From NCBI GenBank assembly GCA_017303395.1, contig JAFLBN010000006.1, positions 124,001-188,000 of the forward strand: 64,000 nt of DNA. Reading direction: 5' to 3'. The translations under genes were made by a program, and so were the position numbers. This DNA is from Chitinophagales bacterium (lineage in GTDB: Bacteria; Bacteroidota; Bacteroidia; Chitinophagales; Chitinophagaceae). The notes beneath the pieces are model-generated. The model was not told where the DNA came from, did no database searches, and saw nothing but the letters and a program-made list of their open reading frames with translations. This document shows positions 1 to 64,000 of this stretch, piece by piece; within the stretch, counting starts at the first letter, position 1, and every line of letters begins with the position of its first letter.

Positions 1-1
1 A

Positions 2-316
2 CTCTATGTATTTGGTACCATAACGGGTATTTTAGTACTGTTTGTAATGGGAATTTACGGACTGCAAGACTGGATACATAAGGGTGGCGTATATACCCGC
101 CGGATGTGGACGACAATAGCTTTTGCCTTTTTTATATCAATACTGGTAGCTATAGGTACAGATATATCAGAAAAAAGCATATGGCTGGTGGTGATGCCTG
201 CAATAAGTGTTATTGTTACCCCGGCTCTTATGGTTGAAAAAACTAAATGGTTTAGTAATTTTGCTTTTTATTTTTCCCTGCTGCTATTGGTGTTTTGCCA
301 ACTGGCCGTCAACTAA
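2..316 (+). CDS. C-terminal part of a polytopic membrane protein (partial)
   Basis: The reading frame is open to the left edge of the window, so only the last 104 residues are visible. They hold about three hydrophobic helices, separated by a short basic loop (HKGGVYTRR) and by an acidic turn (TDISEKS), so this is an integral inner-membrane protein. It ends 21 bases before purQ on the same strand and could share its transcript. In many Bacteroidota an uncharacterised membrane protein of the DUF6427 kind sits near purine genes, but nothing visible here proves that identity. Confidence 0.6.
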   Translation, partial: LYVFGTITGILVLFVMGIYGLQDWIHKGGVYTRRMWTTIAFAFFISILVAIGTDISEKSIWLVVMPAISVIVTPALMVEKTKWFSNFAFYFSLLLLVFCQLAVN

Positions 317-337
317 CTAAAATATTAACTACAAATA

Positions 338-1030
338 ATGAAATTCGGAATTGTTGTTTTCCCGGGCTCTAACTGCGACAGGGATATGATGCACGCTTTG
401 CAAGATGATTTGAAACAGGAAGTTGTTATGCTGTGGCATAAGGATAACGACCTGAGTGCATTCACGACAGAAGACTGTATCGTATTACCTGGCGGCTTCT
501 CTTATGGCGACTATCTGCGTTGTGGTGCATTGGCACGCTTCAGCCCTTTGATGGAAGAGGTAATTAAGTTTGCAAATAAGGGTGGTAAGGTGTTGGGTGT
601 ATGTAACGGTTTCCAGATTCTTTGCGAATCGGGCCTGTTACCGGGCGGTTTGCTGTTGAACGACCATCAGAAGTTTACATGCAAAAACGTTTACATCAAG
701 TCTGAAGGTGATGCAACTTTTGTAGGTAAGAATGCTGGTACGAAAGCATTGAAAATACCTGTAGCACATGGTGAGGGACGTTACGTTGCTGATGCTGCTA
801 CAATAGAAAAACTGACTGCAAACAACCAGATAGTTTTCCGCTATTGCAACGAAAACGGTGAAGTACACATGGATTCAAATCCTAATGGTACTACAAATAA
901 TATTGCAGGTATCTGTAATGAAGGTCGCAATGTTTTTGGTATGATGCCACACCCTGAACGTGCATGCAGCGATGCATTACACAATATTGACGGCAGGGCT
1001 ATTCTAGAGGCTTTTGCCAAAATGAATTAA
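338..1030 (+). CDS. purQ: Phosphoribosylformylglycinamidine synthase subunit PurQ (glutamine amidotransferase)
   Basis: Releases ammonia from glutamine for the ATP-dependent conversion of FGAR to FGAM, step four of de novo purine synthesis, acting with PurL in the cytoplasm. The 230-residue length is normal for the small-type subunit. It is a class I glutaminase: FPGSNCDRD near the N terminus, GGFSYGDYLRCG at about 52-63, the nucleophile Cys89 in GVCNGFQIL, and the His205/Glu207 pair in PHPERA near the C terminus. The split PurQ implies a separate PurL and probably PurS, which are not in this window. The start ATG follows an AT-rich leader without a Shine-Dalgarno, usual in this phylum. Confidence 0.97.
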   Translation: MKFGIVVFPGSNCDRDMMHALQDDLKQEVVMLWHKDNDLSAFTTEDCIVLPGGFSYGDYLRCGALARFSPLMEEVIKFANKGGKVLGVCNGFQILCESGLLPGGLLLNDHQKFTCKNVYIKSEGDATFVGKNAGTKALKIPVAHGEGRYVADAATIEKLTANNQIVFRYCNENGEVHMDSNPNGTTNNIAGICNEGRNVFGMMPHPERACSDALHNIDGRAILEAFAKMN

Positions 1031-1112
1031 CATAAAGTTTCCTTAATGTAACAAATGTTACCAAACGAAATTGGCTAACTGAGTTTCTTTATTGGTAAAG
1101 CACTGATTGAGC

Positions 1113-1577
1113 ATGATGATGAAATGGAAGAGTGCACTGTTATTACTACTTGTGTTTTTAACAACGTCGCCTGTGTTTGCACAAATACAGGATCCGACAG
1201 TGTGGACTTATGAAGTAAAGAATAAAGGCAATCACCAATATGAATTGATATTCCATCTGACAATAAATAAGGAGTGGCATATCTGGTCTATGGTGCCCGG
1301 TGGAGACGGTTTTTTGATACCGCCGAGTTATAAGTTTGATAAGAATACGAATGTGCAACTGGTAGGTGGGGTAACAGAGTATGGTACAAAAGTGACTACA
1401 GAGATGGAAGGGATAGATGGTAAAGTAACTTATCTATCGGGTAATGTAGACTATGTGCAGATTGTAAATGTAAAAGGTGCTTGTAAAATAACAGGTAAAC
1501 ATGAGTATCAGGTTTGTAATGATAATACATGCTTGCCTCCCAAAACAATACCATTCAGTTTCGAAATAAAAGAATAG
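1113..1577 (+). CDS. Secreted stand-alone DsbD N-domain-like protein
   Basis: A 154-residue exported protein with a clear signal peptide (MMMKWKSALLLLLVF, cleavage near VFAQ). The mature part is one immunoglobulin-like domain matching the N-terminal domain of the DsbD encoded next door. It shares DPTVWT, HQYELIFHL, the WH segment and the terminal C-N-x-x-T-C-L-x-P-K pair. DsbD N-domains carry reducing power from the membrane to periplasmic thiols; a free-standing copy could be an extra electron acceptor, but this is inference. A TTG six bases upstream is also in frame. I chose the run of three ATGs because it gives a compact signal peptide. It is 19 bases upstream of dsbD, so the two are probably cotranscribed and arose by tandem duplication. 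Confidence 0.85.
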   Translation: MMMKWKSALLLLLVFLTTSPVFAQIQDPTVWTYEVKNKGNHQYELIFHLTINKEWHIWSMVPGGDGFLIPPSYKFDKNTNVQLVGGVTEYGTKVTTEMEGIDGKVTYLSGNVDYVQIVNVKGACKITGKHEYQVCNDNTCLPPKTIPFSFEIKE

Positions 1578-1596
1578 TATAAAACTAAGTACACTA

Positions 1597-3723
1597 ATGA
1601 CTAGGCTACTCCGCTTTATTACAGTATTTATATTACTGGCTAATACAACTATCAGTCATGCACAAATGCTGAAAGACCCAACTGTCTGGACGGTGAGTGC
1701 TAAAAAGAAAAGCGGACATCAGTATGAATTAATCTTTCATCTTGAAGTAACTGATAAAGACTGGCATGTGTATGCTTTTAATACAAGTACACCACTTGAT
1801 GAAAGCTTGTTGCCCCCAAGTTTTACACCTGCCAAATCAACAAGATACAGAGTAAGCGGTAAACCTTTTGAGCGTGGTAAGCGTATCGATGAAGAGGTAG
1901 ATGGTATAGGAACATTGCACTATTATCAAAAGGCAGACTACATAGTTCCAATTACAGTAGATACAAATGGTGAGGTAAAAGGTAAGTTCAAATACCAGAC
2001 ATGTAACCATGAAACTTGTCTTTCGCCTAAGACACTGCCATTCAGCGTAACTATTAATGATCCTGAATTACCAAATGCAATTGCCGGTGCCGAAACAGCT
2101 GCTACAACAGATAGTAGTAGAACAGCCGTTTCAGATAGTCCGAAAACAACACAGTCTGCAACACCATCTGAGGTAGCGTCTGTTGATAAGAAAGTTGAAA
2201 CAGCAACACCTGCTGAAGAGAAGTCTTTACTTTGGCTGTTCTTTGCTGCATTAGGTGGTGGCTTGTTGGCAGTACTTACGCCGTGTGTGTATTCTATGAT
2301 ACCTATTACGGTAAGCTTCTTTACAAAAAGAAGCAAGAGCCGCGCAGAGGGTATACGCAATGCTATTTATTACTCTTTATCTATCATTATCATCTTCACG
2401 TTGCTTGGTGTTATTATATCAGCAACATTTGGTGCTAATGCATTGAATAACCTTTCTACTAACTGGATAGCAAACTTATTCTTCTTTGCCATCTTTGTAA
2501 TATTCGGTATTTCATTCCTAGGTGCATTTGAAATCACGCTGCCATCTTCATGGACTAGCAAGACAGACTCTAAAGCCGGTATGAGCAGTTTTGGAGGTAT
2601 CTTCTTCATGGCATTGACGCTTGTAATTGTTTCTTTTTCTTGTACAGGCCCTATTGTTGGTCCTTTGTTGGTACTTACCAGTAAGGGTGGTTTAGTTGGT
2701 CCGGCAATAGGTATGTTTGGCTTCTCGGTAGGTCTGGCTTTACCATTTGCATTATTTGCCATCTTCCCGGGTATGCTCAATAAAATGGCAACAGGTGGTG
2801 GTTGGATGAATCAGGTGAAAGTAACACTTGGTTTCATTGAGCTGATGCTGGCAATGAAGTTCTTATCTAACGCAGACCTTGCACAAGGATGGCGCTTGTT
2901 GGATAGGGAAATATTCATCGCTATCTGGATAGTGCTTTCAATCATGTTGGGTGTATATCTGCTAGGTAAACTAAAATTATCGCACGATGATGCACCTCCT
3001 AAAAATCTTTACGGACAAGAGTATGTAGGGCTTGTGAGGCTATTCCTTGCAATGACAATGTTCTCATTTGCAGTATATCTAGTGCCCGGTATGTGGGGGG
3101 CTCCTTTGAACGGTATGAGCCAGTTTATACCGCCTATGGGTACGCAAGATTTTGTGTTGAGTGCGGGTGGCTCAGGAAACAATCACAGTGTCGGAGAAAG
3201 TGCTGCTAATAGTGAAGTAGCTCCAAAGAAATATGTAGAGGAAATGCGTATTTATGAACCACCAGTTGTTAAAAACCTTGGTTTGGTTACTTACTTTGAA
3301 TATGAAGAGGCGCTTGAAGCAGCTAAGAAATTGAAGAAGCCTATCATGCTCGATTTTACAGGTATTAACTGTGTAAATTGTCGTAAGATGGAAGCGCAGG
3401 TTTGGAGCAAGCCGGAAGTTGCAAAAATCCTGAAAGAAGACTTTATAGTTGCATCTCTGTATTGCGACTACGATAAAACAGAACTGCCTAAAGACAAGCA
3501 ATACTATTCAAAAATACTGGGCTCAGATGTAGTAACAGTTGGTGATAGGAATGAAGATTTGCAGGCATCACAGTTTGGTGCAAACTCTCAGCCGTTCTAT
3601 TTTTATATAGACGAGAATGGTAACAAACTGGCAGATGAAGGTTATGGGTATGATCCTAACGTACAGAAGTTTATAAATCATCTGGAAAAAGTAAAAGAGA
3701 AATACAAAAACAATACTAAATAG
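1597..3723 (+). CDS. dsbD: Thiol:disulfide interchange protein DsbD
   Basis: Moves electrons from cytoplasmic thioredoxin across the inner membrane to periplasmic disulfide isomerases and cytochrome c maturation. All three modules are present in 708 residues. After a signal peptide comes the periplasmic N-domain with Cys136 and Cys141 (C-N-H-E-T-C). A Thr/Ser-rich linker (about 165-205) leads to a roughly eight-helix membrane domain with Cys230 (LTPCVYSMIP) and Cys349 (SFSCTGP). The C-terminal thioredoxin-like domain has Cys592-x-x-Cys595 (GINCVNCRKME). All six redox cysteines expected of DsbD are thus visible. The N-domain is duplicated in the preceding gene. A strong hairpin follows the stop codon. 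Confidence 0.95.
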   Translation: MTRLLRFITVFILLANTTISHAQMLKDPTVWTVSAKKKSGHQYELIFHLEVTDKDWHVYAFNTSTPLDESLLPPSFTPAKSTRYRVSGKPFERGKRIDEEVDGIGTLHYYQKADYIVPITVDTNGEVKGKFKYQTCNHETCLSPKTLPFSVTINDPELPNAIAGAETAATTDSSRTAVSDSPKTTQSATPSEVASVDKKVETATPAEEKSLLWLFFAALGGGLLAVLTPCVYSMIPITVSFFTKRSKSRAEGIRNAIYYSLSIIIIFTLLGVIISATFGANALNNLSTNWIANLFFFAIFVIFGISFLGAFEITLPSSWTSKTDSKAGMSSFGGIFFMALTLVIVSFSCTGPIVGPLLVLTSKGGLVGPAIGMFGFSVGLALPFALFAIFPGMLNKMATGGGWMNQVKVTLGFIELMLAMKFLSNADLAQGWRLLDREIFIAIWIVLSIMLGVYLLGKLKLSHDDAPPKNLYGQEYVGLVRLFLAMTMFSFAVYLVPGMWGAPLNGMSQFIPPMGTQDFVLSAGGSGNNHSVGESAANSEVAPKKYVEEMRIYEPPVVKNLGLVTYFEYEEALEAAKKLKKPIMLDFTGINCVNCRKMEAQVWSKPEVAKILKEDFIVASLYCDYDKTELPKDKQYYSKILGSDVVTVGDRNEDLQASQFGANSQPFYFYIDENGNKLADEGYGYDPNVQKFINHLEKVKEKYKNNTK

Positions 3724-3727
3724 TGAA

Positions 3728-3760
3728 ACGAAGGGATGCTTACACATCCCTTCGTCTTTT
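3728..3760 (+). terminator. Rho-independent terminator after dsbD
   Basis: Perfect 11-base stem (ACGAAGGGATG with CATCCCTTCGT), a six-base loop and a following CTTTT. It begins four bases after the dsbD stop and closes the purQ-dsbD side. Confidence 0.85.
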
Positions 3761-3788
3761 AAGCTTTTAGGATAAAAACCTAACGCGT

Positions 3789-5351
3789 ATGATAAAACAA
3801 ATTTCCGTTTCGGTATTACCGCACGAAGCAGCAGAAGGTAGTATTAATCGTTATATAATGGAAGAAGCTGGTGTTGACAAACAGTCAATAACAGGCTACC
3901 ACATCATCAAAAAATCAATAGACGCAAGGGGAAAACAACCACGTGTGATTCTGCAATTGCAGGTATTTATCAATGAGGCTGTTCAGCCATTACCTGCGTT
4001 CAATCCTGAATTACAAAACATTTCTGATAAGCCACATATTGTAATTGTTGGAGCAGGCCCTGCAGGGTTGTTTGCCGCTATCAGAGCTATTAATCTGGGG
4101 TACAAGCCTATCGTAATAGAAAGGGGTAAGGACGTGCGTAGCAGGCGCAGAGACCTTGCTGCAATGAATAAAGAAGGTATTGTAAATCCTGAATCAAACT
4201 ATTGTTTTGGTGAGGGTGGAGCAGGTACCTATAGCGACGGAAAGCTGTATACAAGAAGCACCAAACGTGGCAATGTGCAAAGGATACTGCAACTCTTTCA
4301 TCATTTTGGTGCAGATGATAACATACTGTACGAAGCACATCCGCACATAGGTACCAACAAGTTACCACATATCATAACAGCAATGCGAGAGGCTATTGTT
4401 GAGTGTGGGGGAGAAGTGCTTTTTGGTCAAAAACTAACAGATATTGTTCTTGACAGAGATTGCATAAGAGCTGTAAAAACCGCTGATGGTACAGTAATTT
4501 ATACAAAGGTTATAATACTCGCTACAGGTCACTCTGCACGCGATATATTTACATTGCTTCATAATAAAGGAATAGAAGTAGAAGCAAAGCCTTTTGCATT
4601 GGGTGTTCGTATAGAGCATCCGCAGTTGATAATAGATCAGGCTCAATACCATTGTAAAGTACGAGATGAATATTTGCCACCTGCCAGCTACAGTGTAGTA
4701 GCACAGGAATATGGGCGGGGGGTGTTTTCGTTCTGTATGTGTCCGGGAGGTATCATAGCCCCAGCTGCAACAGACCATAGAGAGGTAGTGGTAAATGGAT
4801 GGTCGCCTTCAAAGCGAAACAATCCTTACGCCAATTCCGGTACTGTTGTAGCAGTAGATGAAAAGGACTATGCCAAGTATGGTTTTACAGGTCCGTTGGC
4901 AGGTATGTATTATCAGCAAATGGTAGAGCGCAGGGCGTATGAAATTGGTGGAGGCAAGCTGGTAGCCCCGGCTCAACGTATGGGCGATTTTACGGACAAT
5001 AAACTTTCTTCTACGTTGCCTGCTTGTTCTTACCTGCCTGGCGTCCATAGCGCAGCAATCAAAGACGTATTGCCCAAAGACGTAAATGAAGCTTTAAGAA
5101 AAGCAGTTGTTGATTTTGGTAAGAAAATGCGAGGCTATTTTACGAACGAAGCAGTACTTGTAGCTACTGAGTCAAGAACAAGCTCTCCGGTAAGAATACC
5201 ACGCGATAAGGAGACTTTGCAACACACACAGATTAAAGGGCTGTTTCCTTGTGCTGAAGGGGCTGGATATGCAGGCGGCATAGTTAGTGCTGCTATAGAT
5301 GGCGAACGCTGTGTTGAGTCTGCAATTGCACTGTATGCCAATGCTTTGTAG
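3789..5351 (+). CDS. FAD-dependent dehydrogenase, COG2509 type
   Basis: A 520-residue flavoprotein. An N-terminal segment of about 85 residues precedes the FAD-binding Rossmann motif GAGPAGLFAAIRA at about residue 86, followed by an acidic strand end (VIERG). Further typical features are GEGGAGTYSDGKLYTR, the ATGHSARD strand-loop, and the C-terminal CAEGAGYAGGI segment that closes over FAD. This matches the widespread family annotated as uncharacterised FAD-dependent dehydrogenase or NAD(P)/FAD-dependent oxidoreductase. The substrate is unknown, and the neighbours give no pathway clue. It is isolated from dsbD by a terminator and ends before a bidirectional terminator. Confidence 0.88.
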   Translation: MIKQISVSVLPHEAAEGSINRYIMEEAGVDKQSITGYHIIKKSIDARGKQPRVILQLQVFINEAVQPLPAFNPELQNISDKPHIVIVGAGPAGLFAAIRAINLGYKPIVIERGKDVRSRRRDLAAMNKEGIVNPESNYCFGEGGAGTYSDGKLYTRSTKRGNVQRILQLFHHFGADDNILYEAHPHIGTNKLPHIITAMREAIVECGGEVLFGQKLTDIVLDRDCIRAVKTADGTVIYTKVIILATGHSARDIFTLLHNKGIEVEAKPFALGVRIEHPQLIIDQAQYHCKVRDEYLPPASYSVVAQEYGRGVFSFCMCPGGIIAPAATDHREVVVNGWSPSKRNNPYANSGTVVAVDEKDYAKYGFTGPLAGMYYQQMVERRAYEIGGGKLVAPAQRMGDFTDNKLSSTLPACSYLPGVHSAAIKDVLPKDVNEALRKAVVDFGKKMRGYFTNEAVLVATESRTSSPVRIPRDKETLQHTQIKGLFPCAEGAGYAGGIVSAAIDGERCVESAIALYANAL

Positions 5352-5471
5352 AATAATTTCTTTTCAATCCCGTCTGTAGTATTAATTCGTTGGGTGTAGT
5401 GATATGAATATATAGATTGCACCCGATTGCAGTTACTACTGTATTTTATGAGGATTGATGAATAAACAAAC

Positions 5472-5496
5472 AAGCCCCGATTCTTCGGGGCTTTTG
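5472..5496 (+). terminator. Bidirectional terminator between convergent genes
   Basis: Nine-base perfect stem AAGCCCCGA/TCGGGGCTT with loop TTCT and flanking T-rich DNA on both sides. It serves the FAD dehydrogenase on the plus strand and the hypothetical gene at 5518-5985 on the minus strand. Confidence 0.85.
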
Positions 5497-5517
5497 CTTT
5501 TATAAGATAAGTCGAAG

Positions 5518-5985
5518 TTAATGTTGTGCAGGAGTACTTTGGGGTACCAGTTGTATCGTCATACCAGGTGTCAGGCCAATGCAGATATCTATATTACTGA
5601 ATTTGAATGAGCCAAGTTTTAGTTTGTCTCTGTATTCATCTGTTGTTACCAGCATCTTAACAATAGTGCCAAGCAGTGCCTTGTCTTTATGTGTTTCAAG
5701 TATTTCCTTTCTGCGTTCCGGCGATACGTCTTCCGATTTCATGAAGTGAAAAGTAATATCCGGTGGCAAACCCATCGTCACTGATATACCTGTAGTTTTA
5801 AAACCAATCTCTTCAATGATAGGAGTAAGTCCTATCAGTTCATTTGCGGTATTGATAGTTTTCTCTTTAGCACCTTCACTGATGCTGCCCAGTTTTTCTG
5901 TCAGTTTATCAAGGCTCAGACTGTCTGCAACTGCATCTTTTGCTTCGTTTACCTTCTCTGTAAGGTTATTCAAGAAGTCTTTCAT
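5518..5985 (-). CDS. Hypothetical protein, charged helical N terminus
   Basis: 155 residues, not recognised. The first 50 residues are amphipathic and highly charged (NLTEKVNEAKDAVADSL), like a coiled coil or YtxH-like stalk. The remainder is a mixed alpha/beta segment with repeated hydrophobic strands (TGISVTMGLPPDITFHF, GLTPGMTIQLVP). There is no signal peptide or membrane helix, so it is probably cytoplasmic. It lies downstream of rplL on the same strand but beyond the rplL terminator, so it is probably transcribed separately. Confidence 0.7.
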   Translation of the reverse strand: MKDFLNNLTEKVNEAKDAVADSLSLDKLTEKLGSISEGAKEKTINTANELIGLTPIIEEIGFKTTGISVTMGLPPDITFHFMKSEDVSPERRKEILETHKDKALLGTIVKMLVTTDEYRDKLKLGSFKFSNIDICIGLTPGMTIQLVPQSTPAQH

Positions 5986-6020
5986 TAGGTTAATGTTTGC
6001 TTATGGCAAATTACAAAAAA

Positions 6021-6048
6021 ATAAAGCTACCCAATCGGGTAGCTTTAT
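6021..6048 (-). terminator. Terminator of the rplKAJL operon
   Basis: Twelve-base perfect stem ATAAAGCTACCC/GGGTAGCTTTAT with a four-base loop. Read on the minus strand it is followed by a run of T. It lies between rplL and the next gene, showing that this L11/L10 operon ends at rplL and does not run into rpoBC. Confidence 0.88.
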
Positions 6049-6069
6049 TATCAAAAGAAGAATATAGAA

Positions 6070-6444
6070 TTAAGCTATTTCAACTTCAGCACCAGCTTCT
6101 GCCAGTTTAGCTTTCAGATCTTCAGCTTCTGCTTTGCTAACGCCTTCTTTAACAGCTTTAGGAGCACCGTCTACCAGTTCTTTAGCTTCTTTCAGGCCCA
6201 GACCAGTCAGGTCTTTAACAGCTTTAACAACGTTCAGTTTGTTAGCACCTGCAGATTTCAGGATAACATCGAAAGATGTTTTCTCTGCTGCTGCTGCGCC
6301 ACCACCGTCGCCACCTGCTGCAACTACTACTGCTGCTGCTGCTGGTTCGATACCGTAATCCGCTTTCAATACGTCAGCCAGTTCCTGTACTTCTTTAACT
6401 GTCAGGTTTACTAATGATTCGGCTAATGCTTTAACGTCTGCCAT
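6070..6444 (-). CDS. rplL: 50S ribosomal protein L7/L12
   Basis: The 124-residue stalk protein that recruits translation GTPases. The N-terminal dimerisation helices ([17 protein letters not shown]) lead into an Ala/Gly hinge ([20 protein letters not shown]). The conserved C-terminal domain carries [15 protein letters not shown] and [16 protein letters not shown]. Length and all domains are canonical. It is last in the operon, after rplJ, with a 94-base gap that could hold a translation-control structure. The usual rpoB does not follow. Confidence 0.98.
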
Positions 6445-6538
6445 TTTATTATCTTTTTAAATTGTTTTTAAAAATTGTTGTTTTATAATATAGCTTGGAA
6501 GCCAATGTTGTTGCGCCGTTTTATACCCGGCGAGGTAA

Positions 6539-7135
6539 TTATTCTGCAGCTGGTGCGTCTGTTGCAGGAGCATCCGCAGCTGGTGCCTCAGGAGCTTCTG
6601 CCGCTGGAGCTTCAGGTGCAGCTTCTGCTGTTGGTGTGGAACCACCTTTTTCAGCATTGTGCAACAAAGCAGCGATAACGCGTTTTGCAGGAGATTGCAG
6701 CAAGCCGATAACTTCGCCGATAAGCTCGTTCTTCGTCTTGATGTTTGTCAGCGCAGTCAGTTGGTTGTCGCCAACGAAGATGTCACCGTTGATGAATGCT
6801 GCTTTCAATAGTGGTTTTTCACCATTGTTAGCTTTGCGGAAAGAGCTGATAATCAGCGCCGGTTCTTTCGGACTTTCGCTGAACAGCAGGGCAGTTACGT
6901 TGTGCAGAGAATCGATGATACCTGCATATTTTTCACTGTCCAGGCTTTCCAGAGCCTTGCGGATGAGGGTATTTTTAGCTACCGTCATTTCTACTTGCTT
7001 GTCAAAGCAATGCCTGCGCAGCGTGCTCGTTTGGCTGGCATTCAGGCTTTCTGTATCTGTTATATAGAAGTTGTTGTACTGAGAGAATTTCTCTTTCAAT
7101 ACTTCAATTACTTCTTGTTTTTGAGCTGGTGTCAT
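6539..7135 (-). CDS. rplJ: 50S ribosomal protein L10 with Ala/Pro-rich tail
   Basis: Anchors the L7/L12 dimers at the stalk base on 23S rRNA. The first 160 residues are typical L10: an N-terminal regulatory/RNA-binding part with KNTLIRKAL at about 56, then the helical platform. The protein is 198 residues, longer than the usual 165-175, because of a low-complexity tail (about 164-198) built from APEAPAAEAP-like units and ending in AAE. Such tails occur in some Bacteroidota ribosomal proteins; the role is unknown. The unusual composition opens long false reading frames on both strands here. Confidence 0.96.
   Translation of the reverse strand: MTPAQKQEVIEVLKEKFSQYNNFYITDTESLNASQTSTLRRHCFDKQVEMTVAKNTLIRKALESLDSEKYAGIIDSLHNVTALLFSESPKEPALIISSFRKANNGEKPLLKAAFINGDIFVGDNQLTALTNIKTKNELIGEVIGLLQSPAKRVIAALLHNAEKGGSTPTAEAAPEAPAAEAPEAPAADAPATDAPAAE
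6542..6646 (-). repeat. Low-complexity Ala/Pro/Glu repeat encoding the L10 tail
   Basis: About 105 bases of short imperfect repeats based on GCTCCAGCGGCAGAAGC-like units. They code for alternating APE, APA, ADA and ATD steps at the end of L10. It is coding sequence, not a mobile repeat. Confidence 0.8.
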
Positions 7136-7184
7136 TTCAAATGTTTTTTTAAGGATAAAAATTACCTTTTTCGTTCACGCTTAA

Positions 7185-7877
7185 TTATGATACGCTTTTA
7201 GTATCTATTGCGATACCAGGACTCATTGTTGCAGCCATGCTGATGCCTTTCAGGTAAGTACCTTTTGCAGTAGCAGGTTTCATACGCACCAATGTGTTAA
7301 TCAGTTCCTGAGCGTTTTCGGCTATCTTTTTAGGTTCAAAAGATACACGGCCGATGGAAGCATGTATGATACCGGCTTTGTCTATCTTAAAAGCTATTTT
7401 ACCACCTTTAACGTCATTTACAGCTGCAGCTACATCGTTAGTAACTGTACCTGTTTTAGGGTTTGGCATCAGGTTACGAGGACCTAGTACTTTACCCAGT
7501 TTACCTATTTTAGGCATCACTGAAGGAGTAGCGATGATTACATCGATATCTGTCCAACCACCTTCAATTTTTTGTACGAATTCGTCCAGGCCTACAAAGT
7601 CAGCACCTGCACCTTTAGCTTCAGCTTCTTTGTCAGGCGTACACAGTACCAATACGCGTTTTGTTTTACCTGTACCGTGTGGCAGGCTTACAGTACCGCG
7701 GATAGCCTGGTCTGCTTTCTTAGGGTCAACACCCAGACGGATGTGAACGTCTACCGAGCTGTCGAATTTTGTTGTGTTGATATCTTTTACCAACGCAGCT
7801 GCTTCGTTCAGCGAGTATTCTTTATTTGTATCTACTTTAGCTTCTACAGCTTTTCTTTTTTTAGTAATTTTTGCCAT
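7185..7877 (-). CDS. rplA: 50S ribosomal protein L1
   Basis: 230 residues, the usual length. L1 forms the mobile L1 stalk that helps E-site tRNA release and in many bacteria represses its own operon. Conserved segments are visible: [49 protein letters not shown], and [13 protein letters not shown]. It follows rplK by 34 bases and precedes rplJ by 49 bases on the same strand, so it is cotranscribed with them. Confidence 0.98.
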
Positions 7878-7911
7878 TGTTGCAATGATTTAAGTAAGGT
7901 GAAGCAATGGA

Positions 7912-8355
7912 TTAATTTGCCCAAGGAGCAGTGCCTTCAACATTCAGGCCCATGCTACGTGCTGTACCGGCAACCATTTTCATAGCGCTTTCAAGCGTGA
8001 AGCAGTTAAGATCAGCCATTTTGTCTTTAGCGATTTCTTCTACTTGTGCCCAGGTTACTTTACCTACTTTGTTACGGTTAGATTCTTTAGAACCTTTCTG
8101 AATCTTAGCCGCTTCCATCAATTGAACGGCAGCAGGAGGAGTTTTGATTACAAACTCAAAAGACTTGTCAGCAAAAACTGTCAGGAGAACAGGTAATACT
8201 TTACCCATTTTGTCTTGTGTGCGAGCATTGAACTGCTTGCAGAATTCCATAATGTTGACACCTTTAGAACCCAACGCAGGGCCGATTGGTGGTGCCGGAT
8301 TGGCTTGGCCGCCTTTACATTGCAGCTTTACATAGCCAGTGATTTCTTTAGCCAT
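7912..8355 (-). CDS. rplK: 50S ribosomal protein L11
   Basis: 147 residues, canonical. It binds the GTPase-associated centre of 23S rRNA. The Pro-rich N-terminal hinge ([18 protein letters not shown]) and the C-terminal RNA-binding domain ending in [12 protein letters not shown] are intact. It is the first gene of the operon here: upstream is a perfect Bacteroidota promoter and then the 3' end of an unrelated TonB receptor gene. The usual upstream neighbours nusG and secE are missing. Confidence 0.98.
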
Positions 8356-8452
8356 TTACCTTTCTTTTTTGGTTTTAACGAATTACCGCCTTTTTCAGCG
8401 GCCTATTCTCCCAAATACCGTCATTATAAGAGCAATATCGAGAATTGGAGTG

Positions 8453-8483
8453 CAAAGGTAAGGTTACGGTTCGAAAATTCAAA
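8453..8483 (-). promoter_or_regulatory. Promoter of the rplKAJL operon
   Basis: On the minus strand: -33 element TTTG, 19 bases, -7 element TACCTTTG followed by CACTCC. This is an exact match to the Bacteroidota sigma-A consensus, about 95 bases upstream of the rplK start. It leaves a roughly 90-base leader in which L1 or L11 control could act (inference). Confidence 0.8.
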
Positions 8484-8520
8484 AATAAAAATACATTTTC
8501 TTTCATGTGAGCCTCTGGTA

Positions 8521-10533
8521 CTACTTCAGCGTGTAGCGCACCCCCACAAATCCCCTTATGCCCTGTAGTGAGGCGTAGTTATAACTTGGGTCGAAGGTAT
8601 AGCCCTGTGGATTGTCTACAGGGTCGTTTACTTTTTTGTCAAATGGGTCGTGAGAGCGCAGAATAGGGTATTTGGGCACAAAATTAAACAGGTTCTTTAC
8701 GCCACCATATACCTCTACTGTTTTCCAAATCTTTTTGGTCAGCTGAATATTTGCTATACAAAACCAAGGGGAGTATTCCGGGCGGAAGTCGTTGTGCAAC
8801 AGTGGCAAGCGCATTGGCCCGTTCCATTTTCCAGTTAAGTCTATTGTATAACCGTGTGGTAGTGTATAGGTAAAGGCAAAATTGCCACTCCACTGCGGTG
8901 CCTGTATCTGGGTGGTTTTAAAAAGTCCAGTACCTGTATCTTCCATCTGGTAGACATTCATATAGGTAATGCCTGCCATGATTCGCAACGGGAAGCTGAA
9001 GTTGCCTTCCAGATTTAATGAAATGCCGCGTGATATAGCATGCCCTTTCAGATTGTCGTAAATAATCTTATTAGGGTCGGTATCAAAATCCCCGTTTATC
9101 TTATTAGTGAAGTAAGAATAAAATGCGGTAACATCTACATTAGTAAAGTCCTTACCAATAACAATTTTAGTATTGTAGTTCAGGTTGGTATTGTAAGAGC
9201 GTTCAGGGTTTAATGTCTCTTTTATCACTACTTGTCGTGCACCTGTTAGTGCAGCATGGTCTTCAGTGAATAGATTTACAACCCGGTAGCCTGTGCCCAA
9301 ACTGGTGCGTATGGTATTGTTGCTATTGGGAGCCCATTTGTACGCAATACGTGGAGAGTGTATACTACCGTGGTTTTTATCATAGTCGTAGCGGTAACCA
9401 AACAGTATTTTGTTTTTGGGTGTTACAGTCCATTCGTCCTGAATAAAGATGCCGGGCAGGGGAGTAATGGCAGGCATATTTGTTTTGCCGTCTGCAGACA
9501 GTGTTGCAGGCGTATTATCATCATACACTGTATATCTGTAAGATGCACCTAGCAATAAGCTGTGTTTATCATTTACACGTTTGTCCCAATAGGCTTGTAT
9601 AAATGCTACCTGTTGGTTGGCGTTGTAGGGTGTAGTACCATAGTAGCTATCCTGATAATGATAGTTGTACGAGTACTGCGTCATTATTTTTTCTCGAAAT
9701 GGTAGTTGATACATACCAATCAGCTCTATCCGCTTGGTTGTTATGCTTTCGCCATATATACTATCTGTACCTCGCCATACAGGTGTCCAGTTCATCTGTC
9801 CTCCCCAACGGTCTTCATAAACATATCTTGCAGCCAGCGATGCTGTTTTATAATCTTTACGTATCAGGTTCCATTTATTGAATACAGATACACGGTTTTG
9901 AAGGGTAACGTCGGTAAAACCATCTTTATTATTATCGATGGGATTGCTATAGTTGAAATAGCTCACACCCAACATATTGTTTAGCTTTCCCAGTTTGAAT
10001 TTGGTAGATATATCGGCATTATATTCCTGCCAATTGGTAGCAAATACATCTGCACTTAACAGCGGTGCATTATTCGGGTTTCGGGTTATGACATTAATAA
10101 TGCCACCCATAGCCTCAGAGCCATATAACGATGATGCAGGCCCTTTTACAACCTCAATACGGTCTACCATGCTATTGGGTATTCCATTTAGTCCGTAAAC
10201 TGTAGAAAGCGCACTGATGATAGGCATACCGTCTATCAGTATCATCGTATATGGGCCTTCCATGCCGTTGATATGTATATCTCCCGTATTGCAAATATTG
10301 CAGTTTAGCTGTGGTTGTACACCATTCAGCATGCCTACAGCTTCAAAAAGACTTGGTGTCGGATTTTTCTTGAAAAACTTTGCTGTTACTATTTCTACAG
10401 GTATAGGGCTGTCCTTGCGGCTCATTTCCTTCATAGTCCCTGTAACAACAACATCACTCAATGTGTCTTTGCTGCTCTGAGCTATGCCTTGTGTGCCTAT
10501 TGTTAGTGATAATATCAGTATCTGCCATTTCAT
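8521..10533 (-). CDS. TonB-dependent outer-membrane receptor, metal or siderophore type
   Basis: About 670 residues: a signal peptide (MKWQILILSLTIG), a plug domain with a TonB-box-like DVVVTGTMK, and a 22-strand barrel ending in the aromatic-rich strand GFVGVRYTLK. The plug holds the typical IDGMPI and GSEAMGGIINVITR segments of BtuB/FepA-like receptors. There is no N-terminal carboxypeptidase-like domain and no SusD partner, so polysaccharide uptake is unlikely. An unusual C-N-I-C pair precedes GDIHINGMEGPYTM in the plug. The first possible start is a TTG, but it lies inside the -7 promoter element, so the ATG nine bases later is chosen. The substrate is not identified; iron or another metal is inferred from the palindrome over the promoter. 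Confidence 0.9.
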   Translation of the reverse strand: MKWQILILSLTIGTQGIAQSSKDTLSDVVVTGTMKEMSRKDSPIPVEIVTAKFFKKNPTPSLFEAVGMLNGVQPQLNCNICNTGDIHINGMEGPYTMILIDGMPIISALSTVYGLNGIPNSMVDRIEVVKGPASSLYGSEAMGGIINVITRNPNNAPLLSADVFATNWQEYNADISTKFKLGKLNNMLGVSYFNYSNPIDNNKDGFTDVTLQNRVSVFNKWNLIRKDYKTASLAARYVYEDRWGGQMNWTPVWRGTDSIYGESITTKRIELIGMYQLPFREKIMTQYSYNYHYQDSYYGTTPYNANQQVAFIQAYWDKRVNDKHSLLLGASYRYTVYDDNTPATLSADGKTNMPAITPLPGIFIQDEWTVTPKNKILFGYRYDYDKNHGSIHSPRIAYKWAPNSNNTIRTSLGTGYRVVNLFTEDHAALTGARQVVIKETLNPERSYNTNLNYNTKIVIGKDFTNVDVTAFYSYFTNKINGDFDTDPNKIIYDNLKGHAISRGISLNLEGNFSFPLRIMAGITYMNVYQMEDTGTGLFKTTQIQAPQWSGNFAFTYTLPHGYTIDLTGKWNGPMRLPLLHNDFRPEYSPWFCIANIQLTKKIWKTVEVYGGVKNLFNFVPKYPILRSHDPFDKKVNDPVDNPQGYTFDPSYNYASLQGIRGFVGVRYTLK

Positions 10534-10539
10534 TAGGTG

Positions 10540-10570
10540 CAAATGTATAAATATTTTAGACTAATCTAAA
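10540..10570 (-). promoter_or_regulatory. TonB receptor promoter with overlapping palindromic operator
   Basis: Minus strand: -7 element TACATTTG at 10540-10547, 19 bases, and a -33-like TTTA at 10567-10570. The spacer and -33 are covered by the inverted repeat TTTAGACTAATCTAAA (10555-10570, arms TTTAGA/TCTAAA). That form resembles boxes of DtxR/MntR-type metal repressors. A bound repressor would occlude RNA polymerase. The start codon lies only seven bases from the -7 element, implying a nearly leaderless mRNA. Confidence 0.55.
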
Positions 10571-10617
10571 TTAATTTATCTGTCAATCGAATTATTCTTT
10601 ATTTTAATCGTCAGGCT

Positions 10618-10643
10618 TTGTTAATCAATGGTTAACCAGTTGC
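10618..10643. promoter_or_regulatory. 26-base element shared with 17202-17227
   Basis: Read on the minus strand this 26-mer (GCAACTGGTTAACCATTG then ATTAACAA) matches 23 of 26 bases of a second intergenic site at 17202-17227. It lies between the divergent TonB receptor gene and the T9SS repeat gene, upstream of both promoters. It may be a regulator site. Confidence 0.4.
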
Positions 10644-10670
10644 AAAAGGGCGGTTAAGGGAGCATTATTT

Positions 10671-10703
10671 TTTGAATACGTATTTAATGTCAGGGTACTT
10701 TCG
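10671..10703 (+). promoter_or_regulatory. Promoter of the T9SS repeat protein gene
   Basis: TTTG, 21 bases, TACTTTCG: one mismatch from the Bacteroidota -7 consensus TAnnTTTG. It lies 46 bases before the ATG at 10749. Confidence 0.55.
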
Positions 10704-10748
10704 TGTCGTATCAAAGGAAAAGATCAATTTCTCAAAACAAAACACAGT

Positions 10749-13700
10749 ATGAAAAAGCAATTTTTATTCATCATGGTGCTGCTGAGTTACGCATTTGCTG
10801 CAAATGCGCAAAACTTCAACACACCTATAATAGTAGATGACAACGGAGACGTTGGTCAGGCTACGCAGTTAAATATAGTAAATGGCAATCCTGCAATGTC
10901 CTATTACGATGTTACCAATCAGGATTTGATGTACGTGCGTGCTAATGACGTTAACGGTATATCATGGGGAACACCTGTAAGGGTTGTTTCTACCAATAGT
11001 GTTGCTGCTTGGAACTTCCTTGCAGTTGTTAATGGTTATCCAGCAATATGCTTTTATGACGCTACTGATAAAGACCTGAAGTATGTTAGGGCTACAAATG
11101 CCAATGGTACTGCATGGGGTACAGTTCAAACATTAGTGTCTTCGGGTGATGTTGGCAGGAACTGTTTTATGATGATTGTAAACAGCTATCCGGCAATATG
11201 CTATTACGACCTTTCAAACGGTGACCTAGAGTATATACGTGCCAACGATGTTAATGGATCTTCATGGGGTAGCCCGGTTGTTGTGTCTTCTACCGGTGAC
11301 GTTGGTAAATGGGGGGTAATTGCAATAGTAAATGGTAACCCTGCTATATCGTTTTATGACCTTACAAACGGAGACTTGAAATATGTTCGTGCCAACGATG
11401 CTTCGGGTTCTACATGGGGTAGTGCTTTAACTGTTCAGTCTACAGGTGATGTTGGTCAATACTCTAACCTGATAGTTACAAACGGTATGCCTGCAATGTC
11501 TTATTACGATGTTACTAATGGCGATTTGAAATTTGTTCGTGCTACAAATGCTAATGGTAGCACTTGGGGGACACCTGTTACTGTTACATCTAATGGTGAT
11601 GTAGGTAAATATAGCTCTATGCCGCTACTGTTCGGTTATCCTACTATCGTGTATTACGATGCCACCAACCAAAAAGTAGGCTTTGTTCGTGCTTCAGATG
11701 TGAATGGTGCAACATGGTCTGCTCCCTTACTGCCTGATATGAATACCAATAATGGCATATATGTACCTAATATATGTGGTGTAAATGGTTATCCGGCAAT
11801 ATCATACTACGATGCTACAAATACTTGCCTGAAATACATGCAGCTTTGTAATACATGGACAGGCGGTACAAGTACTGATTGGGCAACCTCATCAAACTGG
11901 GCTTTTGGCAGTACTCCAACTACAATTGAGCCTATTCTTATACCCAATGTAACCAATGATCCTATTGTGTCTTCAAGTGTTACGGTTGGTAATATGATTA
12001 TGCAATCTGGCTCTTTAGTTTCGTTGAACAGTACTGGTACTTCAGTAACATTCACTGCTTCTGGTACCGTAACAAATAACGGCATATTTTCTATAGGTTC
12101 TGGTACATTAGCATTGGGTGGTGCTGTTAGTGGCACAGGTACAATAAGCGCTACAAGCAGTTCTAAACTCAACATCAATGCGGCAGTTGGTACATTATAT
12201 TTTACAAGTGGTGCAAACACCTTAGGTGCAGTTACACTTAGTAGTAGTGGTTCAGCAACTTTAGGTAATGCCATGAACATAGATGCTACAGGTGTATTAA
12301 CAGTAAATAGCGGTGGCGTACTTACATCAAACGGTAACCTAACACTGAAATCTACTGCGTCAGGTACAGCTCGTGTAGCCCAAGGTTCTAGTTCAGGTAA
12401 CTATATCATTGGTAACGTAAATACAGAGACATATATCCCTGGTGGACGCAGAGCATTCCGTTTTGTATGCCATCCTTTTTCAAGCTCAATAGGTCTTAAT
12501 CAATTGACTGATGATATCGATATTACAGGTAATGGCGGTGGCCTTAATGGCTTTGATTACCAACCAGGTAACCCTGCATCTGCATTCTGGTATAATCCGC
12601 TAACGGGTAATGGCTCTACTGTCAATGATATTGGCTGGACACCATTTACTCATACTAATGGTACGGGTACTAATGCATGGAATCAATGCGAAGCTGCGCG
12701 CATATTGATACGCGGTTCTAAAGGACAAGGCTTGTATACAGGGGCATATACTCCTAATGCAGTTACGCTTGACATGACTGGTCCATTGAATCAGGGTAAT
12801 GTAACTATTAACTTAACTAAAGGTTCTAACACACCATTTGTATTGGTTGGCAATCCGTTTATGAGTCCGATAAATGTATTGTTGACAACGCGTACAAGTG
12901 TTGGAGCAAACATCATTGTATGGGATGCTAATCAGGGTACACGTGGTGCTTATAACAGTATTCCTTTGCTTAGCAGCATTATAGTGCCCGCAGGTGCATC
13001 ATTTGTTACTACAGTACTTACCAATGGTACCATGACATTCCCTGAATCGTGTAAGACATCTGCCACTGCCCTTGGTTTGCTGAAGACTACTGAGGCTAAG
13101 CCAATACAAGTAGAATTGAAGATGATGGATAGCACTATATTCTGGGATAGGTTGCTGGTTTTATTTAATGATACTACTAAGTCGAAATACGACTTCAGAG
13201 ATTGTCTCAAAATGGCAAACCCTGATATCAGTATGTACACATTCAGCGATGAAGACTCTGTATTGTCTATAGATTGTCGTAAACATGTTGATAGCCAGAT
13301 AATACGCATGGGTATGTATGTGCCTGTAGCTAAAAAATACAGGTTGGTATTAGGTGAATATAATATGGTACTTGGTACAAGGATTTATCTGCGCGATAAA
13401 TACCTGAATGTAAAAGAAGAAATAACTCCGGGTTTTGAATATTGGTTTGATATAACAAGCGATCCTGCGACACAAGGCGACAACCGTTTTGAACTTGTTA
13501 TGGAAGGTAAACCAACTAAAACCGGTAACCCTACAACAAACGTAAATACTATTGCCAACAATAAAGCTACAGAACAGACAAAAGGCTTCGAAGTATTGAT
13601 AGTGCCAAATCCTGCACAGTCTGTTGCTAAGCTGAAATACAAAGGTGATAATGCAAAAGAATTGCACATTACTATTACCAATATGATGGGTGCAGTAGTA

Positions 13701-13823
13701 GCAACTTTCGATGCTAAAGGAACAGAGATAAGCTTGCCAATACAAAACCTGCAAACAGGCATGTATATGGTTGAAGTAAATAATGGTAAAGAAACAGCTG
13801 TTGAAAAGCTTATCAGACAATAA
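10749..13823 (+). CDS. T9SS-secreted protein with seven-fold propeller-like repeats
   Basis: 1024 residues. A signal peptide (MKKQFLFIMVLLSYAFAANA) is followed by seven tandem units of about 49 residues (about 20-370). Each is built as TGDVG, hydrophobic strand, NGxPAISYYD, xTNGDLKYVRA, NGSxWG. Seven such units suggest a seven-bladed beta propeller. Then come a TWTGG/TDWATSSNW segment, a Ser/Thr/Gly-rich beta-helix-like region (about 400-540), a globular region, and a C-terminal T9SS type A sorting domain (VPNPAQS ... GMYMVEVNNGKETAVEKLIRQ). It is expected at the cell surface or in the medium. No catalytic motif is recognised; binding to a polymer or partner is inference. Confidence 0.88.
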   Translation: MKKQFLFIMVLLSYAFAANAQNFNTPIIVDDNGDVGQATQLNIVNGNPAMSYYDVTNQDLMYVRANDVNGISWGTPVRVVSTNSVAAWNFLAVVNGYPAICFYDATDKDLKYVRATNANGTAWGTVQTLVSSGDVGRNCFMMIVNSYPAICYYDLSNGDLEYIRANDVNGSSWGSPVVVSSTGDVGKWGVIAIVNGNPAISFYDLTNGDLKYVRANDASGSTWGSALTVQSTGDVGQYSNLIVTNGMPAMSYYDVTNGDLKFVRATNANGSTWGTPVTVTSNGDVGKYSSMPLLFGYPTIVYYDATNQKVGFVRASDVNGATWSAPLLPDMNTNNGIYVPNICGVNGYPAISYYDATNTCLKYMQLCNTWTGGTSTDWATSSNWAFGSTPTTIEPILIPNVTNDPIVSSSVTVGNMIMQSGSLVSLNSTGTSVTFTASGTVTNNGIFSIGSGTLALGGAVSGTGTISATSSSKLNINAAVGTLYFTSGANTLGAVTLSSSGSATLGNAMNIDATGVLTVNSGGVLTSNGNLTLKSTASGTARVAQGSSSGNYIIGNVNTETYIPGGRRAFRFVCHPFSSSIGLNQLTDDIDITGNGGGLNGFDYQPGNPASAFWYNPLTGNGSTVNDIGWTPFTHTNGTGTNAWNQCEAARILIRGSKGQGLYTGAYTPNAVTLDMTGPLNQGNVTINLTKGSNTPFVLVGNPFMSPINVLLTTRTSVGANIIVWDANQGTRGAYNSIPLLSSIIVPAGASFVTTVLTNGTMTFPESCKTSATALGLLKTTEAKPIQVELKMMDSTIFWDRLLVLFNDTTKSKYDFRDCLKMANPDISMYTFSDEDSVLSIDCRKHVDSQIIRMGMYVPVAKKYRLVLGEYNMVLGTRIYLRDKYLNVKEEITPGFEYWFDITSDPATQGDNRFELVMEGKPTKTGNPTTNVNTIANNKATEQTKGFEVLIVPNPAQSVAKLKYKGDNAKELHITITNMMGAVVATFDAKGTEISLPIQNLQTGMYMVEVNNGKETAVEKLIRQ
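10806..11850 (+). repeat. Seven tandem coding repeats of about 147 bases
   Basis: Diverged tandem units encode the blades of the surface protein. The best conserved bases fall in the YYDxTNGDLKYVRA and NGSTWG segments. Unit 7 loses the second half of the pattern. This is a protein-level repeat. Confidence 0.8.
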
Positions 13824-13828
13824 TAATA

Positions 13829-13860
13829 CAGGGTAGGGTAAAATGTATTGCCCTATCCTG
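13829..13860 (+). terminator. Hairpin after the T9SS repeat gene
   Basis: Ten-base stem CAGGGTAGGG/CCCTATCCTG with one non-Watson-Crick pair and a 12-base loop. It starts six bases after the stop but lacks a strong T run, so it is a weak terminator call. Confidence 0.45.
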
Positions 13861-13914
13861 TTAATGCTTTAATAAACAGATGTGAAGGACTGGTTAACGA
13901 GGGCTTGAATTTAG

Positions 13915-13943
13915 GTTGAAGAACTCCTCCAATAATACCTTTA
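13915..13943 (+). promoter_or_regulatory. Possible promoter of the 65-residue sorting-tail protein
   Basis: GTTG, 17 bases, TACCTTTA: close to the Bacteroidota consensus, ending 32 bases before the ATG. A CTGGTTAAC half-site lies just upstream (13890-13898), similar to the GTTAAC-containing sites near other exosortase-locus genes. Confidence 0.4.
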
Positions 13944-13974
13944 CAATATTGAAACGAGTATTAAAAAAATAAGT

Positions 13975-14172
13975 ATGAAAAAGATATTATCAATATTTGC
14001 GTTGACAGTGTGTATGACAATGATAGGTATAGATGCCTCAGCATTCGGTCCGGGTTTCGATCCGGATGTTCCCCCATATGCTGCGCCAATAGATGAAGGT
14101 CTGGGAATATTGGCTGTAATAGGCCTTGCATATGGTGCATGGGCTTATAAAAAACGCGAAGCAACGGCATAG
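13975..14172 (+). CDS. Small exosortase-type sorting-signal protein (PID-CTERM-like)
   Basis: 65 residues. An N-terminal signal peptide (MKKILSIFALTVCMTM) is followed by a short Pro/Asp-rich core (FGPGFDPDVPPYAA). The tail is PIDEG, a hydrophobic helix (LGILAVIGLAYGAWAY) and a basic end (KKREATA). This three-part tail is the architecture of exosortase substrates. The PID motif fits the Bacteroidota PID-CTERM class. The mature product would be only about 15-20 residues. It lies 2 kb from the exosortase gene on the opposite strand and is closed by a strong terminator. It lacks the cysteines of its two relatives. Confidence 0.75.
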   Translation: MKKILSIFALTVCMTMIGIDASAFGPGFDPDVPPYAAPIDEGLGILAVIGLAYGAWAYKKREATA

Positions 14173-14203
14173 TCGCTACTTAAGTAAAAGGAAATTAATA
14201 ATG

Positions 14204-14238
14204 CCCCTGCTCTAAGAAGAGTAGGGGATTTTTTTTTC
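14204..14238 (+). terminator. Strong terminator after the 65-residue protein
   Basis: Ten-base stem CCCCTGCTCT/AGAGTAGGGG (one G-T pair), loop AAGA, then a run of T. It isolates the small gene from the ribosomal genes that face it. Confidence 0.88.
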
Positions 14239-14353
14239 AGATTGTGCCTTTAGCTGAGAGTAATGGTTGGATTAATGGTGCATGTTCGGTAGATGAGCTA
14301 CAATATCAATACTAATTTGTGTATAAAAAATTACTCAATAGTAGTAAACAAGA

Positions 14354-14379
14354 AAAGCCGTCCTGGAAAGGACGGCTTT
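14354..14379 (-). terminator. Terminator of rpsL-rpsG
   Basis: Perfect ten-base stem AAAGCCGTCC/GGACGGCTTT with a six-base loop, followed on the minus strand by TCTTGTTT. It comes 24 bases after the rpsG stop, so fusA is not part of this transcript. Confidence 0.85.
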
Positions 14380-14402
14380 GTTGGTATAGTAAGTGTCTTA
14401 AA

Positions 14403-14870
14403 TTATACTTTAAAGTGGCTGAATGCTTTGTTAGCTTCTGCCATACGGTGCGTATCTTCTTTCTTTTTGAAAGCACCACCTTCACCTTTAGCTGCTGCAA
14501 CGATTTCGTTAGCCAGTTTATCAGCTATCGTTTTACCGTTACGTTCGCGGCTGAAACGGATAAGCCATTTCATGCTCAGCGATATTTTACGATCCGGACG
14601 AACCTCTGTAGGTATCTGGAAAGTAGCACCACCAATACGGCGGCTACGTACTTCAACTGCAGGAGTTACGTTAGTCAATGCGCGTTTCCACACTTCGTAA
14701 CCGTCTTCACTTGTCATTTGGCTAACTTTATCCAATGCATTGTAGAATGCATTCAGAACGACAGTTTTGTTACCACCCCACATAAGGCAGTTTACAAAAC
14801 GTGTAACGTTTTTGTCGTTGAATTTTGGATCCGGTGCTAAAGGGAGCTTTTTCGCTTGTGCCTTCCTCAT
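14403..14870 (-). CDS. rpsG: 30S ribosomal protein S7
   Basis: 155 residues, canonical. It nucleates the 30S head on 16S rRNA. Visible conserved segments are [34 protein letters not shown] and [21 protein letters not shown]. It follows rpsL by 31 bases. The usual next gene, fusA, is absent; a terminator and unrelated genes follow. Confidence 0.98.
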
Positions 14871-14901
14871 CGTTTATGATTGGCTTTAATTATATTAAAT
14901 A

Positions 14902-15282
14902 TTATTTTTTAGCTTTTTCTTTCTTAGTACCGTATTTAGAGCGGCTTTGTTTACGGTCTTTTACACCCGCAGTATCAAGCGCGCCACGTACTATATGGTA
15001 ACGTACACCCGGAAGATCCTTAACACGACCACCGCGAATCAGCACGATAGAGTGCTCTTGCAGGTTGTGACCTTCACCCGGAATGTATGCGATAACCTCT
15101 ACTTTGTTTGTTAAGCGAACTTTCGCTACTTTACGCAATGCAGAGTTTGGTTTCTTTGGAGTGGTTGTGTACACACGAGTACAAACACCGCGACGCTGTG
15201 GACAAGCATCCAAAGCGCGAGACTTTGATTTTGTACGGATTTGTGTACGACCTTTACGAACTAATTGTTGAATAGTAGGCAT
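14902..15282 (-). CDS. rpsL: 30S ribosomal protein S12
   Basis: 126 residues. It lies at the decoding centre and is the classic site of streptomycin-resistance changes. [66 protein letters not shown] are intact. The lysine positions of the PKKPN and KDLPG loops are wild type, so nothing in the protein suggests ribosomal streptomycin resistance. First gene of a two-gene operon with a consensus promoter. Confidence 0.98.
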
Positions 15283-15316
15283 TATCTATACCGTTAATAT
15301 TATTTTTTAAGGACTG

Positions 15317-15347
15317 CAAAGGTAATATATTTTAGAATACCAACAAA
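15317..15347 (-). promoter_or_regulatory. Promoter of rpsL-rpsG
   Basis: Minus strand: TTTG, 19 bases, TACCTTTG followed by CAGTCC. It has the same -7 element and spacing as the rplK promoter, and nearly the same downstream bases (CAGTCC versus CACTCC). It lies 35 bases before the rpsL ATG. Confidence 0.8.
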
Positions 15348-15366
15348 AAAACTAAGAATTATTTAT

Positions 15367-15759
15367 TCATCTATTTTGCTGGCTCTTTACGACCTTGTTT
15401 ATTATATATAACATACCATATGGCAATGGGCTGGTGAAGAACAATCGAAGGCGGCTTATCTGGTCAAGAAATCCTATCCCGAATACGCTTGTTTTCCATT
15501 GTATCAGTCCAACTACCATTATTATTACTAAAACTGCAGCATAAGCTACAAACCATAGCTTTTGTATCCAAGAGACACCGTAGGCCTTCCAGCCCAGATA
15601 ACCTACCGGGGTAATAACTGCTAAAATACCTAAATGGCCTATTTGCCTTTTGATAGGGGATAATTGCTGAGCGTGACCCTCTGTAAAGTACTGATAATCG
15701 AGCCAGCATAACGCTGTTACTGCGATGAATATCAGCCAGAATATAGCCTTGCTACGCAT
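15367..15759 (-). CDS. Integral membrane protein, exosortase-associated
   Basis: 130 residues with three or four predicted helices (AIFWLIFIAVTALCWL, GHLGILAVITPVGYLGW, LWFVAYAAVLVIIMVVGL) and a basic C terminus. The ATG overlaps the end of the exosortase gene by eight bases (ATGCGTAG), so translation is probably coupled. Bacteroidota exosortases are often paired with a small membrane protein of unknown role (for example the XrtF-associated protein); this gene occupies that position. No catalytic residues are recognised. A role in substrate handling or in transfer of the cleaved product is inference. Confidence 0.8.
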   Translation of the reverse strand: MRSKAIFWLIFIAVTALCWLDYQYFTEGHAQQLSPIKRQIGHLGILAVITPVGYLGWKAYGVSWIQKLWFVAYAAVLVIIMVVGLIQWKTSVFGIGFLDQISRLRLFFTSPLPYGMLYIINKVVKSQQNR

Positions 15760-16288
15760 GCTTTACAGATGGCTTTTTGGTGTACAAAACCCAGCCGTAG
15801 AATACGACTGCATATATTACCAACTTGAAAGCATAGTGGTGTGCAAAGTCTGTAAGATCGTTATGATTGATATACATAACAGCCAATACTGCACAGCGGA
15901 TGACGTTTAATATATAGATAGCCAGAAAACCAACAATGCTATATATCAGTATCTTTTTAAAGTTAGACGGGAAACATAGCAAAAAGCCAATGTACAGTGC
16001 GGCTAATTCCAAACCATTACATTGGTGGCCTATGCTGACAGAAGCTACGCCATCTATATATACTACAGTACCATATTGTGTAATGTTGGGATAGAACCAG
16101 GATAGCATTTCTGCTGTTCCGATCTGTACCAATTTACTCAACTGGTTATCAGGTATCCCCGATGGCCCTAAAACAAATTTGTATAACAGCGTCCACCCCA
16201 ATATCAACAATGCACCACGTATAATAATGGGCCTGATATTGGCTGGCAATATCTTATTGATTGTTTTAGGGGTGTTGCTTTCTGTCAT
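15752..16288 (-). CDS. Exosortase/archaeosortase-family transpeptidase
   Basis: 178-residue polytopic membrane protein with the three exosortase active-site signatures. These are Cys90 in GHQCNGLELAALYIGFLL, Arg131 in LNVIRCAVLAV, and His150/His151 in DFAHHYAF. The family cleaves substrates at a short C-terminal motif in front of a membrane helix, and is thought to attach the product to a lipid or polysaccharide. A longer reading frame begins at 16369 but would overlap the upstream gene. The ATG at 16288 is preceded by GAGGAAAAGAGAAA and gives the usual compact protein. It lies 28 bases after a tiny Cys-rich gene with an exosortase-type tail and overlaps the next membrane protein gene, forming a three-gene operon. 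The exact Xrt subtype cannot be set by eye. Confidence 0.85.
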   Translation of the reverse strand: MTESNTPKTINKILPANIRPIIIRGALLILGWTLLYKFVLGPSGIPDNQLSKLVQIGTAEMLSWFYPNITQYGTVVYIDGVASVSIGHQCNGLELAALYIGFLLCFPSNFKKILIYSIVGFLAIYILNVIRCAVLAVMYINHNDLTDFAHHYAFKLVIYAVVFYGWVLYTKKPSVKHA

Positions 16289-16316
16289 TTTCTCTTTTCC
16301 TCGTATATGAATGTCG

Positions 16317-16544
16317 CTATTTGTCTTTTTTGTTATCCCTGAACCTCTTAACACCAAGGCCTGCGGCACCAGCTATCAGCATGATGGCAGCACCTTCCAA
16401 AGGTACAGCATAACCACCACCACCACAGTTGCATCCCCAACCGTACTTCGAATAGCACCATGTTGTGTGAGCAAAAGAGCTTAGTGGAAGCGTTACCATA
16501 GCAGTAACCAATGTTACTTTTACTATGCTTGCAAATCTTTTCAT
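16317..16544 (-). CDS. Tiny Cys/Gly-rich exosortase substrate, operon copy
   Basis: 75 residues. Signal peptide (MKRFASIVKVTLVTAMVTLP, cleavage near SSFA), core HTTWCYSKYGWGCNCGGGG, then YAVPLEG, a Gly/Ala-rich membrane helix (AAIMLIAGAAGLGV) and a basic tail (KRFRDNKKDK). The tail is the three-part exosortase sorting signal, with PLEG in place of PIDG. Three cysteines sit in the mature part, in the pattern W-C ... G-C-N-C-G, which is repeated in the neighbouring gene. An upstream in-frame start at 16583 would add 13 non-signal residues, so the ATG at 16544 is chosen. It is first in the operon with the exosortase. Confidence 0.8.
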   Translation of the reverse strand: MKRFASIVKVTLVTAMVTLPLSSFAHTTWCYSKYGWGCNCGGGGYAVPLEGAAIMLIAGAAGLGVKRFRDNKKDK

Positions 16545-16580
16545 ACAGAGTAGTTTTTTATTTTTCGAAAAAATAGGCTG

Positions 16581-16612
16581 CAAATATCTGTCTTTTTAGA
16601 ATGTTTGACAAC
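16581..16612 (-). promoter_or_regulatory. Probable promoter of the exosortase operon
   Basis: Minus strand: GTTG, 20 bases, GATATTTG. The spacing fits the Bacteroidota promoter and TATTTG is shared with the promoter of the next substrate gene. It ends 37 bases before the ATG at 16544. Confidence 0.45.
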
Positions 16613-16654
16613 TTTTTTCATCGAACAGGTTGATGAAACGAGGATATGAAATAG

Positions 16655-16891
16655 TTAATTTTCAGCGTTTTTCTGTTTGTTTTTTCTGTAGCGTCTGATG
16701 CCATAGCCTACACCTGCAATCGCCAGATAACTTAAGCCACCATCAAGAGGAGCGCAATATGGATTATAACCACAGTTGCAACCTCCACCACAACGACTGT
16801 TGCACCAATTACTATGTGCACTGGCTGCGATAGGCAATACCAACATAGCACCTACCAACAATAGTTTTGAAGAAAATAGGAGTTTTTTCAT
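16655..16891 (-). CDS. Tiny Cys/Gly-rich exosortase substrate, second copy
   Basis: 78 residues. Signal peptide (MKKLLFSSKLLLVGAMLVLP, cleavage near ASA), core HSNWCNSRCGGGCNCGYNPYC, then APLDGG, a membrane helix (LSYLAIAGVGYGI) and a strongly basic tail (RRYRKNKQKNAEN). It aligns with the operon copy over its whole length: AH[ST]xWCxSxxGxGCNCG and Y-x-x-P-L-[DE]-G. It has five cysteines in the mature core instead of three. It has its own promoter and a perfect inverted repeat over the -33 element. It could be a structural or signalling micropeptide; that is inference. Confidence 0.8.
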   Translation of the reverse strand: MKKLLFSSKLLLVGAMLVLPIAASAHSNWCNSRCGGGCNCGYNPYCAPLDGGLSYLAIAGVGYGIRRYRKNKQKNAEN

Positions 16892-16916
16892 ATTGTGTTT
16901 ATTATTTTTTGCAACA

Positions 16917-16948
16917 CAAATATGAATAACAAGTATCGGTTAAACAAA
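16917..16948 (-). promoter_or_regulatory. Promoter of the second Cys/Gly-rich substrate gene
   Basis: Minus strand: TTTG (16945-16948), 20 bases, CATATTTG (16917-16924), 26 bases before the ATG. It deviates from TAnnTTTG only at the first position. Confidence 0.55.
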
Positions 16949-16968
16949 CACAATGGCATGTTTAACCG
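16937..16968. promoter_or_regulatory. Perfect inverted repeat over the promoter (candidate operator)
   Basis: Arms CGGTTAAACA and TGTTTAACCG, ten bases each with no mismatch, separated by 12 bases (22-base centre distance, about two helical turns). The left arm covers the -33 element of the substrate promoter. This geometry fits a dimeric regulator. There is no T run, so a terminator is unlikely. Confidence 0.55.
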
Positions 16969-17018
16969 TAGTGGTTATACTCAGATAACAACTTATTAAT
17001 AAAAAAATAGGTTATAAA

Positions 17019-17114
17019 TTACTGGTAAATGGACTTATTCCAGACAGAAATCTGCACTTTGTCAATCTTCACTATATCTACTACTGTATTGATGAAACGC
17101 TTGATTTTGCTCAT
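17019..17114 (-). CDS. Possible 31-residue microprotein
   Basis: ATG-to-TAA frame of 31 codons. The product begins MSKIKRFINTVVDIVKIDKV and ends NKSIYQ: a basic, amphipathic helix-like N terminus with no signal peptide. An ATATTTG element like those of the exosortase substrate genes lies about 35 bases upstream of the ATG (on the minus strand, just before GCAGGAAGAACG). The coding evidence is otherwise weak, since a frame this short can arise by chance. Confidence 0.35.
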   Translation of the reverse strand: MSKIKRFINTVVDIVKIDKVQISVWNKSIYQ

Positions 17115-17201
17115 TTTTTGTTTTGTTTATCGTTCTTCCTGCAAATATGCTATTGCCCGTGGTGGTGTAAGAAATTTATCAGAGTGATTAACAGTGCGAT
17201 T

Positions 17202-17227
17202 GCAATTCGTTAACCAATGATTAACAA
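17202..17227. promoter_or_regulatory. 26-base element shared with 10618-10643
   Basis: GCAATTCGTTAACCAATG then ATTAACAA: 23 of 26 bases identical to the reverse strand of the element between the TonB receptor and T9SS repeat genes. It contains two TTAAC steps ten bases apart, as if for a regulator binding one face of the helix. Confidence 0.4.
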
Positions 17228-17319
17228 GAGGATTTTGTCATGTTTTAGCTCTTATTGAACACTTTATGAAAAAATCTAAAAAAATGTGCCCCGTAAGGGA
17301 TTTATGTGTTTTTATTATC

Positions 17320-17327
17320 TATCTTTG
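17320..17327 (+). promoter_or_regulatory. -7 element of the rpsA promoter
   Basis: TATCTTTG exactly matches TAnnTTTG and is followed by CCCTCC, like the ribosomal promoters at 8453 and 15317. A good -33 TTTG is not seen at the usual distance. Confidence 0.5.
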
Positions 17328-17350
17328 CCCTCCCAAAAATTTCACTTAAA

Positions 17351-17356
17351 AGGAGG
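17351..17356 (+). promoter_or_regulatory. Strong Shine-Dalgarno before rpsA
   Basis: AGGAGG within AAAAGGAGGAA, eight bases before the TTG start codon. Such a complete anti-16S match is rare in this phylum and is the strongest in the window. It decides the TTG start. Confidence 0.8.
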
Positions 17357-17364
17357 AACAAAAA

Positions 17365-19206
17365 TTGGAAGAAAATCAATTAATTAACCAAACCGGTGCT
17401 CTGGCGGACACACAGGGCGGCGCTCACGACGATTTCGATTGGAGCGTTGACAAACGTAACGTAGCTTCTTACAACGAAGCAAAACGTGTTGAAATGGACA
17501 AATTGTACGACAGTACTTTCAAGTCTATCGATGAATCTCAACTGTTGCAAGGTACTATCGTAGGCCTTACTAAAACAGATGTAATCATCAACATCGGTTT
17601 CAAATCTGATGGTCTGGTATCACTCAACGAATTCCGCGACATGCAGGATATCAAAATCGGTGATGATATCGAAGTGATGGTTGTTGAAAAAGAAGACAAA
17701 AACGGTCATTTGCACCTGAGCCGTAAAATGGCACGTGCTAGCCGCGCTTGGCAAAAAATCGTTGATTTCTACAAAACTGGCGAAATCGTTACAGGTACTA
17801 TCACAAGCAAAACTAAAGGTGGCTTGATAGTAGATGTATATGGTCTGGAAACATTCTTGCCTGGTTCTCAAATCGACGTTAAACCTGTAACTGACTACGA
17901 TCAGTATGTAGGTAAAACAATGGACTTCAAAGTTGTTAAAATCAACGAAGCTATACGCAACGCTGTAGTATCTCACAAAGCGCTGATTGAAAGCGATATT
18001 GAACAACAACGTACTGTTATTATATCTCAACTGGAAAAAGGTCAGGTACTGGAAGGTACTGTTAAGAATGTTACCGACTTCGGTGCGTTCATCGATCTTG
18101 GTGGTGTTGATGGTCTGCTGTACATCACAGACATTAGCTGGGGCCGCGTAACGCATCCTAGCGAAGTACTGGAAAATGGCCAGAAACTGAATGTCGTTGT
18201 TCTTGACTTTGATGATGAGAAAAAACGCATCAGCCTGGGTCTGAAACAACTGACTGCTCACCCTTGGGATAGCATGGTAGAAGGTATCAGCGAAGGTGCT
18301 AAAGTAAAAGGTAAAGTAGTAAACATCGAAGATTATGGTGCTTTCCTTGAAATTATGCCTGGTGTAGAAGGTCTGGTACACGTTTCAGAAATCACATGGT
18401 CTTCTCAGCCTATCAATGCGAAGGAATTCTTCAAAATGGGTGATGAGTATGAAGCTGTAGTTGTAACACTTGATAAAGAAGAGCGCAAAATGAGCCTTTC
18501 TATCAAACAACTGACAGAAGATCCATGGGAAACTATCGAAAATAAATTCCCTGTAGATAGCCGCCACACTGGTGTTGTTAAAAACATCACTCCTTATGGT
18601 GTGTTCGTTGAACTGGAAACAGGTATTGGCGGTATGATCCACATCAGCGACCTGAGCTGGATCAAACGTTACAACCACCCAAGTGAGTTCACTAAAGTTG
18701 GCGAAAAAATTGACGTTGCTATCCTTAGCATCGACAAAGAAAACCGCAAATTGGCGCTGGGTCACAAACAAATGGAAGAAGATCCATGGAATACATTTGA
18801 AACAGTATTCCCAATTGGTAGCGTTCACGAAGGTAGCGTAACTAAGAAAGATGATAAAGGTGCAACAGTACAACTGCAATACGGTCTGGAAGCTTATGCT
18901 CCTGCACGCCATCTGAAAAAAGAAGATGGTAGCACTGTAGAAGCAGATGCTATACTGCCATTCGTTATCATCGAGTTCGATCGCAATGATAAGCGCATCA
19001 TGGTCTCTCACACTCGTGTATGGGAACAAGGTGTAGCTGAAGAAAAAGAAGCTGCTAAGAAAGAAGCTGCTGCTGAAGGCGAAAAAACTAAGAAAGCAGT
19101 GAAAAATATTCAGAGCAAAGTAGAGAAACCAACACTTGGTGATCTTGGCGCTCTGGCTGCACTGAAAGACAAACTGAAGAAAGCTGAAGATGGTAACGAA
19201 GGTTAA
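17365..19206 (+). CDS. rpsA: 30S ribosomal protein S1
   Basis: 613 residues with six S1 RNA-binding repeats. They begin near [77 protein letters not shown] and [15 protein letters not shown], followed by a Lys/Glu/Ala-rich tail. Repeats 3-5 have the best FGAF/YGAF core and would bind mRNA. The start is TTG, set by a perfectly spaced AGGAGG; no ATG is available near the N terminus. Monocistronic, with its own promoter and terminator. The strong Shine-Dalgarno plus weak start codon suggests dedicated translational control (inference). Confidence 0.95.
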
Positions 19207-19233
19207 TCCATCTGAAGTAATCGGATAATACTT

Positions 19234-19263
19234 ATAAGCCCCGCATTTGCGGGGCTTATTTAT
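19234..19263 (+). terminator. Terminator of rpsA
   Basis: Perfect 11-base stem ATAAGCCCCGC/GCGGGGCTTAT, four-base loop, then TTTATT. Confidence 0.9.
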
Positions 19264-19354
19264 TGCGTGTATGTCTCGTCGTTTATTCGTTTATTGTAGC
19301 ACTCAGATACAGTCAGCTTGGGAGATTTGAATTGCAGACTGGCATAGAAAAGAA

Positions 19355-19380
19355 CAGGGCAATGAATATTCATTGCCCTG
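19355..19380 (-). terminator. Terminator of the DUF4397 gene (perfect 26-base palindrome)
   Basis: CAGGGCAATGAAT/ATTCATTGCCCTG is fully self-complementary over 26 bases. On the minus strand it is followed by TTCTTTTC. It comes 23 bases after the stop of the minus-strand gene. Confidence 0.75.
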
Positions 19381-19403
19381 TGTATACGTTCGTCTTGTAT
19401 GGT

Positions 19404-21062
19404 TTATTGTTTGATAAAGCGTTGGGTAATCTTACCGTTTGTAGTTTGTACCTCAGCAATATAAACACCTGCAGGTAAGTTGCTGATATCTAGAGCATTA
19501 ACCTGTGTTTGAATGTTTTTAACCTCTAAGCCAACTGTATTTAGTATTGATATACTTTGTATTGGTGCTTTAGATTTGATATACAAGGTCTCATTTGCAG
19601 GATTAGGATAGATGTTAATACCGCTTTCATTCTCTACTTCTGATACTGAAACTGTATATATAGGTAACCTTACTAATGCACCACCTGAAGGGCGCGCATA
19701 GTACAGATGCAGTTTTGGCCCCTTGCTGTTTTTGGTACTGTCAGCAAAGCCACTGGCAACTAGTGTCAGCGCTTCTCCCTGACTAGGGAAGTTGGTAAGG
19801 AAGGAGCCATAACTGCCTGATGTGCCAGCCAAGCCTAAAACCGTTGATGCGCTTGCAGCAACAGATTGGTAACCCGCAAAATTATCGAATGCTATATTAC
19901 TGAACCATGCCCCGGAAGGTGCATTAACTGTAAGGTTTGTAGCATCAGTGCTGCCATTACAAAAAAGCACGTCGTGGTCGCTGCTGTTTGCTGGTATTTC
20001 TCTGGCATTATTGTACTTAGTGAGCCTGAATGAGGTAAGAGGTGTATAACCGGCTGCACTCTTAATGCCGTTTGCAACAACAACATGTGTGCCTAAAGAG
20101 TCGAAAGTAATATTTTGAGTATATGATGCATCTGCAGAAGAACTGCTGTTTTTAGGGGCTATACCAAATGTAATTGGTGTATTACCATAAAACTCTACAA
20201 ATGGAGTAGAATTACGGAATACAAAGTCGTTAATTGCTCTCTCACTACCCGCGTACACATCCACAGTATCTCCAGTAGTATCCGCGCAGTTATGAATGAA
20301 TTGCACACGAGCAATCGGTTCAGGAGATGTAGCTTTCAATTCAATAAGATTGCCACCGTCTGCGCTTGCCATCCATAACCCCATGCTTGCACCATTACTA
20401 TTTGCAGAAGGATTTAAAAAGCCGGAAGTAAGAATAATGCCTGCTTTATTTAGTAAAGAAGGGTCGTCAAAAGGAGTTTCGTAAGTACCATATCTTACAT
20501 TACCATTATCATTTGTAGTTCTTACTTTACCTATTACCGGACTAAAGGTTGTATATCCCGTACTGAAAGATCCATAACTCAGGTTATTGCCCACCGTTTG
20601 TATTCCCGACCTGAAGTCATATGCTGGCGCGTCTGTTGCCATATTTGCAAACATCACATCCACATTGCCTGCAGAAATAGTCTTTGCATTGCTGAAAATA
20701 TCTATACTTATTGGTTTTAGAGGCGTATAGCCCGATGAAGACTTTATTCCGTTCAGTATAATTATGTACTCGTTGGTAGGAGATAAAGTAATAGTCCTGC
20801 TTCTGAATGTATCCGTAATATTTGTACTGAGAGATGGTGCTATGCCAATGGTAAATGGAGATGATGTAGAGTAATTGGTAAACATTGTAGCAGTTCTGAA
20901 TGGCATATCGGGGTTTACTTTAGCGCCATTTATCCATATGTCTACCATAGGAACAGAAACATCAGCAATATTATTTATGATTTGCACTTTTGTAATCTGA
21001 GAATAGCATTGTGCAGATGCAAAAAGAGTTAATAAGATGGAAAGATGTAGTTTTTTTAGCAT
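19404..21062 (-). CDS. T9SS-secreted DUF4397 protein
   Basis: 552 residues. A signal peptide (MLKKLHLSILLTLFASAQ) is followed by two DUF4397-type beta domains. The first begins KVQIINNIADVSVPMVDIW and the second RVQFIHNCADTTGDTVDVY. Both contain the I-x-N-x-A-D ... VDVY/VDIW signature and repeated GIAP segments. The C-terminal 80 residues are a T9SS type A sorting domain (IYPNPANETLYIKS to FIKQ). It is predicted to be surface-attached or released. DUF4397 has no assigned enzymatic role. The gene is monocistronic and divergent from the subtilase gene, with 153 bases between them. Confidence 0.88.
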   Translation of the reverse strand: MLKKLHLSILLTLFASAQCYSQITKVQIINNIADVSVPMVDIWINGAKVNPDMPFRTATMFTNYSTSSPFTIGIAPSLSTNITDTFRSRTITLSPTNEYIIILNGIKSSSGYTPLKPISIDIFSNAKTISAGNVDVMFANMATDAPAYDFRSGIQTVGNNLSYGSFSTGYTTFSPVIGKVRTTNDNGNVRYGTYETPFDDPSLLNKAGIILTSGFLNPSANSNGASMGLWMASADGGNLIELKATSPEPIARVQFIHNCADTTGDTVDVYAGSERAINDFVFRNSTPFVEFYGNTPITFGIAPKNSSSSADASYTQNITFDSLGTHVVVANGIKSAAGYTPLTSFRLTKYNNAREIPANSSDHDVLFCNGSTDATNLTVNAPSGAWFSNIAFDNFAGYQSVAASASTVLGLAGTSGSYGSFLTNFPSQGEALTLVASGFADSTKNSKGPKLHLYYARPSGGALVRLPIYTVSVSEVENESGINIYPNPANETLYIKSKAPIQSISILNTVGLEVKNIQTQVNALDISNLPAGVYIAEVQTTNGKITQRFIKQ

Positions 21063-21215
21063 CAGGTCAATTTTTTGTTTAAAGATTTATTCTGTAATCA
21101 GTATATAAATATAAGAAAAAACATGTTACAGTCATTTTAGTTACCAGATAGAATATCTATAATATCAATGGCTTTTATGCTGTAAATTGTAGATAGTTAT
21201 CGTAGCATTGATAGA

Positions 21216-24200
21216 ATGGAAAGGAACAAAAAGGTAGTATTTCTTTTATTGTTAACAACATTAATATGTTTGTTTTTGCAAACAGTTGTTGCTCAGTCTG
21301 TTGCCACAAAGTTCGGAACAATACGTTTATCAGAGAATGCTCAACGGTGGTATGATAGTGTATTAAATACAACTGCTGAAGGTGATTACTTGGTTTTATT
21401 GCATTTCAGACATTTACCTGCGCAACGCGAACGTGCTCAACTTTTGGCATACGGGGTGGAAATTGGTGATTATTTAGGCGGATTCACTTACGATGGTATA
21501 ATAAGTGTTAAAAAGGAAATTAGAGCCATAGCCCCTGAAATATTATACGGAATCAGCCCCTTTAATGATACATGGAAGGTCGAACAAGCATTACTTGCAA
21601 GGCTTAATAAACCTGATAAAGAGCCTCTAAAGTTGCTAACATCAGCAACTATCACAAACTATAATGATATTGAAACATTTATTTCATCAATTGGGGGTAC
21701 TATTGATGATGCCAATTTGAAATCTATAGGAATATTCCGGATTACTATACCTAAAAGCTCTTTTAATAAGCTAAAGGCGCATCATGCTATCAAGCGATTA
21801 TCGTTGGTGCAGGAACCACAAATACTAAACTATGAGTCGAAAGCTGTGTCTAAAGCCAACTTAGCCAACCTATCAGCTATTTATGGTGGATATGGACTGA
21901 AGGGGAATGGCATTATGATAGGTATAGGTGACAATAGTGCTGCAAATTATCATATAGATTTAAAAGATAGGGGAATTAATTACAACCCCCAACCATATGC
22001 AAACCATGGCGTACACATCAGCGGTATAGTTAGTGGTGCTGGTATAGCTAATGTGAAAGGTGAGGGTGTGGCTCCTGAAGCAAGATTTATTAATCATTTA
22101 TTTAGTGGTATTTGGGAGCAGACGGGTGTTTTTCATGATCAGTATAATATGACAATTACTAACAACTCTTATGCTGCAGTTATAAGGGATTGTGACTATG
22201 CCGGTACCTATAATACTTATTCTGAAGCTATAGATAAGTTGTCATTACAATACAAAGATGTACTGCATGTATTTGCTGCCGGCAATGATGGGCTGATAAC
22301 TTGCAATCCATACCCGGCAGGATATGCAACTGTTGTGGGGGCTTATCAGGCTGCCAAAAACTGTTTGGTTGTTACCAGTACGGATAAAAATTACATAAAT
22401 GCTAAAGATGGCGGCAGAGGTCCAATTAAAGATGGAAGACTAAAACCTGAAATAACAGCAGTTGGGGTAGATGTTATGTCTACAACTAAAGTAGACTCTT
22501 ATTTGGTGTCTGGTGGTACCAGTATGGCATGCCCGGGTGTAGCAGGAGGACTGGCACTTTTGTCTGAAAGGTATAAGCAAATAAACGGTAATGTAAATGC
22601 ACCTGCGAATATCTTAAAGGCCTTGATACTGAATACATCTACAGATATTGGTAATCCTGGGCCCGACTATACATTTGGTTTTGGTTTTATGAATGTTGCC
22701 AAAGCCATAAATGCATTGAATAATAATCAGTACATATCAGGTTCAGTAAACAATGGGGGGCAAATAACATACAATGTAAATGTACCACCCAATACAGCGC
22801 AACTAAAGGTGATGTTATTGTGGTTTGACGAACCTGCAAGTACAGCATCAACCAAACAGTTGGTAAACGACTTGGACGTAATAGTAACCACACCTGCCTC
22901 AGTCATTCACAAACCTCTTATTTTAGATGCAACACCTGCTAATATTCTGAAAAATGCTGTAGAAGGAGATGATAGGCTAAATAATACGGAACAGATAGTC
23001 ATCAACAATCCGCAGGCAGGTAACTATGTGGTTACCATAAAAGGGTTCAACGTACCATCGGCAAGTCAGGATTTTATCCTTACTTATGATTTTATTGAGC
23101 AAGGGGTTAAATTAACATATCCTACTGCAGGTGCACAAGTTGCGGCAGGCGACAGTCTCCGGATTTATTGGGATGCATCTGAAAGTACTAATACACAGCG
23201 CATAGAGTATTCCACTGACGGTGGCAGCAACTGGCAGCAAATTGTTAATAATATTGATGCCTCACAAAGGTATTACACTTGGTTTGTACCTGTTGGTATT
23301 AGCAGTGGTAGGTGCATAATGAGAGTAGTAAGAAATGTGACGAATGAACAAAGTAGTAGCGGCTTGTTTGTAATTAATCCGATGCCTGTAGTATCACTCG
23401 CGGCTATACAATGCCCTGAGTATATAAATATACAATGGCAAGCAATTCCTAATGCATCGGCCTATGAGGTAATGCGGAAAATAGGCACTGCAATGGTTGT
23501 TACAGATACGGTAACTACAACAGAGTATGTTTACGGAGGGTTAGCACCTGATAGTATTTACTATGTTGCAGTAAGGCCTATAATAGATGGGATGAGTGGA
23601 TATCGCAGCCTTGCTGCAAAACGTATGCCCAATGACGGAGATTGTACCGGGAGTATTTCCGACGGAGATATTTCTGTAAGAAAAATTGATAACCCTGTAT
23701 CAGGCAGGCTATTGACGAGTAACGCACTTACCAATAAAGAAGAATTGACTATAGCATTGCGCAATCTGGATGACATGCCGGTAGCTTCTTTCAGAGTCGG
23801 GTATAGTATTAACGGCGGTGCATGGAAATCAAAAGACTTTAATATTACATTGCCCGCAAACAACATTACACCTGTGAAAGTAGATACCGTTGATTTGTCT
23901 GCAGCCGGGCAGTATAAGCTTGTATTGGCTATTCAAAATTTATCTGTAACTGACCCTCGGAGTATTAATGATACCATTACAACTATTGTTCGTCAATTGA
24001 ATAACCCTGCGGTTAATCTCAATACTGTTGTTGAAGAAAACTTTGAAAGCTGGCCAATTATTGACACACAACTACCAATATTTGGTGTTAGCCCCGACGA
24101 ACGTTGGGACTACAGTAATGCAAATGATACTTGCCGAATGAGGAGTTTTGTGAAAAAAGACATCACAATATCAGGCAACAGATCTGTTAGTTTAGACGCG

Positions 24201-25718
24201 TCTATACATTCATTGAATAATCACAGAAATACGTTGACAGGCACGTACAATCTAGCTAATCACAATGCCAACAATGATGAAGTTCGGTATGAGTTTGATT
24301 ATATATTGCACGGCTATACACCTGACGATGATAGCAATGCTGTGTATGTAAGAGGGGATGATACTAAATCATGGGTTCGTCTAATGTCATACGACGTTAA
24401 ACTGGCAGGAACAGGTAAAACCGGTAAATCAGGCTCGTTATCTGTTACAGATGCATTGCTTGGTGCTAGCCAAAATTTTAGCACCAGCAGTCAGGTGATG
24501 TTTATGCAGAATGATCTGTCGCTTATCAGTAAACAAAACTTTGGAAGAGGTGTCACAATAGATAACGTGAAAATTTATACTGTACAGAATGATATACAGT
24601 TGATAGCTGTTGTATCTCCAATAGTATCTGAATGTGGATTAACAGGCCCGCAATCGTTGACTGTGAAAATAAGAAACGGAGTGAACCAACAACTTAATAA
24701 TGTACAGCTATATTATTCACTAGATAACGGAACAGTAGTAAATGAAACATTGACTTCCATAAATGGTAAACAAACAATGAACTACACGTTTAGTAACAAG
24801 ATAGATTTGACTAAAAATGGCAGGCATGTGTTGGATATATGGTTGTCTGTTGATGGAGATACATATTTGCTTAATGACAGTTTACTGAAGTACGAATTCT
24901 ATAATCAGCCATTAATTAAGACATATCCTTATATAGATGACTTTGAGGCTTCAAATGGTGGTTGGTATGCAAATGGTATAGACAATTCATGGAGCTATGG
25001 AGTAATAGCATCACCTAAAATAAATAAGGCAGCTAGTGGCATAAATGGTTGGAAAACCAATCTTACAGGTATTTATAACGACTATGAGCAGTCATATTTG
25101 TATTCACCTTGCTTTGATTTATCTGCATTACAAAATCCGACTTTCAGGTTCAAGCGAGCTGTTGATATAGAAAACTGTGGTGCTGTATTTTGCGATGGTG
25201 CATTTATGGAATATAGTATAAATGGAACTGAATGGCAAAAACTTGGTACATGGAGTGAGGGTAGTAACTGGTACAATGATACCCTCTATAATATGTGGTC
25301 TATAGAGAACAGCGTAAAGTGGCAGACATCATCTATCCCTTTGCCCAAAAAGGAATCAACATTGCGCCTGAGGTACCATTTCACATCAGACATGGGGGCC
25401 GAGCGTGAGGGTATAGCTGTAGATGATGTAGAGGTTTTTGATGATCTACCTAAAGTAGTTGAAAACAATTTGTTGAATGTAGTACCTAATCCTACCAAGG
25501 ATGGTAAAGTAACAATAGACTGGACAGCACACGGAGGTACTGTAATGGAATTGACGATATTCAATATTGTTGGTAATAAAGTATATGAAGCTAAAGCTAC
25601 CGCCAAAGAGGGGCGTAACTATACTACTTTGCAAACACCGAATTTTCAACCTGGTGTTTACCTCTATCACATCATGGTAGGCGATAAAAAGTACACCAGA
25701 AAGATTGTGTATTTGTAA
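21216..25718 (+). CDS. T9SS-secreted S8 subtilisin-like serine protease
   Basis: 1500 residues. Signal peptide, a prodomain-like segment (about 30-210), then a subtilase domain. The triad is Asp239 in IGIGDN, His264 in NHGVHISG and Ser436 in SGGTSMACPG, with an oxyanion-like Asn in the FAAGND segment. After the protease come a P-domain/jelly-roll-like region, an Ig-like segment, an Fn3-like segment (IQWQAIPNASAYEVMRK), and two lamin-G/MAM-like beta domains (WDYSNANDTCRM; SWSYGVIASPKINKAASG). A T9SS sorting domain ends it (VVPNPTKDGKVTIDW to RKIVYL). It is expected to be an extracellular or surface protease. Specificity is not predictable from sequence. Confidence 0.93.
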   Translation: MERNKKVVFLLLLTTLICLFLQTVVAQSVATKFGTIRLSENAQRWYDSVLNTTAEGDYLVLLHFRHLPAQRERAQLLAYGVEIGDYLGGFTYDGIISVKKEIRAIAPEILYGISPFNDTWKVEQALLARLNKPDKEPLKLLTSATITNYNDIETFISSIGGTIDDANLKSIGIFRITIPKSSFNKLKAHHAIKRLSLVQEPQILNYESKAVSKANLANLSAIYGGYGLKGNGIMIGIGDNSAANYHIDLKDRGINYNPQPYANHGVHISGIVSGAGIANVKGEGVAPEARFINHLFSGIWEQTGVFHDQYNMTITNNSYAAVIRDCDYAGTYNTYSEAIDKLSLQYKDVLHVFAAGNDGLITCNPYPAGYATVVGAYQAAKNCLVVTSTDKNYINAKDGGRGPIKDGRLKPEITAVGVDVMSTTKVDSYLVSGGTSMACPGVAGGLALLSERYKQINGNVNAPANILKALILNTSTDIGNPGPDYTFGFGFMNVAKAINALNNNQYISGSVNNGGQITYNVNVPPNTAQLKVMLLWFDEPASTASTKQLVNDLDVIVTTPASVIHKPLILDATPANILKNAVEGDDRLNNTEQIVINNPQAGNYVVTIKGFNVPSASQDFILTYDFIEQGVKLTYPTAGAQVAAGDSLRIYWDASESTNTQRIEYSTDGGSNWQQIVNNIDASQRYYTWFVPVGISSGRCIMRVVRNVTNEQSSSGLFVINPMPVVSLAAIQCPEYINIQWQAIPNASAYEVMRKIGTAMVVTDTVTTTEYVYGGLAPDSIYYVAVRPIIDGMSGYRSLAAKRMPNDGDCTGSISDGDISVRKIDNPVSGRLLTSNALTNKEELTIALRNLDDMPVASFRVGYSINGGAWKSKDFNITLPANNITPVKVDTVDLSAAGQYKLVLAIQNLSVTDPRSINDTITTIVRQLNNPAVNLNTVVEENFESWPIIDTQLPIFGVSPDERWDYSNANDTCRMRSFVKKDITISGNRSVSLDASIHSLNNHRNTLTGTYNLANHNANNDEVRYEFDYILHGYTPDDDSNAVYVRGDDTKSWVRLMSYDVKLAGTGKTGKSGSLSVTDALLGASQNFSTSSQVMFMQNDLSLISKQNFGRGVTIDNVKIYTVQNDIQLIAVVSPIVSECGLTGPQSLTVKIRNGVNQQLNNVQLYYSLDNGTVVNETLTSINGKQTMNYTFSNKIDLTKNGRHVLDIWLSVDGDTYLLNDSLLKYEFYNQPLIKTYPYIDDFEASNGGWYANGIDNSWSYGVIASPKINKAASGINGWKTNLTGIYNDYEQSYLYSPCFDLSALQNPTFRFKRAVDIENCGAVFCDGAFMEYSINGTEWQKLGTWSEGSNWYNDTLYNMWSIENSVKWQTSSIPLPKKESTLRLRYHFTSDMGAEREGIAVDDVEVFDDLPKVVENNLLNVVPNPTKDGKVTIDWTAHGGTVMELTIFNIVGNKVYEAKATAKEGRNYTTLQTPNFQPGVYLYHIMVGDKKYTRKIVYL

Positions 25719-25719
25719 G

Positions 25720-26976
25720 TTATCTGTTGAATAATATATTCAGATAGAATGACGGCTTACGAAGCTTATCTCGCAGATCCATATCTGTAAACATACAACT
25801 GATGGTATCACTGAGCGATTTGCTCTTATTGGCTTTGTTAACTACAAAGTTGAACAGCCACGGGAAGCGACACAGACGTTGCAGGGTAGAGCTGATTTTC
25901 AGTTCATCGCCAAGACGTTTGTATAGTACATCATCGTATTCTGTTTTCAGGAAGCTACGGTTATACTTACCGTCTTTCAGTGCTTTCTCAGCGGCATAGG
26001 CTGCCAGCATTCCACTATACAGTGCATTGCCTATACCTTCTCCACTAAAAGGATCTACAAGGCTTGCGGCATCGCCCGTAAGCATAAAGTTATCTCCTGA
26101 TACAGGAAGTTGTTCCATGCCCATTGGTAGCCCCCAACCTTGTATTTTATCAACCAACGCAGCATTAGCAAAGCGTGGGCTGATGTCAGGATTGGTTTTG
26201 ATGGCATGCAACATTTGCTCGCGTAGATTTATTTTTTTCTTTCGGATAACATCTGACAATATACCTACACCAACATTTGCCATGCCATTCGGCATAGGGA
26301 ATATCCATAGATAACCCGGGAGCATTTCGGGTAAGAAATGCAACTCTATAAAATTCTCTTTATTAAGACCTGTTATGCCTGTATAATATGCTCTTAGTCC
26401 AACAGCGTATGCTTTAGCAGATGAGTGTTCTGTAAGCAGTGTTTTGCGGGTAATGCCTTTGTCTCCGTCTGCGCCGATAATCAGTGGAGCAGTTACTTCT
26501 ACTGTTTCGTTATCTTTTACAAATACTACAGTAATAGTATTGTTGTTGTTTCTTTTAATCTCTTTGATATCCGAACCCTGATAGATAGTATTGTATTGCG
26601 ACGGCAGTTTCTCGAACAGGAAGTTGTCGAAAACCATACGTGGGGTAGTAAAACCGGGAGCTTGTTCGTCAGGTTTACGATTGGGATTGTAAGGTATATT
26701 CAGCGACTTGCCATTTGGTGCAACGAATATTATGCCGTGACTTGGCGTAAACTTATCGGCCTGTTTGAATACTTCCTCCAACCATTGCGGGTTTGCTTTG
26801 CGCATTACAAATGCAGTCTTACCACTACATGCATCACCGCACACCTTGTCTCTGGGAAAAACTGCCTTGTCTATAATAATGTGTGGGATGCCAGCCTGTG
26901 TAAGGTATATAGAAGTGCCTGCACCTGCTGGTCCTGCACCTATTATTATTACTTTGGTTTCCAGTTTAGTAGTCAT
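25720..26976 (-). CDS. Geranylgeranyl-reductase-family flavoprotein
   Basis: 418 residues. N-terminal FAD-binding motif GAGPAGAGTSIYLTQAG with VIIIGAG, followed by DKAVFPRDKVCGDACSG, the hallmark of the geranylgeranyl reductase/FixC-like family. The second signature GDAASLVDPFSGEGIGNAL lies near residue 290. The family reduces isoprenoid double bonds or hydroxylates aromatic or lipid substrates. In Bacteroidota, homologues occur in flexirubin/aryl-polyene and menaquinone contexts, but none of those genes is adjacent. It is divergent from the PadR gene and convergent with the subtilase gene. Substrate unknown. Confidence 0.85.
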   Translation of the reverse strand: MTTKLETKVIIIGAGPAGAGTSIYLTQAGIPHIIIDKAVFPRDKVCGDACSGKTAFVMRKANPQWLEEVFKQADKFTPSHGIIFVAPNGKSLNIPYNPNRKPDEQAPGFTTPRMVFDNFLFEKLPSQYNTIYQGSDIKEIKRNNNNTITVVFVKDNETVEVTAPLIIGADGDKGITRKTLLTEHSSAKAYAVGLRAYYTGITGLNKENFIELHFLPEMLPGYLWIFPMPNGMANVGVGILSDVIRKKKINLREQMLHAIKTNPDISPRFANAALVDKIQGWGLPMGMEQLPVSGDNFMLTGDAASLVDPFSGEGIGNALYSGMLAAYAAEKALKDGKYNRSFLKTEYDDVLYKRLGDELKISSTLQRLCRFPWLFNFVVNKANKSKSLSDTISCMFTDMDLRDKLRKPSFYLNILFNR

Positions 26977-26994
26977 TAGCTATATCAAGATGGG

Positions 26995-27002
26995 CAAATT
27001 TA
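26995..27002 (-). promoter_or_regulatory. -7 element of the flavoprotein gene
   Basis: TAAATTTG on the minus strand, 18 bases before the ATG. No clear -33 is seen at 19-21 bases. Confidence 0.45.
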
Positions 27003-27021
27003 GTGTTTAAAAAGCAGGAGT

Positions 27022-27053
27022 TTTGGAAAATAAAAACAACATGCCTAAATTTG
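27022..27053 (+). promoter_or_regulatory. Promoter of the padR operon
   Basis: TTTG, 20 bases, TAAATTTG: exact Bacteroidota consensus, 38 bases before the ATG. Confidence 0.7.
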
Positions 27054-27079
27054 TTATGTATATGCCTAATTAAATTAGG
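27041..27079 (+). promoter_or_regulatory. Candidate PadR operator
   Basis: Two copies of ATGCCTAA start 21 bases apart (27041 and 27062), and the second merges into an inverted repeat CCTAAT-TAA-ATTAGG (27065-27079). They overlap the -7 element and the transcript start, where an autoregulating PadR would bind. Assignment to PadR is inference. Confidence 0.45.
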
Positions 27080-27091
27080 TGTGATTTCAAG

Positions 27092-27430
27092 ATGGAACAA
27101 AATCAGGTAGTAAAGGGCAGTCTTACAACAATTATAATGAAGCTATTAGAAGACAATGGCAGGATGTATGGTTATGAGATGACCAAAGCCGTAAAGGAAA
27201 TAACTGCTAACAAAATGAATATCACCGAGGCCGCGTTGTACCCGGCACTGCACAAGTTGGTAGCAGATGATATACTGACTACTACTACAGAGATGGTAGA
27301 TGGTAGAATGCGTAAGTACTATACCCTTACGAAAAAAGGAAAGAAAGAAACAGCTAATAAAATAAGCGCATTACAGGAAGCGCTCGATTCTGTTCAATTA
27401 ATTCTAAACCCGAAGATTGCAAATGGATAA
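27092..27430 (+). CDS. PadR-family transcriptional regulator
   Basis: 112 residues. The winged-helix DNA-binding domain of PadR repressors is clear: KGSLTTIIMKLLEDNGRMYGYEM, then ALYPALHKLVADDILTT and the wing GRMRKYYTLTKKGKKE. It is the short form (PadR-s2 type) with a brief C-terminal dimerisation helix. The promoter carries direct and inverted repeats. The stop overlaps the next start (ATGGATAA), so the regulator and the membrane protein behind it are translated together. This is a common arrangement in which the regulator controls the adjacent membrane protein. Confidence 0.9.
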   Translation: MEQNQVVKGSLTTIIMKLLEDNGRMYGYEMTKAVKEITANKMNITEAALYPALHKLVADDILTTTTEMVDGRMRKYYTLTKKGKKETANKISALQEALDSVQLILNPKIANG

Positions 27431-28136
27431 AATGAAATTATCACAGGAACAATTAAAAGAGCTCAGGTACTTCATCTACAAACGTGGCTTCAGAGAGCCA
27501 GAAGTAATGATGGAAATACTGGATCACTTTGCTTGCAAAGTAGAAGATAAGCTAAGTGCAAAGCCCGGAATGAGCCTTGAAGAAGCGATGAAGGAAGCAC
27601 ACAATGAATTTGGCTATAACGGCTTTTATAGCATCAAAGCATCGCTTGATGTATTTACCAGAAAGAGATACAAAAATGTGTACTGGGCACAGGTAAAAGC
27701 TGTTCTGAAAAATATACCTGTTATGTTGTTATTAGCGGCTCTAGGATATGGAATATACACTGCTTCTGTGTGGGCGTTTGTAAACAAGAAAACTGATTGG
27801 ATGTTTGATGAGAATGTCGTCGGTATCAGCTTTTGGTTAATAATGCTTATTGCGGAGTTGTATAAGTTACAGCGTATCAACAAGAATTTGAAAAAAAGCT
27901 ACCACATACATATAGCTAAGATGGCAGTTGTTTTTGCACCCTATGCACTTTGGTTGTTTTTACCAACACGTATGACAGATTCTCCTAAACGAATTCTTTT
28001 CAGTTCGCTGGTTATAGCATTGATAGCTGTGTGGTATATAATACATTACATCGCTTCTTGGAAGCTGCTAAAAACAGCACAAAAAGACTACGAAGAATTC
28101 AAGTCATTTCATCCAAACGAAAATCCCCTCGCATAG
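27423..28136 (+). CDS. Membrane protein paired with PadR
   Basis: 237 residues. The first 90 residues are soluble and helical, resembling the DUF1700/permease-prefix type domains that follow PadR regulators (EVMMEILDHFACKVEDKL, NEFGYNGFYSIKASL). Then come four membrane helices (IPVMLLLAALGYGIY, GISFWLIMLIAEL, MAVVFAPYALWLFLP, SLVIALIAVWYIIHYI). The chosen ATG overlaps the padR stop; an upstream TTG is less likely. Function unknown, perhaps envelope stress or transport accessory. The terminator stem includes the last codons. Confidence 0.75.
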   Translation: MDKMKLSQEQLKELRYFIYKRGFREPEVMMEILDHFACKVEDKLSAKPGMSLEEAMKEAHNEFGYNGFYSIKASLDVFTRKRYKNVYWAQVKAVLKNIPVMLLLAALGYGIYTASVWAFVNKKTDWMFDENVVGISFWLIMLIAELYKLQRINKNLKKSYHIHIAKMAVVFAPYALWLFLPTRMTDSPKRILFSSLVIALIAVWYIIHYIASWKLLKTAQKDYEEFKSFHPNENPLA

Positions 28137-28155
28137 CAAGGGGATTTTTTTATTT
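28121..28155 (+). terminator. Terminator of the padR operon
   Basis: Nine-base stem AAATCCCCT/AGGGGATTT followed by T7. The 5' arm lies in the last codons of the membrane protein gene. Confidence 0.88.
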
Positions 28156-28172
28156 CAAAAGTATTGCGTGGG

Positions 28173-29159
28173 CTACTTAGCCATGTACATCACTTCTTTT
28201 ACCAGTTTGACAGTGCGCGCTACATCCGGTAGATATGCAGCTACCAGATTTGGTGCATAGTGCATATTTGTATCTGCAGATGTGATGCGGCGAATAGGAG
28301 CATCCAGATAATCGAATGCTTCTTTTTGTACACGATAGCTTATTTCCGAAGATACAGAAGCAAACGGCCATTGTTCTTCAACAATTACAAGCCTGTTTGT
28401 TTTCTTAACAGATTCTACGATAGTATGCCAGTCCAGTGGGCGGATAGTACGTAGGTCTATCACCTCTGCACTGATGCCTTCTTTAGCAAGTTCTTCTGCA
28501 GCACCAAGCGCTACTTTCATCATTTTGTTGAAAGAAACGATTGTAACATCTGTACCCGCACGTTTGATGTCTGCTTTACCTATTGGTATCAGGTATTCTT
28601 CTTCAGGTACTTCACCTTCATCACCATACATTACTTCGCTTTCCATGAAGACAACAGGGTCTTCATCACGGATTGCAGATTTCAGCAAGCCTTTTGCATC
28701 GTATGGGTTAGAAACAGAAATTACTTTCAAGCCGGGGATATTAGCATACCAGCTCTCAAATGCCTGAGAGTGCTGAGCACCCAACTGACCTGCAGAACCG
28801 TTAGGGCCACGGAAAACGATAGGACAGCTAAATTGACCGCCGCTCATTGATACCATTTTAGCAGCGTGGTTCAGTATCTGATCCAACGCCAATACAGCAA
28901 AGTTCCATGTCATGAACTCTACGATAGGGCGTGTGCCGTTTGTAGATGCACCCACAGCTATGGCTGCAAAACCAAGCTCTGCAATAGGTGTATCTAAAAT
29001 GCGGCGCGGACCAAATTCATCCAACATACCCTGACTCACTTTATATGCGCCATTGTATTGTGCTACTTCTTCACCCATCAGAAAAATGCTGTCGTCACGA
29101 CGCATTTCTTCCTGCATTGCTTCCCTTAGTGCCTGCCTGAATGAGATTATGCGGCTCAT
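28173..29159 (-). CDS. pdhB: Pyruvate dehydrogenase E1 component, beta subunit
   Basis: 328 residues, full length. It forms the alpha2beta2 E1 with PdhA and decarboxylates pyruvate using thiamine diphosphate. Conserved segments are FRQALREAMQEEMRRD, MGEEVAQYNGAYKVS, RILDTPIAELGFAAIAVGA, FRGPNGSAGQLGAQHSQ, and EEQWPFASVSSEI. The Glu in the EEVAQYNG segment is the expected cofactor-activating residue. PdhA and E2 are not adjacent, a split arrangement also seen in other Bacteroidota. It follows a lipoprotein gene by 65 bases. It could in principle be the beta subunit of a related 2-oxo acid dehydrogenase. Confidence 0.92.
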   Translation of the reverse strand: MSRIISFRQALREAMQEEMRRDDSIFLMGEEVAQYNGAYKVSQGMLDEFGPRRILDTPIAELGFAAIAVGASTNGTRPIVEFMTWNFAVLALDQILNHAAKMVSMSGGQFSCPIVFRGPNGSAGQLGAQHSQAFESWYANIPGLKVISVSNPYDAKGLLKSAIRDEDPVVFMESEVMYGDEGEVPEEEYLIPIGKADIKRAGTDVTIVSFNKMMKVALGAAEELAKEGISAEVIDLRTIRPLDWHTIVESVKKTNRLVIVEEQWPFASVSSEISYRVQKEAFDYLDAPIRRITSADTNMHYAPNLVAAYLPDVARTVKLVKEVMYMAK

Positions 29160-29224
29160 AAATATCTTACTTGGTTTAATTTGTTCTAGTTCAAAAATGG
29201 TTGGTAAAGATAGTGATTCAGGGG

Positions 29225-29752
29225 TTATTTCTTGCTTGCAGGTTTAAAAGAAACGGTGCTTGTACCACCATTGTCCGTAAACTTCAGTTTCAATGCTTCT
29301 TTGGTAAGCTCTAAAACCTCCATTTTAATGGCTGTAGCTGCTTCGGACTTTTTGGACTCCTCCAGTGTCAGGTATTTACCTTCTTTGTCAATCGACCATT
29401 TAACGGTATCAACCTGACCGCTGAAGTCCATTATTGCAGTGCCCTTTTTATCGAAGTTGAATATGGTATTTTCAACAGAGTGTTGTTGCATAGACTTGTA
29501 GTCTTTCAACTGTGCCTTTAATGATTCTCGGGCACTATCTACATTGCTGAAACCATATATTGCAATATTGGCTTCTGCATCACCTGCTTTGCCAAACGTA
29601 TCCAAAAACCTTTCCTGTTCTGCAAAAAAAGAATCCTGCTGTGGGTTGTCAACTTTCACAGCCTGCCATTTGCCCGCAATCATATCTTCTTTGCTTTGGC
29701 TGCATGCAGCTAAAGCAATAGGTAATGCAATGAGTAATATGCTCTTTTTCAT
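29225..29752 (-). CDS. Hypothetical lipoprotein
   Basis: 175 residues. Signal peptide with lipobox (LPIALAACSQ, Cys17 lipidated). The mature part starts with MIAGKWQAVKVDNPQ, resembling the first strand of lipocalin-like DUF families, then a charged helical insert and several short beta strands (GTAIMDFSGQVDTVKWSID, LKLKFTDNGGTSTVSF). No catalytic residues. It is nine bases after the DUF4476 gene, in one operon with it and the biotin carrier gene. Confidence 0.8.
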   Translation of the reverse strand: MKKSILLIALPIALAACSQSKEDMIAGKWQAVKVDNPQQDSFFAEQERFLDTFGKAGDAEANIAIYGFSNVDSARESLKAQLKDYKSMQQHSVENTIFNFDKKGTAIMDFSGQVDTVKWSIDKEGKYLTLEESKKSEAATAIKMEVLELTKEALKLKFTDNGGTSTVSFKPASKK

Positions 29753-29761
29753 GTTCTGTTA

Positions 29762-30727
29762 TTATGGAAGGATAAGCCTGAAATAGCCTTTCCATTCTTG
29801 TGTTGTTAATAAGCTTTCCAGCGCAGGAAACTTTGCCTGATCTGTAACCCGCGAGTATACTTTCTTCAGGAAAGTATAACGCTCAGGATCATTTTTAAGT
29901 GTACGTGCCAGTATGCGTGCCTGGTTGGTAGTGAAGCAATTGTCTTCTGTTTTATCAAGCAGGTATTTCAGGCGATTATTATCAGATTTGTCATTGGCTT
30001 TTTTCTGAATGGCTTCAAACAAATCTAAATCAATAGCTTTAGGACAATCGCTGTTAGGTATGGCAACTTGTCCTTTATATTGGTCGTTAGTTCTTACAGT
30101 GGCCGTATTGGTGGCTTTCTGGTTATTATCTATTTCAAAATCTACAAACTCAGGCCCGTTCACCTGCTTAGTATTTACAACAGGCGGACTGTTTTCAAGA
30201 TTGTTAGTCTGTTCGGTGTAGGATGTATTGGTAGTATTATTGCCTGTTTGTTCTACTTGTTCTTCACCTTCCACAGCTTTCAATTGGGCTATATTGGTTA
30301 CTTTTTGTTCCGGTTGAGGGTAGGCTGGTTTGTATTCTTTTACAGGTTTTATTCCCTGTACTTTATCGTCTTCTATACTGTTGCCAGAAGGCAGGTAAAA
30401 CTGTTCCTGCAGATCATAAAGAGAAAATTCATCGTTTTTTCTGGTAAGCAGAAAACCTCTGCAACCATTTTCAGGTACCTGTATGGTAAATGTTTGCGCA
30501 GGATATATGTTTTGCTGAAAAAGTATTTGAACTTTTACTGGGCCGGGCGCTAGTTGAGAAATGATACAATAGTTTTTGCCGTAGCGGGGCATCATTTCAT
30601 CTTCAAACTTTACATAAAAAGGCGTTTGTTTATCGCCCTGTATGTAAACATAAGAGAAACTATTGGCAAAGGTGTTGCCAGCCAACAGTAGCAATAGGAG
30701 CGATATGTATGTATAGAGGTGTCTCAA
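29762..30727 (-). CDS. DUF4476 exported protein
   Basis: 321 residues. A signal peptide (MRHLYTYISLLLLLLAGNTF) is followed by an N-terminal beta domain (about 22-115; SYVYIQGDKQTPFYVKF). A Gln/Thr/Asn-rich low-complexity linker follows (about 125-215), and then the DUF4476 helical domain from about 230 (FEAIQKKANDKSDNNRL, KKVYSRVTDQAKFPALESL). DUF4476 proteins are common in Chitinophagaceae and of unknown role. Eight bases after the biotin carrier gene. Confidence 0.85.
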   Translation of the reverse strand: MRHLYTYISLLLLLLAGNTFANSFSYVYIQGDKQTPFYVKFEDEMMPRYGKNYCIISQLAPGPVKVQILFQQNIYPAQTFTIQVPENGCRGFLLTRKNDEFSLYDLQEQFYLPSGNSIEDDKVQGIKPVKEYKPAYPQPEQKVTNIAQLKAVEGEEQVEQTGNNTTNTSYTEQTNNLENSPPVVNTKQVNGPEFVDFEIDNNQKATNTATVRTNDQYKGQVAIPNSDCPKAIDLDLFEAIQKKANDKSDNNRLKYLLDKTEDNCFTTNQARILARTLKNDPERYTFLKKVYSRVTDQAKFPALESLLTTQEWKGYFRLILP

Positions 30728-30735
30728 TGTGTTTT

Positions 30736-31236
30736 TTATTCCAGTTCTATTAGTATGGTACCTTTTTCTACAGCGGTACGTTCGTTTATTTTGATAGCTT
30801 TTACGGTAGCAGTGCCTGTTGCTTTCAATACGTTTTCCATCTTCATGGCTTCCAATATCAGCAGGCCATCGCCTTTATTTATCTGTTGCCCCGGTTCTAC
30901 CAATACTTTTAATATCATACCAGGCATTGGTGCTTTTACAGGCTCTATTTTTTGCATAGCCTTAAGGTCAAGACCCATGCTGCTCAGTAATTGGTCAATT
31001 GGTTCTTTGATGGCTACTGTATATGGCTGACCATCAATTTTCAACACCAGTTCCTTTGCTTTCGTATCTACTTTTTCAACAGTTGCAGTGTAGCTTTTAT
31101 TGTCGAGCAACACGCTTATCAAGCCATTGGGCTGAACTTGAATATCCAAAGCAGCAGGTGAGTCATTTATCATCCATAGGCCATCTACCTGCTCAACTGT
31201 GAAGTTGCTTTTATTATTGATAGTTGTCTGTAGCAT
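30736..31236 (-). CDS. Biotin/lipoyl-attachment carrier protein
   Basis: 166 residues. The C-terminal 75 residues are a biotinyl domain with the biotinylation motif EAMKMEN (Lys in AMKM), PMPGMILKV before it and VEKGTILIELE after it. The N-terminal part resembles the linker of propionyl/acyl-CoA or oxaloacetate carboxylase carriers. It probably works with a separate biotin carboxylase and carboxyltransferase. The first in-frame start is a TTG that lies inside a -7 promoter element, so the ATG 12 bases later is used. First gene of an operon with the DUF4476 and lipoprotein genes. Confidence 0.85.
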   Translation of the reverse strand: MLQTTINNKSNFTVEQVDGLWMINDSPAALDIQVQPNGLISVLLDNKSYTATVEKVDTKAKELVLKIDGQPYTVAIKEPIDQLLSSMGLDLKAMQKIEPVKAPMPGMILKVLVEPGQQINKGDGLLILEAMKMENVLKATGTATVKAIKINERTAVEKGTILIELE

Positions 31237-31245
31237 ATCGAGTCG

Positions 31246-31253
31246 CAAAAATA
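31246..31253 (-). promoter_or_regulatory. -7 element of the biotin carrier operon
   Basis: TATTTTTG on the minus strand, ten bases before the ATG, which predicts a leader of only a few bases. Confidence 0.45.
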
Positions 31254-31370
31254 ATCAATAAACGTTGGCTAACTGCATTTTCTGAATATAAATAAGCTGC
31301 TATTTTACCCTGTTTGGGGGGTAATAAGACAGCTTTTAAACACTATTTTAGCGTGTAATTAACGTTTTTA

Positions 31371-33989
31371 ATGAAATTTTATTCTAATATATCGCTTTGT
31401 GCATGCTTATTAATTGCATTTATGGTAAGCTCTTGCAGCAGCAAAAAAGTTATCAAACAGAAAGTTACACTTAATGAAATAAGTGTTAGTGCGAAGAACA
31501 ACCCGTATAGTATATACAGAGCTACAACTTCTAAAGAATGGGAGATAATACATACACATGTTTCTCTCAACTTCGACTGGAAAGGTAAAACTGCAGACGG
31601 TGAGGCAAGACTGCAATTGATGCCGTATTTCTATGCAACAGATTCGTTGGTATTGGATGCTAAAAGTATGCGTATAGATGCAGTGGAATGGAACAGCGGT
31701 AGCTGGAACAGTATTGCGTCTCACAACTATACAAATGACAAATTAACGCTCAGATTCAGAAAGCCTGTAACCAGAGATAGTCAGATACATATTTATATCA
31801 AATACAAAGCAATGCCATATGCAACTGCAGGTGGTGGCAGCAAAGCTATAAACGATGATAGGGGATTGTATTTTATAAATACAGATTATGCAATTGAAGG
31901 AAAGCCTGCGCAGATATGGACGCAAGGAGAAACGGAATCGAACAGCCATTGGGTGCCAACTATAGATAAACCCAACCAGCGAACTGCTACGCGGATTGAA
32001 CTTACTGTGCCTGATAGTTTCACCACACTTAGTAATGGTGTATTACTAAAACAGGAACCACTTGCGGGTGGTATGCGAAAAGATATATGGAGTATGCACA
32101 GTCCGATACAGGTGTATGCTATGACATTTGCCATTGGTAAGTATGAGGTAATAAAAGATAGGGAAACAAAATCGGGCAGGGAAGTAAGTTATTATGTGGA
32201 ACCCAAATTTGCACCCTATGCAAAAGATATCTTCAGGAACACGCCTGATATGATAGATTATTTTTCGCAGGTAACTGGCGTGGCATATCCTTGGAATAAG
32301 TATAGCCAAGTCGTAGTGAGGGATTATATCTCCGGTGCAATGGAAAATACCAGTGCCAGTACGTTTGGTGAGTTTATGAACAAGAACCATAGGGAAATTG
32401 CAGACGCAGATAATGATGATATCGTTGCACATGAGTTATTCCACCAATGGTTTGGAGACTATGTAACAGCCGAATCGTGGTCTAACCTTACCCTGAATGA
32501 GTCTTTTGCAACCTATGGAGAGCAGTTGTGGCGCAGGTATAGATATGGTAAAGCTTCTGTTGACAAAACAATCAGAGATGACCTGAATGCATATTTGGGT
32601 AGTAACAGTACAGAACCACTGGTTCGCTTTCATTATCGTGATAAAGAGGACATGTTTGATAGGGTGTCCTATCAAAAAGGAAGTGTCATCCTACACTATC
32701 TGCATCAGCTAATAGGCGACGAAGCCTTCTCAAGAGCCATGATGATATATCTGACTCGTAATGCTCTAAAGCCTGCGGAAGCTACACAATGGAGATTGGC
32801 TGTAGAAGAAGCAACAGGAAAAGACTGGAACTGGTTCTTCAATCAATGGTACTATAGAGGAGGGCATCCTCAACTGGATATTAAATACACTTATGATGAT
32901 GAACAAAAGCAGCTGAAAGTAGAACTTACTCAGAAGCAAAAAGAGGGTGTATTCATTCTGCCATTCAAAACGGATATTGTATACGGTAGTGAAAGAATTA
33001 CTGAGGATTGGCTGATAGAAACGAAAAGTAAGGTGTTTACATACCCCTACAAAAATGGGGTGAAGCCAATGATAATACCTGATGTATATCATTGGGTAGT
33101 AGGTACTATTGATGAAAATAAAACATCTGGGGAATGGCTAAATACATATAAGGCAAGCGGAGATGACATTGTAAGCCGGTTGAAGAGTATTGAACAGATA
33201 GGGAAGGATATAGATGACACAAATAATCAAGAGATAATTAATGCGGCACTGAAAGATAAGGATGCTTATGTGAGAGAAGTGGTAGTAAGTTTGCTAGCCC
33301 CGATAACCAACACTAAGCTGCAAGACAAGTGGAAAACAGATGTACGATACATAGCCACCAACGACCCCAATAACCAGACAAGAGCAAGGGCTATATACAC
33401 ACTGGGATATTGGAAGGATAATAATTCAAAAAATCTGATGCTGGAATCTGTATCAGATAGTTCTTATGCAGTAGCTGGTGCATCTTTAAGTGCGCTCAAT
33501 CGTATGGATAAAGACACAGCCTATTCGCTGGCTAAAAAATACTACTATACACAACCTGCAGGTGAGTTGGAAAATATTATTTGGGAAGTGATTGGTGAGC
33601 GTGGTAAAGATGATGATATCAAACTTTTTGAAGAAAAAGCCAATTACTATTATGGAAGAGACAGGATAAGCTTTGCTAACGCGCTTTCTATGTATATAGA
33701 CAGGGTACGCAATGATGATGCTTTTGAAAGAGGGATGGGGCTGTTTACTGTAGTAGTAAAAGATGAAGCTATAAAAAGCTATAGGCAGTCAGAAGGATTG
33801 TATCTGATAATGGTAGCAAATGCTTACAAACAACAGTTGAAGGACAATACTACCAATGCAATAGATAGAGAAAGAGCAACAGTAAGACTACAACGCCTTA
33901 AAAAAGCTATAGAACTGATGCAGAAAGAGGAAAAAGATGAGGAGATAAGGAATGTGTATGAAACATACACAAACAGAATCTTCAATTAA
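31371..33989 (+). CDS. M1-family metallo-aminopeptidase lipoprotein
   Basis: 872 residues. Lipobox near MVSSC (Cys22) predicts a lipid-anchored envelope protein. The gluzincin catalytic domain has the substrate-binding GAMEN at about 322-326, the zinc motif H354-E355-x-x-H358 (HELFHQWFGD) and the third ligand Glu377 in LNESFATYGE. A tyrosine about 60-70 residues later (DRVSYQKGSVIL) is the expected transition-state stabiliser. The C-terminal 300 residues form HEAT-like helices. It releases N-terminal amino acids from peptides, probably for nutrition. Convergent with coaE with a four-base overlap of stop codons. Confidence 0.93.
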   Translation: MKFYSNISLCACLLIAFMVSSCSSKKVIKQKVTLNEISVSAKNNPYSIYRATTSKEWEIIHTHVSLNFDWKGKTADGEARLQLMPYFYATDSLVLDAKSMRIDAVEWNSGSWNSIASHNYTNDKLTLRFRKPVTRDSQIHIYIKYKAMPYATAGGGSKAINDDRGLYFINTDYAIEGKPAQIWTQGETESNSHWVPTIDKPNQRTATRIELTVPDSFTTLSNGVLLKQEPLAGGMRKDIWSMHSPIQVYAMTFAIGKYEVIKDRETKSGREVSYYVEPKFAPYAKDIFRNTPDMIDYFSQVTGVAYPWNKYSQVVVRDYISGAMENTSASTFGEFMNKNHREIADADNDDIVAHELFHQWFGDYVTAESWSNLTLNESFATYGEQLWRRYRYGKASVDKTIRDDLNAYLGSNSTEPLVRFHYRDKEDMFDRVSYQKGSVILHYLHQLIGDEAFSRAMMIYLTRNALKPAEATQWRLAVEEATGKDWNWFFNQWYYRGGHPQLDIKYTYDDEQKQLKVELTQKQKEGVFILPFKTDIVYGSERITEDWLIETKSKVFTYPYKNGVKPMIIPDVYHWVVGTIDENKTSGEWLNTYKASGDDIVSRLKSIEQIGKDIDDTNNQEIINAALKDKDAYVREVVVSLLAPITNTKLQDKWKTDVRYIATNDPNNQTRARAIYTLGYWKDNNSKNLMLESVSDSSYAVAGASLSALNRMDKDTAYSLAKKYYYTQPAGELENIIWEVIGERGKDDDIKLFEEKANYYYGRDRISFANALSMYIDRVRNDDAFERGMGLFTVVVKDEAIKSYRQSEGLYLIMVANAYKQQLKDNTTNAIDRERATVRLQRLKKAIELMQKEEKDEEIRNVYETYTNRIFN

Positions 33990-34579
33990 ACTGCATTAGC
34001 TTTTTGAAGAAAAATCTGGTGTAGCTCTAACACTTGTGGTATGATGGCGTGTGAGCCATAGTTGTTGATGACAAAATCACAACGGCTCATTTTTTCATCT
34101 TCGGCCATTTGGTTTGCCATTCGCTGCAAAATCTTTTCTTCTGTAGCGCCATCACGTTGCAGCGCACGCTGCAGACGAATGTCTTTTGGTGCATATACAC
34201 CCACCATAATATCCATTTGTGCATAGCTGCCACTTTCAAAGAAGATTGCAGCTTCTTTTATGGTGTAAGGTGCAGATTGTTTATTAATCCATTCATTACC
34301 ATATGTCAGCACTGCAGGGTGTATAATCTGGTTGAGTTGTTGTAACAATGCAGGCTTACCGAATACGAATGATGCTATCTGCTGTCGGTCAGGATGATTG
34401 TTTTTATATACTTCGTTCCCGAATAGCTGCTTTACGGCAGTGATAACAGTTTCGTCATGTTCCATAATGTATTTGGCTGCTGCGTCAGCGTCAAATACAG
34501 GTATGCCGAGTGTTTCAAACACCCGGCATACTACAGATTTTCCGGAGCCAATGCCCCCTGTTATACCTACTTTCAGCAT
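33986..34579 (-). CDS. coaE: Dephospho-CoA kinase
   Basis: 197 residues, canonical. It phosphorylates the 3' hydroxyl of dephospho-CoA, the last step of CoA synthesis. P-loop GITGGIGSGKS at residues 5-15, DADAAAKYIM after it, and the lid/LID-like Arg segment (DIRLQRALQRDG). It is last in the conserved Bacteroidota group nusB-DUF1573-yajC-coaE, 14 bases after yajC. Confidence 0.95.
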   Translation of the reverse strand: MLKVGITGGIGSGKSVVCRVFETLGIPVFDADAAAKYIMEHDETVITAVKQLFGNEVYKNNHPDRQQIASFVFGKPALLQQLNQIIHPAVLTYGNEWINKQSAPYTIKEAAIFFESGSYAQMDIMVGVYAPKDIRLQRALQRDGATEEKILQRMANQMAEDEKMSRCDFVINNYGSHAIIPQVLELHQIFLQKANAV

Positions 34580-34593
34580 AGGTAATAAATAAA

Positions 34594-34935
34594 TTATTTA
34601 GTTGCTGTGCCTTCTGTTTTTTTACGGAATGCAGCAGTCATTTCCATAGAAACTGCAGAGCGGTCGATAGTCATGAAAGAACCACGGCTAACCTCAATTT
34701 GCAGTGTTCCGTCTTCATTTACACGGTTTATTACAGCATGTATGCCTGCAGTAGTTATGATTTTTTCACCTGCTGCAATAGCTTCCTGAAATTTCTTTTG
34801 TTCTTTAGCACGTTTAGCCTGCGGGCGAATCATAAAGAAATACATCACGGCAATCATACCTACCATGAAAATCAGTGAAAAATAAGGACTTCCCTGTGGA
34901 GTCTGTAAAAGGATCGTCATCAGATTTACGAACAT
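34594..34935 (-). CDS. yajC: Preprotein translocase subunit YajC
   Basis: 113 residues. One N-terminal membrane helix (LIFMVGMIAVMYFFMIRPQ) followed by the conserved RPQAKRAKEQKKFQ and a small soluble beta domain (GEKIITTAGIHAVINRVNED). It is an accessory of SecDF in protein export. Gap of 20 bases from the DUF1573 gene and 14 from coaE. Confidence 0.95.
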   Translation of the reverse strand: MFVNLMTILLQTPQGSPYFSLIFMVGMIAVMYFFMIRPQAKRAKEQKKFQEAIAAGEKIITTAGIHAVINRVNEDGTLQIEVSRGSFMTIDRSAVSMEMTAAFRKKTEGTATK

Positions 34936-34955
34936 TGTATTTGTGTTTATTGAGA

Positions 34956-35480
34956 TTAATATTGTTTATGTGTTTCTGTATTCAGTGTAGTAGAGATTAC
35001 GTTAGGGTCAGCTTTGCCAGGGGTTACATCTGCTTTGATATACAGCATATGTGTTCCTTTTGCAGAGTTGGTAACGATGGTAACTGATTTTTCCTGATGG
35101 TTAGGTTTGCCTGCAGAGTTGAACTTTACAGTTATTTTTCCTGTTTCTCCCGGTTTTACCGGGTCGTGTGGGAAGTCTGGTGCAGTGCAACCACAAGAGC
35201 CTTTTGCACTGCTGATGATAAGAGGTGTTTTACCATTGTTTTTAAAATCAAAGTCATAAGTAACGACCTCGCCTTCCTGCATGTTGCCAAAGTTGTGCAA
35301 GGTATCTGTAAAATCCATTGTCGGTAGCTCGCTTAGCGTTGCCTGATCTACACCTTCTGCACTGGCAGGGTTGTTTACCAAATCGGCACTAAGCTTGCCT
35401 GAACCATGTTGTTTTACATCTTCTTTACAAGCAGTAAAAGCTAATGTTGATGCTGTAATTACGAACAATAGTTTTTTCAT
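34956..35480 (-). CDS. DUF1573 lipoprotein
   Basis: 174 residues. Lipobox LAFTAC with Cys18. The DUF1573 Ig-like domain is clear: DTLHNFGNMQEGEVVTYDF, ISSAKGSCGCTAPDFP, VKPGETGKITVKFNSAGK. The paired Cys in SCGCT is typical. Function unknown; the family is very common in Bacteroidota next to yajC. The ATG at 35480 gives a normal MKKLLF signal; three extra upstream codons are in frame. Confidence 0.9.
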   Translation of the reverse strand: MKKLLFVITASTLAFTACKEDVKQHGSGKLSADLVNNPASAEGVDQATLSELPTMDFTDTLHNFGNMQEGEVVTYDFDFKNNGKTPLIISSAKGSCGCTAPDFPHDPVKPGETGKITVKFNSAGKPNHQEKSVTIVTNSAKGTHMLYIKADVTPGKADPNVISTTLNTETHKQY

Positions 35481-35491
35481 AATAAGCAAAT

Positions 35492-36430
35492 TTAAGACTT
35501 ACGGTTACGTTCTTGTTTGCGTATCAGGTTTTCTCTTTCCAGATCTTTCAGAATATTATCCAGAACGCCATTTACAAACTGTCCGCTTTGCGGTGTGCTG
35601 TATTGTTTGGCTATCTCTATATATTCGTTAATAGTAACTTTTGTAGGTATAGTAGGGAAGTAGAGCATTTCGCAAACACCCATACGTAGCAGCAACAGGT
35701 CTATTAGTGCAACGCGTTCGGCATCCCAGTTTATCAGTTTAGGCTGAATCAACTCCATACAATAATCTTCTTTTTCCAGAACGGTATACATCAGATTGTG
35801 TGCATAGTCGCGCTTTTCGAGAGATATCAGATTCAGAAAGTTGATTTTGTTACTGCTTTTGAAAAAGTTCTCCATCAGCATGGCGGCCATATCTTTGTCA
35901 TCTTCCCAACCAGGCAGTTCTTCCATAAAGTGTTCCTGAAGGGCTTCATTTTCCCAAATCAGCTTCTCCCAAATCAATTGAAGAATGGCTTTTTCACGGG
36001 CTGTTTCGCGCTCTTTGGCAGTAGTATATTTTATGTATTCAGGTTGCTGTACCAGTTGCAGATATAATTTTTTAATCCATTCTTCATCTATGTACTGATC
36101 CAGTTTGGCTTCTTTCACCTTTTCAGAGAAAGTCTGGTTTTGCAGTACATCCCACATGTATTCATTGCCTGCAATCTTAGTATTAACGTTCAAGTCTTCA
36201 GCAGTCGGCAGATATTTAGATGCTCTTTGCATGGCATCTGTTTCAACATATTGTGCTGTACGGAAAGTATATAGTATAGATACTACAAATAAATCCAGAG
36301 AACGGTTGAGTTTGTCATTCAGTAGGGTAGTGCCTGTCTTTTTCTGTTGTTCCAATGCTATGGTATCCATGCTGGCCAACGTATACAACGTCTGCATCAC
36401 TTTTACCCGTATATTTCTGCGGCTGATCAT
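35492..36430 (-). CDS. nusB: Transcription antitermination factor NusB, long form
   Basis: 312 residues, about twice the length of E. coli NusB. The first part begins MISRRNIRVKVMQTLYTL, the typical NusB start. The canonical core is at the C terminus (LIDLLLLRMGVCEMLYF, PTKVTINEYIEIAKQYS, FVNGVLDNILKDL). The middle is an inserted helical region. Long NusB is normal for Bacteroidota. It acts with NusE/S10 on rRNA operon transcription. First gene of its operon, with a TACCTTTG element 27 bases upstream. Confidence 0.93.
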   Translation of the reverse strand: MISRRNIRVKVMQTLYTLASMDTIALEQQKKTGTTLLNDKLNRSLDLFVVSILYTFRTAQYVETDAMQRASKYLPTAEDLNVNTKIAGNEYMWDVLQNQTFSEKVKEAKLDQYIDEEWIKKLYLQLVQQPEYIKYTTAKERETAREKAILQLIWEKLIWENEALQEHFMEELPGWEDDKDMAAMLMENFFKSSNKINFLNLISLEKRDYAHNLMYTVLEKEDYCMELIQPKLINWDAERVALIDLLLLRMGVCEMLYFPTIPTKVTINEYIEIAKQYSTPQSGQFVNGVLDNILKDLERENLIRKQERNRKS

Positions 36431-36456
36431 ATGATATTAAGAACCTGTTTGACGCG

Positions 36457-36464
36457 CAAAGGTA
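36457..36464 (-). promoter_or_regulatory. -7 element of the nusB operon
   Basis: TACCTTTG on the minus strand in the context CTTACCTTTGCGC, the same core as the rplK and rpsL promoters. The -33 is not clear. Confidence 0.5.
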
Positions 36465-36514
36465 AGAAAATACTTTGTTTTAAGCCGAATTGTAACGGAA
36501 AACCCTATATCCGG

Positions 36515-37069
36515 CTATTGACCTAGCGCTGCAATGCATTTCTCCCTAATCGTCCATATTTCGTCGAGTGTATAGGGTAGTTGAGCCGTTTTTAACCATT
36601 CTGACAAAAACTGCTTGTGGTAAGACACTTTATAATCTGTTATCTGTTCGGGCTCGATAATGGATTCTTCCAGCAAATCAGATTGAAAGTTTAATGTTTT
36701 AGTAGTAGTACAATCAATTACGGAGCCATTGTATTTGAGGTAGTTATGCGCTTCGGGTATGTATGTTAAGCCATATTCAGATAGTACTTTCTTTGTTTGT
36801 GGGGTATTTTGGGCATTCATTCGGAAAATGCCCATTACCAGCTCTATACCTGGTTGGCCATTTTCATCTGCAAGGCGTTTCAGTAGTGCATGCTTGGTGC
36901 TACAAGTGCCTATATTGTCATTGAGCACACAATAAATATCCAGTTTGTCTGTGTTTCTTCCATATGGTAAGGACTTCACATAGTTACATGCCTCCCCGAA
37001 GGTTGATATGCCTCTTTGTAAGAACTGATTACTGATTTCTCTTCCGTATTGTATGCTGAAGTTTACCAT
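36515..37069 (-). CDS. Small transglutaminase-like protein
   Basis: 184 residues, no signal peptide. It shows a papain/transglutaminase-like triad in order: Cys56 in IGTCSTKHALL, His108 in PEAHNYL and Asp119 in VIDCT. The spacing fits the transglutaminase-like superfamily, where C-S-x-K-H-x-L at a helix start carries the nucleophile. Possible activities are peptidase or amidase; no substrate can be proposed. It follows the acyltransferase gene by 15 bases on the same strand and is probably cotranscribed. Confidence 0.75.
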   Translation of the reverse strand: MVNFSIQYGREISNQFLQRGISTFGEACNYVKSLPYGRNTDKLDIYCVLNDNIGTCSTKHALLKRLADENGQPGIELVMGIFRMNAQNTPQTKKVLSEYGLTYIPEAHNYLKYNGSVIDCTTTKTLNFQSDLLEESIIEPEQITDYKVSYHKQFLSEWLKTAQLPYTLDEIWTIREKCIAALGQ

Positions 37070-37084
37070 GCATACAAATATAAG

Positions 37085-38272
37085 CTATGCTGTTTTCGAC
37101 TCAGGTACTTCTTCTGTAATAGCATTGTCGCCACTTACAATTTTTGAATACTTGACTTTAGCTGTAATAAACCATTTTTCAAAGTATTCGTAAGAAAGAG
37201 AGGCTATAACTACTGTAACTGTAATGGCTACTGCGTAATACAAAACATTGCCCCAAACAGAATTGAGCGTAATGCCTTCATAGAGCAGGAATTTCAGGCA
37301 AGCAGCCAATACTATATTGTGGTACATGTACAAACCATAAGATATCTTGCCAAGATAATTGAGTGGCTTGTATTCGAGGTTTAATACAGATTTCGGGTTT
37401 GATGCAAGATTGAGTATTAATACTACAAATATCAATGAGTATAATTGATACGTAAAGTATGGTATAGCAAAGCCTTTGATTGTAATAACAAACACAATAA
37501 GATACAGTGCTATCTGCAGATATTTATTGTACAGTACCTTCAGTACCTTCTCTTTTTTGTAGAAAAGCAGATACGCCCCAATACCACCTATTGCCATACA
37601 GTCAATACTGAAGTTTTGCCAGAACTGGTAAAAATCATTGATGGCTATATTATGCTCGTATCTATTGTTCAGTATTATAGAGGCTATCTTGATGGCGGTG
37701 TAAAATCCTATTACACCTATCAGCATGCCCAACGTTTTCTTTTGGCGCACTACAAGTGCTATCAGCAATGGCCATATTACATAAAACTGTTCTTCTACAC
37801 CCACAGACCATGCCTGCTCTGCATAGGGTACGTGTTTGTACATTGCATAGGCCACATCAGGTATAAAAGACAGGAACATCAGTGTTTTAGCAAGAAAATG
37901 ATTGTGTATTTCTTCTGTGTATCCCGGTATAGCCATCGCTTTAATGTGTGGCAATATGAAGAGGCCGAGTATAACGATGAAATAATAAAGCGGCCAGATT
38001 CTCAATATCCTGCGAATGTAAAAGTTCTTGATTGATATAGTATATGTAGCTTGTTGTTCTGCCAGCAGTAGATATGTAATAAGAAAGCCGCTAAGTACAA
38101 AAAACAGGATTATACCCAATTGACCAAACACACCACCAACAAAAGATGTAGTGTATATATTGGGCTGGCCAAACCAATACTTGGTCAGCTCTATATGGTG
38201 AATCATTACAGCCAGAGCTGCAACGAAGCGTATACTGTTGAGGTTGGGGAAGTATACCCTTATATTAGACAT
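37085..38272 (-). CDS. Acyltransferase-3 family membrane protein (OafA/YrhL-like)
   Basis: About 395 residues, ten predicted membrane helices. The N terminus has the family signature NLNSIRFVAALAVMIHH, with the conserved Arg and His; further on are the FFVLSGFLITYLL segment and SVGVEEQFYVIWPLLIALV, which hold the remaining conserved residues. Such proteins O-acetylate or acylate surface sugars from the cytoplasmic side. The chosen ATG removes two residues from a TTG-start version. It is alone with the transglutaminase-like gene, so the acceptor polymer is unknown. Confidence 0.9.
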   Translation of the reverse strand: MSNIRVYFPNLNSIRFVAALAVMIHHIELTKYWFGQPNIYTTSFVGGVFGQLGIILFFVLSGFLITYLLLAEQQATYTISIKNFYIRRILRIWPLYYFIVILGLFILPHIKAMAIPGYTEEIHNHFLAKTLMFLSFIPDVAYAMYKHVPYAEQAWSVGVEEQFYVIWPLLIALVVRQKKTLGMLIGVIGFYTAIKIASIILNNRYEHNIAINDFYQFWQNFSIDCMAIGGIGAYLLFYKKEKVLKVLYNKYLQIALYLIVFVITIKGFAIPYFTYQLYSLIFVVLILNLASNPKSVLNLEYKPLNYLGKISYGLYMYHNIVLAACLKFLLYEGITLNSVWGNVLYYAVAITVTVVIASLSYEYFEKWFITAKVKYSKIVSGDNAITEEVPESKTA

Positions 38273-38378
38273 TTGCAATACTTAATCAGCAAACATAATA
38301 AGTGATTGATGTACATACACTATAAGATGTAGTGATTTACATATTATTAACAGTGTTAATTAGAAAAGTTATAGGGTA

Positions 38379-40481
38379 TCAACTGATCTTAGCCCAGTTG
38401 TTGGTGGCTTTTTCCTGTAGCAGGATGCTTCGGATGGCAGCGTGTTGGGGGTGAGTCAGGTTCGGGTCGGCAGTAATAATGTGTTGTGCGGCTATACGAG
38501 TCTGCTCTAATATGGCACTATCATCAACAATATCAGCCAGTTTGAATTTTAGGATACCACTCTGCCGTGTACCGGAAAGATCTCCGGGACCGCGCATAGC
38601 CAGGTCTTTTTCTGCTATGATGAAACCATTTGACGTAGAGGTCATGATTTTCATGCGCTCTGCACTTTCGTTCGATAGCTTATTGCCCGTTAGCAGTATG
38701 CAATAAGACTGCTCTGCACCACGGCCTACACGGCCACGTAGCTGGTGTAGCTGAGAAAGCCCGAAACGCTCAGCACTTTCTATCAGCATCACACTTGCAT
38801 TTGGTACGTTTACGCCCACTTCTATCACAGTAGTAGCAACCAGTATGTGTGCGTGCCCTGCTACAAAACGCTGCATGTTGCGTTCTCGTTCTTGTGCATC
38901 TTGTTTGCCATGTACCATGGCAATATTATACTTATGTTCGGGGAAGAAGACTTTAACCTGTTCAAAGCCTGCCATCAGGCTTTCGTAATCCATTTTTTCA
39001 GACTCTTCTATGAGCGGATATACGATGTATGCCTGCCTGCCTTTATCTATTTCTGTTCTGATAAAGTCCATTACATTAGCACGGCGCATTTCATTTCGGT
39101 GTACAGTTTTTATTTCCTGTCTGCCGGGTGGTAGTTCGTCTATTACAGATACATCAAGGTCACCATACAGTGTCATAGCCAACGTACGTGGTATAGGCGT
39201 TGCTGTCATTACAAGCACATGGGGTGGAGTGGTGTTTTTTTGCCACAGACGAGAACGCTGTGCAACACCAAATCTATGCTGCTCATCTATTATGGCCATG
39301 CCAAGATTGTGAAACTGTACGGTGTCCTCCAACAGTGCATGCGTTCCTACAACTATGGGTATGGTGCCATCTTTCAATCCTTGCAATGTTTCTTTTCTTT
39401 CCTTGCCTTTAGTAGTACCGGTTAGTACTGCAACCGGAACGCCCATTTCATCCAGCAGCTTTTTTGTGCCTTGAAAATGTTGCTGTGCAAGTATTTCCGT
39501 AGGTGCCATCAAACATGCTTGGAAACCATTGTCCATAGCAAGCAGCATAGCCATAACAGCTACCATTGTTTTGCCGCTACCAACATCGCCTTGCAGCAGG
39601 CGGTTCATTTGCTTGCCGGTTGCTGTATCTATTCTTATTTCTTTCAGTACACGTTTCTGTGCACCCGTAAGCTGAAAGGGTAGGTGATTATTATAGAAGT
39701 TGTTGAAATTGTCGCCAACTTTATCAAATCGCCAACCAGGTTGAATAGTATGTTGCAAACGTAGTTTCGCAATCTTCAATTGAGATGCCAGCAGTTCCTC
39801 CCACTTCAGCCTGTACCGCGCAGCCTGCATATGTTCCTCAGTATCGGGGAAGTGAATCCATTTAATGGCATTATAGCGGCTGCAAAGATGGTATTGGCTA
39901 ATGATATTAGGAGGGAGTATCTCGGGTATATCTCCCTGTTTTACTTTCTCAAAAAGGCTTTGGGTAATCTTGGCAAAAGAACGGTTACTGATACCTCTTG
40001 CACGTAGTTTTTCCGTTGTAGGATAAACAGGCTGCATGCCGGGTATAGCCGTTTCACTATTTAATGGCTCTATTTCGGGATGGGCAATGTTCGGTATACC
40101 ATTAAAGAACGAAACCTTACCGAACAGGATATATCGCCCGTGATCTACCAACGATTTCTTCATCCACTGTGCACCCTGAAACCATATCAGTTCTATCTGT
40201 CCTGTTTCATCGTAAAATGTAGCAACCAATCTTTTCTTTCTGCCTTCTCCTTCTTCAAATATGTTGACGATGGTACCTAGCAATTGCACATATTCTGTAG
40301 TGCCATTAATTGCCGATACTTTGTCAACCCTCGTTCTGTCGAAGTAGCGGTATGGGTAGTGGTACAGCAAATCGCCAAACGTGGCTATCTCCAGTTCCTT
40401 ACGCAGCATTTCTCCCCGTTGCGGGCCTACGCCTTTCAGGTATTCTATGGGAGATTCTAATATGGAAGCGAAATTGCTGAT
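38379..40481 (-). CDS. recG: ATP-dependent DNA helicase RecG
   Basis: About 700 residues. It remodels stalled replication forks and Holliday junctions. N-terminal wedge domain (YRYFDRT ... ), then helicase motifs I (GDVGSGKTMVA), II (DEQHRFGV, a DExH variant), III (TATPIPRT), and VI (QLRGRVGRG). The first ATG in frame is at 40409, but conserved RecG sequence (SPIEYLKGVGPQRGE) is encoded upstream of it in an open frame that begins after a TAA at 40530-40532. No ATG, GTG or TTG exists there. The best fit is an ATC codon at 40481 (product would begin SNFASILESPIEYLK) or an ATT at 40502. Located 44 bases after exbD. Confidence 0.93.
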   Translation of the reverse strand: MSNFASILESPIEYLKGVGPQRGEMLRKELEIATFGDLLYHYPYRYFDRTRVDKVSAINGTTEYVQLLGTIVNIFEEGEGRKKRLVATFYDETGQIELIWFQGAQWMKKSLVDHGRYILFGKVSFFNGIPNIAHPEIEPLNSETAIPGMQPVYPTTEKLRARGISNRSFAKITQSLFEKVKQGDIPEILPPNIISQYHLCSRYNAIKWIHFPDTEEHMQAARYRLKWEELLASQLKIAKLRLQHTIQPGWRFDKVGDNFNNFYNNHLPFQLTGAQKRVLKEIRIDTATGKQMNRLLQGDVGSGKTMVAVMAMLLAMDNGFQACLMAPTEILAQQHFQGTKKLLDEMGVPVAVLTGTTKGKERKETLQGLKDGTIPIVVGTHALLEDTVQFHNLGMAIIDEQHRFGVAQRSRLWQKNTTPPHVLVMTATPIPRTLAMTLYGDLDVSVIDELPPGRQEIKTVHRNEMRRANVMDFIRTEIDKGRQAYIVYPLIEESEKMDYESLMAGFEQVKVFFPEHKYNIAMVHGKQDAQERERNMQRFVAGHAHILVATTVIEVGVNVPNASVMLIESAERFGLSQLHQLRGRVGRGAEQSYCILLTGNKLSNESAERMKIMTSTSNGFIIAEKDLAMRGPGDLSGTRQSGILKFKLADIVDDSAILEQTRIAAQHIITADPNLTHPQHAAIRSILLQEKATNNWAKIS

Positions 40482-40525
40482 GGCAAAGTATTTAAGGCAA
40501 ATATAAAGCAGACAAGTTATTGCTG

Positions 40526-40930
40526 TTATTTACCTTCTTTATCAACAGCCAGAACAGTCTTTAGGTTGAGTGATTTGGCAGCTTTCATTACAGTAACAAT
40601 GCTTTCTGCCTGTGCCTGTTTATCGGCATTGATAACAACTGTTGGCTCAGCATCTTGTGATTTTACAACAATAGCATTGATAGCACTTGCAAGCGAATCG
40701 GCAGATGTAGCCTGTGTGCCTACAAAAAATTGTTGCTCGGGTGTGATAGATACCACCACAGTTTGCTTGGCTTTAGTATCGCTTTTGGCACTTGGTATAG
40801 AAAGCTTTATCACATTGGGGTTTGCCAATGTAGATATGATAAGAAAGAACAACAGCAGAATGAACAGAATGTCATTCAGTGCAGATGCATGCGATTCAGG
40901 CTTTTCCCTGAGATGTTTCCGAAGATTCAT
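40526..40930 (-). CDS. exbD: ExbD/TolR-family biopolymer transport protein
   Basis: 134 residues. One N-terminal membrane helix (NDILFILLLFFLIISTLAN) with the conserved Asp (LNDILF) that conducts protons, then a periplasmic domain. With ExbB it powers TonB-dependent receptors or Tol-Pal. Eight bases after exbB. No TonB gene follows, so the TonB partner is encoded elsewhere. Confidence 0.92.
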   Translation of the reverse strand: MNLRKHLREKPESHASALNDILFILLLFFLIISTLANPNVIKLSIPSAKSDTKAKQTVVVSITPEQQFFVGTQATSADSLASAINAIVVKSQDAEPTVVINADKQAQAESIVTVMKAAKSLNLKTVLAVDKEGK

Positions 40931-40938
40931 AACAAGGA

Positions 40939-41625
40939 CTATTTAGCAGGTTCGTGAAGAATATCCAGAAACTCAACCGCAGCACTTTCCATACGGTTTA
41001 CATTCTTGTTTATTTGTGCATTCAGGTAGTTGTATGCTACGTAGGCCAGCAAACCAATTATCAAACCTACAGCAGATGTCACCATTTTGGTATAGATACC
41101 GCTTGCAATACCTTCTATAGAAAAGCCCTGGTGTTGAATGTTGAAGAACAGGATAATCATACCTGCAATAGTACCAAGGAAGCCAAACATGGGCGCTATA
41201 CCTGCAATGGTAGAAAGCATTGATACATTCTTTTCCAGTTGGTATACTTCCAGTTTGCCGGCGTTCTCCATAGATTTTTCAATATGGTCTATCGGCTTTC
41301 CTATACGGCTGAGGCCTTTGTCTATCATGCGTGCTATTGGCCCCTGTGTGTTTTTAGCAAGCGATTTCGCCGCCTGCAGATTACCGTCCGTTACATGTTC
41401 TCGTATGCGCGACATGAAAGTTGGGTCGAATGAAGAAGCACGTTTTATAGCCATCAAACGTTCTGCAAATACATATACCAACAGTACAGAGCATATCAGT
41501 AAAGGTATCATCAGGACACCACCTTGCATCAACAAGTACCAAAGCGAAATTTCTTCCTTTTTAGCTACAGCATCTGCTGCCGTAGCAACTGTATCTATCT
41601 GTAATAGTATGGAGAGTAAAGACAT
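40939..41625 (-). CDS. exbB: MotA/TolQ/ExbB proton channel protein
   Basis: 228 residues. Three membrane helices: WYLLMQGGVLMIPLLICSVLLV near the N terminus, and two after a cytoplasmic loop (ISTIAGIAPMFGFLGTIAGMI, TSAVGLIIGLLAYVAYN). The G-x-x-G-T-x-x-G pattern and the TSAVGL/TALYGL-like Thr are typical of ExbB/TolQ. First in a two-gene operon with exbD and possibly cotranscribed with recG. Confidence 0.93.
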   Translation of the reverse strand: MSLLSILLQIDTVATAADAVAKKEEISLWYLLMQGGVLMIPLLICSVLLVYVFAERLMAIKRASSFDPTFMSRIREHVTDGNLQAAKSLAKNTQGPIARMIDKGLSRIGKPIDHIEKSMENAGKLEVYQLEKNVSMLSTIAGIAPMFGFLGTIAGMIILFFNIQHQGFSIEGIASGIYTKMVTSAVGLIIGLLAYVAYNYLNAQINKNVNRMESAAVEFLDILHEPAK

Positions 41626-41697
41626 AATGAATAATAGACTAACTGTAATAATAATAAATTTTTGCGGCTATACTGATGGCATTTTGTTAAAATGAAA

Positions 41698-41718
41698 AAG
41701 CCGGCATATAGCCGGCTT
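41698..41718 (-). terminator. Terminator of the FKBP gene
   Basis: Eight-base perfect stem AAGCCGGC/GCCGGCTT with a five-base loop, followed on the minus strand by TTTCATTTT. Confidence 0.82.
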
Positions 41719-41739
41719 GCATATAAGCTTGATTAATTA

Positions 41740-42168
41740 TTAACCGATAGATACCAGTTCCAGTTCAAAAATCAGGTCTTTACCAGCCAATGGGTGGTTT
41801 GCATCCAGTACTACAACTTCTTCCAGTACTTCTGCAATCACTACAGGAAATACGTTGCCGATGTTGTCGCTCATGTGCAGTTCCATACCTACGGCAGGTT
41901 GCATATCAGCAGGAAAATCGCTCTTAGGATATTCCATCATCATGTCATCCCTGCGTTCGCCATAAGCATTCTCAACAGGAATATTAACAGTTTTTTTATC
42001 GCCTACTTTCATATCCAGCAGCGCATCGTCAAAGCCCTTAATCACTTGTCCGCTGCCAACGGTAAACTGTAGTGGATCGCGGCCTTCAGAGCTGTCAAAA
42101 GTTGAGCCATCTGTAAGTTTTCCGTGATAATGTACACTTACAGTATCACCATTTTTAACTTGTTGCAT
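41740..42168 (-). CDS. FKBP-type peptidyl-prolyl isomerase, SlyD-like
   Basis: 142 residues. FKBP core (VSVHYHGKLTDGSTFDSS, FTVGSGQVIKGFDDALL, GEKKTVNIP-like GDKKTVNIP) with an insert-in-flap domain (about 70-120; GERRDDMMMEYPKSDFP) and the ANHPLAGKDLIFELEL end, the layout of SlyD. The His-rich metal-binding tail of E. coli SlyD is absent. It acts as a chaperone and proline isomerase in the cytoplasm. Monocistronic. Confidence 0.92.
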   Translation of the reverse strand: MQQVKNGDTVSVHYHGKLTDGSTFDSSEGRDPLQFTVGSGQVIKGFDDALLDMKVGDKKTVNIPVENAYGERRDDMMMEYPKSDFPADMQPAVGMELHMSDNIGNVFPVVIAEVLEEVVVLDANHPLAGKDLIFELELVSIG

Positions 42169-42232
42169 GTAATTTGTTTTAATAAATACTAATAATGATG
42201 CAAGTTAAGGCTTAATATCGGAAACGCAGGAT

Positions 42233-42240
42233 TATCTTTA
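42233..42240 (+). promoter_or_regulatory. -7 element of the NamZ-like gene
   Basis: TATCTTTA, one mismatch from consensus. It overlaps an in-frame ATG at 42240, so that ATG cannot be the start and the ATG at 42261 is used. Confidence 0.45.
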
Positions 42241-42260
42241 TGCCAAAATCAGAAATTTTA

Positions 42261-43481
42261 ATGCTGAAGCGTATATCATATATGCTATGCCTGATGCTGT
42301 TTGCAGTTGCTGTAAAAGCTCAAAAACAGGCAGAGCCAAAATACAAACCACTGCGAGGTGGTAGCGAGGTTGTAGTTGCTGCCGAAAGGATGGATGCATA
42401 CCTGCCTTTGCTCAAAAATAAACGCGTAGCACTCATTATAAATCAGGCATCTGTAGTAGGAGGTGAGCGCAGCCTTTTAGATACCTTACTATCCGTAGGT
42501 GTGAAAGTGGTGAAAGTGTTTGTACCCGAACATGGTTTTCGTGGAGAGGCACAGGCGGGGGAGCATGTCAATAACAGCATAGACAGTGCAACACAATTGC
42601 CAATTGTATCGCTGTATGGAGATAACAAAAAGCCAAAGCCTGAGTTTCTGAAAGATGTAGATGTTGTATTATATGATTTGCAGGATGTAGGTGTACGCTT
42701 TTATACCTACATATCTACGATGCAATATGCAATGGAAGCATGTGCGGAAAACGGTAAGGAATTTATTATTCTGGACAGGCCCAATCCTAACGGATACTAT
42801 GTAGATGGCCCTGTTTTGAAGAAAGAATATAGATCTTTTGTGGGGATGCAGCCGATACCTATTGTATATGGTATGACTGCTGGCGAGTACGCCAAGATGT
42901 TGGTGGGTGAAAAATGGGCCAAAGGGTTGGAAAAATTGAATCTGAAAGTAATTACTTGTAGAGATTACGATCATGCAGTATTGTATTCCTTGCCTGTTCG
43001 CCCGTCTCCGAATTTGAAGACAATGGCAGCTGTAATGGCATATCCTTCAATGTGTTTGTTTGAAGGTACAGTAGTAAGTGTTGGCCGTGGTACACCTACA
43101 CCATTTCAGGTTTGGGGCCACCCGTCTTTTAAGTCTAAAACGATGTACAGCTTTAAGCCAATACCGGTATGGGGCAAGCCAGAGCCAATGTATGCATTTC
43201 AAGATTGCTTTGGCCAACTATCTGTAATGAATATAGACGAGGCAAAGACAATCATAAACAGAAGGGTACGTCTGGTTTGGTTGATTAAAGCTTATAGTTG
43301 GTATGAGGATAAACCTAAGTTCTTTAATTCGTTTTTTGAGAAACTGGCTGGTACAGCTGAATTGAGAAAGCAGATAGAAATCGGTATGTCAGAAGATGCC
43401 ATACGTGCTACATGGAAGAAAGATATAGATGCTTTCAAGAAGATAAGAAAGAAGTATTTGTTATACCCCGATTTTGAATAA
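42261..43481 (+). CDS. DUF1343 exo-beta-N-acetylmuramidase, NamZ-like
   Basis: About 406 residues with a signal peptide (MLKRISYMLCLMLFAVAVKA). The family motif FVPEHGFRGEAQAGEHV, then VVLYDLQDVGVRFYTY, LDRPNPNG and FEGTVVSVGRGT are all present. The B. subtilis member NamZ removes terminal MurNAc from peptidoglycan fragments. A role in cell-wall recycling in the periplasm follows by homology. Followed after 29 bases by the large MMPL fusion gene on the same strand. Confidence 0.9.
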   Translation: MLKRISYMLCLMLFAVAVKAQKQAEPKYKPLRGGSEVVVAAERMDAYLPLLKNKRVALIINQASVVGGERSLLDTLLSVGVKVVKVFVPEHGFRGEAQAGEHVNNSIDSATQLPIVSLYGDNKKPKPEFLKDVDVVLYDLQDVGVRFYTYISTMQYAMEACAENGKEFIILDRPNPNGYYVDGPVLKKEYRSFVGMQPIPIVYGMTAGEYAKMLVGEKWAKGLEKLNLKVITCRDYDHAVLYSLPVRPSPNLKTMAAVMAYPSMCLFEGTVVSVGRGTPTPFQVWGHPSFKSKTMYSFKPIPVWGKPEPMYAFQDCFGQLSVMNIDEAKTIINRRVRLVWLIKAYSWYEDKPKFFNSFFEKLAGTAELRKQIEIGMSEDAIRATWKKDIDAFKKIRKKYLLYPDFE

Positions 43482-43510
43482 GCGTTTTCGTCCCCTTACG
43501 TAAACTACCC

Positions 43511-46500
43511 ATGCAGGTAATATTTGTAACACTATATAATTTCTTTGCCCGCAACAAAAAGCTATACTGGACTATATTCATAGGTAGCTTTCTGTTATTA
43601 GGTTTTCTTGCCAGCCGTGTAAAGCTGAAAGAAGACATTACCAGTATGTTGCCAGATAGCAAGGCTATCAAGGCAATGAATAATGTTATTAGTAATACAC
43701 AGGCTGGCGAGCAGGTGGTGTTTCTGATGTCTTTTACAGACAGTACAAAAACAGACCCAGATAGCCTGATAAGTGCAGCCGGTTATTATCAGGTAGCATT
43801 GCAGAAGGAATGTGCCGAATGGGTAGATACTGTAATGCTGCAACCCGGTGGTGGATACGAAGAAGCATTAGTAAACATCATACAGAACAACCTGCCATTG
43901 TTCCTGAACGATAATGATTACAAAACAATGGATACGTTGCTGCAAACGGAGCGTATTCAACAAACACTGGAACGTAACAGGAAATTACTCCTTTCGCCGG
44001 CAGGTGCATTCTATAAAACATTGGTAGCACAAGACCCTGTAGGTATCTCGGGCTTGGTTTGGGCGAAGCTAAAAACATTGCAGATAGACCCGAACTACGA
44101 AACCTATGAGGGCTACCTGTTTAATAACAATCAACGCAATCTTACATTCTTCCTGAAGTCTAAATACAAAGCGTCTGAAACTGGGAATAATGCCAAGCTA
44201 TTCAGCAAAGTAGATGAACTTACTGAAGAATGGCAGGTAAAACATCCCGGTATACATATAGCCTATTTTGGTGGTCCGGCTGTAGCAGCAGGTAATGCCT
44301 CACAGTTACAAACGGATACAATTGTAACATTATCAGTTACGATTGTGTTGCTGCTGGCACTTACTTATTATTTCTTCAGGAAGAAAAGGACACCGTTATT
44401 GTTATTGGTTCCTGTAGTCTATGGGGCAGCTAGTGGCCTAGCGGTTATGTACATAGTGCAGGGTTCCATCGCAGTTATAGCACTTGGTGCGGGCGCTATT
44501 ATACTTGGTATTGCTATAGATTTCTCCATACACTTTCTGGCACACACAAGGCATTCCAGCAATATTAAGGATGCTGTAAGTGAAATGGCTAATCCATTGA
44601 CGATAGGTAGTTTTACTACTATTGCTGCATTCCTGTCTTTGAGGTTTGTGTCAACGCCTATTCTGCAAGACTTGGGGTTGTTTGCTGCTATCAGCCTTGC
44701 AGGTGCGGCATTGTGTACCTTGATATTCTTACCACATCTGCCAATAGGCGCTGCCAACTATGCACACCAGAATACAATATTTGATAAAATAGGGAAGTGG
44801 CAACCGGAAAAGAATAAGTGGCTAGTGTTGTGTATTATTCTGCTAACGCCTATCATGTATAAGTGCATTGACGGTGTATCTTTCGATAGCAACCTGATGC
44901 ACCTCAACTACCTCTCTCCAAAGATGGAGGAAGCACAGGAAGAGGTGAGCAGGTACAATGCAGTAGCACTAAGCAGTGTATTTGTAGTGGCTAATGAAAC
45001 TAACCAAGAAAGGGCATTACAAAAGCTGGAAGCAGCCACTGCAAAGATTGATGAGCTTACTGCTAAGGACTGGGTACGTAGTGCATCTAACCCGGTTACT
45101 TTAATTCCGTCATTGGCAGAGCAGGAGAGACGGATAGGACAATGGAAAAACTACTGGACATCTGATAAACAAGCAGCAGTATTAAGGGACGTTAATAGCG
45201 CAGCATCTGTAAACGGCTTCAGCAAAGATGCTTTTGCAGGGTTTGGCAATGTTATTAATCAGGCATATCAGCCTTTTAATAGTGAAACTGTTGCGGTATT
45301 GAAATCACTTTTCCCGGGAAGTTTCTCATCTGATAGTAGCAACCACTATGCTATAGCTTCTCTGAAAGTATCACAGGAACACAGGCAGCAGGTATTTGAC
45401 TATCTGAATGGCATTGAGAATGTAACTGTTACAGACCGTCAACAAGGCGCTACACAATTAGTAGGCATCTTGAATAAAGACTTTACTAGTATTGCAGTCT
45501 ATTCTTCGCTCATTGTTTTCTTTGCATTGCTGATAGGTTATGGGCGCATTGAGCTTGCCATAATCGCATTCTTGCCAATGGCAATATCGTGGATATGGAT
45601 ATTGGGCTTGATGTCATTACTTGGTTTGCAATTCAATATTGTAAATATCATTATCTCATCCCTCATATTTGGTTTGGGCGACGACTATACCATCTTCACC
45701 ATGGATGGGCTGATAGAAAAATACAGGACAGGTAGAAACAAGCTGGAGTCTACCCGTGCTGCAGTGTATGTATCTGTATTGACGGTCATCATAGGCTTGG
45801 GTGTATTGCTGTTAGCTAAGCATCCCGCACTACGTTCAATTGCATTTATATCTGTTACAGGCTTGGTGTGTGTATTGTTTGTGTCGCAGGTTTTGCAGCC
45901 GTTCCTGTTCAATTGGTTCATACAAAACAGGGCAGATAAACAGTTCCTTCCGTTTACATTGCGCAGCTTCTTTATATCTGTCTTTGCTTTTGCGTACTTC
46001 TTTACGGGCTCTATGGTGCTTACCATTTTGGGTGTTATACTTACAAAGCTTTGGCCGTTTAACAGAGAGAAAGCAAAGTATTGGTTTCATGCATGGGTAA
46101 GCCGATATACATGGAGTATGATGTATGTAATGGGTAATGTAAAGAAGCGGGTGTTCAATCCATTCAAGGAAGATTTCCAGAAGCCTGCCGTATACATTGC
46201 CAACCATTCATCTTTCTTAGATATACTGGTAACAACTATGCTGCACCCGAAGCTGGTGTTGCTAACTAATAAATGGGTATGGCGTAGCCCTGTCTTTGGT
46301 GCAGTGGTGCGTATGGCAGAATACTATCCTGTAGCAGAAGGGGCTGAAGACAGTCTTGAACCATTACAAGACCTTGTAAACAGAGGGTATTCAATAGTTG
46401 TTTTCCCAGAGGGTACGCGTAGCTACGATGATACTATTAAGCGTTTCCACAAAGGGGCTTTTTACATTGCAGAAAAACTGAAGCTGGATATTGTACCGCT

Positions 46501-47344
46501 TGTGTTGCACGGGGTAGGCTATACTATGCAAAAAGGTGACTGGTTGCTGAAAGATGGTACATGTTCTGTTTATATACGTGAACGCATAACACCTGAAAAT
46601 ACAAGCTATGGCACTACTTATTCTGAACGCGCCAAGCAGATGGGCAGATGGATGCGCAAAGAACTGGATGTTCTTAAAGAACAAGACCAGACACCAAAGT
46701 ACTTCAAAGAACAACTGATACGCAGCTATACTTTCAAAGGCCCTGTTACGGAATGGTATTGCCGCATTAAGACCAAGCTGGAAGATTATTACGAACCATT
46801 CCATAAACTACTACCAAGAGAAGGTGTGTTTTATGATTTGGGCTGTGGTTATGGTTTCATGACCTATATGCTGCATTGGGCAGCACCTGGCAGGAACTTT
46901 ACAGGTGTAGATTACGATGACGAAAAAATAGAAACAGCACAAGGGAATTTCCTCAGAGATGAGCGTGTAAATTTTATGCAGGGCGATGTGACTAAACTGC
47001 ATCTGCATGCGTGCGATGGTATCATCATCAGTGATGTGCTGCACTATCTGTTGCCTGAACAACAAAATACATTGCTTGAACAATGTGCTGCTGTGCTTAA
47101 TAGTAAAGGCACATTGATAATAAGGGATGGTGTAGCTGAATTGCAGGACCGCATTAAGGGTACCAAACTTACAGAGCTATTCAGTACACAGATATTCGGC
47201 TTCAATAAAACACAAAATGATCTACACTATATAAGTCGTGCATTTATAGAGCAGTTTGCAGAAAAGCATGACATGAGTATAGAGGTGCTTGACAATGCTA
47301 AGTTTACCGCCAATCTGATATTTGTACTCAGGAAAAAGAACTAG
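43511..47344 (+). CDS. Trifunctional MMPL/RND exporter - PlsC acyltransferase - methyltransferase
   Basis: 1277 residues in one frame. About 1-830 is an RND/MMPL permease with two sets of membrane helices (VTIVLLLALTYYFFRK; ILGIAIDFSIHFLAH; SSLIVFFALLIGYGR; GLGDDYTIFTMDG) around periplasmic domains. Next is a PlsC-type acyltransferase with NHSSFLD near residue 897 and FPEGTRS near 964. Last is a class I SAM methyltransferase with DLGCGYGF near 1108 and the acidic VDYDDEK. This layout occurs in Bacteroidota flexirubin/aryl-polyene-type lipid loci, where it is thought to handle and export acylated products. Here no ketosynthase or carrier protein is adjacent. Convergent with the MFS gene, stop codons overlapping. 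Confidence 0.9.
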   Translation: MQVIFVTLYNFFARNKKLYWTIFIGSFLLLGFLASRVKLKEDITSMLPDSKAIKAMNNVISNTQAGEQVVFLMSFTDSTKTDPDSLISAAGYYQVALQKECAEWVDTVMLQPGGGYEEALVNIIQNNLPLFLNDNDYKTMDTLLQTERIQQTLERNRKLLLSPAGAFYKTLVAQDPVGISGLVWAKLKTLQIDPNYETYEGYLFNNNQRNLTFFLKSKYKASETGNNAKLFSKVDELTEEWQVKHPGIHIAYFGGPAVAAGNASQLQTDTIVTLSVTIVLLLALTYYFFRKKRTPLLLLVPVVYGAASGLAVMYIVQGSIAVIALGAGAIILGIAIDFSIHFLAHTRHSSNIKDAVSEMANPLTIGSFTTIAAFLSLRFVSTPILQDLGLFAAISLAGAALCTLIFLPHLPIGAANYAHQNTIFDKIGKWQPEKNKWLVLCIILLTPIMYKCIDGVSFDSNLMHLNYLSPKMEEAQEEVSRYNAVALSSVFVVANETNQERALQKLEAATAKIDELTAKDWVRSASNPVTLIPSLAEQERRIGQWKNYWTSDKQAAVLRDVNSAASVNGFSKDAFAGFGNVINQAYQPFNSETVAVLKSLFPGSFSSDSSNHYAIASLKVSQEHRQQVFDYLNGIENVTVTDRQQGATQLVGILNKDFTSIAVYSSLIVFFALLIGYGRIELAIIAFLPMAISWIWILGLMSLLGLQFNIVNIIISSLIFGLGDDYTIFTMDGLIEKYRTGRNKLESTRAAVYVSVLTVIIGLGVLLLAKHPALRSIAFISVTGLVCVLFVSQVLQPFLFNWFIQNRADKQFLPFTLRSFFISVFAFAYFFTGSMVLTILGVILTKLWPFNREKAKYWFHAWVSRYTWSMMYVMGNVKKRVFNPFKEDFQKPAVYIANHSSFLDILVTTMLHPKLVLLTNKWVWRSPVFGAVVRMAEYYPVAEGAEDSLEPLQDLVNRGYSIVVFPEGTRSYDDTIKRFHKGAFYIAEKLKLDIVPLVLHGVGYTMQKGDWLLKDGTCSVYIRERITPENTSYGTTYSERAKQMGRWMRKELDVLKEQDQTPKYFKEQLIRSYTFKGPVTEWYCRIKTKLEDYYEPFHKLLPREGVFYDLGCGYGFMTYMLHWAAPGRNFTGVDYDDEKIETAQGNFLRDERVNFMQGDVTKLHLHACDGIIISDVLHYLLPEQQNTLLEQCAAVLNSKGTLIIRDGVAELQDRIKGTKLTELFSTQIFGFNKTQNDLHYISRAFIEQFAEKHDMSIEVLDNAKFTANLIFVLRKKN

Positions 47345-48564
47345 GCAATTGCCTCTACAGGTTTATTAATATGATTATATAACAGCTTATAACCAATAGC
47401 TGCTATAAAACATATGCCGCCAATAAGCCACCACAATGCGGTAAAGCCCCATTGCTCGGCAATATAAGCACCCGAAGATGGTCCTAATACTTGTGCTGTG
47501 CTCCAGCAAATAGTGTACAGTCCTGCATATTGGCCTCTATTAGCTGCGGTAGATCTGCTAATCCAGAAAGTGTTCATGAATGGCATGGCCAATACTTCGC
47601 CTACCGTGCAGATGAACATCGAAGAGAGAGCGAGTATCTCTGCCCCGGGAAATACATTGAACATGGCAAAGGATATACCCGTCAATGCAACACCCCACAT
47701 AATGTATTGTAATACATGCCTTCTGCCCTCCAGATTGTGAACGATTACCATTTCAAACAGAGCTATCAATATACCATTGAATGCCATGATAAGCCCTATG
47801 TAAAACTCTGTCAGGTGCAGCTCCTTTCGGTAAAATACAGGCATGGTTGTAAACAACTGAAAGAAGCTGTAAGAAAAGACAATGGTGAGTGCAATGAAAG
47901 CAAGGTATGGTTTGTCTTTGTAGGCAGACTTAGTAACAGTACCTTCCTGCTTTACAGGTTTGCTTGCAGTAGCTTTATTCTTGGACGGTGCCAGCAACAA
48001 CCATAGCAGTGTTGCAGCTACAATATTTGTAAGGCCATCTATCCAAAACAATAGCTCATAATTCTTAGATGCTATGAAGCCGCCTAATGCACCGCCTGCT
48101 GCCCATCCCAGATTGATCGCAAGCCGATTGAGCGAGTAGGAGCGTGTGCGGTTTTCTTCCTTGCTATAATGCGCAATTGCTGCAGCATTTGCAGGGCGGA
48201 AGGATTCGTTGACAAGGCTTAGAAAAAAGGTAGTAACACAGATGCTGGATAAACTAGTCATTTGCCCTAAGGCAATAAACAGTATACCACCACCAAGCAA
48301 TGCAAATAGCTGTAAGTAATAGAACCCGAATTTGTCTGTTAGTTTACCACCAATGAAACCACCGCATATTGAGCCAATACCGAATATACTAACTACCAAC
48401 CCTGCTTTGCCAACACTGTAACGCTTGCTCTCTGTGAGGTACAGCGTCATGAATGGTAGCACCATTGTACCCATGCGGTTTACCAGCATCACAAAAGAAA
48501 GCCACCATGTAGCAGACGATAGTCCGCTATATGCTTGCTTATAGATATTGGCAATCTTTTTCAT
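47341..48564 (-). CDS. MFS transporter
   Basis: 407 residues, twelve predicted membrane helices in two halves with a charged central loop (SKNKATASKPVKQEGTVTK). The helix 2-3 loop GGFIGGKLTDKFGFYY matches the MFS G-x-L-a-D-r-x-G-r motif. It resembles the MdtH-like proton-coupled drug efflux group. The substrate is unknown. It is 36 bases after the ABC ATPase gene and at the end of the lpx cluster, though functional linkage is uncertain. Confidence 0.88.
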   Translation of the reverse strand: MKKIANIYKQAYSGLSSATWWLSFVMLVNRMGTMVLPFMTLYLTESKRYSVGKAGLVVSIFGIGSICGGFIGGKLTDKFGFYYLQLFALLGGGILFIALGQMTSLSSICVTTFFLSLVNESFRPANAAAIAHYSKEENRTRSYSLNRLAINLGWAAGGALGGFIASKNYELLFWIDGLTNIVAATLLWLLLAPSKNKATASKPVKQEGTVTKSAYKDKPYLAFIALTIVFSYSFFQLFTTMPVFYRKELHLTEFYIGLIMAFNGILIALFEMVIVHNLEGRRHVLQYIMWGVALTGISFAMFNVFPGAEILALSSMFICTVGEVLAMPFMNTFWISRSTAANRGQYAGLYTICWSTAQVLGPSSGAYIAEQWGFTALWWLIGGICFIAAIGYKLLYNHINKPVEAIA

Positions 48565-48600
48565 TGGGATGAATAAAGATAACGATAGTGTGGCTAAGAA

Positions 48601-49218
48601 TTATTTGTAATCTTCTATAGCAACGGTTTCTCTGCAGAAAAAGTATTCTCTTACATCGTTTGACGCCACGATGACGATGCGTCCTTTCCCGTATTGTTCT
48701 ATCCAATTGGTGTATTGGTCTACACCTTGTTGATCCAGATTAGTACAAGGCTCGTCTAGCAGCAGAATAGGCGTGTCTGAAAATATGGCTTGCGCAAGTT
48801 TTACACGTTGCTTCATGCCCGATGAATAATCTCCGATAGGCTTATTGGCACTATGCTCCAAGCCTGTAAGTTTTATGATAGCAGGTACATCAAGCCCCCC
48901 TAATGGTTTCTTGAAATTAAAGTGAAACTGCAGGAACTCCTGCAGTGTCAGTTCTTCAATTATTTCTTGCCCCGGTGCTGTAAAGCTGATGTAAGGATAT
49001 AACTTGTTTTGTTCTACTGCCGCAGAACCATTCTCATATACAATCTTTCCCTTGCTGGGGTTTTGCATACCTGCTATGATGCGCAACAGGGTAGATTTGC
49101 CACTGCCATTTGCACCAAGCAACGCGTATGCGCCGGGAGTAGTAAAGGAAAAGCTGAGGTCCTTAAATATCCAGTGCCTTTGAAAACGTTTGCTTATGTT
49201 CTCAAGAGATATCTTCAT
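48601..49218 (-). CDS. ABC transporter ATP-binding protein
   Basis: 205 residues, a single nucleotide-binding domain. Walker A GANGSGKST, Q-loop region, signature YSSGMKQRVKLAQA (YSSGMKQ for LSGGQ), Walker B PILLLDEP and the D-loop NLDQQG. A compact size and no membrane domain suggest a partner permease elsewhere. It overlaps the lpxA end by 17 bases and, in Bacteroidota, often follows the lpx genes; a role in lipid or LPS handling is suggested by position only. Confidence 0.9.
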   Translation of the reverse strand: MKISLENISKRFQRHWIFKDLSFSFTTPGAYALLGANGSGKSTLLRIIAGMQNPSKGKIVYENGSAAVEQNKLYPYISFTAPGQEIIEELTLQEFLQFHFNFKKPLGGLDVPAIIKLTGLEHSANKPIGDYSSGMKQRVKLAQAIFSDTPILLLDEPCTNLDQQGVDQYTNWIEQYGKGRIVIVASNDVREYFFCRETVAIEDYK

Positions 49219-50002
49219 TCAGCCTTCTGCTATAGCCTTTCATGATACCGCGGCCGGTATCGCGTACAAATGATATGATTTCATCACGCTCGTCAGATAC
49301 CGGTATCTCTGCTTCTATGATGTCTAATGCTTTTGAAACATTATAACCACGTACAAACAGTATACGGTATATATCCAGAATGTGATTGATTTTTGCAATG
49401 TCGTATCCTCGGCGCTTCAACCCTACAGAGTTAACACCAACATAAGAAAGTGGTTCGCGTGCAGCTTTTACATATGGTGGTACGTCTTTACGAACAAGTG
49501 AACCACCTGTTACGAAAGCATGAGAACCTATACGTACAAACTGCTGAACAGCGGTAAGGCCTGCCAGTACAACATAGTCGCCTACGGTAATGTGGCCTGC
49601 AAGGGTGGTGTTGTTTGAGAAGATACAGTGGTTGCCTATTTCACAGTCGTGCGCTACGTGAGAGTAAGCCATGATAAGGCAGTTGTTGCCTATCTTGGTT
49701 TTACCACGGTCCATAGTGCCTCTGTTGATGGTAACACACTCACGAATGGTTGTGTTATCACCTATTATAGTCAGGGTTTCTTCACCCTTATATTTCAAGT
49801 CTTGTGGTATTGCAGAAACTACTGAACTTGGAAATATGCGGCAGTTTTTACCTATGCGCGCACCTTCCATTATGGTAACGTTAGAACCTATCCATGTCCC
49901 TTCGCCAATCTCTACATTTTTATGAACCGTTGTGAACGGGTCTATTTTTACATTCGGGCCAATTTTAGCGTCCGGATGGATGTACGTAAGTGGGTGAATC
50001 AT
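49202..50002 (-). CDS. lpxA: Acyl-ACP--UDP-N-acetylglucosamine O-acyltransferase
   Basis: 266 residues. Left-handed parallel beta helix of hexapeptide repeats (IHPDAKIGPNVKIDPF, VEIGEGTWIGSNVTI) with the catalytic-base His in AYSHVAHDCEIGN, and a C-terminal helical domain. First committed acylation of lipid A. The ATG overlaps the stop of lpxC/fabZ (ATGA), and the end overlaps the ABC gene. Confidence 0.97.
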   Translation of the reverse strand: MIHPLTYIHPDAKIGPNVKIDPFTTVHKNVEIGEGTWIGSNVTIMEGARIGKNCRIFPSSVVSAIPQDLKYKGEETLTIIGDNTTIRECVTINRGTMDRGKTKIGNNCLIMAYSHVAHDCEIGNHCIFSNNTTLAGHITVGDYVVLAGLTAVQQFVRIGSHAFVTGGSLVRKDVPPYVKAAREPLSYVGVNSVGLKRRGYDIAKINHILDIYRILFVRGYNVSKALDIIEAEIPVSDERDEIISFVRDTGRGIMKGYSRRLNEDIS

Positions 50003-51465
50003 CGTTTGTCTTTTCTTACTATTTGAGCTACCAATTCGGCTTCAGTTACCAGTTTATTACCCACGTATACAGAGCCTCGCATTTCGCAGATACCGCGACG
50101 TATAGGGTTCATCAGGTCCAGTTTCAATATCAGCGTATCGCCCGGCGTTACTTTGTGTTTGAATTTAACTTTATCAATTTTCAGGAAATAGGTATCGTAG
50201 TTTTCGGGATCACTGTAGTTATTCAGCGCAAGGATACCACCTGTTTGTGCCAATGCTTCTATCTGCAATACACCCGGCATTACAGGATTGCCCGGGAAGT
50301 GTCCCTGGAAGAAATGCTCATTGTATGTAGCATTCTTAATACCCACAACATGGTTATCACTCAGCTCAATAATCTTATCTACCAACAAGAAAGGGAACTT
50401 ATGCGGAAGTGCCTTTTCTATCTGTGTAATGTCATAGATAGCAGGTTGGTTAGGATCGTAGTGCGGTACATCAGACAGGTGTTTGTTCTTCTTGATGTAT
50501 GCCTTGATTTTCTTTGCAAACTCCACATTTGATGCATGGCCTGGGCGGCTTGCAATGATGTGCGCGCGGATATTATAACCAACCAGCGCAAGATCGCCAA
50601 CTACGTCCAGCAGTTTGTGCCTTGCAGGTTCGTTGGTAAAATGCAACTGTATATTGTTCAGGATACCTTCCTGTTTTACTTCAATGTTTTGTTTGTTGAA
50701 AACCTTTGCCAGCCTGTCAAGTTCAGGTTGTGTTACAGGTTTATCTACAACCACGATGGCGTTGCTGAGGTCACCACCTTTTATCAGGTTGTGGTCTAAC
50801 AGGTATTCCAGCTCGTGCAGGAAACAGAATGTACGACAAGGTGCTATCTCTCCTTTAAACTCAGATATGTGCTTCAGCGTAGCATGCTGTGTACCCAATA
50901 CCGGAGAGTTAAAATCGATCATAGTAGTTATCTGGTATTCGTTTGACGGAACAGCCAGCATATCTACATTCTTAACCGGGTCGTAGAAATGAATATTAGA
51001 ATCGATAGAGTACACGATACGTTTAGCATCTTGTGCCAATACGCCTACGCTTTCTATAGCTTCGATAAATAGTTTGGAACTACCATCCATGATAGGCACT
51101 TCAGGGCCATCCAGCTCTATCAGTACGTTATCTACACCAAGCCCTACCAGTGCAGCCAGTGTATGCTCAACAGTGCTAACACGTGCCCCATTGTGTTCAA
51201 GCGTAGTGCCGCGAGATGTGTCTACCACATAATCGCAGTCTGCTTTTACAATAGGTTTTTCGGGAAGGTCTATGCGCTGAAACCTGATACCGAAACCGGG
51301 ATTAGCAGGTTTTAGTGTCATTGTAACAGGCTCGCCTGTATGCAGGCCAACGCCCGGGAGTGATATGGCACTCTTTACAGTGTGCTGATATTCGGATGAA
51401 ATAGCTGAATAAGCTGTGTCCGATTTTTTCTTCGTTTCAGTATGCATTATTGTATCCGAACTCAC
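49999..51465 (-). CDS. lpxC/fabZ: Bifunctional UDP-3-O-acyl-N-acetylglucosamine deacetylase / 3-hydroxyacyl-ACP dehydratase
   Basis: 488 residues. N-terminal LpxC (about 30-310): LPGVGLHTGEPVT, the zinc ligand His in EHTLAALVGLG, and HKLLDVVGDLAL. C-terminal FabZ (about 340-485): the catalytic His in EHFFQGHFPGNPVMPG followed by the Glu-bearing LQIEALAQTGG helix. The fusion is characteristic of Bacteroidota; it joins lipid A deacetylation and fatty-acid elongation, two paths that compete for the same acyl-ACP pool. The start is GTG, overlapping the lpxD stop (GTGA); an ATG lies six codons inside. Confidence 0.97.
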   Translation of the reverse strand: MSSDTIMHTETKKKSDTAYSAISSEYQHTVKSAISLPGVGLHTGEPVTMTLKPANPGFGIRFQRIDLPEKPIVKADCDYVVDTSRGTTLEHNGARVSTVEHTLAALVGLGVDNVLIELDGPEVPIMDGSSKLFIEAIESVGVLAQDAKRIVYSIDSNIHFYDPVKNVDMLAVPSNEYQITTMIDFNSPVLGTQHATLKHISEFKGEIAPCRTFCFLHELEYLLDHNLIKGGDLSNAIVVVDKPVTQPELDRLAKVFNKQNIEVKQEGILNNIQLHFTNEPARHKLLDVVGDLALVGYNIRAHIIASRPGHASNVEFAKKIKAYIKKNKHLSDVPHYDPNQPAIYDITQIEKALPHKFPFLLVDKIIELSDNHVVGIKNATYNEHFFQGHFPGNPVMPGVLQIEALAQTGGILALNNYSDPENYDTYFLKIDKVKFKHKVTPGDTLILKLDLMNPIRRGICEMRGSVYVGNKLVTEAELVAQIVRKDKR

Positions 51466-52535
51466 TGGTTTTCCTTTACGTGTTGTTTATTTAACAGGGA
51501 TGTCAATTCAGCAACCATTTCTTCCAGTTTGAAGAGACGTTGCTGTAATTCAGGCAAATTTCTAAAAATTGCCTGACTTTTTAGTGAACTTTTATAATCG
51601 TATGCAGGAGAACCTGTTAAAGCGGTATTTGGTTCAGAAACAGTCTTAGACAAACCACTTTGTGCGTTGATACGGGTACCGTCTGCTATCTGTATATGAC
51701 CTACAATACCTACCTGCCCGCCAACAATACAGTTTTTGCCAACTTTTGTACTACCTGATATACCCGTCTGTGCAGCAATTACAGTGTTTTCACCTATTTC
51801 TACGTTATGAGCTATCTGTATCAGGTTATCTAGCTTCACACCTTTTTTGATGATTGTAGAACCCATTGTTGCTCTGTCTATGGTAGTATTAGCGCCAATT
51901 TCCACATCGTCTTCTATTATCACATTGCCAATCTGTGGTACTTTGCGGTATGTGCCATCGTTTTGCGGTGCAAACCCGAAACCATCGCCGCCAACTACAG
52001 TACCCGAATGTATAATAACCCTGTTGCCAATAGCGCAGCCGTCATATATTTTAACACCGGCAAACAGCTTGGTATCGTCTTTTATTACAACATTATCGCC
52101 TATATAACAGCCAGGATAAATCTTTACATTGTTTCCTATGATGGCATTATCACCTACATAAGAGAAAGCACCTATATAAACATTGTTGCCAATTGTTGCA
52201 GTTTTTGAAACATGTGCATGTTCTTCAATACCAACTTTTCCCGTATTAGATATTATCTCATTATATTTTTCCAACAGGAATGCAAAACCGCTGTAGGCGT
52301 CCTTTACACGTATCAGCGTAGGCTTTACTTTTTCTGTTATTTCCAGCGAATCATTGACAATCAAGATGCTGGCATTTGTTGAATATAGATACTCTTCGTA
52401 TTTAGGATTGGCAATAAAGCTAAGTGTACCTTCACCCGCTTCTTCTATTTTGGCCACGGTACTTACTTTAGCATCCGGGTCGCCTTCTATCTTTCCTTGT
52501 ATCAGTGTTGCTATCTGTAAAGCGGTAAACTGCAT
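51462..52535 (-). CDS. lpxD: UDP-3-O-(3-hydroxyacyl)glucosamine N-acyltransferase
   Basis: 357 residues. An N-terminal uridine-binding domain (MQFTALQIATLIQGKIEGD ...) precedes a hexapeptide-repeat beta helix with the catalytic His in LIQIAHNVEIGENTVI and the GGQVGIVGHIQIADG segment. Adds the second acyl chain in lipid A synthesis. First of the tightly overlapping lpxD-lpxC/fabZ-lpxA-ABC run; 81 bases after the HD hydrolase gene. Confidence 0.97.
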   Translation of the reverse strand: MQFTALQIATLIQGKIEGDPDAKVSTVAKIEEAGEGTLSFIANPKYEEYLYSTNASILIVNDSLEITEKVKPTLIRVKDAYSGFAFLLEKYNEIISNTGKVGIEEHAHVSKTATIGNNVYIGAFSYVGDNAIIGNNVKIYPGCYIGDNVVIKDDTKLFAGVKIYDGCAIGNRVIIHSGTVVGGDGFGFAPQNDGTYRKVPQIGNVIIEDDVEIGANTTIDRATMGSTIIKKGVKLDNLIQIAHNVEIGENTVIAAQTGISGSTKVGKNCIVGGQVGIVGHIQIADGTRINAQSGLSKTVSEPNTALTGSPAYDYKSSLKSQAIFRNLPELQQRLFKLEEMVAELTSLLNKQHVKENQ

Positions 52536-52616
52536 CCTGTAGTATTGAAAAAAATTGAGTGTAATTTACGTTATCCTTTTGAAATGGCTGTAAAACAGCG
52601 GCTATACTATTGTAAA

Positions 52617-53834
52617 TCAGCTTATATAACAAATATAGTTTTTATGTACAGGTTTTGCAAGTGCTTGATTTACAACGGGATTATCAATTTCTGATATATC
52701 TCTTATAGCCCCGTCTTTCATAGCTATTTGTATCTTTTCATCGTTGATATTGTAGGTATTATTGGATGTGAAACCTGTAGATAGGTAATAACCAATCTCT
52801 TCTTCAGGGATATTATATTTTTCTTTCAACTCTTTTTTCTTCTGTTCGTATAGCTCTTCAGGGTTAGCAGTGCTTAAAACCACTTTGTATAATCTACGCT
52901 CTGTTATCATCCTGCAAAGGTTAGACAATATCTTATCTTCATTAGTTCTCCATACTTTTATGGAGGTCATGATATCGTTATCGTCTAACTGGCAATAAAG
53001 CGATAATAGCTCTTTGTTTTCGGCAAAGCTATTTGCATTCAGGTTGTTGTACAAGAAAAAGCGGAAAGCTGGTGTAGTAAATAATTCAACACCTTTTTCA
53101 GCCAGTTCTTTTGCACGCTTCAATATGTTTATCAATAATATCTCTGCAGATAGTACTGTTTTATGCAGATATACCTGCCAGTACATCAGCCTGCGCGCAA
53201 TGATGAACTTCTCAACTGAGTGTACTCCTTTTTCCTCTACCATCAGCCTGCCATCGTTCACGGTAAGCATCTGCAGTATACGGTCGTAGCCAATAACACC
53301 TTCCGATACGCCGGTATAGAAGCTATCGCGGTTCAGGTAGTCCATCCTATCTACATCCAACTGGCTGGAAACTAACTGGTGCAGGTATTGTTTGGGGTAA
53401 GATGAATTAAAGATTTCGATCGCATCAGTTAGTATGCCTCCCATTTCGGTATTCATCTGCTGCATGATGAGCTTAGATATATCTTCATGAGAAACACCTT
53501 CTATCAATGTATGCTCTAGGGCATGAGAAAAGGGAGCATGTCCAACATCGTGCAACAATATTGCAATACGTGCCGCTGTATATTCCTGTTTAGATACTTC
53601 AAGTCCTTTGGCTTTCAATTCATCCAATGCTTTGCCCATAAGATGGCAAGCACCAAGCGAGTGATGAAAACGGGTATGTACTGCACCCGGATATACCAAC
53701 TGCGCCATGCCCATCTGCTTGATATTGCGCAGGCGTTGGAAATACGGGTGGTTGATAATTTGTAGTAATTCTTCTTCCGGGAATCTTAAGAAACCATATA
53801 CGGGGTCATTAATAATCTTTCCTCTAATGTGCAT
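52617..53834 (-). CDS. HD-domain phosphohydrolase (dGTPase-like, COG1078)
   Basis: 405 residues. The HD metal site is complete: RFHHSLGACHLM (first His), LLHDVGHAPFSH (HD pair with following His) and LDVDRMDYLNRDS (last Asp). The SAMHD1/dGTPase-like group hydrolyses deoxynucleotides, but bacterial COG1078 members are mostly untested. The ATG preceded by AAGGAAAG is chosen over a TTG 30 bases upstream that overlaps the PBP gene. Its place before lpxD is conserved in Bacteroidota. Confidence 0.92.
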   Translation of the reverse strand: MHIRGKIINDPVYGFLRFPEEELLQIINHPYFQRLRNIKQMGMAQLVYPGAVHTRFHHSLGACHLMGKALDELKAKGLEVSKQEYTAARIAILLHDVGHAPFSHALEHTLIEGVSHEDISKLIMQQMNTEMGGILTDAIEIFNSSYPKQYLHQLVSSQLDVDRMDYLNRDSFYTGVSEGVIGYDRILQMLTVNDGRLMVEEKGVHSVEKFIIARRLMYWQVYLHKTVLSAEILLINILKRAKELAEKGVELFTTPAFRFFLYNNLNANSFAENKELLSLYCQLDDNDIMTSIKVWRTNEDKILSNLCRMITERRLYKVVLSTANPEELYEQKKKELKEKYNIPEEEIGYYLSTGFTSNNTYNINDEKIQIAMKDGAIRDISEIDNPVVNQALAKPVHKNYICYIS

Positions 53835-53854
53835 CTGTTCGTCTTTCCTTGCGC

Positions 53855-56134
53855 TTATTGCCAATCTGTGTCTTCTACGGGTTCATCATTCTGTCCGCCT
53901 GGTACGGTACCGCTCGAGTTGTAAGTACCCTGACGCTCCATGCTTGTAGGGTCGTATACATTACAGTCGTCAAAGTTTTCAGGCTCTTTAAACTGTGCAT
54001 CTGTTCTTATATCAAGCGATTTATCTGCATATACTTTCTTCATGAAAAGTGCCCAAATAGGAAGGGCAGCAGCAGCACCCTGACCAAGTGCCTCGCTGTT
54101 GAAACGGAGGAACCTGTCATCGCAACCTACCCATGCACCTGCCAGTATCTGTGGTGTATAGCCTATAAACCATGCATCAGCCTGCTTGTTGGTAGTACCT
54201 GTTTTGCCTGCTATGTCTGATGTCAGGCCATATCTGTAACGCAGCCTTTTAGCGGTACCATAATCAACTACACCACGCATCAGTTTAACGATCTTATATG
54301 CTGTGCCTGCATTGATGATTTCTTTCTGTTCGGGAACAAAGCTCTTGATGAGTGCACCGTTCTTATCTTCAATCTTAGTAATGAAGTATGGCTGTACATT
54401 CATACCACCATTAGGGAACATGGTATATGCGCCCAGCATTTCATAAAGTGAAATATCAGGTACACCAAGTGCTAGAGCGGGTACTTTATCGAATTTGCTA
54501 CGGATGCCACACTTCTGAAGGAAGTCCGCAAAAGCATCAACACCAACTTGTTTGATGAGATAAAGCGCAGCATTATTGACAGATAATGCCAATGCTTTTG
54601 CCATAGGCAACTGTCCGTATTTGCTACCACCCGCATCGTACATGCCTACATAAGGGAATTGCTGTGGCATGGTAGATACAGAACCACAAGGAGAAAAACC
54701 ATTATCTACAGCCAGGCAGTAGAGTAGTGGCTTGATTGTAGAACCTACCTGCCTTTTGGTATTAATGTTTACGTGATCGTACTGAAAGTAATTATGGTCT
54801 ATACCACCCACCCATGCTTTTACCTCGCCTGTATATGGGTCCATAGCCATAAAGCCCGCAGACAAGAACATCTTCATGTATTTGATAGAGTCTATCGGGC
54901 TCATGATAGTGTCCTTTGTGTGTTCCTTGTTCCAGGTAAAGACTTTCATCTTTACAGGTCGGCCAAGTTCTGCTATTATTTCGTTGTGGCTTTTGCCATC
55001 TTCTTTCAGTGCTCTGTATCTGTCAGTTTCTTTAATGGCTTTATCCAGATACTTCTTATTTGTTACCCAAATTGCGCCATCGCGATAGCCCGATTGTTGT
55101 GCAAAGAGTTTTTGTATTTCTGCAATATGCTCTTCAACCGAAGCTTCAGCATACTGTTGCATTTTCAGGTTGAGGGTAGTGTATATCTTTAGGCCATCCT
55201 TATATATATTATAATTAGTACCGTCAGGTTTCTTCAACTCTTTACAAACTTTCTTTACTTCTTGTTCTACTATCTGGCGGAAGTATGGGGCTGTGCCTTC
55301 ATGGTAGTCCAGCTTGTGATAATCAAGCACTATTGGCTCTTGTTTCACTTTTTCTGCATCAGACTCTTTCAGGTATCCATAGTTTGCCATCTGGTCTACC
55401 ACTACATTGCGTCTGTTTAGTGCATTCTTAGGATTACGACGCGGGTTGTAAAGCGTATTTCCTTTCAGCATACCTATCAGTACCGCAGCTTCATTGATGC
55501 TTACTTTATCTGGTGTTTTGTTGAAGAACGTAAGAGAGGCATTGCGTATGCCATATACATTATCACCAAATGGTACTGTATTCAGATATAGTGTAATGAT
55601 TTCGTTTTTGGTAAGGTTGCGCTCCAGTTTTACAGCCATTACCCATTCTTTCAACTTTATGAAAGGTAGGGTTAGCATATTCTGGTTCTCGCGCGGGAAG
55701 AGGTTCTTGGCAAGCTGCTGCGTTATGGTAGATGAACCACGTTTTTTACCTGTGAGTACATAGAACGGTATGGCAACAGTAGCCACAGGGTCTATGCCTG
55801 AGTGGTCGTAAAAACGTGCATCTTCCGTTGCCAGCAGGGCGTTGAAGATATTGGGTGATATTTCTGAATACTTGCTGGTAGAACGGTCCTGAACATAGTA
55901 ACGGCCTATCAGCGTACCATCTGCAGCATATACGTCAGACGACAGGGCACTACTTGGGTTCTCCAGTTCTTTCATAGATGGCATGTAGCCCAACCATCCC
56001 ATATTCATGAAAATGATAAGCAGGTTGAATACCACGACACCAATCCAGAATGCTTTCCAGAGTAGTTTCACGCTTCGTTTTTGCCCCGTTTGATTTTGTT
56101 GCTGCAAGTGGTCAGATATTTGATGGTTTGGCAA
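53855..56134 (-). CDS. Bifunctional peptidoglycan synthase, PBP1A type
   Basis: About 750 residues. N-terminal membrane helix (FWIGVVVFNLLIIFMNMG), a GT51 glycosyltransferase (catalytic Glu in LLATEDARFYDHSGID near residue 101, GSSTITQQLAKNL), and a class A transpeptidase. Its motifs are STIK (near 463, in QVGSTIKPLLY), SVNN and KTGT (near 643). It polymerises and cross-links peptidoglycan in the periplasm. The first in-frame start is a TTG that doubles as the end of a TAGCTTTG element, so the true start may be the TTG at 56107 or the GTG at 56071. A basic N-terminal stretch is present in any case. Confidence 0.93.
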   Translation of the reverse strand: MPNHQISDHLQQQNQTGQKRSVKLLWKAFWIGVVVFNLLIIFMNMGWLGYMPSMKELENPSSALSSDVYAADGTLIGRYYVQDRSTSKYSEISPNIFNALLATEDARFYDHSGIDPVATVAIPFYVLTGKKRGSSTITQQLAKNLFPRENQNMLTLPFIKLKEWVMAVKLERNLTKNEIITLYLNTVPFGDNVYGIRNASLTFFNKTPDKVSINEAAVLIGMLKGNTLYNPRRNPKNALNRRNVVVDQMANYGYLKESDAEKVKQEPIVLDYHKLDYHEGTAPYFRQIVEQEVKKVCKELKKPDGTNYNIYKDGLKIYTTLNLKMQQYAEASVEEHIAEIQKLFAQQSGYRDGAIWVTNKKYLDKAIKETDRYRALKEDGKSHNEIIAELGRPVKMKVFTWNKEHTKDTIMSPIDSIKYMKMFLSAGFMAMDPYTGEVKAWVGGIDHNYFQYDHVNINTKRQVGSTIKPLLYCLAVDNGFSPCGSVSTMPQQFPYVGMYDAGGSKYGQLPMAKALALSVNNAALYLIKQVGVDAFADFLQKCGIRSKFDKVPALALGVPDISLYEMLGAYTMFPNGGMNVQPYFITKIEDKNGALIKSFVPEQKEIINAGTAYKIVKLMRGVVDYGTAKRLRYRYGLTSDIAGKTGTTNKQADAWFIGYTPQILAGAWVGCDDRFLRFNSEALGQGAAAALPIWALFMKKVYADKSLDIRTDAQFKEPENFDDCNVYDPTSMERQGTYNSSGTVPGGQNDEPVEDTDWQ

Positions 56135-56229
56135 AGCTAAAAAAATCTTGTTTGGCTTGACCTTAAATAGTTCTCTTTTAGGTTAAAATTGGGACTTCTT
56201 TTATAAGTATATGTTTTTACTTTAAAGTA

Positions 56230-58836
56230 TTAGTCGTTGTCTTCTGGTTTGATAAAGAAACTGAGCATCCTCAATGGATTGAGGAACCCAGCAAATCGTT
56301 TACTGAAAGATACTTTGGACCTGACCATTTTGATAAATGGTAGGAAGAATGAAGCCACTTTGTCAAGTTCTGCATTCGTTAGCTGCTGATTAGCATATTT
56401 CTGTTTCAGATACAGATTCATAAATGAAGTGAAGGATGTACCAAACATCGGGTCGATTGTTTTAGTAGCATACTGCATTGGTGTTTCATCGCCGCGAGGT
56501 ATACCACATATATGCAGGTAGTAGCCAGATGCTCGATATACCCAGTAAGACTTATTCGCAGGCTTGGCATTGCGAACACGCACACGGTAATATGCCCATA
56601 CCAGCCCCGGTAAAGTAAATATGATAAATAGTATTACTGCGAGGGTAATGGCTACTCTTGCTGCAATTTGTTTTACAGTGAGCGGTTTTTCGGGTTGTGT
56701 GGTTTGTGGCTTGTCTTCCGGTTTGCCTGTGTCTTTGCGTTTCAGATATACCTCATCTACAGGTGCAGGTTTAGGGAAGCGGTTGAGAAGCGACTCTCCT
56801 TTTTCGCCCGCAGACGGTTCCAGTTTCTTCATGGCATCTGCATAAGACACAGCAGTGGCTTCATCGCCTTTTTGGATATTGCTGACAGGTACGTCTACAC
56901 TGTCTCTGTGTACGGTAGCAATCTTAACGTCCATCAGTACAGGTTGTGCTTCGGTAGTATTATACTCCTTGTCGTGGAATATAAAGTGCTTCACTTTCAG
57001 CGTCATCAGCTTTTTAACAGTATCTACATTTTCTACAATGCCATCTGCTGCAAGCCATGCACGTGGTGGTTGCATTGGTGGGGTGCCGTCGGGTTTAGGG
57101 CTTTCCTCAGCATCGTTATTACCAACTGTAGTATCAAAATCTAACCAACCATAACCCGGGAAGTAAACCTGCACCCATGCATGTGCCTGATCTGCATAAT
57201 ACCAATACCATCCTTTGTTTTTATCACTGCGGTCCACTGTCATAAACCCGACTGTGATTCTGGAAGGTATGCCCAGTGAACGTAGCATAAACAGAGTAGC
57301 ACCCGCATAGTATGCACAATAACCCTTATGATTCTCGAACAGGAAATACATCAGTTTGGACGCATTGGGTATATCGGGCACACCGGGATTATCGGTATAG
57401 CTAAAAAGCTGTTCGCCGTTTTCGTCTTTTGAAAGGAAGTAATCTCTGATTGCAAGCACCCTGTCTACAGGTGTTTTGGCATCTTTGGTTACACGGTGTG
57501 CCAGCTCGCTGATGGAATTAAACTTCGCATCATTGGGCATGTAGGTGTAATAGTCCATGAACTTTTTGTCCGTGCCATCATAATCTTTTACTGTTCTCAG
57601 TATTTCAAAACGCTGTTCTTGAAATTTTTTTATCTGTGGGTCTTTCGCGTTGTACACAAAGTAGGCGCTATTCAATTCAGATACATAACCTTTTGCCCTG
57701 AAGGCAGATTTGAATTCATCACGAAAATCCTTTTCAACCGTAATAGGTTGCACAAAATAGCCAACATTAGGTGCCAGATAGGTAGAAGGAGATAGGTCTT
57801 TGCTATATATCTCTACATCTACACTTTTGCGCAGTTTTGTTGCAAGGCTGTTTTTGATAACATTGGTATCGAACTGTGTAAAGAATACAGGCAGCTTAGA
57901 AGGATCTGGTTCAAAGAGGTCATTATACGGTATCGTCTTATCTCGTTCAAAGGTTTCGGTGAGTGTATCGAACTTGGTATAGTAAAATGCGGTGAGGTAT
58001 AGTGGGTTGGGGGTTTCTGTTCCCGGGAAGAAATTATCTATGTGAGCACAGAAAAGTAGTTCATTACTACGCCCGAGGTTGGAACGTAACTTGGTATAAT
58101 CTTTCAGATCGAAAGTGCCATCCTGATTTTTCTTCAGCATGCTAGTTTCGCCATTTTGACCAGCACCACCATAGTTGGCAACGGTTTCCTTTATTTCCTT
58201 GCGCATGGTATAGACTACACCTGCCAATATAAGCGAAGACAGCAGCCCGAACCCTATGAGTCTGCGAGTAAGAAACCACCAGAACTTGCCACTTTTATCT
58301 TTATAATTATATATCTGCTCTGTGGTAAACACGATGTATACACTATATATCAAAGCAGGGGCAAATGCCCTGAGTAGTGTATCTACACTGTCTGTTTTCT
58401 CTTTGGCTATAATTAAAATACAGCCAGTAAGTACAGATGCGGCAACAAGTACAGCCCAGTATCGCAGGCGTATAAACCCCCAACCCAACAGCCAGCCTAT
58501 ACTGAACAGTATGGCAAATACGAGAAATTGAATGGATATAAAGAAAGCATCAAACTCACCAACAGCATATGCGTCCAAGCCTTTATATACTGAGTATAAT
58601 ACAAATGCCAACAGTGCAAACAATGGCAAAAACCTGAACCTGAATGTGTAGAGCAGTGCAGCTGCTCCCATACCTGCAGACAGGTAAATGGTTTGCCTTA
58701 CTGCCTCGTTGCGTGCTACAGAAAAGTATTCGTTGGCATTCTGTAGCAAAAAGAAGCCTGCAAAAGCCGTTGGAATCAGTAAAAACAGGACTTTGGCTAT
58801 GAATTCGTTGACGGGTGTGGCGCGTTGAATACTCAT
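56230..58836 (-). CDS. Membrane transglutaminase-like protein (TgpA-like)
   Basis: 868 residues. About six N-terminal membrane helices, a large periplasmic region (about 230-630) with a transglutaminase-like core, one more membrane helix (ITLAVILFIIFTLPGLVWAYY), and a cytoplasmic C-terminal domain. The triad is visible: Cys in KGYCAYYAGATLFMLR, His in DQAHAWVQVYFPG, Asp in WLDFDTT. TgpA-like proteins are poorly understood; an envelope protein-crosslinking or proteolytic role is inferred from the fold. Precedes the PBP gene by 95 bases on the same strand. Confidence 0.88.
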   Translation of the reverse strand: MSIQRATPVNEFIAKVLFLLIPTAFAGFFLLQNANEYFSVARNEAVRQTIYLSAGMGAAALLYTFRFRFLPLFALLAFVLYSVYKGLDAYAVGEFDAFFISIQFLVFAILFSIGWLLGWGFIRLRYWAVLVAASVLTGCILIIAKEKTDSVDTLLRAFAPALIYSVYIVFTTEQIYNYKDKSGKFWWFLTRRLIGFGLLSSLILAGVVYTMRKEIKETVANYGGAGQNGETSMLKKNQDGTFDLKDYTKLRSNLGRSNELLFCAHIDNFFPGTETPNPLYLTAFYYTKFDTLTETFERDKTIPYNDLFEPDPSKLPVFFTQFDTNVIKNSLATKLRKSVDVEIYSKDLSPSTYLAPNVGYFVQPITVEKDFRDEFKSAFRAKGYVSELNSAYFVYNAKDPQIKKFQEQRFEILRTVKDYDGTDKKFMDYYTYMPNDAKFNSISELAHRVTKDAKTPVDRVLAIRDYFLSKDENGEQLFSYTDNPGVPDIPNASKLMYFLFENHKGYCAYYAGATLFMLRSLGIPSRITVGFMTVDRSDKNKGWYWYYADQAHAWVQVYFPGYGWLDFDTTVGNNDAEESPKPDGTPPMQPPRAWLAADGIVENVDTVKKLMTLKVKHFIFHDKEYNTTEAQPVLMDVKIATVHRDSVDVPVSNIQKGDEATAVSYADAMKKLEPSAGEKGESLLNRFPKPAPVDEVYLKRKDTGKPEDKPQTTQPEKPLTVKQIAARVAITLAVILFIIFTLPGLVWAYYRVRVRNAKPANKSYWVYRASGYYLHICGIPRGDETPMQYATKTIDPMFGTSFTSFMNLYLKQKYANQQLTNAELDKVASFFLPFIKMVRSKVSFSKRFAGFLNPLRMLSFFIKPEDND

Positions 58837-59019
58837 ACTTATAGTGCATGGCTAATTTAGCGCAATAATTGCATGTGCTTTGTTAAAAACAATACATATT
58901 TAATAAATGGCTTATAGGATGTTAAGTAATCCACATACTGTTGGTTAACATTTACTTTTTTGAGACAAGATTTATGAAGAAAATGTTACCTTAGGCACGT
59001 TTTAAAAATATTTAATTAA

Positions 59020-60006
59020 ATGATACAACAACAAACTGTTGATGCTGTAAAGCTTGGCGATACATCTATCGACGAAAAAACAAAAGCTATGCTGGAAAAA
59101 TTAAAGATTGTTACTGTTATCGGTTCGGGTACAATGGGCAACGGTATTTGCCATGTTTTCGCACAGAGTGGTTTCAATGTTCACATGATGGATATCAACC
59201 AGGCTGCTATGGACAAAGCGTTGGTTACTATCGGTAAAAACATGGACCGCCAGATTGCTAAAAATGCAATGACGGAAGAAGCTAAGCAACAAGCACTGGG
59301 TCGCATATCTACATATACAGATATGGCAGAGGCAGTGAAAGATGCAGACATCGTTGTTGAAGCTGCAACTGAAAACATTGACCTGAAGATCAAAATCTTC
59401 CAGCAACTGGATCAGCTGTGTCCTGAAAAATGCATCCTTGCTACTAATACTTCATCTATCTCTATTACTCGTATAGGTTCTTATACAAAGCGTCCGGGCA
59501 AAGTAATCGGTATGCACTTTATGAACCCTGTACCTGTAATGAAACTGGTTGAAATCATCAACGGTTATGCAACAGATGCAGATGTAACTAATACTATCCA
59601 TGCATTGTCTACTTACTTGGGCAAAGTTCCATGTATAGTAAATGACTATCCTGGTTTCATCTCTAACCGTATCCTGATGCCACTAATCAACGAAGCTATC
59701 CTGTCTCTGCAGGAAGGTGTTGCAGGTGTTGAGGAAATCGATACTATCATGAAGCTGGGTATGGCTCATCCTATGGGTCCATTGCAATTGGCAGACTTTA
59801 TTGGTCTGGACACTTGCTACTCAATTATGAATGTACTGCACATGGGCTTCGGCAACCAGAAATATGCACCTGCTACATTGCTGGCAAACATGGTGCAGGC
59901 AGGCTTCCACGGTGTTAAGAGCGGCGAAGGCTTCTACAAATACACCCCGGGCAGCAAAGAGCTGGTTGTTAGCGAACGTTTCCAAAACAAAGGCTGGAAA
60001 ATATAA
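59020..60006 (+). CDS. 3-hydroxyacyl-CoA (3-hydroxybutyryl-CoA) dehydrogenase
   Basis: 328 residues. NAD-binding Rossmann motif VTVIGSGTMGNGICHVFAQ, preceded by about 33 extra residues compared with the usual start; an internal ATG at residue 24 is possible. The catalytic His is in GMHFMNPVPVMKLVE and the family segment GFISNRILMPLINEA and GTMKLGMAHPMGPLQLADF-like region follow. It oxidises 3-hydroxyacyl-CoA with NAD in fatty acid or butyrate metabolism. Monocistronic with a strong terminator. Confidence 0.93.
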   Translation: MIQQQTVDAVKLGDTSIDEKTKAMLEKLKIVTVIGSGTMGNGICHVFAQSGFNVHMMDINQAAMDKALVTIGKNMDRQIAKNAMTEEAKQQALGRISTYTDMAEAVKDADIVVEAATENIDLKIKIFQQLDQLCPEKCILATNTSSISITRIGSYTKRPGKVIGMHFMNPVPVMKLVEIINGYATDADVTNTIHALSTYLGKVPCIVNDYPGFISNRILMPLINEAILSLQEGVAGVEEIDTIMKLGMAHPMGPLQLADFIGLDTCYSIMNVLHMGFGNQKYAPATLLANMVQAGFHGVKSGEGFYKYTPGSKELVVSERFQNKGWKI

Positions 60007-60037
60007 CAGAGCAGCATCCTGCTCAATCCAATCACAT

Positions 60038-60068
60038 AGCCGTCCTGCAATAGTAGGGCGGCTTTTTT
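60038..60068 (+). terminator. Terminator of the hydroxyacyl-CoA dehydrogenase gene
   Basis: Eleven-base stem AGCCGTCCTGC/GTAGGGCGGCT with two G-T pairs, loop AATA, then T6. Confidence 0.85.
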
Positions 60069-60075
60069 ATCTTTG
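60068..60075 (+). promoter_or_regulatory. -7 element of the DUF983 gene
   Basis: TATCTTTG, exact consensus, nine bases before the ATG at 60084 and joined to the T run of the preceding terminator. Confidence 0.5.
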
Positions 60076-60083
60076 TTGTCGTC

Positions 60084-60479
60084 ATGCCTCCATCTAAGCC
60101 AAATCTTTTTTTATCGCTGCTAAGCATGCGTTGCCCCAACTGCAGAAAGGGCAGGATATTTACATCAAAGCATGTATTACCACTACGCACTGCATTGAAG
60201 ATGCATGAACATTGTACGCACTGCGGAATGAAATATGCCAAAGAAGAAAACCTTGGCTATGGTACCAATTATGTATTGACGGTAATGATGCTGTTTTTAA
60301 ACCTGCTGTGGTATTGGCCTATATTTGGTATCAGCTATGATGATAACAGCATTTACTATTTCCTGATGGCAAGTACATTTGTTACTGTGTTATTACAGCC
60401 ATGGTTTATGCGTTTATCAAGAGTGTTGTTCCTGTACTTTACAATTTACTATAATTCTCACCCGTACGAGAAAAAATAA
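60084..60479 (+). CDS. DUF983 membrane protein
   Basis: 131 residues. Two CxxC knuckles (CPNCRKG and CTHCGM) form a zinc-ribbon-like head, followed by two membrane helices (VMMLFLNLLWYWPIF, FLMASTFVTVLLQPWF). DUF983 proteins occur across Bacteroidota and Alphaproteobacteria with no known function. The start ATG is nine bases from a -7 element, implying a very short leader. Confidence 0.9.
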   Translation: MPPSKPNLFLSLLSMRCPNCRKGRIFTSKHVLPLRTALKMHEHCTHCGMKYAKEENLGYGTNYVLTVMMLFLNLLWYWPIFGISYDDNSIYYFLMASTFVTVLLQPWFMRLSRVLFLYFTIYYNSHPYEKK

Positions 60480-60480
60480 A

Positions 60481-60500
60481 GGCAGCTTAGAAAAGCTGCC
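60481..60500 (-). terminator. Terminator between convergent genes
   Basis: Eight-base perfect stem GGCAGCTT/AAGCTGCC with a four-base loop; on the minus strand it runs into TTTATTTTTTC, so it serves the lipoprotein gene and probably the DUF983 gene too. Confidence 0.8.
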
Positions 60501-60532
60501 TAGTTGTATAAAAAATACACCCTCAATGTTTT

Positions 60533-61384
60533 TTATCGTAGCGTAATGGTGCGTGTTTTACCATTCACTGTAATTGTTGCCTGATCATCACAAGTACCGC
60601 TGCCATAGTCAAGCGTGCGTGCTTTGGTAGCTCCTGCAGGTGTTATGTCTACAGTACCCTGTTCTATCCATTTGCAATTGAGTGCAAGTGTCAGCGGGCT
60701 GGTGATGGTATAGTTAACCATCTTACCATTGGCTCTGGTATTAGTACCGCTACCTGTTATGCTATACACGTCATCGCTCAACGCTGTAGTGCTTTCGCCC
60801 GCTATCCATGTGCGTGTGCGGCTGGCAACATGAGATATGGTATCACCGGTTGTGTTAAGTATCATCATGCCATTCACGCTGATGTTAAAGTAAGATTGGC
60901 CGCTGCTGTTTTTACCCATATTCGTAACGGTCTTACTGCCCAATACTTGATTATTGTTTACATAATAGCCATCAAATCCTATGGTATGTACCGAGCCGCT
61001 ATCTCTGTATTTGCCAGTATATGTAATGATTATTTTGCCTTTGCGATAGCGTCCATCGTTACATAGGCAGTTTGTAGTGCCGAAGTCTATAGTGATTTTT
61101 CTTGGCGTGCTGGTGGTATCTCTTGTTACAGTGGCACAGCTCCCCAAAATGGTAGGATTTACGCCACCTTTCATTTGTACAGAACCAAAGTCGTATGCTT
61201 GGTCTGACAGCGTCTGTGCATCACTGAATGTCTGGTCCATGCGTGCCTGATCATCGGCATAGTAAGTGTCTTCTTCAACATCAACATTGCTGTTGTTGTT
61301 TTTGTCGCGCTTGCACGCTGTGAAAGTGAGCGTGGCTGCGAATACCGTAAAAGCGGCAATTGAAACAATCTTTCTGGTATGCAT
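60533..61384 (-). CDS. Hypothetical lipoprotein
   Basis: 283 residues. Lipobox LTFTAC with Cys24, an Asn/Asp-rich spacer, then an all-beta mature domain. Two C-x-C-type sites (TTNCLCNDGRYRKGKI and the late GTCDDQATI) and a final strand TITVNGKTRTITLR. Not recognised; similar lipoproteins are common and unnamed in Chitinophagaceae. Monocistronic and divergent from rdgB. Confidence 0.8.
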   Translation of the reverse strand: MHTRKIVSIAAFTVFAATLTFTACKRDKNNNSNVDVEEDTYYADDQARMDQTFSDAQTLSDQAYDFGSVQMKGGVNPTILGSCATVTRDTTSTPRKITIDFGTTNCLCNDGRYRKGKIIITYTGKYRDSGSVHTIGFDGYYVNNNQVLGSKTVTNMGKNSSGQSYFNISVNGMMILNTTGDTISHVASRTRTWIAGESTTALSDDVYSITGSGTNTRANGKMVNYTITSPLTLALNCKWIEQGTVDITPAGATKARTLDYGSGTCDDQATITVNGKTRTITLR

Positions 61385-61462
61385 GTTATGTGATTTTAGA
61401 GATAAGACCAGAGATATTTGTAAAGGTTTAACACATAGAAAATATTTTTTTGAGATATAACG

Positions 61463-61470
61463 TAGTTTTG
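61463..61470 (+). promoter_or_regulatory. -7 element of rdgB
   Basis: TAGTTTTG, exact consensus, with the ATG only four bases after it. Transcription would begin at or very near the start codon. Confidence 0.5.
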
Positions 61471-61474
61471 GAGC

Positions 61475-62065
61475 ATGAAAGAATTGGTAATAGCCTCTAA
61501 CAACAAAGGGAAAATAAGGGAGATAAAGCAGATGATACAGGATATAAGCCTGCTGTCATTAAGTGATATTGGTTTTACAGATGAGATAGAGGAGCCTTTT
61601 CATACGTTTGAAGAAAATGCACTGGCAAAAGCAGGTGCCATCTACAAGTTTTGCGGCAAAAATGTATTTGCTGATGATAGTGGTATATGTATCAATGCAC
61701 TGAACGGTGCACCTGGGGTAGATAGTGCGCACTATAGTGGAACAAGAGATGATAATGCCAATCTACAAAAACTATTGGCAGACCTGAAAGACAATGATGA
61801 CAGAAGCGGCTTTTACAAGGCTGTAATGTGCCTGATATGGGATGATGAAACTTATTTCTTTGAAGGCATATGTGAGGGCACAATTATAGAACAGCCCGTT
61901 GGTGATGGTGGGTTTGGTTACGACCCAATATTTATACCTACAGGTTATGACAAGACTTTTGCAGAATTGTCGCCTGATATAAAAAATGAAATTAGCCACA
62001 GGGGTAAGGCGGTACGTAAGATGGTAGCATTTATTAAAGAAAAACTGGAAGAAGCAGCATCATGA
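61475..62065 (+). CDS. rdgB: XTP/dITP diphosphatase (RdgB/HAM1)
   Basis: 196 residues. Hydrolyses non-canonical purine nucleoside triphosphates and so protects DNA. The N-terminal SNNKGKIREI, FADDSGICINALNGAPGV with the catalytic Asp, and the C-terminal FGYDPIFIPTGYDKTFAEL and SHRGKAV are typical. The ATG is four bases from a -7 element, so the mRNA is probably leaderless. Its stop overlaps the next start (ATGA). Confidence 0.96.
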   Translation: MKELVIASNNKGKIREIKQMIQDISLLSLSDIGFTDEIEEPFHTFEENALAKAGAIYKFCGKNVFADDSGICINALNGAPGVDSAHYSGTRDDNANLQKLLADLKDNDDRSGFYKAVMCLIWDDETYFFEGICEGTIIEQPVGDGGFGYDPIFIPTGYDKTFAELSPDIKNEISHRGKAVRKMVAFIKEKLEEAAS

Positions 62066-63075
62066 AATTTTCGATAGGTGATAAGATAATCCTGAAACAA
62101 ACAGGGGAGGAGGGGCATGTAACAGGTTACATCAGCAACGATATGTTTGAAGTAGAAGTATTGGGCGTGACCTTTCCTGTATATAAAGACGATATAGACC
62201 ATCCATACCTGAAGTGGTTTACAGAGGGTAAAAAGAAAAAAACTGTATCGAGTATACCTGATGTATTGCCGATAGAAAAACAGAAGTTCAGAAAGCCTAA
62301 GCTGGCGAAGGGTGTCTATCTGTCTTTTATGCCTGAGTATAAGCCTGATGTATTTGAAGATGAAGTTTCATTTATTAAAATATATCTGCTGAATGAATTG
62401 CCACAGGCAGTATATTTTCAGTATAGTGTGTCTGATAAAAGCCAGCGTACTGTCTTTAAACACGAAGGCAAGCTGCATGGATTCGGACATATTTATTTGC
62501 ATGCACTTCCGTTTGAAGAAATGAATGAACAACCCCGTTTTAATTGGGAAGTAACAGATGCGGAAGATGCAGGGTATGGAGAGGCGGCAGATACGCTGCG
62601 CATACGTCCGCAGAAGCTATTTGAGCACATCAGCACCTGTCTGAGGAATAATGAACCTACATTTAGCTACCTGTTGGTAGATGAATTGAAGCCAAAGACG
62701 AAAGCGGAGAAAAAAGATGATCACTTCTTTCCGCCGGCAGCAAAACCAATATCTGCAAAACCTGCTAAAAGTGATTGGCGCGCATTATTGCCTAGGTTTG
62801 AGATTGATTTGCATATAGAAAATCTCGTACCAACAACAAAAGGTATGAGCAATGCAGACATGTTGCTGACTCAGATTGCAGCACTTAATGAACACCTGCG
62901 CATAGTTATAAACAACAAACAGGAGCGTACCATCATCATACACGGCCTTGGTAAAGGTGTGTTGAGAGATGAAGTGCATAAAGTACTTCGTCAAATACCT
63001 GAAGTATCAAAATTCTCAAATGAATGGCAAGGACAGTATGGTTTTGGTGCTACAGAAGTATGGTTTAAGTACTGA
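62062..63075 (+). CDS. DUF2027 and Smr-domain protein
   Basis: 337 residues. N-terminal DUF2027-type beta domain (about 1-60, FSIGDKIILKQTGEEGHV), a central beta region (about 80-200), a linker, and a C-terminal Smr domain (about 250-337) with the HGLGKGVLRDEVHKVL signature. The FEIDLHIENL start of Smr contains the typical L-D-L-H-like motif. Smr domains nick branched or mismatched nucleic acid. Overlaps rdgB by four bases, so it is translationally coupled with it. Confidence 0.88.
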   Translation: MKFSIGDKIILKQTGEEGHVTGYISNDMFEVEVLGVTFPVYKDDIDHPYLKWFTEGKKKKTVSSIPDVLPIEKQKFRKPKLAKGVYLSFMPEYKPDVFEDEVSFIKIYLLNELPQAVYFQYSVSDKSQRTVFKHEGKLHGFGHIYLHALPFEEMNEQPRFNWEVTDAEDAGYGEAADTLRIRPQKLFEHISTCLRNNEPTFSYLLVDELKPKTKAEKKDDHFFPPAAKPISAKPAKSDWRALLPRFEIDLHIENLVPTTKGMSNADMLLTQIAALNEHLRIVINNKQERTIIIHGLGKGVLRDEVHKVLRQIPEVSKFSNEWQGQYGFGATEVWFKY

Positions 63076-64000
63076 TTATTGTACTATAAACCTGCTTGTG
63101 TTCATGATGCCATCGCCTGTTTTTGCCTGATAAACATAGATACCTAGTATCAATGTTTTTTCGGCAGTAGCATTTGGTCTCAGGTTTATGTTGGTTATAC
63201 TTCTGCCATTAATATCGTATATCATCAATGATATAGATGAAGTTGTACTATTGTTTGTAAAGCGCACTACACCTTGCTGGCTCCCTATTGATAATTGAGA
63301 CTGTTGTTGTGTAGTGGTTTCAACATTTACTGCACCTATTGTTATACTGTCTTTTTTTGTTTCACTGAAGCAACCATTAGAAGCCGTAAGTGTTACCTGA
63401 TATTTGCCATTGGTGGTATATGTATGTGCAGGGCTTGCAACGGTACTTGTATTGCCATTGCCAAATGTCCAATAGTTGTTGGTGTTATAGAGTGAAGTAT
63501 TGGTGAAGGTAGCTGTTTTGCCTGCTACTGATTTCGTAAAGTTGGCATAGGTGTAGTTTCCATACATATTCCATTTGCTGAAGCTATCCAACGTTACTCT
63601 GTTAGCAATACGTTTAATGTTGTTTGCATCAGTAGTTGAAAGCCCGTTGTTAAATGTAGTCTGCATTGGGTTTTTATGGAAAATAGAAGCATAGAATACA
63701 CAAGCAGCAAGATATGTACCGCTTGCACTTGGGTGAGATTCATCAGGCACATACAAGTCAACAGAAGGAAAACTATCTCTCATTTGTTTCCATGCGGAAC
63801 CAACAGGGGCAACTACTGCATTGTTATCCTGTGTCATTTGCATATAGCTATCGCGTAGGCGTTGTTGCATGCCTTCGTAAGTGCAGATGGGTGGATAAAA
63901 TGCACAGTTGGATGCATCACCATTCTTACGTCCCCATGTCATAAAAAACATCGTTTCTGTACAAGCACGATTTTTACGAATCATGCTATCTAACTTTTGT
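63076..64000 (-). CDS. T9SS-secreted SGNH-type hydrolase with PKD domain (partial, C-terminal part)
   Basis: The frame is open at the right edge of the window, so the N terminus lies outside it. The visible 300-odd residues begin with the end of an SGNH/GDSL-like hydrolase: MFFMTWGRKNGD, and the D-x-x-H catalytic block DESHPSASGTYLAACVF. Next is a PKD-like domain (YWTFGNGNTSTVASPAHTY) and a T9SS sorting domain ending MNTSRFIVQ. It is a surface or secreted esterase-like protein of unknown substrate. Confidence 0.82.
   Translation of the reverse strand, partial: QKLDSMIRKNRACTETMFFMTWGRKNGDASNCAFYPPICTYEGMQQRLRDSYMQMTQDNNAVVAPVGSAWKQMRDSFPSVDLYVPDESHPSASGTYLAACVFYASIFHKNPMQTTFNNGLSTTDANNIKRIANRVTLDSFSKWNMYGNYTYANFTKSVAGKTATFTNTSLYNTNNYWTFGNGNTSTVASPAHTYTTNGKYQVTLTASNGCFSETKKDSITIGAVNVETTTQQQSQLSIGSQQGVVRFTNNSTTSSISLMIYDINGRSITNINLRPNATAEKTLILGIYVYQAKTGDGIMNTSRFIVQ

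Follow-up and report, generated by a model that had tools for sequence, protein, structure and literature searches.

An XrtX-like but divergent exosortase operon with two tiny Cys-rich PID-CTERM-type proteins in a Chitinophagales bacterium

Results

Gene organization of the exosortase operon. We analyzed a 64,000-nucleotide stretch of DNA (the window) from contig C41 of a Chitinophagales bacterium whose genome comprises 3.76 Mb in 44 contigs. Four genes lie in series on the minus strand: those of two micro-PID proteins, sub1 (16655 to 16891; 78 amino acids) and sub2 (16317 to 16544; 75 amino acids), an exosortase gene (15752 to 16288, with its ATG at 16288; 178 amino acids), and the gene of a membrane partner (15367 to 15759; 130 amino acids), a predicted helical bundle with S-P-L-P near its C terminus. 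An earlier sequence-only reading had placed four genes here, and all of them were present. The membrane protein gene overlaps that of the exosortase, as had been proposed, by 8 nt, and the remaining spacings are 110 nt (sub1 to sub2) and 28 nt (sub2 to exosortase). Inspection of the flanking sequence suggested a ribosomal S1 gene upstream, on the opposite strand, and rpsL-rpsG downstream, 84 nt off. The order exosortase-partner-rpsL was found in at least L041 to L046 and L053. Conservation of the gene order among related genomes shows that the four-gene set is not a chance arrangement.

A third micro-PID gene, sub3 (13975 to 14172, plus strand; 65 amino acids, GPGF type), lies outside the range covered by the sequence-only reading and was not mentioned there. 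It sits directly behind the gene of a 1,024-residue type IX secretion cargo (10749 to 13823, plus strand), which exceeds the cut-offs of both PF18962 (48 bits; cut-off, 27) and TIGR04183 (40.3 bits; cut-off, 23). The cargo/sub3 pair is convergent with the exosortase operon, and orthologues of sub3 are found next to the operon in L041 to L045. Two other genes of the window were noted: a 673-residue ORF on the minus strand (8521 to 10542) that reads as a TonB-dependent receptor, with a short Cys-containing NCNICN stretch in its plug region, and a 1,500-residue protein (21216 to 25718) that reads as a subtilisin-like protease and ends in a type IX tail (TIGR04183, 42.1 bits).

The 178-residue protein is related to XrtX. 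In HMM searches, the protein scored 52.2 bits against TIGR04178, the general superfamily model (cut-off, 23), and 25.8 bits against Pfam PF09721 (Exosortase_EpsH; cut-off, 25.7). Its nearest NCBIfam model was XrtX (NF046081), at 130.1 bits against a cut-off of 170, and it also remained under the cut-off of the XrtF model (62.6 bits; cut-off, 90). The XrtX cut-off is exceeded in only 2 of 149 genomes of the order. We aligned the window protein with 25 homologues, drawn from 26 loci with the fragment L066 left out. This revealed 17 invariant columns, including C90, N91, R131, D147, H150, and H151. The Cys, Arg, and His residues among them (Cys90, Arg131, and His150/151), which we take to be the catalytic residues of the exosortase, occupy the positions named in the sequence-only reading, and its assignment of the protein as an exosortase was borne out. 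All 26 exosortases match XrtX, XrtF, XrtY, XrtH, and TIGR04178 at E ≤ 0.001. The AlphaFold2 model (pLDDT 86) consists of helices and three short strands; no sequence relative was found in the PDB at E ≤ 1, and a fold search returned no match at E ≤ 0.001. As judged from its sequence, the 178-residue protein is a member of the exosortase/archaeosortase superfamily, XrtX-like but divergent.

The genome encodes three exosortases, the others being on contigs C34 and C42. The C42 enzyme is XrtY-like (114.9 bits; cut-off, 160). The C34 gene (L009, C34:248557-248982) lies directly behind a gene that reads as tsf, on a contig with no PID-CTERM match. A ribosomal neighborhood, as judged by eye, is seen for two exosortases, L009 behind its tsf-like gene and the window exosortase beside rpsL-rpsG.

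The membrane partner is a recurrent companion of the exosortase. Behind the exosortase, 22 of the 26 loci have a partner (106 to 144 residues in the alignment), and an ORF identifies one in L062 as well; no partner ORF was found in L054 to L056. The predicted structure is a helical bundle (pLDDT 92), and a fold search with it gave no match at E ≤ 0.001. The window partner had no NCBIfam match at E ≤ 1, and no NCBIfam family matched more than one of 23 partner proteins at E ≤ 0.1. We considered whether it might be the XrtX-associated membrane protein, NF046082 (cut-off, 75). This was ruled out: none of the 23 partners matched that model at E ≤ 0.1, and the best match in the genome (12.5 bits) lies at another place. 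Proteins that occupy the same slot in two other loci scored higher, with 60.8 bits in L131, beside an XrtX that exceeds its cut-off (G005), and 36.3 bits in L132, where the neighboring XrtX is just under its cut-off, at 167 bits (G008). Profile comparison linked the L133 partner to the window partner family (probability, 94.6) and did not link the L132 XrtX-side partner to it. In Pfam, DUF6168 was a weak hit for the partner (15.1 bits; cut-off, 27).

sub1 and sub2 carry PID-CTERM-like tails and a predicted 22-residue payload. sub1 comprises a signal peptide (residues 1 to 25), the mature stretch HSNWCNSRCGGGCNCGYNPYCA (22 amino acids), a PLDG motif, a helix, and a basic end; in sub2, the mature stretch HTTWCYSKYGWGCNCGGGGYAV (22 amino acids) is followed by PLEG, a helix, and a basic end. 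Cleavage after Ala25 is predicted for both from the -3/-1 rule alone. The motif starts at residue 48 in each, which leaves 22 residues past the predicted signal peptide and agrees with the mature piece of about 20 to 25 residues that had been proposed. The sequence-only reading had also given both proteins the three-part sorting tail. For sub1, this was upheld by PID-CTERM model NF046080 (38.5 bits; cut-off, 26), as it was for sub3 (29.1 bits); sub2, a paralogue 41% identical to sub1, fell below the cut-off (21.6 bits; 23.3 bits in the genome search). Across 11 Cys-rich sequences of the sub1 and sub2 types, His26, Cys30, Cys38, Cys40, Tyr45, P48, L49, and G51 are invariant. sub1 has a further Cys near the motif, Cys46, which occurs in none of the other 10 sequences, and a lipidated Cys at the cut site, of the MYXO-CTERM kind, was rejected.

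The selective constraint on each region was estimated as pN/pS with the motif excluded (its inclusion gave the same picture); these ratios are rough because pS is near saturation (0.45 to 0.85 by region). The signal, mature, and tail values were 0.42, 0.15, and 0.18 for sub2 (6 orthologues); 0.59, 0.08, and 0.35 for sub3 (6 orthologues); and 0.46, 0.40, and 0.40 for sub1 (5 orthologues; none in L043). The payloads of sub2 and sub3 are therefore under constraint, their mature values being well below those of their signal regions, and the idea that this holds for all three small proteins fails for sub1. sub1 keeps just the His and Cys pattern, and its payload is no more constrained than the rest of the protein. 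The short Cys-rich peptide proposed in the sequence-only reading gains support from the constraint on the sub2 payload.

Small size is general in the family and the Cys-rich payload is not. The genome has seven PID-CTERM-type genes, of 62 to 78 amino acids. All 48 PID-CTERM matches in the 149 genomes of the order lie in open frames of ≤144 codons, and among the matches listed for the phylum (395 genomes), 149 of 150 lie in frames of ≤200 codons, a few of them cut by contig ends. Micro-size as a special property of the window locus was thereby ruled out, and the view that exosortase substrates are normally larger, which had made these proteins seem surprising, does not apply to PID-CTERM proteins, nearly always micro-sized in this phylum sample. 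The sole long frame among the matches listed (G303:C1:2167132, L124; 995 codons) starts with what reads as a multi-helix membrane protein.

Payloads differ between lineages. Among the loci examined, the Cys-rich type with the H-C-CxC pattern was found only in the window and L041 to L045, and genome G676 encodes the two proteins also present in L044; a Cys-rich payload as the hallmark of the system was ruled out, since it is confined to a close clade. A search with the Cys-rich alignment matched 62 of 195 genomes of the family at E ≤ 0.001, many through the tail only, and scored >100 bits in just two of them, the present genome and G676. In G605, which is assigned to the same genus, this search gave an E value no better than 7.2e-5. 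No relative of the Cys-rich proteins was encoded at any of the 122 pattern matches in viral contigs. Elsewhere, the payload is a different Cys-rich stretch (L051), [TG]WG[RH]WDNYKPPTNN (L046 and L053), WWHGPPPPTA (L049), or WGNNNDNCND (L048), and other loci have poly-Pro, Gly-rich, Asn-rich, GPGF, or nearly empty payloads. The PID proteins of L054 to L056 have just seven residues ahead of the motif, and those of L072 and L094 (113 and 107 amino acids) carry longer payloads.

PID-CTERM genes co-occur with exosortase genes. In the order sample of 149 genomes, 30 have PID-CTERM, 61 have an exosortase, and 29 have both. An exosortase is thus present in 29 of the 30 PID-CTERM genomes, compared with 32 of the 119 without PID-CTERM (Fisher P = 7.5e-13, ignoring kinship), and the exception, G089, is 78% complete. 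The co-occurrence expected from the sequence-only reading is therefore seen, and gene order is conserved as well. At the level of single loci, upstream genes were screened by a script on general features, and PID-like ones were picked by eye. A PID-like micro-gene was present upstream of, and in the same orientation as, the exosortase at 17 of the 26 loci; upstream sequence of ≥700 nt was available for 24 loci, which include all 17. Fourteen of the 17 end 3 to 36 nt before the exosortase; in L060 the genes overlap by 1 nt, and in L058 and L057 they are 150 and 369 nt apart. Of the nine misses, seven had enough upstream sequence and no PID-like gene adjoining the exosortase (L052, L059, and L061 to L065), and two (L047 and L066) were without upstream sequence. 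Five of the seven PID genes of the present genome are located outside the window operon, and four of these five have no exosortase gene next to them.

Micro-PID genes frequently follow type IX cargo genes. We examined 64 PID loci (7 from the present genome and 57 that were mostly the best match per genome in the order and phylum searches), 60 of which could be resolved. In 35 of these 60, a home-made tail HMM detected a type IX secretion system (T9SS)-like tail that shares the strand of the PID gene and ends ≤200 nt upstream of it. The 39 matches to this HMM were without exception upstream and in the same orientation, with none downstream or antisense. The HMM was built from the same upstream ORFs, and TIGR04183 served as the independent check: it was matched by 33 of the 52 scanned ORFs upstream of PID genes (E ≤ 0.001). 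At the same threshold, seven of the 52 matched ogt and two matched the type C tail, the latter possibly among the 33. L067 and L071, which hold the same genes as L139 and L140, count in the 35 yet match no T9SS model. In the genus g39 (L070, L074, L076, L080, L084, L086, and L088), the micro-PID gene seemingly lies behind ogt and not behind a type IX cargo gene, these loci having been assigned from ORF length.

Five of the seven PID genes in the present genome directly follow a TIGR04183 gene. The cargo set is large, with at least 150 TIGR04183 tails in 3.76 Mb (150 of the 233 candidates were scored), and the binomial probability of such pairing arising by chance is about 3e-6 to 3e-5 (assuming 3,400 genes, at least 150 of them TIGR04183 genes). 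The cargos of the five pairs (window 10749-14172, C1, two on C40, and C42) are paralogous, and each is directly followed by a GPGF-type PID-CTERM gene of 62 to 65 amino acids. A model of the cargo core, comprising the 330 residues before the tail of these five, matched 22 of 42 long upstream ORFs at E ≤ 3.3e-9, 17 of them outside the building set; 210 shuffled sequences gave no match at E ≤ 0.1. In the present genome it found five copies at E ≤ 1e-5, which are those used to build it, and a micro-PID gene lies behind each. The cargo gene and the GPGF-type PID gene seem to form a two-gene unit that multiplies as a pair. At E ≤ 1e-8, the core occurs in only 6 of the 149 genomes of the order. A PID gene, in one case frameshifted, comes after 9 of its 16 copies there; the other 7 copies, of which G070 holds six and G125 (a genome without a PID or exosortase match) one, have none behind them. 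A strict tie between the core and PID genes holds in the present genome and fails in those two. G070 also has an exosortase gene (L135) and a PID-CTERM gene (L136) that adjoin genes reading as polysaccharide export and chain-length functions.

Some loci join all three elements. The order long ORF-PID-exosortase was found in L127, L130, L137, L138, L139, and L140 and, with the partner as well, in L133; a T9SS model confirmed the long ORF in L127, L130, and L133 and not in L139 and L140. L143 contains two cargo-PID pairs in tandem, and L141 has the order PID-cargo-PID-cargo, its first PID gene having no cargo before it. In G047 (C1:4716126 and C1:4720597; L128, L172, and L176), two cargo-PID pairs stand in tandem, the second PID copy being frameshifted.

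Discussion

The exosortase operon of the window belongs to a known kind; its enzyme is divergent, its partner falls outside existing models, and its two micro-substrates are Cys-rich. We favor, at a probability of roughly two in three, the reading that this is a dedicated operon whose own substrates are the two tiny PID-CTERM-type proteins and that it delivers their peptides to the envelope surface. sub1 and sub2 would be exported by the Sec pathway and, as their sequences suggest, lose the signal peptide after Ala25, and the C-terminal helix would retain each in the inner membrane with its basic end inside. By analogy with the family, the exosortase, with Cys90 as the nucleophile together with His150/151 and Arg131, would cut near P-L-[DE]-G, presumably assisted by the membrane partner. 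The new C terminus of the ~22-residue peptide would then probably be transferred onto an acceptor in the membrane, in the way proposed for ArtA, and a short peptide that starts with His and holds three invariant Cys residues would end at the envelope surface. Both the anchoring and this location we infer. A surface role is likely, since in Flavobacterium johnsoniae deletion of xrtF or Fjoh_1449 lowered sand colonization and biofilm, according to the accessible part of PMC10936215. What the payload does is a matter of guesswork: metal or redox chemistry through one His and three Cys residues may be imagined, as may aid to a type IX-secreted surface protein, an idea prompted by the gene pairing in the wider family.

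The nearest known relative is the XrtX/PID-CTERM system of NCBIfam (NF046081, NF046080, and NF046082). XrtX is by far the best model for the enzyme (130 bits; the next is XrtF, at 63), and the PID-CTERM tail, the membrane protein gene in the same slot, and the micro-substrate directly upstream are shared. Unlike that system, the window has an exosortase 40 bits under the cut-off, a partner with no match to NF046082, and two Cys-rich substrates. The exosortase F system of F. johnsoniae likewise combines an exosortase with a system-associated protein in Bacteroidota; the window enzyme, however, is below the XrtF cut-off, and its partner has no NCBIfam match. In the portion of PMC10936215 available, the substrates of exosortase F are left for future work. 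Archaeosortase ArtA with PGF-CTERM (Haloferax) shares the superfamily (TIGR04178) and the tripartite tail; it differs in its motif and in having substrates such as the S-layer glycoprotein. For ArtA, the available text of PMC7157517 proposes a thioester followed by transfer to a lipid amine. The resemblance to MYXO-CTERM lies in a tail that is cut by a membrane protease and in a Cys near the cut site, as in sub1; Myxosortase, in contrast, is a CPBP family protease (PMC11980579, as far as its text was accessible), and here the motif-adjacent Cys is not conserved and is absent from sub2. Our literature search, with subscription papers largely outside it, found nothing on PID-CTERM, exosortase micro-substrates, or exosortase small proteins in Bacteroidota, and the accessible portions of the literature consulted do not report PID-CTERM processing.

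Three other explanations deserve consideration. The micro-PID proteins may be helpers of type IX cargo, the processed peptide acting as a tether, tag, or assembly factor for the surface protein encoded upstream; the Cys-rich pair of the window would then be a variant whose cargo gene lies elsewhere, perhaps the convergent 10749-13823. This explanation, compatible with the one we favor, draws on the TIGR04183 matches of 33 of 52 upstream ORFs, the tails at 35 of 60 loci with all 39 matches upstream on the same strand, the pairing of 5 of 7 PID genes and 5 of 5 core copies in the present genome, the long ORF-PID-exosortase orders, and the tandem pairs of L143. It is nevertheless tentative, although possible: no cargo gene precedes sub1 or sub2 themselves, 7 of 16 core copies (six in G070, one in G125) lack a PID gene behind them, 25 of 60 loci lack a tail at ≤200 nt, and 7 of 52 upstream ORFs match ogt. 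In addition, the tail HMM derives from the same ORFs, L067 and L071 match no T9SS model, and in L141 a PID gene precedes the cargo.

It also might be that the peptide is cut free rather than anchored and serves as a secreted signal or a metal-scavenging peptide matured by the exosortase. A very short payload that is constrained in sub2 and sub3, has invariant His and Cys residues, and varies in type between lineages would suit such a role, as would the TonB-receptor-like ORF some 5 kb off at 8521-10542, which was recognized by eye and which no test ties to the operon. We consider release unlikely, however, since the accessible text of PMC7157517 associates ArtA, an archaeosortase relative, with lipid anchoring and the direct neighbors of the operon appear by eye to be ribosomal genes, with no receptor or transporter. 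Least probable, in our estimation, is that the small proteins escape cleavage altogether and are simply membrane micro-proteins that control the exosortase. They are tiny, have a hydrophobic stretch at each end, and adjoin the exosortase gene, and sub2 is under the PID-CTERM cut-off, but three-part tails of this kind are found repeatedly throughout the phylum, constraint in sub2 and sub3 is strongest, or close to strongest, in the mature stretch, and of the seven PID genes in this genome, five are found outside the window operon, four with no exosortase gene beside them. A dedicated sorting operon is our preferred explanation of the four genes. To call it self-contained, as the sequence-only reading did, is too strong for a genome with three exosortases and seven PID-CTERM genes, five of which are behind type IX cargo genes.

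The interest of the operon lies in its conserved His/Cys pattern and in the pairing of the PID family with type IX cargo. With a payload of about 22 residues, the reaction product would be small enough for direct mass spectrometry, and the acceptor used by an exosortase could therefore be identified. The pairing of micro-PID genes with type IX cargo genes, sometimes within cargo-PID-exosortase operons, is new here; the accessible text of PMC7468200, PMC10936215, and PMC7662799 does not describe it. We speculate, as a rather doubtful extension, that two surface-sorting systems are joined in Bacteroidota, with an exosortase-made anchored peptide serving a specific neighboring type IX protein as a tether, tag, or assembly factor, and that the window lineage carries a derived version made metal or redox active by its His and three Cys residues. 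The repeated pairing of PID and type IX cargo genes provides a concrete, testable hypothesis for the role of these tiny proteins.
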